Shown piece after piece: positions 1-64,000 of a stretch of 64,000 nt of DNA. Under the pieces are notes generated by a model. That model was not told the DNA's origin and made no database searches. It saw nothing but the letters and a program-made list of their open reading frames with translations. The position numbers were made by a program, and so were the translations under genes. Position 1 is the first letter of the stretch. Every line of letters starts with the position of its first letter. Source of the stretch: Hirudinaria manillensis (lineage: Eukaryota; Annelida; Clitellata; Hirudinida; Hirudinidae); the NCBI GenBank assembly GCA_034509925.1, contig CM067535.1:253001-317000 (forward strand). The letters are read 5' to 3'.

Positions 1-78
1 ACTTCTGCTAATGGCTTCTATAACTTCCAAAAAATCATCATTGCTTGTTTCTATGATGTAATCAACACAATCAACCAT
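1..78 (-). CDS. Partial first coding exon of an unidentified minus-strand gene
   Basis: Reading the minus strand from 78 to the window edge gives an open ATG-started stretch of 26 codons, M-V-D-C-V-D-Y-I-I-E-T-S then an acidic/hydrophobic run, with no stop and no clear donor before the edge. The rest of the gene would lie to the left. The amphipathic composition looks protein-like, but 26 residues are too few to assign a family. It could be a chance open frame. Confidence 0.3.
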   Translation of the reverse strand, partial: MVDCVDYIIETSNDDFLEVIEAISRS

Positions 79-2518
79 ACTGCCAGTATATTATTGTGGA
101 GCTGAAAGCAATAAAATAAAGCTATAACCATGGTAAAATAAGCAACGAATATCTGCTATAATAAGTTTGAGTGGCTGGTTAACACCATACTACTTTCTGC
201 GAGTAATTTAAACGTTCTCCTTCATATTATCAAGCTCTTGCATCAAAATAAAACCAAACGAGTCCCGTGTAACAATAAAAAACAATTTTGAGATGCATAG
301 AAAAACACCTATTGAGACGTTTAATATGCACAAGTCCTGTTGACACTTTCACATCATAAACTATCGCTAAAACAAACAAAAAACGAGCACAAAAGCAATA
401 GATGGTTATTTTAGTATGTATAAAAGCGTTAACATTACAATAACCACGTGTATAAATCAAATTTAAGCCGGCGAGAAAGCGGCGGAGAAGCAAAACGACA
501 TCTTGCAATAGACTCAGAAAATCGAATATAATTCTGAAAATTAACAGATTTAGATTATACTTGCCTATGGCCGAAGATATTATATAAAATTTAAACTTTA
601 TGCCCGCTCAAAAATAAAAACAAAACTTAATGGGTATAATCCAGAACAAAGAAGTAGGCAAGTTCAAATTCTAGACTTCTTATTGGTCGCTCGCAAAATC
701 TAAATATTCAACGAGAGTGACATGATTTCGATGAAAGGCCGAAATAATTTGATCTATTAAAAAGTAGAAAATTTTAAAATGGCATGTTTTGAATTGCCAA
801 AACTATTGCTAACCCATGAGAATTTTTATTATTTTTTTTTTGTCAAATAAGCATCAAGTATACTGTTTTGAATACCATTCATTTAACATAATTAAAAAGA
901 AAGTTTTGTACTTCCTTATGGAAAACATGACACAAAGACTTTCTGTGTATAAAAATGATGGAGATCTATTAAAAAAAAAGTAAAATAGAACAAAAGGAAA
1001 TTCTTCGATAAAAGTGAGGAAGTAACGCCAACAAAATTCTTTTCAATTAACCGACAAGTGTAGGCGACGAAAATTTGTTCCGAGACTATATGCTTTGACC
1101 CGAGCGATGGTGCATGGAAGATAAGCATTGATTGCTTTCATTTGTTCTGGGTGAAAGCTTTCGAAGCTTGTAAATAACGTTTGACACCACATGTCGAATT
1201 CTGACTGGCCCCGGAGATGGAAGAACGTTCCCACATATTGAGATTGACATCTTTTGCTTTCGTTCAACTCCTCAAGTTAAATTAGCTATAATGAGTTCAT
1301 GTGAATGCAGTAATGTAAGCAAACATTTAGCTGAAAGTTCTAACGATGCAAACTTGATTCCTTTTCTTATGGGAGGGAGGGTGGAGGTGTTATTTTGAGG
1401 AGACGGAGCGCATCCGTTGTCCTATGACCTTTCTAAGTGAGAAGAGCTAGTTTTAAACTTAGTTTATTGATATATTTTGATTAAAGTGCAATTTAACAAA
1501 AATAGTTAAGGTAATAATTATTTATATGTATCATAAGCTGAGAGCTAAAAATCACTCTTGATCACCTTATAGACTTCGGCTGTCTTGGATAGATGGGTTT
1601 TAAGTTGACTCTTGAGGAGATCGTTGATGGCCGAGACCAGACGGGGAGAGGTATGCTTTTCCAGACGGCAGATGAGATATACAAGATACCCCTTCTCACT
1701 GTTCTCATGGGATGATTAAAGGACAGGTTGGTGGAGATAGATGGGGCACGAGGAGTGAAGATGATTTGGCGGCGATGGAGTGATGGAAATAAAATGGATT
1801 AGATGTCGAGAGTGCGAAAGATGAAAAGTGAAGTTCAGATTCATATTTAATTTTTTTCTACAAAAGCATCAGTGCACATCACTATCAAGACACTTGACTC
1901 AAAGATAAAATATTTTATGTTTTTTTATTGCAGCTAGTTAACGCTGAGGGTAAAGTTATTGAGAAATATAATATGTATTAGTTTTCAAATATTTAACTAC
2001 GTCAAAACAATTTATATTTGCAGTTGTTATTTATTACAAATATCCTTTTTATTTTTAATAAATTCACATCTTTATTAATAAATTCTGAACTTCCATAATA
2101 ATTCCAAATAATAGTCATCTACATGTCAATATTTAGTAGCATTTTGGTTTTAGTTTCTAATATTATCGAATCACGCATCGCTCCTTTGGATGGGAGGAGC
2201 ATAGTTATGGAATCTGCCCTGCTACTGGATAAATCCTTCCATCATCAACACAGATTCACAGATTTAACGACTTCCATGTCCTCGTGACATGGACTTTATC
2301 ATGTGCTCGTATTTGTGTGATTTCATTTAATAGAATTAGTTACTTCAAATTTTTCAAGCTTTGAACATTATAGTCAACCGCTTAGTTAAAAATCGCATCT
2401 TACTCATCAAGTGACTTAACCTTTAACTAAATACTGTAATGGAATGATTTAAGAGTTTATGCGGTATTCAAAGCAATTGCTGCAACATCCAGTTTGAAGT
2501 TTGAATCATCAGCACGTA
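79..2518. other. Intergenic, no gene recognised
   Basis: AT-rich sequence between the left-edge exon and the T-box gene. Short open frames on the minus strand (230-508, 916-1267) have no recognisable domain and no protein-like composition. The T-box promoter and any 5' untranslated exon should lie in the right half. Nothing else is supportable. Confidence 0.5.
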
Positions 2519-4924
2519 ATGAATATTTTCAATTACGACGATGCGGAATATGTTCAGAAGCCTTTACCTCTTAGTCCGTTAAAATGTCATTGTTTCATAG
2601 ACACAGGATTGGAAAATGTAACGGTAGAACTAGATTCAATTGATTTGTGGCGCAAGTTTCATTTGTTAAAAACAGAAATGGTCATAACGAAATCGGGAAG
2701 GTTCGAAAAAGCACAAACGTTTTTGGTAAACAAACATTAGATCATTAGAATTATTTAAATAATAGGAGAATGTTTCCACCGCTCAAAGTTAAAGTACATG
2801 GATTGAAACCGAATCAAGCATATCTGATAGCTTTAGATATAGTTCCAGCCGATGGTCACAGACACAAGTTCCACTATTCGAGGTAATCGTATTATCTGAT
2901 TTGGAAAATGTCACTTGAAAAATCGTAATGAATGATTTTATTTTACCAAAGTAATGATTTAAATTTTAATCGCGCAACGCAAAATAGTTAATGCTTGAAC
3001 CTGCTAATCTCTCTGATAAATCGTCCACACAAATCAGCAGCATTTTTATTTAGCAAACATATCATGGTTACCAACTATCTAAATTCAAAGCTCAATCGAA
3101 TGATTGGCAGATGGCAGATCGCGGGCAAGGCAGATCCCGAAATGCCAAAAAGAACATTTGTTCACCCTGAATCGCCACTCACAGGGAACCAGTGGATGTC
3201 GAAAATTATCTCTTATCACAAGCTCAAACTGACCAACAACTTATCTGATAAACGAGGATTTGTAAGAGATTCATTTCTCATTTTAATTCCTGGCAATTAT
3301 TTTTCAGTTCATTAATGGATTAATGAAAAATGTTTTACTTGAAAATAACGAAAATACCTTACGTTATTGTGTTACGATTCGTAGTCATACCACTAAAACA
3401 CCGGAAGTTAGACAGTTTACTTGTACTTATATACAATGTAAAAATGGCAGAATCGGCAGTAATCAATAACATCGTCATTAATGAGCTCCACAGTCTAATA
3501 ACTTTAGGGTGAAATTATCCGCTAAGAATATTTATATTACAAAACGAAATATAATTTAAAAATGAATCAAATAATTCATGAATTTAAAAAAAAGAATAAT
3601 GAATTAAAGGCTATTTTGAACTCAATGCACAAATACCAACCGCGATTTCACATTACGATTGTGCAAGAGAACACGGATCCTCATCTATACCCCACAAAAA
3701 CTTTTGTATTTCCAGAAACGGAATTTCTTGCAGTAACTGCTTATCAAAATGAAAAGGTGGGCGTTGGACTGTAAATATCTTAAATTTTATAAATTAAAAT
3801 CTTTATTCTTTTCTTAGATAACTCAATTGAAAATCGACAACAATCCGTTTGCTAAGGGTTTCAGAGAAATTGCTAATAATAGGTTAGAAAAATCAAATGT
3901 CGGATAAAATCCAATTTTACGATGTCAATTTTTACATTTTCATCAAATTTAAGATTTCGGGCTGAAACAGGTGTGTGAAATTAATGAATATTATTACTAA
4001 TGGCGGTCATAAAAACGATGCACCGAGGATCATTCACAATGATATTTCTTCACTCAACCATTTAATATTAACATAATTTATTACTATAGGAACAAGTCTG
4101 AAACAAGAAGATTCAATATCGGGGTGCCACGATCATCAAACGCAATGTTTGAAGATCCTTCACCGAAAAAAGTTACTTTTCAAGACCGCATATTTAATGC
4201 TCGTAATGTCGGAGAGTATCCACTGAATGACAGCAACATAATTTTGCCATGGACGTGTGCAGCTCTACCATCAGTCCTCTGTGGGAGTCACACATTTCCA
4301 ATTAGCTATATTGTGTCATTAAGATTCAGGTCACAATTTTTTTCGATTCGTAATGCTAACAAAAACAGCCAGAAAAATGCTTACATTCCAAATATTCCTC
4401 GAGTAATTACTGAAAAAGATCCGGCAACTCAAAATCGAAACTTGACTCCTAATTCGAAAGTAAGCGAGACAACCGGCAAAATGTCAACCTTATCGATGAT
4501 ATCGCTCAAGAGAAAATATGGAGAAATTATTTCTACCGGCGAATTCGACAGTATTTTGCCAATTAGTTGGAGAAGCAAAGAATTGAATCTATGGGAACAA
4601 AATGATGTTCTACTCGATAAATTAAAATTTTCCCATCAAGAGATCCCAGAAAAAAGTCTTATTGACCTCAAATCCCACACCTCTGGACACATTAATCAAC
4701 ATCTAACAAATTCAATCAAATTTTATGACGATTCCACCGTCGAACCTGAGAAAAGGGACCAAATCCACAGTTTACTTCTTTTTCCCCAAATTGATGGAAA
4801 TATTCGGTTGAAATGCAAGGAGAGAATTTACAGAGAAAGTCCTAATTTCCAATTACCTGTAAATGCTTCATCTAGGAGCTCAATTAGTCATTCAATAGAT
4901 AAAATGCTTGGAAAAACCCCTTGA
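2519..4924 (+). CDS. T-box transcription factor, Tbx2/3-like
   Basis: Six exons fit in phase: 2519-2700, 2766-2882, 3111-3261, 3610-3756, 3818-3882 and 4090-4924, giving about 498 aa. The start is the ATG at 2519, downstream of an in-frame TGA at 2495. The DNA-binding T-box fills exons 1-5, with landmark motifs [61 protein letters not shown] and [16 protein letters not shown]. The [10 protein letters not shown] and QWMSK versions point to the Tbx2/3 subfamily rather than Brachyury or Tbx4/5. The single last exon encodes a low-complexity tail of about 278 aa in which I recognise no domain. The family acts in the nucleus, binding T-half-sites and often repressing transcription in development. 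The N-terminal part (F-H-L-L-K for the usual F-H-x-x-G) is divergent. A further upstream exon cannot be excluded. Confidence 0.9.
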
Positions 4925-6394
4925 GATGCTGTTCTGCTTATAATCGGAGCTGTTCCGCAATCATTTTTTTATGGTTCCGTTGCCTATTATTTAATAACGT
5001 TGGATATTTGTCCATTAGCTCAGAAAATAAATAATTTTTAATACAATCGCATAGCTTCAAAGTTATTTTCTGTCAAAAAGTACATTCATGCATTATTTGA
5101 TAATCCGTTGAAAGAAATGGCATGTAGTTTGTCGTGGCAAGAGGACAATTTTTTTTTTATAGAAATATTCATATTATTACATTATTATTATATTACTATA
5201 ACCACATTACAAGTGGTTCATGATGAGTTCCTGCTTCCACAAAAGGGCACGCTGTGATCGGTGGTATCAGTAGAGAAGCAGCTGCCCCCCCCCCCCCTGG
5301 CGGTCATAAGGTTCCCTCCCTTTCGCGTTGATAATATCATCTTCAGAAAGCTACCAAATTATTTATTTTCATTGAACTGCAAACACCTAATTTTAGATTG
5401 TTGCTATTAGTGTGTAACTCTTCGTCTTATTACACTTCTCCCAGTGTTATTTAAATTTATCACATGTCTGTAATTGTATGACCTCATTGACATATTATGA
5501 ATGCGAATAAAACAACCATTAAGAAATATTTTTCCATTCGTTTAGAAACATTTTAAGGTTTAATTCAATTAAGCAAGATGAAACATTAACAACTACAGAA
5601 GGCGTTAGGCTGAGTTTGGCAACTGGTTTGAAAGGTGGTGTCTACGTTTTGATTTTCGTTTTAACATGGTTGAACTGTAGGCACTAAAAGTAGTATCATA
5701 TTACGACTTTAAAAACTCATTTTGATATACAATTTTTGGATTTACATTTTTTTACGTTTTGAACCCTCTTAACATGCTGTACTCTGACACCTGTTAATGA
5801 GGAGCTAAAGGTTATAATTGTCGGGAGATGGTTTCCTTTTCCTCCCTCTTGGAAAGCTGTCAGGGTGGGAACCGGGTCAGGATTTTTGACCGTCACCCGA
5901 CATGATCCAGTAAAATCGCTGTTACGTTGAACTGAGATCCGGTGACCCTGAGAGGTCCTAGACGTGCAATGACTTCCATTTGTTTAATACTCCTCGGGGA
6001 CGTTTTTACTAACTTCACTTTTCCCAGTGTTATTTTGTTGCAGAAGATCTCTCCCAAATTCAATTATTTTAACTAGTCATAGATAAATCTAAATGTCGTA
6101 ACGCTAGAATGGGGTAGTGAGATATAAAATATTTCCTGTGGTTTTAATCAAATATTTATTAGGTAGACTAAACTTCGTTTGTTATGTAAAAATTATCCAG
6201 CACTATTTTTTTTATTAATTTTTGTTAAATGATTTTGAAGTTTTAAAAATTGAACGACAATTATTTTGTACATCCTTCGCGGTTTTAGTAGCCAATAGAA
6301 TTCGTTTGTGTTTCGATGTTCGGATTTGAAAGTGGTCTCTTTCCGTTGAAAATTACTGTTGCCCATAAAATTATATAGTCGTCTTTTAAGCAAC
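4925..6394. other. Intergenic between the T-box gene and PLK1
   Basis: Contains an AATAAA-like site near 5025 that could end the T-box transcript, and a 13-base C run at 5285-5297. No coding exon was recognised; the minus-strand frame at 6193-6462 overlaps the PLK1 5' region and looks spurious. The PLK1 promoter should lie just left of 6395. Confidence 0.5.
5285..5297. repeat. Poly-C homopolymer tract
   Basis: Thirteen consecutive C bases in otherwise AT-rich intergenic DNA. It may be polymorphic or error-prone in sequencing. No function is inferred. Confidence 0.9.
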
Positions 6395-9458
<3,064 letters not shown>

Positions 9459-10130
9459 ATATTTTAAAGTTTCATTAAAAAGTGATTTGGACTGGATTGA
9501 GTTTTTACTTCTCTTTGGTTCAAATTTTGTTCTGACACTTAATCATTGATTTTACTGGACTATCAAATGACGTTTTTAACATTTAATCACTTTGCGAGTT
9601 TTGCGTCTGTTCTGAGTACGAGCTGATGCCATAGAGAAGTTATGCTGGGCATTGCATAGCAATCCACAATTTTCCGGGTGCATCGGGCGGAGTCGTCTGC
9701 CAGTGATGAATTTTGCGGCAGTGTGGGCCGGTCGTTGGTTTTCTATCGTTGTTGGGTCAGGGGCCGCGGTCGGCGCACAGGAATTCTGTCTCGTCGGTTG
9801 GTGATGTGGCTCCGGGTGGTGGGGCATCGCATTGGTGCATAGGTTAAGAGATTACTCTCGCGGAGTTTGACCGAATAAAGGTTTGGTACTTCAAAGTTCG
9901 AGCTGCTGGGTCTGTTACGGTTGGTTCTTCATGTGGCTCGTCACTAATGACTGCCTAACCGTCCACAAAAACATAAATTTTCCATCTAATATTGTTTAAA
10001 GTACAAAAATTGATTTTATTTAATTACTGTTTTTAAAATGAACTTTTTGATGTCGATTTAGGTGTTTCAAATATCTAGCAATAAACTTTTTGTTGTTTAT
10101 AGAGCGATAAAACAGAACCGAGATCCAAAA
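9459..10130. other. Intergenic between PLK1 and FTSJ1, with a GC-richer patch
   Basis: The stretch 9640-9850 is clearly richer in G and C than its surroundings. It carries an 83-codon minus-strand frame (9576-9827) rich in His, Pro and Thr. I recognise no domain. The sequence just before 10131 should hold the FTSJ1 promoter. Confidence 0.5.
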
Positions 10131-11903
10131 ATGGGCAGATCGTCAAAAGACAAGAGAGATATTTATTATAGACTAGCTAAAGAGGAAGGATGGAGAGCAA
10201 GAAGTGCATTTAAACTTATTCAAATTGATGAAGAATTTGCTTTGTTTTCAGGTTAGGCTGTATTATCTTTGTTTTGAATGGACACATGTTGTCTCAATTG
10301 GAATACTTTATAGTTTATGATTTGAATAATAAATTTTGAATAGTCTCGATTCACCATAAGTCACTATTTTTGAAGGCGTTAACAAGGTAGTCGATTTATG
10401 CGCTGCTCCTGGAAGTTGGAGCCAAGTATTATCAAGAAAATTGAGGTTATAACCCATTCTTATTATTGTTTAGAAACTAAGGGTTTTTTTATTAATACTT
10501 AAACTTTTTTGCTTCACTCGTGTTGTTCAGGGTCACAGATGGAGATGACGACAGAGTTAAAATAGTTGCAGTTGATTTGCAAGCTATGGCTCCCATTCCT
10601 GGAGTGATTCAGTTGCAGGGTGACATAACTCAAGTTAGTACTAAGCTAACAAATTTGAATGTAATTCAGAAAAATTGTCTCATCAGAATTTTACTCTGTC
10701 TATTTGACTGATTGATTTCTTGTTTGGAAACTCTATTTCATTAAAAGTTTTGACAAATATTTGGTCATTCTTTTATGATTTATTTTGACTTTTAGCAACA
10801 TATAGATACATCATTAATTCTTTTAAAAAGCAATCCACGGCAAAAAAAATCATTGATCTCTTTGAGGGAGAAAAGGCTGACATGGTTGTTTGTGATGGAG
10901 CTCCAGATGGTTTGGATAAAATTTACAAATTATTACAGGCTCTCTAGGTTCAATGACAATTTTAATTATGTAATTTTTAGTGACTGGCCTCCATGATATC
11001 GACGAATACATCCAAGCACAGCTTCTTCTAGCAGTAATGTGTTTATTTTCTTATTTACATTATTTATTCAAGAAACTCTCATGTTTACTTTATGTTTAGG
11101 CTCTCAATATCACCACCCATCTTTTAAAAAATGGAGGAAAATTTGTGGCCAAGGTTAATGAAATCTTATAAACATTTTCATCAAAGACTAAATAGATTTT
11201 CATGTTATTAGATATTTCGTGGCAAGGATGTCACTGTGTTGTACAATCAGCTAAAAATTTTCTTTGGAAAAGTTTCTGTTGCCAAACCAAAAAGCAGTAG
11301 AAATTCAAGCATAGGTAATTATAAAAAGAAATTATTTTAATTGAATTGTTTCTATTATGTGTTGATCCTTACAGAGGCATTTGTGGTTTGTGAAGATTTT
11401 GATCTACCTAAAGATTATTCTCCTGTCATGTTCTACCCTCTTCTCAATGATGTTTTGAGTGAGTTTATAGATTTCACTTCCATAAAAGTCTGTTAAAAGT
11501 ACATTTAGCTGGTATTTGTTGTATAAGTAAAATGATTGTGTCTTTAAACTTAATTAATTGTTTATTGTAGAATCAGATTTTGAAAATCTTACTGGCTCAA
11601 ACAGATTCATTGTTCCTTTCATGACATGTGGAGACCTCTCTGCCTATGACTCAGACATGACTTATCCTTTGAAAGTAGACTTACATTAGAATGCATTTCT
11701 CATATTGAATTTTCAGTAAATAGCCACCTGTTAAGTAAATAGCCAAGTAAGTTATTATGCATGACATGTATTTAAATATTTTCTAGACTGGATCAAAAGA
11801 CGATTCTTATAAGCCAAGAGGACCTACTCAACTTCCCATAAAACCACCTTATGAGGAAGCTTGTCAATTAAGAAAGACTGATCTCCTCACCAAAACTGAC
11901 TAA
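10131..11903 (+). CDS. FTSJ1: FTSJ1/TRM7-type tRNA 2'-O-ribose methyltransferase
   Basis: Ten exons (10131-10251, 10376-10445, 10531-10633, 10831-10909, 10981-11033, 11100-11153, 11212-11314, 11375-11458, 11571-11674, 11787-11903) encode 295 aa. The Rossmann-type SAM domain is complete: the [10 protein letters not shown] start, RARSAFKL with the first catalytic Lys, [11 protein letters not shown] (SAM-binding loop), [24 protein letters not shown] with the catalytic Asp, FVAKIFRG with the second catalytic Lys, and IEAF with the Glu. This is the K-D-K-E tetrad of RrmJ/FtsJ enzymes. The closest family is cytosolic FTSJ1, which methylates positions 32 and 34 of the tRNA anticodon loop, rather than nucleolar FTSJ3 or mitochondrial MRM2. 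The eukaryotic C-terminal extension ([17 protein letters not shown]) is present. A polyadenylation-like AATAAA lies near 11940. Confidence 0.96.
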
Positions 11904-12964
11904 GGCAATAAAACAAATTTAAAAATAGTAGATATTAATAAATAAAGGAGTTGTCTTGAATTACATTTGGACACAATGCTCTTTTTTTGAAGCCACATCA
12001 AAATGATTGACATCTATAAGATCTATTTCTGTGCTCTTGATCAGAATCTGCCATATAATATTTTACCATTGAGAACATCACATGTTGCCACAAAGTAGCA
12101 TAGTGAATTGCTTTGATATCCTCCATGATTGGAAAACAGGACTTATGAGGTCCTTGAACTCAGCGCCTAATTTCTACTCATGGGTCCAGTATCCATATTA
12201 GCCAAAGACAGGGGGGCCAGTTCATGCAAATTTCAAATTAGTGATTTGTTTTCCACCAGAATCGCTGCATGGCATCTGCTCCTTTTCTTTTGTGTGTCAG
12301 AAAAGGTAATTTTTTGCTAGGTTTGCCTAATTAAGATATTTATTTGCAGGAAGGCTGCTTTTGCATATTTATTGTTCAGTTCAACTCTCTCAATGGTAAT
12401 GTCAGAAGTTTAGTCTTAAATGGGGCATTTACATTAAACTGAATTTTCTTTGCTGCATTCCTCCTAGTTAATTTCAACAGGCTTGAGTAAATTGTAAAAT
12501 ATTTTAATAAAAATGTATAATTGTAGATCTTATTCTGTGGAAACTGTTCTTAAACTTATTTCTTAGCTCACCTTTGAACTTTTTGTAAAGCCATCAAGGT
12601 TTTTGACAAATATTTATTATTTAAAATAAATGACCACATGACAATTCAACAAATATATAAATCAGATCTTTAAAAGATATGCACATTGTTTTGTAATGGG
12701 ATTAAAATAGTCACGCATGAAATCTTGTGCAACAAAGTTAACTTGGTATTAAGTTAAAGTTTGCTATTGCTTTTATATTAAAATTGTAAATGCCATAAAC
12801 CTAAAGGCTAAGATGTCATTCATAATGAAGCAAACTTGAAATGAGTATAATGCATGTTCCACGGCATCAGTAAAACATATGCAAAAGGATCAACGATGAA
12901 GCATATTTTTTGCAAAAAAGTTTCTAGGAGAAAAAGATGCCACCGTCACCGTAATGTTACCACC
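11904..12964. other. Intergenic between FTSJ1 and the TIR-STING-caspase gene (convergent 3' ends)
   Basis: AT-rich, with no coding exon recognised on either strand. Both flanking genes end here, so it should hold their 3' untranslated regions and polyadenylation signals. Confidence 0.5.
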
Positions 12965-15900
12965 TCAGAGATACAAAGACTTGTTAAGTGAAGTGACATA
13001 AAATGGTTTCTGGGACCTCTGACAATCTTGTCTTCCAAACTTCTGAAGTTTTATGTCTGTCAAATCATTTGTCTTATCCAAACAACATTTTAATTCTAAG
13101 TTGGGTTGAAGGCATTCATGCAAAGCCTGGAGATATAAGCTTCCAACAGATGCATGTCTGTAGGAGGGTGCGTCATCCAGGCATGAATAAGAGATAAAAA
13201 AATCAGGACATTTTGGCACGAGGCTAGCCTTTTCCATGATTTTGCCATTACCTGATTTATCTTGTTGTTTTGAAACATCTGTAAGGATAATTTAGTAAAC
13301 AAGAAGTATGTTTGACATTTTAATGGATAAAATGAGCATCTTACTTAAACAGCTTTGAACAAAAAACAACTTTGGCTTTCCTTCAAGGCCTGGACAGTTT
13401 TTACTGTAGAAATACTCTATGATGCTATGAATGCTCATGGATGAGTCGATGGTGAAAATGTTACCACCACATCCATGACTAGAAATGCAACATGCAACAC
13501 ATCCATATCTTTCCCAGTCAACTTTCTTTAAATTTTCTAACTCAGTTTTAAATACTTTTGTTGGAAGATCAAGGAATGATGTGACCTCAAATTTGAGACT
13601 TTTGAAAGTTTTTTTAATATAATCTTCAAGAAATCGGATAAACAATTTGTAAAGTGAAAGTAAATGAAGAATATTTCTATTATTATTCTGAAGAACATAA
13701 ACAATGATCATTGAACATTCTGCTGACAATAAAATTTCATTAGAAACTCCATTACGTAAACTACCTACCTACATAAATCACCATTTCCTTATTGAAACAA
13801 ACTCACTTTAATTTGATGCATTAAATTTTACATAAAAAGTCTTTTGGTTATTTGGTGCATTCACTCATTTAATGCAGCATTTGTATAACATATTTATTTG
13901 TTTCCAGAATAACATATGGGACAAGAACAAGTAGATTCAGTACTAAATAGAAACGGATTGTTAAGTTTCCAGATATCAGACCCAAAAGAATTCATTCATA
14001 TAGGCTGTTTATCTGCAACAATATGCTTTATGGAGACAAAAATTTGAGAGACAAACCTGCCTTAGCAAAGTTTATTTCATGGAATTGAGGCTGTAGGCTT
14101 TTTATAAAGAACAATTACAATGATTTACCATGGTAGAATAGATTTATAAATCAAAAGCAAAAGTAAGGAATTTCACAGTGATTCAGGTTTGGATACCATA
14201 CTATTGTGAAATAATTACATAAATAGAAAACTTGAAAGTAACCATTGATCAAATAATTTTAAAATTTTCTCATCTTTTCTACTTATTACATAATTTTTTC
14301 TGTATAGAGTTTTAAAAATGTAAATAATTTACAAAATGAAATACAGAAATAGAATAATATCAGGGCAACTCAAAACATTAGACCAAACAAACCAATATCT
14401 TTATCATATCCATTTCTTGGTTCAGGATCAGATATTGTATTAGAATAAACAAATGATAAGCATAGTCCTTTGACTTGAAATGATCTTAGTGGATAAATAT
14501 CCTTCTTGTCATCATAAATAGCTACAACAGTAAGTTATCCAACAACATTACATTACAAAGTAAATTATTTAACAAGGTCAATAACACTCTAAAAGTTATT
14601 CATTTCTATGCACAACTTTCTATTAACTTAACATGAAATCAAATTCAAGGAAAGAGTCTCAGTCTTCAGATATGATGGCTTTTTGGTTGCTGACTTAAAA
14701 TAGATACACAACAAAAATACCTTTAGGATTTTCAGCAACGACATCTTTTATATCAAAATATCCTTCAACTTTGGTAACTTTTTGACTTGATACTATGGTC
14801 TCTTCAATGAAAGAAATACTAAATTAAAATTTAAATTAGAAAATCTTAAGGAAAATCCACAGAACAACCTCTATTACTAATTTCTTCATATATAACCTTA
14901 AGAAGAAAATCTTGAAGACCATCAATTTCAGGATCTAAAATTAGTTGATCATTTTGTTATGAAGATGATATAAACTGTGAGGCTATAATAATAATCACTT
15001 ATATTCCTCCAAAATAATAGTCTTGCACAGTCTTTTGTTTCTGGGTGTTCATTCAAAAGGGTCTGAAGGGTTAAAAAAAAAGCATTCCTTCCCTGGTAGA
15101 GCTCTTCTAAAGTGAGACCATATTTTCCATAGATATATGTTTCATACATAGTGAGAGTTGGAGTAGTAAACTCTCCAACAAAATAAAATGTTTCTCCCTT
15201 CAATAGAGACAAAAGTGATCTAGTCTAATCATGCAACAGGCATCTTTTCATTTATTCACTCATCATTCTCTATTCTCTGGAAATTTGTTTATAATGTTAA
15301 AACATGCTTATAAGGAATCACCTTCTCATTAACAACTTTGTGGACAGAACTTTTGTAATCTCTTAATCTAACTCCTGCTCTATCAGCTGCAGTCACAACA
15401 TACATATCTGTTTCTCCATCAAATCGTATCTGGCCTTTACAGTCTTCTGGAACAATAATAAGATATCTTGGGGCAGCATTTTTAACACGATCATCATTGT
15501 TAAGAGCATTTTCATAGAACTTAGTCCTCATATCTGAAATATAAAATTTATTATATGTTTTCTGAAATATAAAATTTTATAAAATTGTAATATTAAAACT
15601 ATCTGATCATCCAATTGAATTCAAATGCACTTCATATACTTGGAAGGATAATCCTCAGATAACCATAAAAATATCCAAAAGCAGACTCAGGTCCCATGTT
15701 GTCCTTTGGAATCTTGTATAGGTCTAGGTTCTTTTCTGTCAAAAGTGATTATGTTAAATGTTATTTATATAGAATTTAAAAGGATGATTTAATGTAAAAA
15801 CCAACTCCTTTCAAATAATTCTGTGCATTCTCCAACAATAACATTAAGGTTATGATCATGGCTATTATTACTTGACATCTTTATTTCTTTAAAGTTTTCC

Positions 15901-16223
15901 TCAGAAGTATTAGTGGTGAAATTAAATATCAGCACGGCCTCATCAGTAAATCTATTTTTTTTATCGATTAGACATGTCAATTCTTCTACATCGGTGGCAT
16001 CTTTACCAAAATCATTTGTGAGCAAGAGAATGCACCGAAAGCTTTCGCCGATACCATATTTCACACTAGGAATCACTTCTGTCTCGAGACACAAAAGATC
16101 ATACTTTACATACACTTTAAACCCTTTTTCGTTAAGATTCGCAGCACATTTTTTCATGAACCAAGAAATACCGAATGCTCCACCTATATACAAATGATAC
16201 CCAAACGGATCAACAAGATCCAT
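12965..16223 (-). CDS. TIR-STING-caspase fusion protein (putative cyclic-dinucleotide sensor/effector)
   Basis: Nine minus-strand exons fit in phase: 16223-15806, 15735-15640, 15533-15322, 15197-14999, 14934-14869, 14801-14721, 14521-14393, 13623-13345, 13278-12965; about 597 aa. The start ATG follows an in-frame TGA. Residues 1-139 look like a TIR domain (YHLYIGGA strand, then LNEKGFKVYVKYDLL and RCILLLTNDF). Residues about 150-330 are a STING ligand domain: GYFYGYLRIILP, RYLIIVPEDC, DRAG loop with R223 (human R238), E251 and T254 in E-F-T-T-P (human E260/T263), and Y165 (human Y167). Residues about 365-597 are a caspase: VKGLCLSF, RNGYDKD, SSHG with H450, GKPKLFFVQSC with C492, then p10 FFISYS...SYRHASVGSLYLQ. 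There is no membrane segment. After C492 the sequence is L-N, not R-G. The exon 5/6 junction is the least certain. Confidence 0.85.
13624..14392 (-). other. Long intron 7 of the TIR-STING-caspase gene
   Basis: At about 770 bp this is the longest intron in the gene; the others are about 65-270 bp. It interrupts the caspase p20 after R-N-G-Y-D-K-D-I and resumes at D-Y-I-K-K-T-F, an exact phase and alignment match to other caspases. No exon or promoter was recognised inside it. Confidence 0.7.
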
Positions 16224-17112
16224 AGTTCCAATTCGATAAAGCACGCAAGTTGCGAATACGCATCAAAACCACATCGAAACCAATTACCAGGTACAATGCA
16301 GGGAAATTTTTGCAACAAACTAATTGTGCCAGCAGCAAAGCCAAGAATTTAAAATTTACGTACGAGGTAGGGGAAATTTTTTTTTAGATATTGATGATGA
16401 TTGATGACTTTTTTTGCTTCTCATACCAAAATTTAGTCTCTCAAGGCCGGACAAAGTTCCACATGAAAGGTTAGGATAGCTTCAAAGTATGGAAAGGTAT
16501 TGAAATAAATAATGAGGTTAGAAGTGTCAAAAGATGGGGATTTTTGAAAAAGCCCCAGTTGGATCAAGATCGACGCTGACTCAAGTCTCGGAACGCGAGA
16601 ATGATTCGCCTGCTTTGATACGTGGAATGTCTTAAGACATTTAAACATATAACTATTAATAACTTTATTAACGATATACGCTACTCTGATCGTTGAAGAT
16701 ACTAGATTTAAATACTTAAAGTTGAGTTTAAACATGATGTGACCTAAACCTAATTAAAAACGTGATCGAAGCATGTGCTCAATATTGTTAGGAGCTGATT
16801 GAGGTGTGTTGTAAGAACGAAGATTTTAAAAAGCTTTTTTACTTAATTATGCTAGTAAATGTAACACTATCAATATAAGCCGTTGCTTAGCATGGAGAGT
16901 AAACGTGTTCACGTTCAAAAACCTTACTTTCTGAATTTTTACTGCGGGTGAATTATAATAGAATTTTGATGGAAGTACGAATATTTATTTAAATAATCTT
17001 AAATCGATTCACATTAATTTGAGGCAGTGTATAATTGTTAATTAATCATTTGGATAAACATATCGATTTCTTTATTAAATGATCGAAATGGTAGTTTAAA
17101 TTGAATCGGCAG
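16224..17112. other. Divergent intergenic region / unresolved 5' end of the ciliary gene
   Basis: Lies between the start of the TIR-STING-caspase gene and the first clear exon of the plus-strand ciliary gene, so it may act as a shared promoter. A plus-strand ATG at 16892 opens a 19-codon stretch (M-E-S-K-R-V-H-V-Q-K-P-Y-F-L-N-F) followed by a GT donor. It could be an upstream exon of the ciliary gene, but its phase does not join directly to 17113. The minus-strand frame 16433-16735 looks spurious. Confidence 0.4.
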
Positions 17113-20100
17113 ATTTCGGTAAATGAGCAGACAGTTGACTTTGGAAAAGAACTCTTAGGGAATACCGTGCTGAGAAGTGTAAATGTTTGTAATGTCAGTA
17201 ATGTTGCTGGGCCTTATGTGGTCGACAGAATTTCGATTAGCGCAAGTATGATCAGTTGAGAATTGCCAAATTAAAAGTCTTTACTTAATGTTATCTATTA
17301 AATGCATTAACTATATATAACAGAGTTATTTAAAATTATCATAGCTTCGAAAGAAGAAAATGGGAATGTGGACACCAGAAGCGGTTTCTAAATTTAATCA
17401 ATATCACGAACTGATTAAATTATGAAGGATGCTAGCTGGTGTATAAGATAGTTATCTAGTTTTCATTAATTTTTTGTTTTGTTATTGACAATTCATTTAA
17501 TTACATCAATCCTGTAATTTTTTTTTTCTTCCAGATTTTGAAGGATTCAGCATAGAAGGAGTAAGGCAACCATTTTATGAAAGAGCTTTAAATTAATAAT
17601 TATTTTATTAAAAGAAACGCCTAGGATATTTGAAATCAGGCTGCATTGAATCGATATGCTTCAAGTGGGAGCCTCAGTCTGTTGGACTTGCAAAATCTGA
17701 GTTTGTTGTTTCTTGTCCAGGATGTGATGATGTCAGCTTATATATTTCTTTTTTGTTCTAAGCTGGTGCTCATGTTTCCTATGCTATTTCAATTTAGATT
17801 AAAATTGCATGCAAAGCTGAATGTATTGATGGATCCATTTCAATAAGTGCAGCCCTTATTGATTTTAAGATATGTCTTTTCAATAGTTCTTATGAAAAGT
17901 CTGTTACACTAACTAACAGGTAATAAATTTTAAAGTTTAATTTTTTATATTAAGTTTTGTCATAGTTAAAAAATCTTGATGTCGTAGGAATACCATTCCA
18001 AAAACTGTAAAATGCACAATACCTATAGAAATATTAGAGCATCTTGATATTGTTCCTGGAAACATACTCCTCCAGGCTAACTCATCTTACAGTCTTAAAA
18101 TCCAGTTCCAGCCCAAGTACATAGACCACTTACAACAAATTTTCTGCAATTTAAAGGGATTTTTTCCATTTGGACAGAAATACCTTGTCCTTAGATGCTC
18201 CAATGTATTTTGATAGTGAGACTAGCTCATTTGAATTTCTCATTTCTGTGCAAGCTGATGATGAAGTGAGCTAACTTCCTTAAACAATGAAGTCTGCAGC
18301 ATTTAGCTCGTTTGTTTCACTTTTATTATTTTTACAAAGCTGTACTACTTTGCTAGATTCTGAAGTAAAAATATAATCCATAAAAGATTCCTTTTCTTGT
18401 CACATTATTTATAATGAAGCTGTGACAAATCATTTGCTTTTGACATAATAATTTGATATATGTTCAACATTAATTTTATAATATGCTTATTATTATAGAT
18501 GTAATTATAATTTTCACAATCAGAATGAACTGAACATTGCTGCAATGGGAATAGTAACCACAGATGATGTGGAAATCTCCCCATCACAGATTGATTTTGG
18601 AGTTTGCACAATATATGAAAAAGTCCGAATGCCACTCTCTATCACCAATCTTTCACTCCTTCCACAAGAAGTTTCCTTTGCCAATGTGCCAGCAGTATGA
18701 TTTTTACAGTTACTTTGTGAATTACTGTCCCAACCATGATGTTAAATCTGTTTTGTTTAGTATAAATATTTCAGTTTAGTATTTTGAAATTGAAGCAATT
18801 GTGCAAATGTAAATAAGGTTTAAGAAAATGTTATTTTTAATGAGTATTTTTAAATTTTTCACCAGTATTTTGGTAATATACTATCACATAATGAATGGTC
18901 TCAATTTTTGAAGGAAATTTGCTTGCAAACCTCTTTACAATTTGGAAAATTATGTCCTTTGGAAACTGTAGTGGTTGATTTGATATTTGAATCAACAAGA
19001 GATTGCTTATATAACTTCAACTTTCAACTGATAAATGGAAGAAATAGGTAGCTGTATTTATCCTGATTGCATGATCATAGTTTTGATTATTTCATTTTCA
19101 TTACCATATTTGGTAATGTTTGAATGTTTGAGAAATTAAACTGAAAAAAATCCATGGAGTATTAGTTAAATATGATCTTGTTAATGTAGACACTTAGATG
19201 GCAACTAAAAGGTAATCTTAAACATCTTTAGAAATTACATGATTCTTAAACCTTTACTATATTTGTGAAGCTATATTTTCTGGGGAGACACTGATTGGAT
19301 TCAGGCAAAAGAATTATGACATTTCAATAGTCAGCAGTAATAATTGTTTTTGTAATTGTTTTAGAATATTTCCAATAAAATGCATAGGCATGGGAAAAGT
19401 ACCCTCCTTAAAAATATCCCATCAGTTGCTCTTCTTCAAGGCAACAGCTCCAGGGGATGAATCACAACTCATTATACATGTTTCCAATGAATCCTGTATG
19501 TTATTAAAAGTTAACAGTTGCAATAATACTTTTCTCCCAAGTCAAGTATTCTCCCTATAGGGCAGTATTGCATATTTGAGTTTGGGTCAAGTGAAGAAGT
19601 ACCTATTTATTTCACTCCAAAGATTAACAGGTTATCACCCAAACAGGTAATTACAATAAGAGAATGCATGTTATCAAAAATCACTAATTCAAGATTACCT
19701 ATAACTACCTTCCAGCAATCTTTGGTAAAAATTTCTTATAAACCAACCATAAAAGTGAAGGACATCGAGGTAGAGGCATCCAGACTTCGTCATCAGTCCA
19801 ATGATGAAAACCTTGAGGTGGATTGAAAGTTAATGTCTGACACTCTATTATAATTAATTGTTGTTAATTAAACTTTTTGGAAGAAACCAGTAGAATCAGA
19901 GAAAGGAGGGAGCAGTGATAATTCTTCTCCAGATCATTTATTTAGGTAGCTCACCTGAAAGTTTACATTGTCTTTGACTTGGTCGTCTGATGCTGTTGGC
20001 AAAATATACTAAAATATGATAATTGATTTATTTGACAATTGATTTGTTAATATGTCCTTTTTAAATAAGTCATATTTTTAGTTCCAAGGAGTTAATAATA

Positions 20101-22737
20101 GCGAGGCTTTCGCTTCTCAGCAGAATCAGCCAAGAAAAAAAAATATTCAATGTTCCATGTTTTGTTGCAATTGAACTGAATGGGATGCCAGTAGAAAAGT
20201 AATATCAAATTTGAACAATTTAAATTATTAAAATAAACATTTGCCTTTGAATCACACAGGCAAGATGAGACCCTCTTTTTAGAAATACATTGCCAGACCT
20301 GTATACCTGAGCTAATGATATTAACTGATGATGGTTCAAATCTTATTGATTTTGGAAATGCTCTCATAGGGCAATACTGTATCAAGACAATAACAATTCA
20401 AAATATCTCATCACTTGATATTGAGGTAAACTCTATCTTAACCTATTATAAATAAATTATTTACATTCAAATTTAAAAAAAAAACAATCTGGCAACAAGC
20501 TCAAAGGATCAATCTTGGACTCTTTTGGCAATTTTGAGGTATTGAATGCTTTGAGAACAATACATTGCCAAGAAACATTTAACTTGAGAATCAAATTTGC
20601 ACCAACCTCTGCAGTAAATGTGAGATTACATTGATTACAAACAGAGAAATAATATAAACATACAGTTAAATATTACAGTATTTTGAAGAATATAATCTAA
20701 AAGGCAATGCATCAACTGTTTGTATGAAATTAAAAGGAAAAGGTTGCAAGCCTTCCTTGAAAATTTTGTTGGATAATTGTTTGGATTTTGGAACTGTCAT
20801 GAGGGGAAATACAGTGGAAGAAATGGTCCAGGTAGAAATATGATTGTAGAGCAAGATACTTTTAACAGTAATTACTGGTTAAACCAGCTATTTGGATGAA
20901 TAGTGCCATTAATCAAACAAGTTACTGTCCAATTTACATCTAGCTCGAGAAATGAAAATGCTAATTTTAGATCACAAATGAATCAGATGTGAATGTCAAA
21001 TACGAAGTGATTATTACTCAAGAAAGCAAGTGCTGTGGTGATTGTCTGTGTATATTTTTATTATATTTTTTATGATTAATGAACATTTTAGGTGAAGTTG
21101 TAACCACTTTATTCATTCCAATTATTATTCTAACTTCGTTTAGTCTTGATTTTGAGAATCAAACTTGATTTTATTTAATGATATCTGACTGATAAAGTAT
21201 TTTAATCATGGAATTAATCTTGGTTCTTTGATTATTCCTAGCTGCAAGAGATGCATTGGAAATTTTTGATTGCATACCATCAAGGGGAGAAATCAAAGCA
21301 GGTTAATTTTTGGTGGCAAATAATAATTTGAAATGGCTAACACGAGTCATTTTCATTCATAGGCTTAAGTGAGGAAATTATAGTATTGTTCAGATCAATT
21401 CTTGGAGGTTTGCAACAACAAGCAGTATGTGAAATCATTTCTTCTGGTCAGGTTTGTATATTAAGACAGTTTATGAAATTCATGTATAATTTTGAAATTG
21501 GTAATATTGTTATTGATTGGCTTTTCATACAACCATAAACCTAGCATTAATCGAATTGCCATGATATCACTGACATTCCTTTTGCTTTAGGTACTTTTTA
21601 AATTCAACATAAGAGCAAGGACTGAGCCCCACTCTTTCTATATAAGTGGGTTGAACTTCCAAGATGAAATTATGGAAGATTTCACTTTGAATCCTTATCA
21701 GAAAGGTTTGAATGTAATTGTTATGTATTCATTACAAAAATTAATTAATTAATTAATTTCATTAGATGACAGTGTGCCAGTCATAATGAGGGTCCATGCA
21801 AAAAAGAAAGAAAATAGTTTTCTTATTGGATGTTCAAGACTATCAAAGAATTCCTCAATCAAAAAGGTAGTTCTAAATAATAACGACTAAATCATAAATA
21901 AGAATAAACATTCCAAATTATGCACAACGTTTGTGCAACAAAACCTTTATGAAAAAAGCTACTGCTATTTTGAATTTCATTTGCTTTGAGATCGTTTCTT
22001 AGACATCTAACAACATTTCTTTGATGTTTTACCTTCATTTAAACTTTATTTAATAAATTAAGATTTATACCTCAATATAAATTAAAATTAAATTTGATTT
22101 TGTTATTTTGTAACTCCACCATAGACTATTGACTGGTCAATAGAAAATGTCGCATCAATCTCAGAGCTGGGTTTCTCAATCGATCCAGTAAAGGTGATGT
22201 CAAACAACATATAATTGGTCTTTGGGTTGTGGAATGTTGCCTTCATTATCCTATTGGATATTTATGCTTGCCAAACTAAAAATATTTGCTTAGATAAATA
22301 AATAAATAATATTGTACTTAAATTATTGTAAATGATTGACTAAAAAAATTCCTTGAACATAAACTTAAAAGCAAACCTAAAAGAGGCTTTAAGTCATACA
22401 TGTAAATCCATATTTTTAAGTTCATTAAATGCTTACATGGAATTTATTACATTTATTCAAATATTTCTTCATTAAAATAATTAACTTAACTAAAATGATA
22501 CTCCTTAGGGAAACTTAGAAAGTGGAACATTTGAAAACATTACTGTTTCATGGAATCAAAATACTAATTGCAAGGTCTCAACTATTTGTACTTTTTCAGG
22601 TTTATGTTGTTCTCAAGGTTTATCTAAAACATGTTCGCTAATTTCAGGAAGGGAAGCCCATAGAAGCAGTAGGAACATGCACTATAAGAGGTGATGTCAC
22701 CAAGACATACAAAATCATCTTTTTTGGAGTTCTTTGA
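17113..22737 (+). CDS. Cilia/flagella MSP (ASH)-domain protein, CFAP74-like
   Basis: About 25 small exons encode a chain of immunoglobulin-like MSP/ASH domains, the fold of axonemal proteins such as CFAP74, CFAP47 and HYDIN. Repeated hallmarks are V-D-F-G-x-x-x-x-G, I-D-F-G-V-C-T-I-Y-E (exon 18524-18694), L-I-D-F-G-N-A and L-D-F-G-T-V-M-R-G, each opening a beta-sandwich and followed by L-T-N-x-S. The F-G-V-C-T-I-Y-E motif with L-L-P-Q downstream recalls CFAP74, a central-pair or outer-doublet component; the name is an inference. The last exon, 22648-22737, ends T-Y-K-I-I-F-F-G-V-L then TGA. The N-terminus is unresolved, and around 17535-17640 I could not find a junction fully consistent in phase, so one boundary there is wrong or an exon is missing. 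An ATTA microsatellite lies in an intron near 21740. Confidence 0.8.
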
Positions 22738-23129
22738 GATTACAGAACATAATTAATACCTTGGTGTGTAGATACAGGAAATTACTAATTTGATAGCTTT
22801 CTAGACCAAGAAGTATTGCTTTGCAAATGTAAGATAAGGTTTTGTATCAAGATGCAACAATGGATATACAAATTCAGATTTACATTTGCAAAACTTACTT
22901 GAAAACATTTGCAAGACTGTTTTTATTTGTTTTTAAAGTTTGAGTCTTCAATGCATCATTTCCTAAATACTCAGATGTTAAATAGATCACATCAATAAAA
23001 AAAATAGTCATGTTTACAATTATTCATGTATTAATTGTTTCGAGTACTGTCAATCACTGCAAAAACATTGTTCAAATGATGGAGTTTGCAATAAGTTTCA
23101 GTCAGCTATCTTTGGTATCAGAAGACACT
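22738..23129. other. Convergent 3' intergenic region
   Basis: AT-rich gap between the ends of the plus-strand ciliary gene and the minus-strand Spinster transporter. It holds only probable untranslated sequence. Confidence 0.5.
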
Positions 23130-25216
23130 TTAAGCTTCAACTTCAATATCTTGGATTGGTTCATAACCTGAATATTAAATTGAAACAATTCCAGTATGGA
23201 ATTAAGATTAAAAAAAAAGGTTTTCGATGAAATCTCAAACATACCTTGCATGATGCGCTCAGTTTCCCTTCGATCCCTGTCTACAAATAATGAGGCATAG
23301 AGGAAAAAAGCTCCCCCCAATACACAAACAAAGCACATCAGATACAGCGATGACTGAAGGCTATGATAGTCAATCATGAAACCAATCTGGTTCTCTGACT
23401 TTTTGATGCAATCTGACACCTTTGAAATAAAAATAATTTAATGATACAGTCATTATTGAACACTAAAAAAATGACACAGTATTTAACTAACAAATCCTAT
23501 AAGAGTTGGACTTCCAGCATCTCCCAGAGCATGGGACAACAAAATCTGCAGGGCATTTGCGGTTGATCTCCTTGTTGGTACAACCAAGTACTGAAAAAAT
23601 TAATTTTTCTAGATGTCCATACTCTTGAGGTCTTTCATTATTTAACTTAAGTTTTATATTAAATATTTTATATTGAGGATTACACATACTGTTATGGATA
23701 ATGTAATAATATTGTAAGATGCAACACTTACCAATGTCATGTCAGACACTAGAGCCCAATTGAGGAATAGGAGGATTTCAGCAATAAAAATGAAGAACTA
23801 AAAATGTTTTTGTTCATGTCACAAAATTTACATATAATTGGTGAGTAATTGAAAAAGCAACATTTACATAGGTAATGATGGTATTATATCTGGAAAATAT
23901 GATGGACATGAAAAGGAAAGGGGCACCAGCTAACAGCCCAAATGCACAGACATATGGGTCAGCTTTTGATGTTTTATTCCTTAATAAACCAGCAGCAGAG
24001 GAGCCAATAACAACACCTAAAATTCCAGCCAGGCATGTAATTGCTCCAAAGATCAATGAAACCCTAAGGGAAATTTGTCAATCTTAACTTAGAATTGAAA
24101 CTGAATCTAAAATTGAAAAATTTTATTACGTCACATCACTGGAAGGATTGGGCTGGATTAGTATGGAGAAATACACATAAATCGGTGCCCAAAGTGCCAG
24201 TGCACCCGTCACAAATGCTACACAGGTGAATCCAAATGAAGTAAGGATAAAGCTTTTGCTATATTTGAAAATAATTTCACATAAACCATTTGACTCTTTA
24301 TGAAGTAACAATTAAAACATACTGCTTCAAAAGATATTTAACATCTTCAAACCAACTGGTATTTTCCAAATAACTGCTTTTATCTGCTGCCCCTCTTGAT
24401 GGTTCATGCAAGAATATACAAACCAACACACTGCAGCAAAGTCCAAAAATTGGGGTTACCTACAAATATGAATATAAAAATATTGTGGAAGTGATTGAAG
24501 ACAGAATACTATAAAACATACCCTTAGAGCCCATTGCCAACCACCTAAGAGATTAGCTACTTCTGAGCCAACCATATATCCCAATCCACTAAAACAATTG
24601 TTAAGTTTGGCAAACATTATGATTTTTTTAAAATAAAATGGAATAGCTTACCTCCCTACAGGAATAGCAAAGAAATATAATGAAAGAGCCTTTGTTCTTG
24701 AACTGCCAGTAAACAAGTCAGCAATAATTGTTGGTGCAATGGTAGAGTAACTTGCTTCTCCAACTCCCATCAAAGCTCTCAGGAATAGGAACGCATAAAA
24801 TGCCTTTGAGTATAAATAAATAATTTCAAACATTTTCAAGCATAAATCTAAGTAATGAAGGACTTACATTTGGACCGATAAAAGAACTGACAAGAGTAGA
24901 GGTCGACCAGAATGCTATTCCACACGTTAATATTAACTTTCTGTTCCATCTATCTCCAAGATATCCAAACACTGGTGACAGCAACATATAACTTAATACA
25001 AAAATTGTCGTCGTAAGTCCTGCTTGAGTGTCAGATATTGAATAAAACTGTTTAATTTTCAGTAGAACTCCTGCAGTACATAACGGTTATAATTCTCACT
25101 TATAATTCAGTTTCAAATTAAAAATTTGAAGAAATCAAACCTGCTACTGAGAATCTATCCATGTAGTTGAGAAGATTCACGCATGTTAAAATCAGTAAGG
25201 TCATATAGTCCCTCAT
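23130..25216 (-). CDS. Spinster-like major facilitator transporter (lysosomal lysolipid/sphingolipid type)
   Basis: Eleven exons in phase (25216-25141, 25070-24868, 24803-24652, 24588-24522, 24459-24323, 24258-24130, 24063-23868, 23797-23732, 23590-23492, 23419-23245, 23167-23130) encode 445 aa. It opens directly in transmembrane helix 1 with [13 protein letters not shown], the Spinster signature; the loop motif [11 protein letters not shown] and [17 protein letters not shown] follow. Further hydrophobic segments make about twelve membrane spans in all, and [24 protein letters not shown] matches the late Spns motif. Human SPNS1 is longer at the N-terminus, so an upstream exon may be missing, although an in-frame stop precedes this ATG. 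Family members export lysophospholipids or sphingosine-1-phosphate; which substrate applies here cannot be told from sequence. Confidence 0.93.
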
Positions 25217-26423
25217 GTTTGCAGGAAAATTCACAAATCTTCGAGAGGAAACACCTTCGCACACCGTCAGTCACAAATACACGCACTTTGTTGATAAACA
25301 CTACTGATAAATCACATGTTCATGAAGAGAACCTGCTCTGCATAAAAAGTGAATTTAAATCTAATTATTTCCAGGGTCTATGCAAATGAAGGACATTTGT
25401 TAGGATTTCAAAATTGATCTAGATTGGGACAAATAGGATATGTCAAAAATTTTAGATGAATCTGAACATAACAAAATCAGTCATTTAAAGGGTTTGCCCA
25501 TGATGAAAATGATGCTTACAAAGGAACCACACCTGATTTCCAGTCTTACTGAGCTGGTTCAGAAGAATATGCCTGGCTGCCAGGAGAGTTAGGCTGATGA
25601 ACCACTGCTTAGGGAGCATACTAACGAAGGTAATGCGAAACGCTACAAATGGGATAAGGTGAATTATTTTTAAATGTCCAAACATCTGAGCAGAGATGTG
25701 GTTTTATTCGAATTAGCAGGAAATATGTAAAGAATGCGCGAGGAGAACAGAAACGCATTAGTCATCACGTTTCAAAGCTTTCAAACAATGATACATGATT
25801 TCGCTGATTCTTCCCAGCCTCACCACAAAGTTTATTCAAATATTTTAAATTATGGGAATAGTTGCTCACAACTAAGTGAAGCCAATCATTCCACCACTCG
25901 TGGGCTACTTTCACAATGTGAGATAAAGCTCACATACCTCAACTCACAACAGAACCTTTAGCCCTGATAAGTCACTTCCCCCACTACCTGTCCTTTTCTG
26001 AACATGAGACAATTCTGAGAACTCATTGACACAGAAATCTTATTGTTTACCCACCCAGTCCCAAACATTGGAGAAAAATGTGAGCAACACAGACAAAAAT
26101 GCATGTTCATAGGAACCAGCCAAAATCAATCAGGCAGCAGATGCTTTATTTATCCCTAGCAGAGTTTAAATGCGATTATCTTACAAAGATGGAAATCAGT
26201 AATCATACCTGCTGGGGGAGGCCAATAATACTACTTTAACAAAAGAAAAAACGGGATGTTTCCTATACTCAAGCTTCAGGAATGGTACAAAAATAAAATT
26301 TAATATTCATGTGGAAATTGTAAGACAAAAAAAAAAAGAAAATTATGGAAAGCAAGTCATTGCTGAATGAAAAGCAATTAATGGATAAATATATTGTTTA
26401 TCAAAGCAATGATCCCAAATTGG
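25217..26423. other. Intergenic, no gene recognised
   Basis: Holds several short open frames (25183-25389 plus, 25485-25685 minus, 25734-25961 plus) without recognisable domains. The left part should include the Spinster promoter and the right part the light-chain 3' untranslated region. Confidence 0.5.
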
Positions 26424-27127
26424 TCACTGATCGTCTTTCTTTCCGTGTTTAAGTATGCGAGTGAATTCGGTGTAATCAAAGTTTCCATTCTTAATGGGAG
26501 CCTCACGATACATCTCATCCACCTGAAAGTGAACAATTTATTGAACCTATACATTGACTGAACAGCATAAAACCCAAATTATCTACCTCTTCCTCAGTGA
26601 ACCTGTCTCCCATTGTCATCAACAACTCTTTCAATCGATCTTCATGTATGAACCCTAAAACAAAGGTAATAAAAATTGTCTTCTGAATTTTTGCAAAAAT
26701 TGAACTAGTTGGGATACCTTTGTTGTCTTCATCAAAGCAGGCAAACGCATTCTTTATGACTTCCTCAGGATCAGTTCCATTGAGTTTTTCTCCAAACATT
26801 GTGAGAAACATTGTGAAGTTGATAGGCCCTGGGGCTTCATTCATCATGCCATCAAGATCCTTGTCTGTTGGAGCCTTGCCTAAATTTGATAACTTTTCTG
26901 CATGACCTACTTCAATTTTATAGACCAACAAAAACGTTAATAATACCAAGAGAAGCCAGCATATCATGAAGATCTTCCTTATCTATGAATCCATCATGGT
27001 TTTGGTCTATCATATTGAAAGCTTCCTTGAACTCTTGAATTTGGGCTTGGTCAAACATAGCAAAAACATTTGAAGTGGCCCTTTGAGCCCTTTTTTTGAC
27101 TCCCTTAGAGGCTTTGGCTTTAGACAT
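26424..27127 (-). CDS. Myosin II regulatory light chain (smooth/non-muscle type)
   Basis: Four exons (27127-26947, 26879-26718, 26654-26587, 26522-26424) encode 169 aa, the size of human MYL9/MYL12. The N-terminus is basic and carries the kinase site R-A-T18-S19-N, with Thr18 and Ser19 at the same positions as in vertebrate proteins. EF-hand 1 ([12 protein letters not shown]) has a complete calcium/magnesium loop. The later EF-hands are degenerate, as usual. [21 protein letters not shown] and FTRILKHG are diagnostic. It binds the IQ motif of the myosin II heavy chain; phosphorylation by MLCK or ROCK would switch on contractility. The short introns and very high conservation leave little doubt. 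Confidence 0.97.
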
Positions 27128-28133
27128 TTCCCTACAAGTGTAAAATTCCAAATGGACCTTAATCTCCAATTCAAACGTATGAGGAAACTCCGCCAAAAAC
27201 CCTTACGTTAAAAACAAATGTTCGAGAAATGAATATTGTAAACTATACAAACCTAGTTTTCAAAACAACGAGAACACAAAGACCGATTAAAGTTGTGTAG
27301 TTAGCAGCTAGCACAAACAATGTCAACCGGAATCTACGAGCAAGCTAGGTGGGTGGCAGGTTATAGCGACAAACGCTACAGCTAGGGCGAACCAAATATG
27401 GAAATGCTTTCAGTCATTCCTTCAAAGTAAATGTTCAATGTATCTGACATGCGCTAAAATGATAAATGCTAAAATAAAAAAATACAATAGATTTATTAGA
27501 TTTCCTTAAAATTGCAGTTACTGAGTGAAAATGTGAAGTCTGCCTTATTTTTTTAATACCGATTTCAAATAAATTATGAAATACTTAAATTATCAAATCC
27601 TCGGCAACGCTATCCTATCCTGTAAATTCAAACGGACATCCTCGTAAACGGATGTTGTGCATTTTAACAGAAGCTGGGACGGTTCTCGGCTGCTGATTCC
27701 CCAGACTAAGAACAGGAGAGCGTCGTGGCTGTCATTCGGGGCCATTTTTTTTTCCAAAGAAGCAATACATGCCGAATTAATCGAGAATACTTTTAAGTTA
27801 CATTATACGCCAGCATAACGAACGTAGTCCTACGATCGACTCATCCCCACGAGTAAATCGCAGACATAGATCGTCATTTCCAATTTCGCAAACTAAACTG
27901 ACCCATCCAGAGTACTTAGGCAACATATTTCTGCTTAATGACCGACCCGGGGTACCTCCGCTACGAAAGGAAATGTACGTAAAGCTTAGAGTTAGACCTT
28001 AGGGTTTAAGCATTTTTTCTGTCATCCCTCACCTCTAGATCCAAAACTATGAGTTCTGATGGATTCGAATTTTAAGATGGAAAACTTATTAAAAACATAC
28101 AAAAATACAGAGGCACACATAATAACGAGGGAT
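27128..28133. other. Intergenic, light-chain promoter side and MAD1 3' side
   Basis: No coding exon was recognised. The right part next to 28134 should be the MAD1 3' untranslated region; the left part may contain a 5' untranslated exon of the light-chain gene. Confidence 0.5.
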
Positions 28134-31100
28134 CTAAATTGTTGATGTTTCATAGGTTGAGTCTGTGACATGCTTCTCCCTTAACGAGAGGGTGACTGCA
28201 CTCATGAAAGCAGGCAGTGCATCAGACCCTCTCAAATGGATCTCAACAAGGTCTCGAAAAGAACACAAGTATTCGTTTTCCATCAATGTGAAAATATCTC
28301 CTTGTGATTCCTGGGATTAAAAGCGATGACAAAATTTTTATGCAATGGCAGATTTTAATCATTACGGCATAATTTGACATTTATCTTTAAAATTCCAACT
28401 TATTTACCTCAAAAATGAAGAATTCATTCGGTGATTCTGCAAATATGCTGGCAAGCTTGTAGGTGCCATCATCAGTTCTCTCGACTTTATATCCAAGCAA
28501 CTTGGAAACCATCGCTTTAAAGCTTTTGCTGACTTCTCCATATTTCTCTTTTAATCTTTTATTCAACAATTCTGAACTCATCAGCTGCGATTGTAACTCT
28601 GCAATTTTTTTTTTGAATTTTAAAATGCAAATAGCATTTGGAAATAAGATCAAATTTTGAAACAATTTTCATCTAATAAAATGTAAATTTTTCAATATTA
28701 GAAGTATCATAGAAAAATCACAGCACATCACAGCAGAAAATCACAGAAATTTGTGTAATAAATTTATTCACCCTCTTTTTCTTTGAACGAAGGAATGGAT
28801 GCCAGTGCATGAGCTGTTCTGCCAGTCAGATCTTCTTGGCTGTTTGATTCTAGCATTGTTTTTATCTTCATCTTAAGCATCTGATTTTCCTCTTTCAGTG
28901 ATTCAATATCTCTGCTTAAGTTTTCTCGAGCCACAGAAAAGGGAGTGGATTTCATCTGAATCACTTTTGTCTCAACAGGATTGTAATGACCCTACAAAAT
29001 GTAATTATTTTATAAAAATGATATTTTTCCAATTATCACTTGATGATTATAGAAACGAATAAGGCAGAAGTGGTGATATAGTCGTCTATGCATGACGAAT
29101 TAAAATCTCTAGATGAGTTTATATTGTTCAAATGGAGCAGATTCTACTATACGAACCAACATATCACTTCTTTCAATACGGAGTTCAAGTGCTTCCTTTT
29201 CCTTGAGATTTTGTTCTAATTGCCTTTGAAGATCCACAATCTTTTCCCTGCATATAAAATTTTTAATCTTTAGAAGGTAAACCAGTTTTCATAGAATTTG
29301 CACGAAAAATAGTTATAATTATTTATTAATTGTGGTCTAAATTCATTAGAATGTCATTAAAAAAGGTTTCAATCTGCTAAATATTGCTATTATTGTAAAA
29401 TGGGTGTAAAATCTTCTTAAAGATTTATTTATTTTATCAACCTCAACATAAAATTCAAGCAAAACACAAGAACAAAAAGCCAATAAAAATAAATCGAGTG
29501 GAGAGACTCAAGGAAGTGCATGCTCCTGCTATCAGACTGATTCTAATTATGAATTGAAGAACAAAAAGATGAGCAGGTAATATAAGATATAATAAAAGCT
29601 TAAGCAATTAATTAAATATGCCATAAATTAAGAAATGCCATGTGATATTTTAAATGATTCATAATTCATAAACACTGAAAAGTAAAGGAGCAAGGAAGCA
29701 TTGATTACTTAAGTGATAATAAATTCATAAAAACTATCAAACATGAAGACCATCAAACTCACCTCAAAGAAAGAATGACACCAGAGTCAGAATTTACAGC
29801 CGAACTCCTTGAAACTCGATGCTTCTGTTCAGCCAACTGCTCTTCAAGCTTCAAATGAATATTTTATTTAATAATTTTAAATAAACAGTAAATATAATTA
29901 ACCTAACAAGAAATGCAATGCACCAATCTTTTCGGTGAACGATACTCACGGCGACGATTTTTCTCTTCAAATTTTGGGTTAGTTCGGAAAGTTTCTGGAT
30001 TTCACCGTCCTTTTCTAGGCAATGTTTTTTAAAACCATCGCAAGTTTCTTCCAATATCTTAAATTTCTTTTGAGCCGTCGAATCGAGGGTCTGAGTCATT
30101 TCACTTTCATACGAATCCAAAATGTTTTTGTAACTGTCTCTTTCCTAAGAAATTGTAAATGATTCTTAATTAACTCAATTATTTCAATCAGTCAAAAATC
30201 TTTAAGCAAGTCAAAGTATAAAGATGATGCCAGGTCATCTCCAGATCAATTTATTCCTATAATTATAATAATATACCCCTGCCTAATCAAATATTTCTAT
30301 AACTTAAGCTACATCAATTTACAATAACCAGTTTTTTTCACCTAACATCACCAATAGCACTTTTAACCAACCTTAACTACAAGCAACAATTTCTGCCTCA
30401 GACTCTTGAATTGGGAGGACATAAGTTCACATTTAGAAGAAGAATCTGCCAATTCTATCCTCATTCTCTGGATTTCAGCTTGTGTGGCTACTAATTCATC
30501 TTCAGTTTTGTGTAAGCTAAAGAAAGTTTTATTTAAATTTTGAAAGTCTTGAAAGGGAAAATGGCACTTATAAGCAGATTAACAAACCTGTTCTTCAAGC
30601 AGCCATTAGCCTCAGCATAGACCTGATTGGTATGATTCAGATTTTCAATAAGCTGAACAACATCAGAGGCACATCTGGTACAATTATTATGCAAAATGTA
30701 AAGTAAAAACAACTTCAGGGAAGAAAAATAATTTGAAAAGTGAACACACTTGAGAGAAGGAATTGACTTAAACAGAGGTTCAAATTCAGCCATTTTCTTC
30801 TTTAGGGCCTTTAAAACCAAAGTGAATCGTTTAAAATCTTCCCATCATCAACATGTAGCACAAGGTATTTTCAATGTATTTGAATTATAGGAACCTCATT
30901 TCCTAGCCAAAGATCATCGAGTTCGCTGCATCTCTTTTCGCTTCTCTCTAATTTGTCCTGCAAACTCCTGCACTTCTCATTTAGTAACTCCATGTTTTCT
31001 CTTGCTGTCCTAAAAATGATAAGGGTCTTACCTTTGAGTTACTTTTATAACTTTTGCAAAAATATTGACTGGACTTACTTAAGATATGATACTTCATATT

Positions 31101-32534
31101 TTAGTTGTTTATTCTCTTCTTCCAGCTGTTCACATCTTTCCATTTTCGATTGAACCCATTTGGATTGTTTCAAATTCTGTTCGTTCTTGGACTTCTCGTG
31201 TTCGAAATCCTTCAAAAATTAAGTGATGTCATTTGCTGTTCTTTAAAAGAGATTTTATTTGAACATTTTTGTTACTTTCAGTTGTTGATTTAGAGTGCTC
31301 AAGTGGTATTTGGCATTTTCATAGCTTGATTCCAATTTTCTTAGTTCACTAGTTTTACTAAAAATGCAAAAAAATATTAATAAGAAAACAAAACCAATAA
31401 TATTAATATATAAGGTTTAATCCTCAGAAATACTTGAAAATTATTCAAGCTCTCAGCCATACTTTTTCAACTGAAGCCTGAGATCATCATTTTCAGTGGA
31501 AATGTCAACTACTGTAGTTTTGAGAGTCTCATTTTCACTCTCAATTGATTTAATTCTTTGGGAACTAATGAGTTTCACCTGCCATATTTTAATATATATA
31601 TATTATATTCTTATTTTACAATAAAAGTAACAATAACATATACACGATAACATTTACCTCTTCCAATTCCATTTGCACGGCCATGTGAGAAGCAGTCTTA
31701 TTCTGTTTCATAAGTTCTTCCTTGCACTTTTGCAGGTCTGTTTTTAGTTGTGAAACTTCTTCCCTTGCAGTTTCATACTTTGAAAGCATCTTCAATCCCT
31801 GATGCTTCATTTCATCAGCTTGTCTCTTTAAATTCTAGAGCAAGAAAATAACATAAAGCAAGGTATGGTATGGTATGTCACCCAACCAATTGAACGATGC
31901 AACAAGAAATGCAAACTTGTGATCAAATTTTAATTGTCAATATTTCACTTAAAATATATTTAAAATACTAGAAATAATTTGTAATAAATTTACCTCATTG
32001 TCACAAGTAAGAGTATCTGTTTGTTTCTTATTGAATATTTTGTCTTCATTCAGTTGCTTCTCCAGACTTTTGATGACCATTTCCAGTTGTGATATCTTTG
32101 CTTTCAGTGTAATAACTTCAGATTCATTATGCTGGATTCCAAGTCTGTGGTTTAACCATTTTGGTTCTGCTGGAACATGTATTGGTTATTTTGAATTAAT
32201 GCTAATGTTCAAGATTAATGCCAATACAATTCCGTGCATTAAAAATTTGTGGGAAGGCAAATTCGACACACAATAAGAGTAAGGGTCAGCAACATGTCTG
32301 ATAAGTCATTATCTTCATCATAACCTCAATAAGTAGATAAACTCAAAAATGCCTCTCACTAGACAGTTTATTAAATTTTTACGAGGAAAATACATGATTA
32401 AATCAATTAAACTGACCTGAGGATTTATAGTCATTCACATCCCCTAAACGAGGTCTTTTACTATCACGAAACTTCTCTTCAAAATCGCGGTGAATTTTAA
32501 TAATGGTTGTGCATTCCTCATCTACGTCTTGCAT
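28134..32534 (-). CDS. MAD1L1: Mitotic spindle assembly checkpoint protein MAD1
   Basis: Sixteen phase-consistent exons (first 32534-32417, last 28310-28134) encode 718 aa, the same length as human MAD1L1. Most of the protein is long coiled coil rich in E, K, L and Q, with heptads through about residue 600. Exon 28991-28772 holds the Mad2-interaction motif, K-V-I-Q-M-K-S-T-P-F-S-V-A at about 532-544, preceded by G-H-Y-N-P as in human. The C-terminal globular domain includes LLGYKVERTDDGTYKLASI-AESP and ends L-V-E-I-H-L-R-G-S-D-A-L-P-A-F-M-S. MAD1 recruits MAD2 to unattached kinetochores and templates its conversion to the closed form. Neighbouring THOC7 starts 705 bp away in the opposite direction, so the two may share a promoter region. 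Confidence 0.95.
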
Positions 32535-33239
32535 CGTTGTAGTAAATAACGAGCACCAAAACCTATCACAAAGTTATCCGTTTAAAAATTGAAAAGGTCT
32601 ATCGGCGCAATTGATATTCAAGTGATTTATATTTTCTATACAATAAGTATACTTAAATTTGCCTATGTATAAATTTGTTGCAGATATTAATGATGTAAAC
32701 AATATAAAGTCCACCAAACCAATTGATTACTAGTAGATAAGGTTACAATAATCGTGATCAATGTAAAAAGGCCTATTCTTTCAGAAAACAATAAATAAAT
32801 ATTATAACAATATTATAAAATGGGCAAATCTAAAACAATTTTCGTAAACCAACCATTTAGTAGAAATTTAGACAAAAACAGATCACAACCGCATTCAAAA
32901 ACTAAACACACCGTTAGTAAACACTAAAAATGGCGAGTAATGAATTCAATTTTAAAGTATAAAAACACATATTCTAAAAGATAACATTATAAGTTTACAT
33001 CAAATTTGCATATATTTTCAAAACAACAGGTTAAAAATAAGGACACAAAACCGATTTTTGATGCATTACCTAAGAACCAAAATTTTATAACTATGAGTTT
33101 TAAATATTTAATATTTTTACATACAATAAATGTGTTCGAATATCTAGCAGTTAATAAGAACTAAGCCTGCAGGAAGATAATATTGTAGCAACGAAAGTGG
33201 TAATATAATCGATAATATATTTGTTTTTGTTTTTCGGCG
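32535..33239. promoter_or_regulatory. Putative bidirectional promoter region between MAD1 and THOC7
   Basis: A 705-bp gap between two divergent start codons, very AT-rich, with no coding exon seen. The position implies that both promoters lie here, but no specific element such as a TATA box can be assigned with confidence. Confidence 0.45.
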
Positions 33240-34585
33240 ATGGCTGTTGTTGAAGGTAATACATTTTTTATTAAAACGCCTATCATTCTGTCGACTTTTA
33301 GAATTTTGCAATGGCTCATAATTGGTATCTGATCACAATATTTCATGCTCTTAATAATTGCTATTTTTGCATAAACAAAATTTTACATTTTTATGGAGAC
33401 AACAACATGTTATTTTTAAAGACAGAATTTATTAGTGGTGAATGTTTCTTAATTATCACTGCGATAACAATATTATTATTATTAAATTCCAACCAGAAAA
33501 CATTAAATTAACCATTTTCCAGATGAGATTATCAAGCGAAAGCTGCTTATAGAAGGTGACGGAGGGAATGACGAGAAAAGAATAAATGGTCTATTGAAAA
33601 CATTTATAAAGTGGACTAATTCAACAGATACAACTGAGGAGAGGTTAACTTAATGTTCTAGTAATCAAACATTAATACTAATGAGCTAAATATTTGACAT
33701 ACTATTTTAGTTATGCAGGACTGACAAGAATGTTTTCAACTCTTGCACAGTGTCAACTAACTATGCAAAAATCAACCCAAGTTCACAACATGAACCTGAA
33801 GGAACAAGAAAACTATGACAAAATTAATACAGACATTGGTACTACAATACTATACATTACAATTCTGCAAAGTTTAATTATACCTTGATCAACCTTATCT
33901 GAACGATCAGATATCAATTGAATTGGGTCAATAAGTATGCATTTTTTATTGCAGATAATTTAATGGCTATCACTAAGAAGCAGATCAAAGAATGCAAGGA
34001 AGACCTGAGGACTGCGAGGTGCATTAGGAAAAATAAGCAAGGTTTGTATTTTCAAGTGCTTTGTAGCTTGTTTATATCTAAAGACGCTTTTTATTATTAC
34101 TTGTAATATAATTTTTTTTTTATAGAGTATGACCTCCTTGCAAAAGTCATCCAGACAAATCCTGATAGAAATGAAACACTTGAGTATGTTTGTTGACTTG
34201 TTAGAAATTGGGATCATCTTCAACAATACATGCACTTTCAGGCACCTGAAGTCTATTGACCAAGAACTTCTTAAGCTTGAAGAAACAAAAATGCAATTCA
34301 AGGAAATGGTAGGAAATGTGATACGATATGCATATTTTGCATGTGTTATGAATTCTGTGGCCTTTCAACGTCCCATAAAATTTCAGTTAAACATGAGGAA
34401 GAAACACTTTTATGTCCTACTCTGCTCAATTCATGAACTTCAAAGGATGTTGGAAGGTTAATATTTTAATAAAAATCTATTTATGGTTATGTAATTTATG
34501 CTGATAATATAAACTTCAAACTTCAGAGGACAGTCAGTTAAATGATGATGAATTTGAGACCTTTGAAACTATGGACACAAACTGA
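33240..34585 (+). CDS. THOC7: THO complex subunit 7
   Basis: Eight exons (33240-33255, 33523-33643, 33711-33838, 33955-34041, 34126-34183, 34242-34308, 34387-34456, 34527-34585) encode 201 aa; human THOC7 has 204. The first exon supplies only five codons. Diagnostic stretches are D-E-I-I-K-R-K-L-L-I-E-G-D-G near the start, the L-K-T-F-I-K-W motif, Q-C-Q-L-T-M-Q-K-S, M-N-L-K-E-Q-E-N-Y, A-R-C-I-R-K-N-K-Q-E-Y-D and H-F-Y-V-L-L-C-S-I-H-E-L-Q. The middle is coiled coil. It is a structural subunit of the nuclear THO complex, which couples transcription to mRNA packaging and export. Another THO subunit gene, THOC2, lies 10.7 kb to the right on the opposite strand. Confidence 0.95.
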
Positions 34586-34885
34586 CGAATTGGAGTGAAC
34601 ATTGATGCTAACTATAACGTGTATCGTTTCAATAAATAGATTTTCAGTTGCATGCATCAAATCAGTATTTGCATTTGCAGTTGGAATTTCCAATTTCGTT
34701 TATTAAAATATATGACCACATCTAAAATTTTACTAATTTACTGGAGTCTGGGAGATAATAACAGAGCACCAATGTCTCCATATTGGAAATCCTGTCCCCA
34801 TAAATATGAAAAACAAAAGTTTGACGTGGACAATGATTTTATTGATGAAATTGATTTAAACCAATAGATGAAAATGAAGTATTTA

Positions 34886-37785
34886 TTATTGTGTTGCTTT
34901 CCTTTTGCCAGACTTTTTTGGCTTTTTCTTGATCTCCTAATAAATAACATCAGTCATTGAGCTTTATAAATTCAATGTGATGTTCAGTATGATGCACTCA
35001 CCTTGTCCACATGGTCATCTGTTCCTGATTTGTGCATTATTTTCTGCAAGATAAATAATAGAAAATTATTTCATAATCTAGCAGAATAAAGTTGAAATTG
35101 TTCACAGCCAAACCTTCTCTGCTTTCAACTTCTTGATTTTCTCCTTGTCTTCTTGGACAAGCTTTATGAAATGCTGCTTCTTTTTTCTTTGTCTGTTGGC
35201 CCTCTTCTTGTCAGTTTCTGACCTTTCGCTTTCACCGAGGAGTTCCTTCCTCTTATGAACCTTAAAAAATAAATGGAATTCAAAAGGGTCCATATATTAG
35301 GTATTACCTGAAAATGAGTTAACCATAATCTCTTCAGGAGCGAGGGCCATTGCCTCTGTCATGGCGACAGGGGCAACTTCTTCCATTGTCACTGCAGCCA
35401 CATTAGATACAATTTTAACATCAGGAACAGCCTAAATTGAAAGAAATGTTCATTTATTTCTTTGGCATAATGAAATATGTTATATTCATAATAATACAAA
35501 CTGGTTTAGGGTTGAAATTGAAGTTGGACAAAGCATCCAATTTTCTAAATAAGGCTGTCATGGATGACTGAATTTCTTCTACCTCCTCTGGCACTTTCTC
35601 ATCTTTTTCCTAAATTAATCATTAATCATATTTGTAACCAGCTAACCCAAACCTAGTAAGACTTACGTACCCGTATTTGGTCTAAATACTCATTTTCATA
35701 AATCTCTGCAAGTGATAATTTTGACTTTTCTTGGTCAAGAACGACTTTTTTGTTGAGGCTGAATGCTGCCTCTTTTGTCTTTATTTTTCTTTTTGGTCCA
35801 TCCCAAACCTAAAATGATGGCAATTTGTTAATGGAATATATGTCAATTATACATGAAATGAAGTAGTAGAAACTACTTGACTCATGGCTCTCTGACACAA
35901 GATCTCCTCAATTTTCTTCATTACTTCAGGTGTTGTTATAAGAGCTAAATATGGATAACAATAAAGTTATTAATTATGATTTATAAAGGTTCATTAATTG
36001 TGTGTCAAATTCATGGCATGAATAGATTTCATCATCAATTTAACTGACTTGGTAGTTTTGCTACTCCAAATTCCATTTCTTTATCTACAAGACTATTTAT
36101 TGGCCGATCCATATGAGTGACCTCTCCTTTCATCTGCCATTCTTTCTCTGCAACAGCTTTTTCTTCAAGCTGAGAAGCTTTCTTCTTCATCTGAATAATA
36201 TATATGGCATAAATACCCTCTGATATCATTTTATAAATTGGTCTAATACCACTTTGGAAACAATTTACATGGAAACTAAACAGCCTTGATGGCTTATATT
36301 CTGGCTCAATTGGTGCTGCTTTGAGGCAATAGTTAGACATGTGTTATCCAAAACCTAGCCTGAACTAGAGATGGCTATGTACATGTTAGTAATCAAAAAT
36401 TGTCCTTACATATTATTTTGATATACAAGGAATTCAAAATAATAGTTAAATACATTATTTTATAGGCTTATTATAAATAGAGTTGAATATTACCATCTCC
36501 AATCTCTTCTCAAATGAAGATAAATGTGTTTTGTCCTTATCAGCTTTCATGCTTGTTAATCTGTATTAAAATTAGCAAACTACTTAAACTCAGGTTTTTT
36601 TTAGGAAGATCACATTTACTATCCTAATTGGTTTTAAATATTATTTTAAAAAAATAAAGAAATATGACTAAAAACCTTGAATCTCCATCATTTGATGTAT
36701 CTTTCATACTTTCAGGTTGGTCAAAAAAGTCTTCATATCTTATTGGAGCATCCTGGGGATAACAACACATAAATCTTAGTAATGACATTTCAGTATCAAA
36801 GCTTCTTCATGAATAAAAAATAAATAAAATCACCTCATCATAGATTTCTTCATTCTCATCATCATCATCTTCATCATCATCAGAATCTTTTTCCTTTCCT
36901 TCGAGTGCATCCTGTTTGTCAAGGAATGCATTCATCTCAGATAGATTAAAAAAGTTTGAGCCATCCCCATTGCTTTTAATCTTTTTATCTTCATTTTCTA
37001 AATTCTTAGATTTCCTTATAGCCTTTCTGAACAGTTCCATTGGATCATCATATCCATTTGGTTCTAACTCTAATCTTGGTTTCTTAGCTTTATGTTCAAA
37101 TTCATCTTCACTATTTTCATCCTCATTATCAATACATCCATCATCTTTATCATTGTTCCCTTCATCTTCATCACTATCTCCTTCATCTTCATCACTATCA
37201 CCTTCTTCTTCACTGCCACCAAATTCATCATTTGAGAGCATTTCTGTGGTTTTATCTTGTGTGTCATCAGCGAACCTCACTTTCTTCATAATCTGCTTAA
37301 TATTCTCATCATCACTAATTTCGCTAGAGTCTTCATCTGTTTCTTCAGATTTCTTATCCAAATTTTGAACTTCTTTCACAGCCTTTGACTTTTCTGTCTT
37401 CTTTGCTTCATCAATAACCTTGTACCAATTATTATTTATCAGTTCGATTTGCTGCCAAATCTGTTCTTTATCAAGGCCGTCAACATAAAGCTCTGGCAAT
37501 CCAAAGAGGTTGCCCTCGCAAAGATGCATTTGTAAGTCGAAGATAGATCTACATATCTGCATGAACTGTGACGCTCTATGCGAGTCCCTAAAATACGATA
37601 TTTATAATATATTTATATCATATATTCACTTTTACAAAAATCAAATAAGCAAATATTTAATGGTTAGTAAAAAATGTGACATATAAATTAAATAACATAA
37701 AGCCAACAAACAACCTTTTATCGTAGTCAAAATCATCTTTCAAAAAATCCAAAATATTTGCCAATTGTTTAGCAAAATCAAGCAT
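34886..37785 (-). CDS. MPHOSPH10: U3 snoRNP protein MPHOSPH10 (Mpp10)
   Basis: Twelve exons (37785-37715, 37587-36834, 36752-36676, 36560-36494, 36190-36049, 35944-35877, 35808-35671, 35609-35502, 35431-35324, 35260-35114, 35043-35002, 34936-34886) encode about 590 aa; human has 681. Exon 2 is long and includes E-Q-I-W-Q-Q-I-E-L followed by very acidic, imperfectly repeated S-D-E-D-E-G blocks. The C-terminal Mpp10 domain has W-Q-M-K-G-E-V-T with R-P-I-N-S-L, D-Q-E-K-S-K-L-S-L-A-E-I-Y-E, F-R-K-L-D-A-L-S-N-F-N-F-N-P-K-P and V-T-M-E-E-V-A-P-V. It ends in a lysine-rich nuclear/nucleolar tail. Mpp10 binds Imp3 and Imp4 and is needed for 18S rRNA processing in the nucleolus. The 3' end converges on THOC7 with a gap of only 300 bp. 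Confidence 0.94.
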
Positions 37786-38573
37786 TTTCGAAGTTAAGTG
37801 CTTTTTTTATAGGGCGATATTCAACAGGTAATCATGCAGGCAGGCACAGATAAAAAACAGATAAACAAAGCAAAGACTATTTTAGAAATGTTTCAAATAT
37901 CCATAGATTGCATTTCTGCATGACTCAATAACTTATGTTGAAAATTTTAATTGTAAATATATTTTAATTTTAAATTTGTATAATTTGGTTTCCTTGCTCC
38001 AATTGGGTGCTTCAATACACTTGTTACTTTATGAAAGGCAACTCATCTCTTGCTACATCAAATTGTTTCAGCGTCATAAACGCGGCCGTGAAGATCATCC
38101 ACGGCAATCGATAACTTAATATTCCATTTCTCTTCGACTTACACTAATAACGCAGGCTAGGCCGGACTACTGGTCTACCCGACGGGAATGATGATTGGTT
38201 CGATGGGGCCTGATCATGAAAGTTCTGGAACGCTGGATGGTGTATGATTGGGAAAACAAAAAGAATGGGTTGGAGTAGTCTGAGAGTACAAAAAGGATGG
38301 AGAGCTTTTTGATTTGTAGTTCCAGGAAAATAAATATTTTGAGAGTTTTCAGGAATTTTGAAGATCATATTAGCATCGTGACACTTGATACGCTTATAGT
38401 ATTCTATAGAGCAAAACTCCTAACTTTAGTCCGGTAGTCGGATTAGGGGACGAATTAGAAAGAATCAAAGCATGGATATTGTTTCCAATTGTTTATTTAA
38501 TAACAGATATTATAATAATTATTTTTGTATTATTGTATTCAATATTATGTACTGTGTTATGTATGTTTCCTCT
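37786..38573. other. Intergenic between MPHOSPH10 and the transposase remnant
   Basis: No supportable gene. The minus-strand frame 38144-38368 has no recognisable domain. The right part may be 3' flank of the hAT element, but I could not find terminal inverted repeats by eye. Confidence 0.4.
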
Positions 38574-39167
38574 ATGACAAAATAGCAGACATTTCCGGCT
38601 TTAGATTTGATGTCCTTAACATCAACAGTGACTTGAGATCTTCATCTGACAGATTTGTCCTCAAACTGTTCTTCATGTATTTCATTCTTGAAAAGGTTTG
38701 TTCACATAAATATGTTGTTCCAAAGATTGAAAGATACCTTGATGCAAACGTTTTCACTTTTGAAAATTCTTCCTTGGGCAAAAACTGATAAAAGCCCAAT
38801 AGCATTTTGAACTTGTCCCTAAGGAGGTCATTTGATTGCAACTCAATGAGATCCAGTTGAAGTTCATCTAGGCGACTGGCCACATTTGCTTCAAATGAAT
38901 TTTTGAATAGTCTCAGTTCTTTTACCTTTGAATCAAAGTCAGAGAACCGCCCCTGAAAATGCTGCTGGAGATCTTTAATGATCTCGCATGTAAATGACGT
39001 GGTGAATTCAAGTGGTGGGCTCCATTCAGCTTTCCAATACTAAAAGCGTTTTTGGCCTGTACTTGTTCCCAAAAACAAAGCAAGTTTAGATCTGAAGCCC
39101 TTTATGTGGGTATATATATCAGAAGCTAAATTTTTCTTTCCTTTTAGTTTTAAGTTCATTAAAGTGG
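38574..39167 (-). pseudogene. hAT-superfamily transposase remnant (C-terminal part)
   Basis: The minus strand encodes the C-terminal half of a hAT-type transposase, including the dimerisation region: F-A-S-R-Y-L-S-I-F-G-T-T-Y-L-C-E-Q-T-F-S-R-M-K then S-L-R-T-N-L-S-D-E-D-L. This resembles transposase-derived proteins of the GTF2IRD2/ZBED/SCAND3 kind. Upstream in the same frame, D-I-Y-T-H-I-K-G-F-R-S-K-L is followed by an in-frame TAG before Y-W-K-A-E-W. The N-terminal zinc finger and catalytic parts are not visible. It is therefore a broken, non-autonomous copy. Confidence 0.8.
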
Positions 39168-39668
39168 CTAAAAATAATGTTCTGGTGCTCGAGGATCCGC
39201 GTCACAAAGTACTTCGCAACTAAACGGCAGGATATACGTAAAATTCCGAAATTTATCCATATTCTAAAAAAAGTCCCCACAGGGGTCTCCACCCCTATAG
39301 AGTCAAGTAACTAAACTTTGTAACTATTAAATGTACACTTAAAATTGGTTAATTTTGCCTTCATTAAATCAAGTTTGAGCAACATAATCCTTAAAACAAG
39401 ATTTAACATCCACTATCTCAAAGATTCCAAATAGCTATGGTGATACAATTATTTTATTCGGAAGCACTAAAAAATTTTTACTAAATAAAAAATGTGTAAT
39501 AACTTTTATGACTCAAATAAGACAAATAATTGACATATAATTATTACCTGAGTGGCAACGCAGGATTATGTTTAATCGGAAACGTGACGCTACATCCTGC
39601 CTATTGATTTTTGTTTGCTTATTTACAAATTACTCAGCGAGATTCTAAATACGTTCCTTGTTTCTAAT
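39168..39668. other. Intergenic, GOLPH3 upstream region
   Basis: No coding exon was recognised. The left part may still belong to the decayed hAT element; the right part should include the GOLPH3 promoter. Confidence 0.45.
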
Positions 39669-41406
<1,738 letters not shown>

Positions 41407-41882
41407 ACACGAAGCTAAAGAAGCAACATTTTCCTATCGGTTGCTAAGCAAGGGGCTCATCTCACTAACGCATCGATCACATTCACCTGTACATTTGAAA
41501 CATTGATAGATCAATTCCAGCAGATAGTTTGGGTTTGATTTCTTGGAACTTTTGTTTTGTATATAAAGGATATTTTTGCAAGGATTTACTAAATTGTAAA
41601 TTAGAATCTTAACGCTGCGTTAACTGTTATCACATTGTTGGAGGTGTCTTGCGTATCTGTTGGCATTGAGGATTTACTCGATTCGATTGGAATACCAATC
41701 ACATGGAAGTTATAAAAATGCTTATCACCCCTACTTCGATTTGTTCGCCTAATTTCTCAAAATCATCCCGAAATGTATCGACATAATCTTTATTGGTAAT
41801 TACGCAAATAAACTTATTCAAATGTTCCTTCATATCGTTCAGATATGGGACAACAACAGATAATTTCAGTCTGTCAGCATAA
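41407..41882. other. Convergent 3' intergenic region (GOLPH3/SF3B4)
   Basis: Probable 3' untranslated sequence of both genes; no coding exon was recognised. Confidence 0.5.
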
Positions 41883-43672
41883 TTAATATGCTGGAGGCGG
41901 ACCTAGAGGCACAGGTGGCGGGGGAGGAGGAATGTTCGTCCCGGGCTGTGGTAGCATTCCAGGGGGTGGTGGTGGAATTCCAGGTCCCGGCGGAGGTGGT
42001 GGCAGGGCAGACCCGGGAGGAGGGGGCGGATTCGTCGGCGGGACCGGAGGAGGTCCTAAAAATCAGATGGACGTTTAGTTATTCGTCCGGTGTTAATTAC
42101 TGAGGTTCTGCAAGAAATGTTTAAAGCACTCACCAAACGATGGTGGTGGCGGAGGAGCTCTCCATTCTGGCCTCATTCCCTGAGGAGGAGGAGGAGGTGG
42201 TCCCTGCTGACTGGGAGGTGCTGTGCCCATCATTGGGGGAAAGTTTGGCATTCCACCTATAACATTTTGAGGTTTTAGAGAATAGAACATTACAATGAAA
42301 TTACAAAGAATATCTCTGCAACAGAGCAATTACAATGAAAAAGGTTTTACTAACCCATCATGTTGGGAGGCATAGGATGATTACCATCACTCATTGGTGG
42401 CAAGCCTGGAACACCAATCATCAACATTAATTAGAAATTACGTAATGGTGAACTATAATATAGCTTACCTCTTGGTGGCTGCATGAAGGGTGGTGGCATG
42501 AAGTTTGGTGGCGGTGGTTGTACCATTGGCATCGGCAAAGCACCCACTGCAACGGAAATGAAAAGCTTTTGTATGAGCATTCATTGTGAAATTAGAAGCA
42601 AATTTGTATGTCATACTTGAAGGAGGTGGTACATGCATCATTGGAGCTATTGCACCTGGTGGTGGAGGTGGTGGCATCATGGGTATCATCATTGGTGGTG
42701 CATCAGCAAACAGTTGGTGAGGCCTATCAGCATGGGATAGAGGATTCTGAGCAGCAAGTAACCTTTCTGAAAATCAAAGTATTTAATGGATATGATATTC
42801 AGTCACCACAAAATCTTAAATATCATCTGACCAGCAGCAGATCCGTGCCTTTCACCCTTTGAATCTTTCTTAAATGCATAGGAAATACTAATAGCTCTGT
42901 TGCAGAGATATTGTCCATTCATAGCTTCCATAGCAGCATCAGCAGCCTCAAAGCTTGCAAAATTTATGAAGGCATATCCTTTGCAATTTCCTGATTCAGG
43001 ATCTCTCATTATCTATATATGTGTAATAGAATATGTAATATGAATAACAATAGATTAGGCTAATGTTGAAAATACTTTTGGCGTCTGTAGAATCACTCCA
43101 AAGGCACTGAATGTATCATAAAGTAGCTTCTCATCAACTTCTGGATCCAAATTTCCTATGAACAGATTGGCTCCAACATCAAGATTTTTTTGATGAGCTG
43201 ATGCCTAAAAGGAATTATAAACAAACATTAAAAGAGTGATCAAGCTGTTTGAACGTAACACATAAACAGACCTTGTTCACCCTGATTGGTTTACCATATA
43301 ATTTGATCATGTTCATGATTTTTATTGCATAATCTGCATCTTCCTCTCCCATAAATTCCACAAACCCATAACCCTGGTGTGATTGAGTAATTCTATCTTT
43401 TGGCATATGGACATTCACTGGTAACGAACAATCATTAGAATCATGCTTCCAGTAAAAATTAAAAATGAACCTTTTACTAACCAACTGGCCCTGCCTGTAG
43501 AAACAAGTCCCATAGAATAGAATCTGAAACTTTCTCATCTAACCCACCCACATAAATTGTTGCATCTAATAAAAAAAGAATTGTACGATTTCATGATGAT
43601 TTCCATAATAACAAATATAAAGATAAATAATGACTTGCCTTGATTCCTTTCTGCTATAGGACCAGCAGCCAT
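41883..43672 (-). CDS. SF3B4: Splicing factor 3B subunit 4 (SF3b49)
   Basis: Ten exons (43672-43639, 43565-43482, 43417-43272, 43204-43076, 43012-42832, 42766-42617, 42546-42469, 42405-42355, 42256-42134, 42055-41883) encode 382 aa. The start [14 protein letters not shown] is almost identical to human. RRM1 carries I-Y-V-G-G-L-D and [11 protein letters not shown]2 carries L-F-I-G-N-L-D-P-E and K-G-Y-A-F-I-N-F. The rest is a proline- and methionine-rich tail. In the U2 snRNP, SF3B4 contacts pre-mRNA upstream of the branch site. The first intron must start with GC (CAA-G|gcaagt) to keep phase, a rare GC-AG intron. The last exon, 42055-41883, is a G/C-rich polyproline run ending in A-Y. Confidence 0.96.
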
Positions 43673-44079
43673 TTTCACAACTGCAAGTACTCTAAAATTT
43701 AAGAATACTTACTTTATTACTAATTATTATTAATATTACTATTAATAATCGTCTACTTGTATTAACTTTTTGTTGCAATTTTGTAAACAATCTAAGCAAG
43801 CGAAAACATGGAACACATATATACTCACCCGACTATAAACTTAAGTCCAGATCGCGATAATTCGAAAGCAGAAGCATAGACTATTGTTGTTGTGATCACA
43901 GTAAAAATATTAAATATAAATATTTCGTTATAATTTCAAAATTTTATTAAATGTTAATTATTGTAAACATTTACGTTTTTGGCAGTGATTAATATGACTG
44001 ACAATTGTTTTTAATGCACATTCTTGATGTTTTGGCAGATTTACAATTGATCAAGGTGGTAGCAAATATTTTGAAATTT
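43673..44079. other. SF3B4 upstream region
   Basis: AT-rich, with no coding exon recognised. It should include the SF3B4 promoter and any 5' untranslated exon. Confidence 0.45.
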
Positions 44080-44900
44080 GAGATATTTGAGGCTCAGTCC
44101 TCGAACCAAATCTCTTTTCTCTGTATGTAACTGATATAGAGCAAATTGTTAAGTGACATGGCCTCTACCAATATACGGATGACATCCAAATGTACGGTTA
44201 CTCACAACCACACGATGTTACATGTCTTCTTCAGCAGATTGCGGAATGCTTCTGTGAGATTGCTGCCTGGGCGTCTTCTAACCGTCTCCATCTTAACTCT
44301 AATAAAACAGATGCAATATGGTTTGGTTCTGAGTCAAAACGACACCTTATCCCTACAATACCTTTGCTTAATGGGGCTGATGCTGTTCCGTCGGGGGCAG
44401 TCCGAAATCTTAGGGACTATTTGGACTCTGGCTTGACAATGGACGAGCACGCAAGAAGAATTCTGCAAGATGCTATGTCACACTTCGTGTTCTCAGAGAG
44501 GCAAAGCCATTAATTCCGCACAACATATTCGTTACCCTGGAGGTTCAATTCATTCTGAACAAAACTTGATTACTGCAACTATTTGCGTACAAATGTCAGT
44601 AATAGCACACTCCACTACTATCAGGGTGTCTTGAATGCAACGGCTAGGCTTGCAGACCACTCGGCCAAATATAACAGGTACCCATCATCCGTCTTTGTGG
44701 GCCCAAATTTTTAGGCATTATATGGATTCCTTACAGGCCCCGCTCGTTTGCGTTTGTTGGGAATGGTAACATTACAATAAAACTTCTCGAGCATTTTATA
44801 ACGGGGTTTCGCAGACACAGCTCTAAGCGCTTGCTGATATTTTAGACGTCAGCGTACCCATCCGGCATATAATATTCAATGCAAGATTCTACGAACGTAA
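44080..44900 (+). pseudogene. Decayed non-LTR (LINE) reverse transcriptase fragment
   Basis: Plus-strand translation, with stops and frame changes, shows the C-terminal half of a non-LTR retrotransposon reverse transcriptase: L-F-S-L-Y-V-T-D-I, then Y-T-D-D-I-Q-M-Y (the Y-x-D-D catalytic box in its Y-T-D-D form), I-A-A-W-A-S-S-N-R-L-H-L-N-S-N-K-T-D, and in another frame Y-Y-Q-G-V-L-N-A-T-A-R-L-A. The order and spacing fit CR1/Jockey-like LINEs. Endonuclease and upstream fingers are not visible; no poly-A tail or target-site duplication was found. It is an old, inactive, 5'-truncated copy between SF3B4 and THOC2. Confidence 0.85.
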
Positions 44901-45288
44901 AAATTGACCGTAAACAATTTCTCGTGTCCATGAATCAAATTATAAGTCACTCGTCAAAAGGCAGACGCATAAAATTTTTTCTGCTTAATTCCGATCGACG
45001 CCGCAGTTGTAACCTTAAAACGATGAGAGTTGATAACGCAGACTAAACTCAGGTGATGACCTCCCAAACTCATTACATCACCCACCTTACGAACCTAACA
45101 TATTACCAAGTGCACGTCAGCCATATATGAGTCCGTCTCATGCAACTCGCAATAAAATATATTTTTAATTTTACCAAAAATTGGTAACAGCAAATAAAAG
45201 TAATTTTGTTTGCAATACAATTGTCAAAACATAGTCAGACATTAGAAAGTAATGAAAAGCTGCCATGGCATGTGGCCCTGAGCTTTCA
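44901..45288. other. Intergenic, THOC2 3' side
   Basis: Nothing recognisable apart from probable THOC2 3' untranslated sequence and LINE-derived remnants near the left edge. Confidence 0.4.
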
Positions 45289-48200
45289 TCATCTTGTCTT
45301 TGGCTTTTTGTTGCTGTAAAATCAAAAAATTCCATTTTGTATAAGAATGCAGAAGACAATAATAATGAATGAATTAGCATTTCAAAATCAAGTTCTTACT
45401 GCTTCTCAGATGATAACCTTTTTTCTTTATCAAGAGGATCCTAAAATGAAATTTGTCGCTTAGATTAGAAAGATGGTAACCAATCAAAGCTTTAAAATAT
45501 CTTACAATCAAATATTGTTTAAAAACGAAAAAAAAAAACTTAGACACTTACTTTGTTTGGGAGAACTTTTTTAATTCTTGAACCATGTTCTTTTGATCTT
45601 TCCTTTAAAATGTTATCATCCTTCATGTGAACTGTTTTTGATTCCTTTAGGATCTCATCCTCTTTCCCTGAGGATCTGAGTAGTTTTTCAATTTCTTCCT
45701 TCTTCTCCTTTGCACGACCATCCCTCCTTTTATCATCACTTCCGTTCATTTTACTAGAACCTTCTTGAAAAACAAGGCTTGTGGTTAAATCAAGACTCTA
45801 AAACAATAATGTTTATTAAGGTAAACTACCTCTACTAGAGCTTCCATCATCTGGTTTGTGTCTTTTGGCTTCTCTGCTCTCAATGCCATCATTCCTATCT
45901 GATTCCTAAAGAAAAATAAAGAACAGAAACATTTTTAGCAAAAGTCATTGTAACATTCATAAAATAACTCAAATATCTTTTTCAATTACTTTAAGAGATT
46001 ACTTGACTAATACTCACCACAAGTCCTACACTCTGCCTTTTTCTATCGAGTCGTTCCTTGGAGTTATCTCTTTTCTTGTCCCATTCCATCAGTGCACTTC
46101 TTCTTTCACGGTCTTCATAATTAGGGCTCTGAAAGAACAATTGAAAAATTGAGAAACAATGACGGTCGAAAAATGTTAACACGAAAGATGAGCTAACCCT
46201 TCTACTCCTCTCTTTAGTATCACAATGAGTGATAGACTCCTGAAAGATTGAACAATGACAAGATTTATAAGCTGACTCTGCTATCCTATGTTATTGGGTG
46301 GCGTTGTTCAGGGGAGGCACTTGTGAAGAGATGCTCCCATGGTCTCAGAATCTACGAAACTTCTTCATTCAAATCCCTCTGCCTTCGTTGGGATTGACTG
46401 ATGTCAACGGTGTCAGTTGCACAGAAATTATGGAACATTTGAGAGCATAACCACTTTATAAATAAGCAATGCAAATATAAAAACACCAAAGACGTAATAA
46501 TTACAATGAAATATTAACGTAAATATTTCCAACTGAAATTAACGGATAGAAATAGGAATTTCATATCTCCATGGACAATATAATTCATGCACAAACATAG
46601 CAAATAGCATATACATACAATTGATACACTTTTTGACAATCTCATCCATCTATTGAAACAAGCGATGAATTGATGATGAAAATAACAACAAAAAAAGTGA
46701 ACAGGAAATTAACAATGTCTAAAGTTTAAATGCAATGGCAGTCATTTTCCTTTGGTCGCCATTAGATTCCACCAACAGGTCTTCGACGAAGACGCGATCG
46801 ACCCTCTAACGGCCACCATGACACGTCATTTCCAGAAAGTAGCTCCGGTTAAACGAAGAGGGATATCGGCAGAGAACGAAAGTCGTCGACGATAAACGAC
46901 GCCGGTTTCGTCGGGCAGAAGACGTTTGGATTCGCTAACGAGACCGTCCACCATTTTTGATGTTGAAATGCCACAGAAGCACGTCCACTCTATAAGCAAC
47001 ATACTAGTCGAGCTTTCAAAAGGTTTTGATACTCACCTTGGAGCTGGAACCTCCATCAATTTTCTTTCTTTTCAACTCTGAAAAGAACATCGTGATTCAT
47101 ATTCTACAAAACATCTAAATCAAATAATATCGAGCAAACAGACCTCTATCTTCGAGTCCTTGTTTCGAGCTCCGATGGTGATTGACTTCTGGCATCTCGC
47201 TGCTGGCCAAAGTTTCTTCCTGATGGCTGTGGTCACCCATCCAATCATTGCCATCTCGAACTTTTTGTTGCTGTTCGCTGACTCTTATCTTCCTCATCAA
47301 AGGGGAGCTGTCGGCCGATTTTAGCTGATCGTCTCTTTTGTCGGCATTCGACGGTGCAGTGACAGACGTTGACTCTTTTTGGTCAACCTACAAGGACATA
47401 GGTTCACAGTGACACTCTAGTCGATACTTTTATATGACTTTTTATGTCTAAATTTTATGATAATCTGCTCATTGTTTATAGGCAGACATTATCTGGAGAT
47501 GACTGAGTTACAGAGCACAAATAATTTAATCCAACATCCAACTCACTCTATCTCTGACGTTCTTCGATTGGTCCTTGTTTGGTCGTGATGAAGAGGCTGG
47601 AGTGGCCATCACCTTGGAGGGAACATCACTAGATTTTCTGTCAAGTAGCACAAGACCAATCAAATTAAATTTCTAGCCATAACAAATATGTAACGATTCA
47701 ATATATATTTTTTTAATTGATTCAATACGTTGCATGTAAAAACCGCTCGTCCAATAATAATAATAATAATAAGGAATATTTAATTAACCCTGTCGAGTTC
47801 GATTTATCATCTTCTTCAGTCTTGATTTTTATAGGCTGCTTAGAAGCTGCACCTGTTCAACAATTCAAATATTTATTGCATTGCAGATTAAACATTTACT
47901 GACCTCAATCTACTTACGGGCATCTCCCGAACTCTTATCATCTTCCACTTTCACGACAGCGTTTGGCTGAGTGTTGGTATCATTAGACTGATTTGATGTT
48001 GCTGAAGCCTTTGCCTTTTGCTTAAATTTGCAATGAGAGAGAGTAGGCATTATAAATCAAAATATTTTAAATAAAGCATTATGTATAAAACATTATTGTT
48101 CCAATTCTTTCATGGATTATTTTTTTAAGATAAATTTCACTTATAAGAATGTCCTACATTTTCAGGCTCTTTCTTGTGGAAAACATGATCCTGTACCCAG

Positions 48201-51200
48201 GTTTTCTTGGTGCTTTTCAACTGAGCGCAATACCTGAAACAGAAATGTTTAATGTTACCTACTGTCAAGATATCTTGGAAGAAACAAAAAATTGGGTCAT
48301 ACCCAAATGCAAGGTGGTACAAATCCTCGCGGTTTTCCTTTTCATTCTCGATGACTTTTTCCACTCGGCGTTCTAAAGCACCACCGAGTTTTAACACTTT
48401 GGGATAATTCGGTATGATCTGCAAAGACGATTTTAAATAAATCAAGTGAAAATCAATATTATATTCAGAAATGCAACACAAAGTATGTTAAGATCATAAA
48501 TCACAAAAATATGAGATAACCTTTGTTAGTACAATCATCATATTCCTTATTTGAATGTAATCATTTGATTCCAGACAGTTTACAGAAACCTGAAAAAAAA
48601 AAATAAAATAAGAACTCTAATTTGTTTGTATTTGAATTCCCGAGATTCATACCCTTGTGAGGCCGAAATGCCATTTGTGGACGACGTGTCTGAAGTTCTC
48701 GTAATCCAGGTGATCGGCCACCGTGTTCTGAGTGGTCTGATTTGACCTGAAAACTGTCATGAATCCAGGATAATTGGCACATTCCTTCTCGTATATCGCC
48801 TTGTCCGAATGCCACAGCATAATGTCGTTGAGGACGGCATTGAGGAATCTTCCGTACCTATGCGCCTCGTTCTCTGTGCAACTAGATACCGACCAGCTGA
48901 TATCGCTGAAGATCTGATTGGATAAAAAGTCGATTAAAATAGGCAACAATCCAATCCTGGCAACAGAAGGTATGATGTTGTTGTACTCACTCTGTCATAG
49001 CAAATAAGGGAGGAGAAATTGGGAGTTTTAAGGTTATGCAGAGTATACAGGAATTTAGCACAATAAATGGCATCAATTGCTGTGAAACAACATCTTGGAA
49101 ATAGGCAATATTGGAGAATGGCTGATATTGTTGAGTGCTTTGCAAGCCCTGTCAAGTAATATGTAGAAATAAAATTATCATTAAGTTAAATATTTAAACC
49201 TATTCGAGATGTATTAACCAAGAATCCAACAAGGTATTGTCACAGTGTTGTTGGAAGTAAACAACATAATGAAAATATAAATTAATAACAGAGCATCCAA
49301 CATTCATTGCAAGTAAACATTACACTGACTGGCAGAAAACCATTGATCTCTTTCCTGCTTGAGTCGCTGTAGGACCATTTTTACGTGTTCTTCCTGCCTC
49401 TTTTCCTCTTCGTTCAACTTCTCAATCAAAGACAAACACCTTTCCTTTTCCTTCTTTTTCTTACTCTGGAAATTTTAATCAAATACATTCAGAGATGTTC
49501 AAATTATCAATGGCTATTGGTCCCCGAGTAAAAAAGAATAGCCAACCAATTCCTTGTTGTCTTCAATGGCCTGCAACTGGTCTTGATGGATCTTAACCTG
49601 GTTTTCATAAGATGTTGATGGGACTTCGAGATCATACAATTCTAAGCACCAGAAGGTAGTGTAGAACTGCAAACTGAATAAGATAAGATTGATTATGTTA
49701 GATTGATGTTTTTGATGCATGAGTCTTTAACAAGGAAAACAAACTTTAGTTCCTCCCAGAGTTTAGGAGGCATCATTGGTTCTATAAGATCTCTCCTTAT
49801 TGGCACCATGACATGCTCCACTGCTTCATAATATCTGATCATCTGTAACATTTCACGTGACATATTAAATACGTGTGAAATGAAAAATTGAATAAAATAT
49901 TCAATCGATTACTTTGCTTGACTGGGAGTTTGCAAGCATTGCACTTTTGTCTTTCTTCTCTGACTTCCTCAATTCTTCAACTCTTGCCTGTAAATATGCA
50001 CCCATAATGAAAATAAGTCAGGATGTTTGTTAGGATGCAAATGAACCAACCATAATCTCTCCAGTAAAAGACCTTCTCCAGAGTGCAAAGGCAACATCAG
50101 GTGAGATAAAGTAATCCCTTGACAGCTCCAACAGGTTTGGCAGTTTCCTCTTCAATTCTTCAGGAGTCATTTGCATTGACAGGAAGCTTATGAATTGAAC
50201 CATAGTATCTTGGCACTGTCGAGAAGACAAACGCTTATTTTTTACTTTTACAATTCTACAATAAAATTATTATTTCTAATAAAATTCTAACCTGATCAAA
50301 CAACTTTCCAATCAATTTGACATGTCTGTTATCAGGCTCCTGTTGATCCTGTTTTGGAAATATTATGGCATTCCTTTGCTGTGACATGAGGAGGCAGAAA
50401 GGTATGGCGAGGTTCTGCTCGTTCAGGCAATCCATGAGGCGTCCAGAAGATTTCTTTGTGTTCCTCACTTGAGTAAAGTAACCTGCCTGTTTTTATTGGT
50501 TGTTAAATACAATGTTATAATACATCTTGGATGTCACTGAAGTGAGAAGTAACACTAAAACAAATTCCATCATGGCAAAACCAGTTGAAGTAAAGAGCCA
50601 TTTGACATGCAGTCAAAGTTAAATGGCCTTCACATGTGTAATCCATTGATGTAATCTTAATTGGTTAATTAAAATACACAATCCAGACACACCTCCTGTT
50701 TGAGTAGTTCACCTCCGCCCATCGACATGAGTTGGTCATTAGTAACTTCCTCGGAAACCTCGATGCCCGCCATTTTCTGAATGACTTCCCTCAAGACGTA
50801 GAGATCGCAACTGGAATACATTTTTATTTCAATTCACACTGGTGGAATGACGATGATTTAATTGTTTTATACGTTACCTCCTACCAGCCTTCAACTGGTT
50901 GATTATGTAATGCAAGAGACCGGCAATGTCGACCTGATATTTCTTAAGAACGTAGCCACTAAAGTTAGCTAAACCTGAAGAGAATGTCGAGATATGTAAA
51001 ATAATGGACAAACATATTTGATGTAATAGATAAAACAAACTTTGTAGCCAAGTAGATATATTGCTTCCATCAGTTTTGAGCCTCTCTTTGTCTGGACTTG
51101 CAAGCGCCTCAATAACCGTGTCTAATTAAATTTGCATCCCACGTTATATAAGCCTAATCGAGTTATCAAATCAAATAAAGCGAGTATACTAACATGCAAG

Positions 51201-54200
51201 AACATCATAGGACAGTGAAGTTATGAACTTCATGCTGTCCACTACTGGAAGAATGAAGTTGTCATATCTTTGGATTTGTGCCAATATCTGCAAGTAAACA
51301 TTAATGTTATGCATTCATTTCAAGTTGTATTATAACATTACATAAATTAAAAACATTACATAAACTTATAACATGCACAAAAAGAAACAATGACATTATA
51401 AATTGCATTTTAAACAAAAGTAGCTTGGGGTCAGAAAACTCCTGTTCCACCATACGCTTTTATTTGGTACTGCATCCTGCCTGACACATTACTAGTCCAG
51501 CCTAATGCAATAACCACTAAACTCAGTAAACCAGTCAGGCCTGGAATGCCTTCACAAAATGCTGAAACAGTCTGATGACAAAATGTTTTGCCACCTCCTG
51601 ATGTATGTCTGCACTCACCTGCTCGAATATTACACCAGGTGCTCTGTGGCTGAGCTTTCCAATCTGTCTTCCCACCTGCTTAACATTTTCCTTGACTAGC
51701 CTCCTAAAAGTATAATAAAGAAAAGGCATAATTAAATCATTGCAAATCTTAACCATAGCTGGAGAAAGCATCAGTCAGACGAACTTCATTATGTATTTTG
51801 TTCTCGAGAGTACTTCAGCATGTGCTTTCATTAGCACTGGTATCCTTGAATATGATTCATTCCTCCATTGACCATAGAGCCTGTACCTGCATTCAACCAG
51901 AAAGGTCATTTTAACATTATTAATGTAATAAAGTCTCTTAATAAGAAGAGATTATGTACAAACCTGTGCTCATATTTAAGCAGCTTGATGAATCCCCAAA
52001 TATCTTCAGAGATGCAACAGTTTCCAGGCATAAGTGTCAAGCTAGGCAATATACACTCATCATATACCATCATGAACTGGCAAAACACTTCACATGGTAC
52101 CCCTTCATTTGTTATTGTTACATTGTTCTACAACAAATTACAATGCATTCAATTAATTAAATATTAAAAACAATCTTTTCTCAGGCTAAATAATATATTT
52201 ACTATATATTCTGATATATACAATGTTTAATCATCAGCATTTAAAAACATTTGTATTTCTAGATTATTTATTTTTGTTTTGGAATGAAGTTAGTTTTTAA
52301 TTCACTTTAAAAGTTAATTACTGAAATTTACTGAAATGTTGCTAAAAATAAGTTATCAAAGTCAAACCTGGTTCATGTAGGACTTTGCAAGCCTATTGAT
52401 CTTGACTAAAAGTACAGGATCACAGGAGAGATGAGGTCCAAGTTGTTTCACGAGTGGAAAGACGAGCGTAACGAGATCATTGAATGCGTGGGCCTGTTTC
52501 ACAGACGAAGGATAAGCTGAAGGGATCTTTCTGTGTTTCAAGATATCTATTGGAATGCTACTGTGGCTGAAATTAGATTTAGTCAGACGATGAGTCAGAT
52601 GTTAAAGTTAAGATTCTAGTGTTTCAATGTACTGCACTAACTTGATGTAAAGAGGGTCCACGATATGATGAATCAGCCTACAAAGGCTCTGAGCAACAGA
52701 CAAGGACATGGCAGAATACAATGGGAAGGAGGAAATTATGGATAGAGCATGTTCCCAACATCCTACATTCAACAGAGCTTCGCAGAGGCCCAACTTTTGA
52801 TTGTTCTTATCATCCTGATTGAAAAAAAAATCTCACTTTCAATATGTTAGCTTGTATTAATTTGTTGGTTTCAACATATCAAGTTGCAGAAACATAAATC
52901 TTAATGCAATCAATTTAATTGATAATAATCTAAAGGATGTCTCACCTGATCATTTCTTTCATCTTTATTTTCAGCACTTGTTTTCTCAGAAAGAAGAGTC
53001 ACATTCAATTTCTGGCAATACTGACGTGCTTCTGCCAGTTCCTTCTTATGTCTATCCAAGATCTCAGATTCCGAGGGAATCAACTGCTCGAGAAAATTAA
53101 ATTCAAGCGATTAAAATTTTGATTTGAAATCTTTTCGTGCAAAAAAAAAATTCACTCACGTGTGGTAAAAGAAAATCAAGGGTAACGAGATTGTGCCTAA
53201 GGAGTAGAGCAGTGACGTGGTACAAGGAAGGTTTTGTGACCACGTCAGGTGTATGCTAAAACAATAATCAACTGATTAGCATTTATAAATATGTTTCTAT
53301 TGGTTAAAACAATACATTTTGAAATGACACTTTATTATTTTGTGAAAATAAAGATTTAATTCAGTCGTAATGTTGTTACAAATTAAAATAATTCCAGAAA
53401 ATTTTAAAAAATTATTGAATTAAACATTCATGTAAACCCTCAACAGTCAAATAAGAACCTGATAAAAGTGGAACTTGAATCCAAGAATGTGACACAAGGC
53501 TGTCCTATCTGTGGCATACTCGGATAGGAGAGGCACAAAAACGTGCTCTTTCTCTGGTCGACACTCGAACACGTCAAGAATTATGTCGAGAACTCTATTG
53601 GGATCCAAATTGAAACAACCGATGAGTGCTTGTATGTGTTGCAAAATTGGATCATGTGAAAAGTTGTCAGGAAAGTCCTGGGATAATTCGGTTATCAACT
53701 TCGAGTAACCTTCCGATTCTTCTCTCAGCAAGTTAAACTTTTGCTGCTTGTAACTGCAACATGCAAATATGGTTAATTACCATTAAAATAATTAACTGTT
53801 TACTTTTTATCAGAATAGCTTGACTAATAAATATCTCACTATAATTTAGTCTTAGTCTTGACATATTTTTGTTGAAATGCTGTCTTGGATTGGAGTAAGC
53901 CCATGTTCTCAAGAACTTCAGGATCCAACTTCTCTTTTAAGAGACAATCGGGTACCACAACCTATAAAATTCAGCTTAGTTTGAAATCCTATACCATATG
54001 TCAAAACAAAAAATGAGTTACCAATGAGCCCAAAACCAGGTTGTTAAACCTTTCCTTGTCATCATTTTCTTCATAACAGGAAAGTTCCACCTCTAAAAAA
54101 TAGTTACGATATTATTTTTAAACCCAGTTTTGATGAGATATTATCAAATCATTGGAACATTCTACTTACCTAAAACAGCAAAAAGATCAGCCAAAAGAAG

Positions 54201-54752
54201 TGGTACCTCACTGTGTAAATCCTAAATAAGGCAAAATCATATATTTAATGTGTTCCTCTTTAGAGAAATGATTCTTTGACATACCACAACATCATTGAAT
54301 GTAGAAACAACTTGATCTATTTTCAGCTGACCCTTTATGGCAGCCCAACACAGATTACAAAGAAGGTTTTTTAGATCAAGTAGTTCTTTTGTGACTTTCT
54401 CATAAGCCACTTTACCATGACACTTGTCTAGGGAATCCTTGCAAATTTTCATACTGAAACATAAATAAAAGTATTAAATGTAACATATATGGTTTGTGCA
54501 AGAGTCCACCAATGACGTCCTCGACAACTGTACTAAGTAAACCAAATATCAATTCTCCTGCTTGCCAAAATTTTCAAATTAGCTTAAATAAGCATTTCTT
54601 TTCTCATTAATATAATTTTCGATTTATGATTATGATTACATTTCTACGATGTATTCAATGGTTAAAAGTACTTATAATTCTTACAATTCATTCCTGCCGG
54701 ATCTATCCCAACGCTTGTAAATATCTTCAAAAATCCTCCCATCGGACTCCAT
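45289..54752 (-). CDS. THOC2: THO complex subunit 2
   Basis: About thirty minus-strand exons over 9.5 kb. The start is the ATG at 54752 (M-E-S-D-G-R-I, then Y-K-R-W-D-R-S-G-R matching the human W-E-K-S-G-R). Clear family blocks follow: [13 protein letters not shown] with F-E-C-R-P-E (about 53520-53620), C-H-I-L-G-F-K-F (53460-53500), [10 protein letters not shown] (51640-51690), L-M-S-Q-Q-R-N (50370), [17 protein letters not shown] (49050-49110), [13 protein letters not shown] (48850-48890) and [13 protein letters not shown] (48670-48710). From about 48100 to 45289 the exons encode a K/E/R/D/S-rich disordered tail, with L-K-R-K-K-I-D as in human. The stop at 45289-45291 depends on the last junction and is less sure. 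THOC2 is the scaffold of THO, which acts in the nucleus in mRNA export. Confidence 0.93.
46826..46954 (-). other. GC-richer 42-codon ORF inside a THOC2 intron (possible alternative exon)
   Basis: Inside the intron between the THOC2 exons near 47080 and 46240 there is an ATG-started 42-codon frame on the THOC2 coding strand, rich in Arg, Leu and Asp (start [11 protein letters not shown]). The surrounding 46740-46990 is far richer in CpG and GC than neighbouring intron. It could be a cassette exon, an alternative promoter or first exon, or unrelated sequence. No family was recognised. Confidence 0.3.
47753..47772. repeat. AAT trinucleotide microsatellite
   Basis: A short run of six or more AAT/TAA units inside a THOC2 intron. 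No function is inferred. Confidence 0.85.
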
Positions 54753-55575
54753 TTCGACAAGTTTAATCTGGAGACCGAAAACAGAAATGCAAAGACAACT
54801 AATGAATTGTTTTACTCTACTAAAAATCGCCCAGTTAAGTTAATTGACAAAAGTAATAGCTTCAAAGTCTGAAAATAAACAAAGACTTTATTTTCGTGGC
54901 ATCATAAAATATTTAAAAATGATTACATTTCATTAAGCTTTAAAATTTAATTATTGTTGAATGATATAACCGATTTTATTACCAAAAATCATTGTTTTAA
55001 GAGAAGAAGAAAATTTTTTCTACTTTGACCTTGGATAATTATAAAGAGTTTTCCTCCTGCTAGGGAACACGATTAAATATCATACTCTTGGATAGGGTCA
55101 TGGATTGGCCAGATATTCTCTAAAATATTATGTATATGTAGCGTATATATAATTAGTCATAATCTTTACGTATGTATAGATACAATTTAATGCATGCATT
55201 TTAAATTAAATACTAAACTAATCAAATTAAAACGGAAAGGAAAGCGATAACGCAGACTCGTATCATTTCCATCAAACGACTATTAACCGTCTCACCATCT
55301 ACTACGTCCAACACGCCATTCCTATTTAAATGGTTATCTGCTTATTTCCGCATCACGTCGAGATTGGTAGTCTTAGCCTCGAAATGTCACTTTCTTATGC
55401 GACAATCGTCTGTTCAAATATCTTGTCTGCAACAAATGACCAAGCAATACTCCACACTCGAGAAACATTTTTTTGTTTTCTTTAAAATGCTCTGTCTTTT
55501 GACAGTGAAACACCTAGAGGTTGTAAATGATATCTTATGCATCATTAATAAGCGTCAGCTGTGGCAACAGCTTTT

Positions 55576-55668
55576 TGGGGAGTGGGACTTGAGAATCCTT
55601 GATTATATCCATATGACAGACATGATCATTACCAGCGCCAATATACCAAATTCATGGTTGACGCAACA
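55576..55668 (+). repeat. Direct repeat, copy 1 (about 93 bp)
   Basis: Nearly identical to 56176-56268, about 5 differences in 93 bp, exactly 600 bp apart. Both contain the core gacttgagaatccttgatta. It may be a remnant of an unidentified repeat family or a local duplication. Confidence 0.9.
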
Positions 55669-56175
55669 GGGTCCTATTAAGTCTTCGATGGAGTATCATT
55701 CAGAATTTAGGTATTAAATATTTTCTTTAATTTCTGAGTGGAACTCGGTAATTAAATCACTGATGGAACTCCATCAACAACTTTAATTTCTTGATTAGTA
55801 AACATCGTAATGCATTTCGATTATTTATTTATCTTCATATCCACAAACAGACAACGTTGAAGCGAGGCGTTGTAAGCATGCTGACAAAAAGCATACAATT
55901 AGCGATTTTTTTCGTAAAGCATAACAATTAGTAACAACGACGACGAATAATCATATCACTTAAAAGCTTTTAATTATCAATGTAACATATTTTGTAGCGA
56001 TTTCTTTAAGAGCTAAATTTGAAATTAAAACATCGCTTGAATATCACTGGATTATGGCGATTAAAGGCAACTGATTGGTGACGCAACTCTAGCTATAATA
56101 TAGCACGATAAAAATAAATTCATATAAAAAATATAAATGCGTCATTGAAATCTAGAGTCATTGAGCAACATCAAC

Positions 56176-56268
56176 TTGGGAATGGGACTTGAGAATCCTT
56201 GATTATATCCATATGACAGACATGATTATTATCAGCGCCAATATCCCAAATTCAAGGTTGACGCAACC
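56176..56268 (+). repeat. Direct repeat, copy 2 (about 93 bp)
   Basis: Partner of the copy at 55576-55668. It lies about 50 bp from the 3' end of the minus-strand phosphatase gene, so it could fall in that gene's 3' untranslated region. Confidence 0.9.
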
Positions 56269-56318
56269 CTAATGAGAGTTAATCGATAAGTTCGGACCTT
56301 ATGATAAGCCGAGGATAT

Positions 56319-57516
56319 TCATCCAGATTTCTTACAACCTTTACTTTTAAGGGGAAGTCCCTCCTCGAAACATCTCAGCTGCTTCAAGAAACCGTCATTT
56401 GGTTTAACCTGGGGTCTGATAATGCGCAAGTATTTAAGCGAATCCTCTAGAAACATATTTTCCCTCTCCATTAAATATCCTATAACAATAGCAGCAGATC
56501 GAGACACTCCGTAATAACAGTGCACCAAGACTGATCCACATCTTTTTCTTGAAGAATCAGTCCTCGACAGCTTTTTACCTTTTCTGGGTGAATTTTCTTT
56601 ATGATCATCTGAAGGGCTTAGTGGCGTTGAAAATGACTTTTTTTCTTCATGTTTTTTGGTATCCTCAACTCCATTGTCTTTCAACGGGCTTTTATCAAGG
56701 TGGATTTCTTGCCTTGATTTGTATTTACTGTTTCTCTTTCGAGACGACGGACTGAACCTGAATTGGTCACCAAATCTTGCTTCGTCAATGAAATCAAAGG
56801 CAACTTGAAAATGCATCACTAAGTTGGTGCTTGGCAAATCTTTTAACGGAATTTTTAAAGTCTTGACGAGTTTGTCGGAGTGCTTCACTTCAACTTCTTC
56901 TGTAACGTTGAGAATGTGACTAATGTTGAATTGCTTCAGGAGGTTCAAATCGTGAGCTGCCTCCTTCGATCCTATAGCAAAATATGCCTGATTAAATACT
57001 TAGAAAATTTTTAATAAGGCATTAGAAATCACAATTGTGTATCACTTTTTAACAAACACTGCTTGGGCAATGCTGCATGAATATATTGACAATAGTAAAG
57101 CAACTACCCTTGAATGCTTTGAAAGAAAATTTTCAATTACCTAGATACAATCCGGGTAAGACCTCAGCAATATGTCTATTGGACGACAGTTTGACTTCCC
57201 TCACCGCCAAGACTTTTTCAATTTTCTCCGTTTGATTGGGTTTGCTTTTGTGAACGGAATGAACGACTGTTGCATAAGAAAGACACATTGATGGTCTTCT
57301 AGATGGTGTACAACAACCATGATCTGAGAGGGAACCTTGTGGGAAAATAGATTCGTTACGTTTGTCCTTGTGCGAGTATTTTAGACAGAGCAGGTTTTCA
57401 GAAGGCGAAGACTCCAGCGATGATCTGTCAGATTCAGTCTCTCTCGTTGACTTTAGAGCGTCCAGCGAGTGGGTACTCGGGGTTCTCTTGTTGTAAAGTT
57501 TTTTGAAAAAGTTCAT
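56319..57516 (-). CDS. Dual-specificity protein phosphatase with an internal insertion
   Basis: Two exons (57516-57141, 56971-56319) encode 342 aa. Residues 1-110 are a polar, Ser/Thr-rich N-terminal extension. The DUSP domain starts with I-A-E-V-L-P-G-L-Y-L-G-N/G-S and I-S-H-I-L-N-V-T. The candidate general acid is D170 in K-D-L-P-S-T. The active-site loop is V-H-C-Y-Y-G-V-S-R-S-A (C277, R283), a complete HCx5R signature. Between F-I-D-E-A-R-F and C-G-S-V-L-V-H-C there are about 75 extra residues, basic and Ser/Pro-rich, where other DUSPs have only a few. It could be a surface loop or an unrecognised intron, but it is open throughout. It resembles atypical DUSPs more than MAP-kinase phosphatases (no rhodanese domain). 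Substrates are unknown. Confidence 0.9.
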
Positions 57517-59212
57517 GTTATCAACAGCTTTCTGGAATTATTTGATCTATATTTTACATCAGTTAAGTCATTCCAATTTAGTAGCTCACTATACTTATCC
57601 TAAATCTAGTGGCTCTTTAAAATGTTCTCCACTTCAAGCAAATAAATACATTTACTTAACTTAATTATAGAAAATACAAACCTACAACAGGCATTCATCA
57701 ATTTACACATTTCCAACTTACAATCAGATTTACGTAATCAGATCGGGTCAGATCAATTTATGTTGTAGCTTCTTTTAATTTCTGACGTTATTCCCGCAAG
57801 GCGAGGCCCAAAATAGGGCTTCATGCCATCAAAACAGCTGCTTTATTGATCGATGTCCGTGCTTCAAAGGGGTTTTATTGATCCAAATACTTTTTTGCAG
57901 TTGAAGTTTAAATTATTTTTTTTTTTAGAAATGTTGAGATTGTAAATATAAATCACGAATTGGACACAAATCTTAAATTCAAAGACAGATTACAAAAATT
58001 AGTCTCCGCTCGGGAGATATACAACCTAATCAGGAGAAATGAAAAATTTAAAACAATTTAGAAAAAGTTAACAAAACAAAATAAATAGGTTATAATTAAG
58101 ATGGTATTGTTTCTATAACAGGTTGAAAAGAGTTATGTCAACTGGTCTTTGGCAGAATCCAAGCAAGAAAGGGGTCATGACCAAAACTGATCACAAGAAC
58201 AAGCGCGGAAAAATGAAAAGCGTTGGGGCACTGTTCAAATGTTTTCTATATTTATTTCAAATAAAATTTCGGAAGTTTTGCGTTGACTATGCTATGTTTT
58301 CAGAGCATTTGTATCATCTACAAAAAATATGTATTCAAAGGGTTTGGATATCAATAAGTCATTTTATATACAAATCAAGACCTGATCTTTCTAATAAGGT
58401 TTAGTATTCGTAATTTATTACTGTTTATATAGTAAGGGTGCGATAGGTAATGTTCTGGGAAAGATCGGGTGAAGATGAAGATTTCTTTAACCTACTTTAG
58501 CAGACTGTTACAGACAAGAAGCTAACTTTTTTGGATTGTCACGGCCAATCTTAAGGATAAGTAAAAGAATTAGAGAAATTGAATGATGAATTAATTTCGT
58601 CAGTTCAAAAATAACACGTAACAATACTTTGAAGAGTGACTTCGCTGATACTGAAGCAAAAGAACTTAAGTTAGTTATAATGTTAATCATGAATAGACCC
58701 AGAGATCTCGAATCAAAGTCTGGAGGTCCTGGTCTAAGGGATGTCAACAAGCAGACATGTTGAATATCTCTGAAGTTTAACAGAAGGACATAACAAGGAA
58801 AATTGAGACAAATTTGCTTCAACATTAATCAAATTTGCTTTAGGTGGGATATTTCAGACAATGGGAGATCGGAAATGATATTACATAACATTTGATCAAA
58901 GAAATGTGTATTTTAAAACTTATCACTTTTGCTTTTGACTTTAAATAATTATATATTTTTTGGCTTAAAGACGCATTTGCGTGTCTCTTTTTAAAATCAA
59001 GTGTTTTGCTTAGAGGTTCCACGATTTAGTTTCGCTTGAATGGGGGAGCCGGTATTGTTACATTAATGTGGTTTGAGTTTTCGCATCGGTTGTGGAATAC
59101 GATGTTGTAATTTGTAAAGATTTGAATGCCGCTATCTCTAAAAAATCTCTAAACAAGTAACCATTAGGCGATTTCAAGATAATTTTTAAGGATTTCTAGA
59201 TTGATTTGTACG
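57517..59212. other. Intergenic, divergent between the phosphatase and ZDHHC6
   Basis: AT-rich, 1.7 kb. Short frames at 58123-58404 (plus), 58508-58825 and 58840-59022 (minus) have no recognisable domain. Promoters of both flanking genes should be here. Confidence 0.45.
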
Positions 59213-62200
59213 ATGGATATTTCTTTCTATCTTTTGATTTTGTCTTTCCTGGTTTACTTCAGAAAGGTAACATATTTGGAATACCTTTAAGCGTTTACAT
59301 GTTTTTAGACAGGAGTCCTCTTGCATGTTGGATGTTCAGCACATCGAAATGATGGATTTAGTTGTAAATATGTTGTTCCTGTTAAAAATTGCCGTGTAAC
59401 TTTTCCTTTCAGAATAGAATAAAAAGAATATTGCATTGGGGCCCAATTATTGCATTATCTGTGATTGCTTTCATATCTACCTGTGTTGTAATGTGTCACC
59501 TTGTTTGGTGGCCCTTGAAAACTTACTCATCAGTTCTGAACCTGAGTGTTTTGTTTGGATGGCTTCACATTATTTTGTACAATTTCTTCAGAGCTTCACA
59601 TGTTGGGCCAGGTTTTGTCCGAGAGGGTTGGAAGCCAGTAAGATTGTTGCACTTGAATGGATTAGAATCATTATTTTATAAGAAGTAACAAATAATAGTT
59701 CATACTTCTTAAAATTAATAAAAATTGGGTTTTATCAGTTTAATTTAAGTTTGAATACAGCTATGTTAATTTATATATAGTCTATGTACCTCCAATTCAT
59801 CAAGTCTTGAGTCTGCTACTTTTTTACAATTAAATCAATAATTTAATTTCAAGTTAAATTTTTTTCTCAGGAATGTAATGACAACAGGATATTCCTACAG
59901 TTTTGTAATGTCTGCATTGCCTATAAAAGTCCTAGATCACATCACTGCAGTAAATGTCAAAGGTTTGAATTGATAAATTAACAAATTATGCCACGAATTG
60001 AATGATTTTTTTATGTTGAAGATGTGTCATGAAAATGGACCATCACTGTCCTTGGATCAACAATTGTGTAGGTCACTTCAACCACTGTAACTTTATCCTC
60101 TTTCTCTTCTTCACTCCCCTCGGATGCATTCATGGGTTGAGCGTACTTGTGCCTTCCACATATCGCTGTTTCTTCAAGGTTCTCTAAGCATTCATTCCTT
60201 CACATTTTCTTTCCTAACTAATATTAGTATGTTATGTCTAGAGTTACTACATGATGCATGGAAGTGAGCCAGTGATTGACATGAGGATGGAGGTTCTAAT
60301 CTGTTGCATGTTAGCAGTTGGGAATGCCATAGGCGTTATCATAGCTGTTGGTGGGCTTTTTGTGATGCAGGTAATTCCTCTCTTTGAGTCATCCATAAAA
60401 GATGCCTGCACAAGTTGTAGAGCCAAAAGCCAAAATATTTTGGACATGGAGGAGAGGAGGGGTTTTAAGACAATGTCCAGATCTGCCTATTTTTATTTCA
60501 ACAATTTCATTATTAGTGGAACATTATTTGCTTGTGCTAATAAACAACAATTGTAATGCAGACATTAAGAAAAACTGCTTATAAGAACATGAAATAACCT
60601 CGGAATTTTGGGGGCATAGAAAATTTTATTGCACCTTAATTATATTAAGCAGAACTACCTTAAAAGGTTTAAGCTAGAGTTTAAAATGAGCAATTTTGCA
60701 TGGTAATCTTTTATGGATGATTCCTTTCTCATACTTCAATAACAATGCATTTAACCATTTTTGCTTTTGTAAGTTAATAAACTTGTTTCCTGTATTTCTT
60801 ATATACATTTCTTTTTACAAGACCCTCATTATTGGCAATATAGATGTTTTGAATGTATAGATTATATTATTGCGATCCAGCTAAGATTGTGTGCGTTTAA
60901 TAGCCTAAACATTTTAGCTGAAGAATGTCCTCAGAAACGAAACAGGAATTGAGAATTGGATCAAAGAGAAGGTTTTACTTACTTGTATATGTTTTGTTAA
61001 ACTTGTGTTTGAATACCTTCATTTGTTGCAATCAAATCATGAGACATCAAAATTGATTGCACAATTAATATTCATAAAAATTATAAATAAATAATTATTG
61101 ACACCTTAATTCCCCTTGTAAATCTATTTTAAGTTCCATTTTACTTAATTTATGCTCCAAATAAACTAAGTTAATATTTGATAACTAATAATTTTTATGT
61201 TGCTCACTACACAGCTTGAGATGACCTCTAGATTGTTAGTCTCTTTTAAAATTAAACGCTTGATGCAAATGGTCATGATTATGCTAATGTCGATTTTGTA
61301 AAGATGATTTGCATGTGATACAATAACAGATCAATGTGAGAAAATCAGGCTACAATATATTATAGATTAAATACCAATCATGCCAGTCTGTTACTTATCA
61401 AATGATGTGTTACAAACAGGCAAACTACAGGAAGGGTGTTGACACATTTTTGTATCCATATGACCTTGGGAGATGGAAAAACCTAAGAATGGTGTTCTAT
61501 TATGGTGAAAGGCCAGAGCTTGATGGTATTTGGTGGCCAGTGAGGGAAGGATGCCATCAATACTCTTTAACAGTAGGTGCTATTGACCGTTTTTAAGCCC
61601 TGCAGGTTCATTAAATACTAGAGCATCTGAGAACACCTCTTAATCATAAACTTGAATTGTTATTTACTTGATAACAATAATGATAAAAATAATAGTGTTG
61701 GCACTATCTCAGATCTTAACGTTCTAAATAATTTCAAATCCTATGCTTTTCCAATTTTTGGTAATAAGTCATTTTTTGCAAAAATTACATCCTAACATGC
61801 TAGGTAGAACAGATACAACAGAAGAGTGAGAAGAGATCTCGAAGTCTGATCTTCAACATTGTTCGAAAATTTAGGGGCTCCTGCCTTCCGTTGTGCTTTG
61901 GATGTGGAGTCTGTTGCTGCCCTCCATGTATTGATGAACAGAGACTCAAAGTCAAGCCCGGGGACAGGATCCTTGTCTCCAGATTTAGAAAGTTTGCACT
62001 TTGATACTTAAATTATTAAATATGGAGAGAAAATTAAAGCCTATTGAACTTGAATTTCAATCATTTAGAAACATTTGGTAGTTAGGTCATTGCTACATCT
62101 GTGATATTTCTTTGGTAAATGTTTGTATTGTTTTAAACGTTAAAAACATGGAGGGCACCCATTGATGCTCTGTGCATGCCTGGTTTAACTTGTTTTTAGG

Positions 62201-62460
62201 CACTGGTTATATGGAGAGAAAATGATGGATCATGAAAAGCAAACAATATCTGAGAGATGTAAGTTTCTGGAGCTTAAAAATTTAATTCTTTAAAATTTTC
62301 AATATATTATCAAACTAAAGGCAAGAGGGAAAGGGGCTGGTTTCCAAAGAAATGCGGAACAAAGTCTTCAGAACTCTTCATTCCGGCCCGGAACGAGATT
62401 CAGAATATCAAGAGATTGGATGTTATGGCAGACGAAAGGTTCCTCAAGAAAAACCTCTAA
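59213..62460 (+). CDS. ZDHHC6: Palmitoyltransferase ZDHHC6
   Basis: Ten exons (59213-59266, 59413-59637, 59871-59962, 60022-60178, 60242-60370, 60918-60971, 61420-61572, 61804-61991, 62200-62258, 62321-62460) encode 416 aa; human ZDHHC6 has 413. Four membrane spans are visible: H-W-G-P-I-I-A-L, the segment before [10 protein letters not shown], one after the DHHC domain, and [13 protein letters not shown]. The cysteine-rich domain has the catalytic D-H-H-C at 130-133 ([12 protein letters not shown]). The C-terminal SH3-like region characteristic of ZDHHC6 is present: [14 protein letters not shown] and R-G-W-F-P-K-K-C. The enzyme palmitoylates ER proteins such as calnexin. The first exon is the least certain; another ATG near 59354 could serve instead. 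Confidence 0.95.
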
Positions 62461-63104
62461 AATTTTTATTTAGGAAAATTCAATTTCTTTAATCATGCTT
62501 TAAAATCATGTCAACCAATTTTACGTGAGAATCATGATGATACCTTAAGCTCTTTTGATCATGTTTAACTTGAAGCAGATTTCATTATGAATGACATCTT
62601 GGTGTTTATGAGTGAATCATTTTATTGAAAAAAGAAAGCATATTGTTTTGACACTTTTTTTTTTACCTAGTTCTTGCTTGATTTGATTTTGCGATGGCTT
62701 TAATTTGAAATCAAATTGATTCTGTATTTTAAAAAAGAATAAAATTGTTCTTCTGGTGACTTGCCAATTATTGCCATGATTTGATTTTTATTTTGAAACT
62801 TCTGCAGTTTAATTGAGGTAGGTTTAATATATCTTCCAGCCAAAGACTAAAACCAAGTAGAGGGCATGCATCATCTCAAAAGTATGTTTGGAAGAACCCT
62901 GTAATAATTTGAAGATGAAATTATTTTTAGGTCCATGAGATTCACTAGTTCCCTTGAAACAATTTGATCCCTTATCCAATATTACATTCGACAAGCACAC
63001 TACTTAATAAACTTCAAGAATTGGAAATAACAATCATTATCCTAGTGGAATATGCTGTCAAGACGTTAAAATGTAACAATGTAAATAGTTGCAAGAAAAA
63101 GGCA
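62461..63104. other. Convergent 3' intergenic region (ZDHHC6/MINPP1)
   Basis: Contains an AATAAA near 62738 suited to end ZDHHC6. The plus-strand frame 62964-63194 has no recognisable domain and overlaps the MINPP1 last exon. Confidence 0.5.
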
Positions 63105-64000
63105 TCAAAGCTCAACGTTTCCATTTCTGTAATTTCCTTCTTCTTCGCACATTTCCTCGAAGTTGCAGCTGTCGACATACCTAGCCAGGTATGACCTGAC
63201 TTGCTTATAGGGGCAGATACTGTTTCCACATATGGACCAGGTAATAGGGTGTTCTTTAAACAAAATTTCAATGAAAAATTCATTTGAACACTCATGGATG
63301 GCAAATGCAACATTGGAGGCAAATGGGTTGATTCTAGTGCTCCTGAAAGTCCGGTTATTGTGCTGGCTGGAATTGTTGTGATAGAGCGGAGGATGATCTA
63401 TAAAAATACCGAGAAGACCAAACACCGGGTACAAAGTCTCGGCATGACTGAAGTAATAGAATCCTTTTTTGGATCTGGTTTAGATTATAAATTGAGGATT
63501 AAAAAGACAACTCAGAAGAATGAAATGATTGGAGAATTTAGTTGTGAATCAATTTACCTATCTCCAGCAACAACTCTGTCAAATGCCTTAAATATCTCAG
63601 AAACAAGTATACAGCTTTGTTCATAGCTTATTGTAAAACCTGGCCCCTTTTTCCAGTAATCCTGATCAAGTAAAATCAATATGCAACATTTTGAATATGT
63701 TGAATTAATTTCATCTTAACCTCAAGATCTGCAGCATAGTTCAATATGTCGAGCGTTTCTTCTGACATAATTTCTAACCAATGCCTGGTGCCAAATATTG
63801 CATCTTCACAACCAGCTATGTCAAGTAATGCATCCACTTCACCTGAAGTTGTAAAATTTGGCCTTTGTTCAGCATTAAGATGAAGCAGTGATCTAGAAGT
63901 GCAAAGTAATGATTACTCACTGACTGTAATGTTCAAATTCTTTGTATTTGTACTGGATTCAATCAATGAGGTTAATTTTTTCATGTTCATGTTTATGAAG
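63105..64000 (-). CDS. MINPP1: Multiple inositol polyphosphate phosphatase 1, C-terminal exons (partial)
   Basis: Four minus-strand exons (64000-63921, 63842-63721, 63661-63558, 63474-63105) give the last ~225 aa; the N-terminal part, with the RHGxR catalytic motif, lies beyond the right edge. Visible family landmarks are D-Y-W-K-K-G-P-G-F-T-I-S with a Cys-containing helix, the second catalytic motif H-A-E-T-L in F-S-H-A-E-T-L-Y-P, L-G-I-F-I-D, F-R-S-x-R-I-N-P-F-A-S-N-V-A-F, and a C-terminal pair of Cys (C-P-Y-K-Q ... D-S-C-N-F-E-E-M-C). MINPP1 is a histidine acid phosphatase of the ER/secretory lumen that removes phosphates from InsP6, InsP5 and InsP4. The protein ends N-V-E-L; vertebrate MINPP1 ends in an S-D-E-L retrieval signal, so this may be a degenerate version. 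Confidence 0.92.

What the first reader, a model, noticed from the sequence alone, without database searches (positions are those of the whole stretch)
12965..16223. A single gene encodes a TIR-STING-caspase fusion
Nine minus-strand exons join without a phase break and give, in order, a TIR domain, a STING cyclic-dinucleotide-binding domain and a full caspase (p20 and p10). STING usually signals through membrane helices and a TBK1/IRF3 tail; here the sensor would be soluble and tied at one end to a candidate NAD hydrolase and at the other to a cysteine protease. TIR-STING fusions are established in bacterial CBASS and in some molluscs; I know of no described STING-caspase or TIR-STING-caspase protein, so the three-part architecture may be new. 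The exon structure and domain motifs are seen; the joint function is inference.
Basis: partly seen in the sequence, partly recalled or inferred. Interest (0 to 1): 0.97.

Follow-up and report, generated by a model that had tools for sequence, protein, structure and literature searches.

The report
Leech immune sensor fused to caspase
A leech gene appears to join a STING-type immune messenger sensor directly to a caspase (a protease best known from cell death), with a TIR-like domain in front, so that a step that other animals split between separate proteins would sit in one molecule; the gene is predicted from DNA and no transcript has been checked here.

Summary
The nine-exon model holds. The exons (16223 to 12965, minus strand) join in phase into one 594-residue open frame. 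Pfam calls a STING ligand-binding domain (E 1.4e-23) and a caspase (E 1.1e-30) above cut-off; the N-terminal TIR is the best Pfam hit of exon 1 (E 0.0016) but lies under the cut-off. The closest solved relative of the STING part is the oyster TIR-STING fusion (E 9.5e-21). Eight checked STING positions, the caspase Cys/His pair and the Asp-pocket arginines are conserved. No methionine lies between residues 259 and 460, so the caspase has no start codon of its own; intron 6 is 199 bp. It is the only STING found in this genome. The assembly matches the leech Hirudinaria manillensis, which also encodes a cGAS-like candidate. Best reading: a soluble, cyclic-dinucleotide-gated caspase, short-circuiting the STING-FADD-caspase route of Drosophila. 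The TIR is more likely an adaptor or assembly domain than an NADase. Nine paper searches on the point listed no STING-caspase fusion. No transcript could be checked.

The parts
15806..16223 (-). exon 1: start codon (first ATG of its open stretch; context AACTATGG) and TIR-like domain, residues 1-139
   Evidence: PF01582 18.7 bits, E 0.0016, below cut-off
15640..15735 (-). exon 2: start of the STING ligand-binding domain (GYFYGYLRIILP)
15322..15533 (-). exon 3: STING core with the DRAG..R.Y ligand loop (R223, R229, Y231)
14999..15197 (-). exon 4: STING core with EFTTPTLT (E251, T254, P255, T258); the Pfam-bounded STING domain ends here (residue 308)
   Evidence: the one STING_LBD match of the genome search lies here
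14878..14934 (-). exon 5: residues 309-327, still aligned to the C-terminal part of the STING domain in PDB matches
14721..14801 (-). exon 6: linker between STING and caspase, residues 328-354
14522..14720 (-). intron 6 (199 bp), the STING-caspase join; phase 1; no AATAAA or ATTAAA on this strand
14393..14521 (-). exon 7: start of the caspase domain (RNGYDKDI, S1 arginine R390); no in-frame ATG
13345..13623 (-). exon 8: caspase p20 with H447 and C489 (SSHG, VQSC)
12965..13278 (-). exon 9: caspase p10 with S1 arginine R531 (SYRHASVGS) and stop codon

Best explanation
The gene makes one soluble protein, TIR-STING-caspase. Shown: one open nine-exon frame, strong STING and caspase domains with conserved ligand and catalytic residues, a sub-threshold TIR, no likely membrane helix, a candidate cGAS-like enzyme in the same genome. 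Inferred: a cGAS-like enzyme senses infection and makes a cyclic dinucleotide; the STING dimer binds it, closes and oligomerises; the C-terminal caspase domains are thereby brought together and activated by induced proximity, as initiator caspases are through CARD or DED prodomains; the activated protease then cuts its own linkers (aspartates lie at 344, 347, 358, 359, 362 before the caspase and at 497 between its two parts) and downstream substrates. The TIR most likely helps assembly or recruits TIR adaptors; NAD cleavage is possible but unproven.
For: One 594-residue frame over nine exons, eight GT-AG introns. STING_LBD E 1.4e-23, Peptidase_C14 E 1.1e-30. STING best matches the oyster TIR-STING (6wt6, E 9.5e-21) at nearly the same distance from the N-terminus (alignment from query 148, chain 170). 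Equivalents of human STING Y167, R232, R238, Y240, E260, T263, P264, T267 and caspase-3 R64, H121, Q161, C163, R207 are present (positions chosen and numbered from memory). Methionines only at 1, 23, 116, 153, 173, 215, 259, 460, 505, so no caspase-only start before the catalytic His447. Only STING found in the genome. Candidate cGLR with GS...EFD and VDIV motifs at C6 near 11.0 Mb. Precedent: activated STING oligomers recruit FADD and the caspase DREDD in Drosophila (PMC13144350, abstract and passages); bacterial TIR-STING is activated by filament assembly (PMC9402430, passages). Asp positions.
Against: No transcript. TIR below the Pfam cut-off and a weak exon 1 donor. The usual caspase pentapeptide QACRG (recalled) reads QSCLN (model), so activity may be reduced. 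No second genome with the same order could be examined. The genome also has IRF, DED, CARD and Toll-type TIR matches, so other routes are open to it. AATAAA or ATTAAA hexamers occur in introns 1, 2, 3, 7 and 8, so shorter transcripts are not excluded.
Confidence: 0.62

Rival explanations
1. The fusion is real, but the caspase domain is a weak or dead pseudo-protease that acts as a scaffold (in the manner of cFLIP), for example to hold other caspases on STING oligomers.
For: The residues around the catalytic cysteine are changed (QSCLN, model); the alanine, arginine and glycine of the recalled consensus QACRG are lost.
Against: Cys, His, Gln and both S1 arginines are kept, and the Pfam match runs through the p10 part to residue 593; cFLIP, as recalled, lacks catalytic residues.
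Confidence: 0.18
2. Two products rather than one: a TIR-STING transcript that ends in or after intron 6 and a caspase transcript from another start, or alternative splice forms of one gene.
For: Reading on past exon 6 meets a stop after 8 codons. AATAAA occurs in intron 7 (14076, 13898). TIR-STING without mention of a caspase is the described form in oyster.
Against: No in-frame ATG from residue 260 to 459; intron 6 is 199 bp with no AATAAA or ATTAAA on this strand; phase and splice sites join the domains exactly.
Confidence: 0.12
3. Exon 1 (TIR-like) is a separate small gene and the protein is a STING-caspase that starts at Met153 in exon 2.
For: Exon 1 read through ends at a stop codon at 15791-15789; its donor is weak; ATTAAA lies at 15793; exon 2 has an in-frame ATG at 15697.
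Against: About 90 bp separate that stop from the exon 2 ATG; the deposited metazoan TIR-STING has the same order and similar spacing; both candidate donors are in phase with exon 2.
Confidence: 0.12
4. The TIR is an active NADase and the protein is a double effector that both depletes NAD and activates proteolysis.
For: A glutamate at the usual place aligns (E81, invariant in alignment A1); bacterial TIR-STING is an NADase.
Against: The TIR is highly divergent (13-15% identity to 5 TIRs of the same genome) and the oyster TIR groups with animal TIRs such as TICAM1 and 2.
Confidence: 0.2

Closest known systems
Metazoan TIR-STING (PDB 6wt6/6wt7; oyster Crassostrea gigas)
   Same: TIR before STING, similar spacing, best sequence match of the STING part
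   Different: Deposited chain is 415 residues with the match to STING at 170-354, too short for a caspase behind it; the role of its TIR is described as unclear (PMC10732462, passage)
Drosophila STING-FADD-DREDD pathway
   Same: STING oligomers lead to activation of a caspase (PMC13144350, abstract and passages)
   Different: Separate proteins linked by death-fold contacts; here sensor and caspase would be covalent and no DED is found in the model
Bacterial CBASS TIR-STING
   Same: TIR-STING order; ligand-driven filament activates the effector (PMC9402430, passages)
   Different: The Prok_STING family was not matched; no caspase
Other STING fusions: bacterial STING with trypsin-type peptidase and other enzymes; fungal PNP-STING
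   Same: STING wired directly to an enzyme, in one case a protease (PMC10732462; PMC12424679; passages)
   Different: Other enzymes, not animal caspases
Initiator caspases (CARD/DED-caspase)
   Same: Caspase domain behind an oligomerising N-terminal part
   Different: The N-terminal part is a small-molecule receptor here; the genome has a separate caspase with DED matches upstream at C1:6714422-6716665

Membership tests
Animal STING | STING ligand-binding domain over the Pfam cut-off | tested here: met
   83.6 bits against 27, residues 154-308
Animal STING | Cyclic-dinucleotide contact and pocket residues | tested here: met
   8 of 8 checked positions kept; positions and human numbering recalled
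Animal STING | Four N-terminal transmembrane helices | tested here: not met
   Highest 19-residue hydropathy 1.14; TIR-like domain instead
Animal STING | C-terminal TBK1/IRF3 tail (LxIS core of the recalled pLxIS motif) | tested here: not met
   No L.IS in the 594 residues; a linker and the caspase follow the domain
Metazoan TIR-STING | N-terminal TIR domain | tested here: inconclusive
   E 0.0016, best hit of exon 1 but under the cut-off; 4 of 5000 shuffles higher against own-genome TIRs
Metazoan TIR-STING | TIR-STING order and spacing; STING part of animal type | tested here: met
   Best PDB match 6wt6, query 148-327 to chain 170-354
Caspase (Peptidase C14A) | p20 and p10 with His/Cys dyad and S1 arginines | tested here: met
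   H447, C489, R390, Q487, R531
Caspase (Peptidase C14A) | QACxG around the catalytic Cys | tested here: not met
   QSCLN (model); consensus recalled
Initiator caspase | CARD or DED prodomain | tested here: not met
   The Pfam scan of the model lists neither at E up to 10
Bacterial CBASS STING | Prok_STING domain (PF20300) | tested here: not met
   Not listed at E up to 10
Any | Ligand binding, NADase or protease activity | not testable with these tools
   Needs protein

The most novel reading that the evidence does not exclude
A self-contained receptor-effector: a cyclic-dinucleotide second messenger switches on a caspase in the same polypeptide, with a TIR effector or adaptor at the other end, bypassing TBK1/IRF and FADD. 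It would be a natural fusion (Rosetta-stone) record that STING-to-caspase signalling is an old and direct output of STING in protostomes, and a eukaryotic counterpart of bacterial STING-protease effectors.
Probability: 0.5. Interest if true: 0.92.

Novelty: new variant of a known kind. Interest (0 to 1): 0.82.

Why it matters
It would give a soluble animal STING whose output is written in its own sequence. The 2026 Drosophila work leaves open whether recruiting FADD to STING oligomers is an ancestral route used by other invertebrates (PMC13144350, passage); a covalent STING-caspase in an annelid makes the STING-caspase link testable with one protein. It is also a ready-made ligand-gated protease of possible use as a tool.

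Tried and rejected
Contamination: rejected; the locus has eight GT-AG introns, lies at 265965-269223 of a contig that reaches at least 5.6 Mb, and has animal-type neighbours (neighbour names are my reading of the ORFs). Second STING gene: PF15009 gave 1 match, in this gene; the whole model gave 10 matches, 8 at this locus and 2 elsewhere to the caspase part. These searches go exon by exon and the PF15009 one saw a single exon of this gene, so a divergent second STING could be missed. Splice choice after exon 5: a donor with exon end 14897 breaks the frame. TIR by structure: the single-sequence model was poor and the fold search gave 35 matches at E up to 10 and none at 0.001; weak TIR-APAZ matches at E 5-10 are not evidence. 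NCBIfam and PADLOC gave 0 hits for exon 1. A further weak Pfam line in the full model, GHMP_kinases_C (E 0.18), I take as chance. Viral contigs: 10 pattern matches, 0 relatives. An attempt to list donors of introns in the TIR cluster on C11 returned acceptors only, so donor strength in this genome was not calibrated. A bacterial promoter scan across intron 6 (4 sites, 2.6 expected) says nothing for an animal. A caspase tree was not built.

Full report
What was checked. The window is G000:C10:253001-317000 of a 148.43 Mb genome in 23 contigs. Contig lengths seen here (C1 14,755,599; C6 11,463,318; C13 8,303,845; C23 15,581) match the published Hirudinaria manillensis assembly: 22 scaffolds, the 13 longest 14.76 to 8.30 Mb, N50 11.46 Mb, plus a mitochondrial genome of 15,581 bp (PMC10671345, passages). 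The published scaffold total, 148.59 Mb, is 0.16 Mb larger; I have no explanation. COX1 reads sensibly with ATA as Met and AGR as Ser (judged by eye), as expected for an annelid. I take the source to be the Asian buffalo leech.

Gene model. Splicing nine minus-strand exons (16223-15806, 15735-15640, 15533-15322, 15197-14999, 14934-14878, 14801-14721, 14521-14393, 13623-13345, 13278-12965) gives 1785 bases: 594 residues and a stop, with no internal stop. All eight introns are GT-AG, 64 to 769 bp; seven are phase 1 and the third is phase 0. The start codon is the first ATG of its open stretch. Two choices were tested: the exon 5 end at 14897 breaks the frame; the exon 1 end at 15872 keeps it, but would remove a stretch (LNVIV, residues 126-130) that I read as the last TIR strand.

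Domains. In the full model Pfam lists Peptidase_C14 (residues 386-593, E 1.1e-30), STING_LBD (154-308, E 1.4e-23) and, under their cut-offs, TIR (E 0.027), TIR_2 (E 0.17) and GHMP_kinases_C (E 0.18); exon 1 alone gives TIR E 0.0016 and TIR_2 E 0.016 and nothing else. The STING part finds the chain named metazoan TIR-STING fusion first (6wt6, E 9.5e-21) and then STING chains (77 distinct sequences at E up to 1, 60 shown). The caspase part finds caspase-3 and -7 chains (162 distinct sequences at E up to 0.001, 60 shown; the best is an ancestral effector caspase, E 1.1e-20, matched over the p20 part). The TIR is the weak point: against a profile of six TIR sequences from the same genome exon 1 scored 9.8 bits, with 4 of 5000 shuffles higher; PDB, NCBIfam and PADLOC gave no TIR; the fold job was inconclusive. 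I judge TIR about 90% likely, because both Pfam hits of exon 1 are TIR models, the order and spacing follow the deposited TIR-STING, and the conserved glutamate aligns.

Key residues. STING equivalents of human Y167, R232, R238, Y240, E260, T263, P264 and T267 are Y165, R223, R229, Y231, E251, T254, P255 and T258; caspase-3 R64, H121, Q161, C163 and R207 are R390, H447, Q487, C489 and R531 (positions and reference numbering recalled). The residues around the catalytic cysteine are QSCLN rather than the recalled QACRG. The highest 19-residue hydropathy is 1.14, so a membrane helix is unlikely. No L.IS motif is present.

One gene or two. Methionines lie at 1, 23, 116, 153, 173, 215, 259, 460 and 505. 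A separate caspase gene would have no start codon between residue 259 and its catalytic histidine at 447. Intron 6, which joins STING to caspase, is 199 bp and carries no AATAAA or ATTAAA on the coding strand. Such hexamers do occur in introns 1, 2, 3, 7 and 8, in exons 1, 8 and 9, and after the stop codon at 12618 and 12508, so they discriminate little in this AT-rich DNA. Reading on past exon 6 meets a stop after 8 codons, so an isoform without the caspase is possible. The TIR-STING join is less certain: exon 1 has a weak donor, its read-through stop lies about 90 bp before an in-frame ATG in exon 2 (15697), and an ATTAAA overlaps that stop region (15793).

Genome context. PF15009 has one match in the genome, in exon 4 of this gene. 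With the whole model as query 10 matches were listed: 8 in this gene and 2 to the caspase part elsewhere. PF00656 gave 25 exon-level matches, the best being this gene. Its nearest caspase relative among the loci fetched is at C1:6716130 (33% over 93 residues, E 8e-11), which has two DED matches upstream, one over and one under the cut-off (4 DED matches in all, 2 over). The genome also has IRF (12 exon-level matches), CARD (5), TIR (17) and Mab-21 family matches (5 for PF03281; 7 for PF20266). One of these, at C6 about 10,999,540-11,001,660, shows VGSAYEGVKVTDLEFDVMV and, in a later open stretch, FYSVDIVP, the motifs that I recall for active cGAS-like enzymes. So a ligand-making enzyme is a reasonable guess; which ligand it makes is unknown.

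Mechanism. Bacterial STING oligomerises on ligand binding into filaments that activate fused TIR domains (PMC9402430, passages). In Drosophila, activated STING oligomers recruit FADD and so the caspase DREDD (PMC13144350, abstract and passages). Caspases of the initiator type are activated by being brought together (recalled). A caspase fused to the STING C-terminus would be activated by the same event without FADD. This is inference, with good parts but no assay.

Literature. Ten searches of the held library (5.39 million open papers) were made; one search was on leech genomes. Listings were capped (for example 25 of 204, 25 of 65, 20 of 503 papers), and most listed papers were not opened. 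The direct search, for 'STING-caspase', 'caspase-STING', 'STING caspase fusion' and 'TIR-STING-caspase', found 1 paper, on psoriasis, seen in the listing only. PMC10732462 (passages) has no 'caspase' in its main text; it names STING fused to TIR, TM, deoxyribohydrolase, hydrolase and trypsin peptidase domains and calls eukaryotic TIR-STINGs rare. PMC12424679 (passages) reports fungal PNP-STING and has no 'caspase'. PMC9980059 (passages) has no 'caspase'. PMC8195603 (passages) mentions TRADD-N domains fused to STING. Passages of PMC8204762, PMC13142454, PMC6321704, PMC11249213 and PMC10855445 showed no such fusion. Two likely sources (PMC7685563, PMC7572726) are not held, so a prior mention cannot be excluded. 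No other animal genome could be searched.

Verdict. A real and unusual gene model; the STING-caspase fusion is well supported by sequence (I put it near 0.85), the TIR a little less, the function inferred. New variant of a known kind (STING receptor), with a new effector for an animal STING as far as these searches show.

Noticed in passing
L059 (G000:C6:10996000-11004000), minus strand, about 11001660-10999540: Candidate cGAS-like receptor with GS...EFD and VDIV motifs in two separate open stretches; a possible maker of the STING ligand.
   Followed up: partly
L039-L044 (G000:C11 7.95-8.18 Mb and 9.25 Mb): Cluster of TIR-encoding genes that seem to have an insertion between the first strand and the BB-loop region and an intron inside the TIR; 9 of the 17 TIR matches lie on C11.
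   Followed up: partly
G000:C1 14.088-14.100 Mb (L014, L015, L017, L018): Tandem cluster of Toll-like genes with near-identical TIR domains (three are 95-96% identical to the fourth).
   Followed up: no
G000:C9:3026446-3027786 (L010): COX1 match with the same score as the mitochondrial contig C23; a recent nuclear copy or an assembly artefact.
   Followed up: no
G000:C1:6714422-6716665: Separate caspase with DED matches upstream, caspase-8-like by layout, the nearest caspase relative among the loci fetched.
   Followed up: partly
window 7152-7511, 10062-11500 and 17000-19600, plus strand: Neighbours look like a Polo-type kinase, an FtsJ-type RNA methyltransferase and a protein with ASH-like repeats (by eye, no family search).
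   Followed up: no
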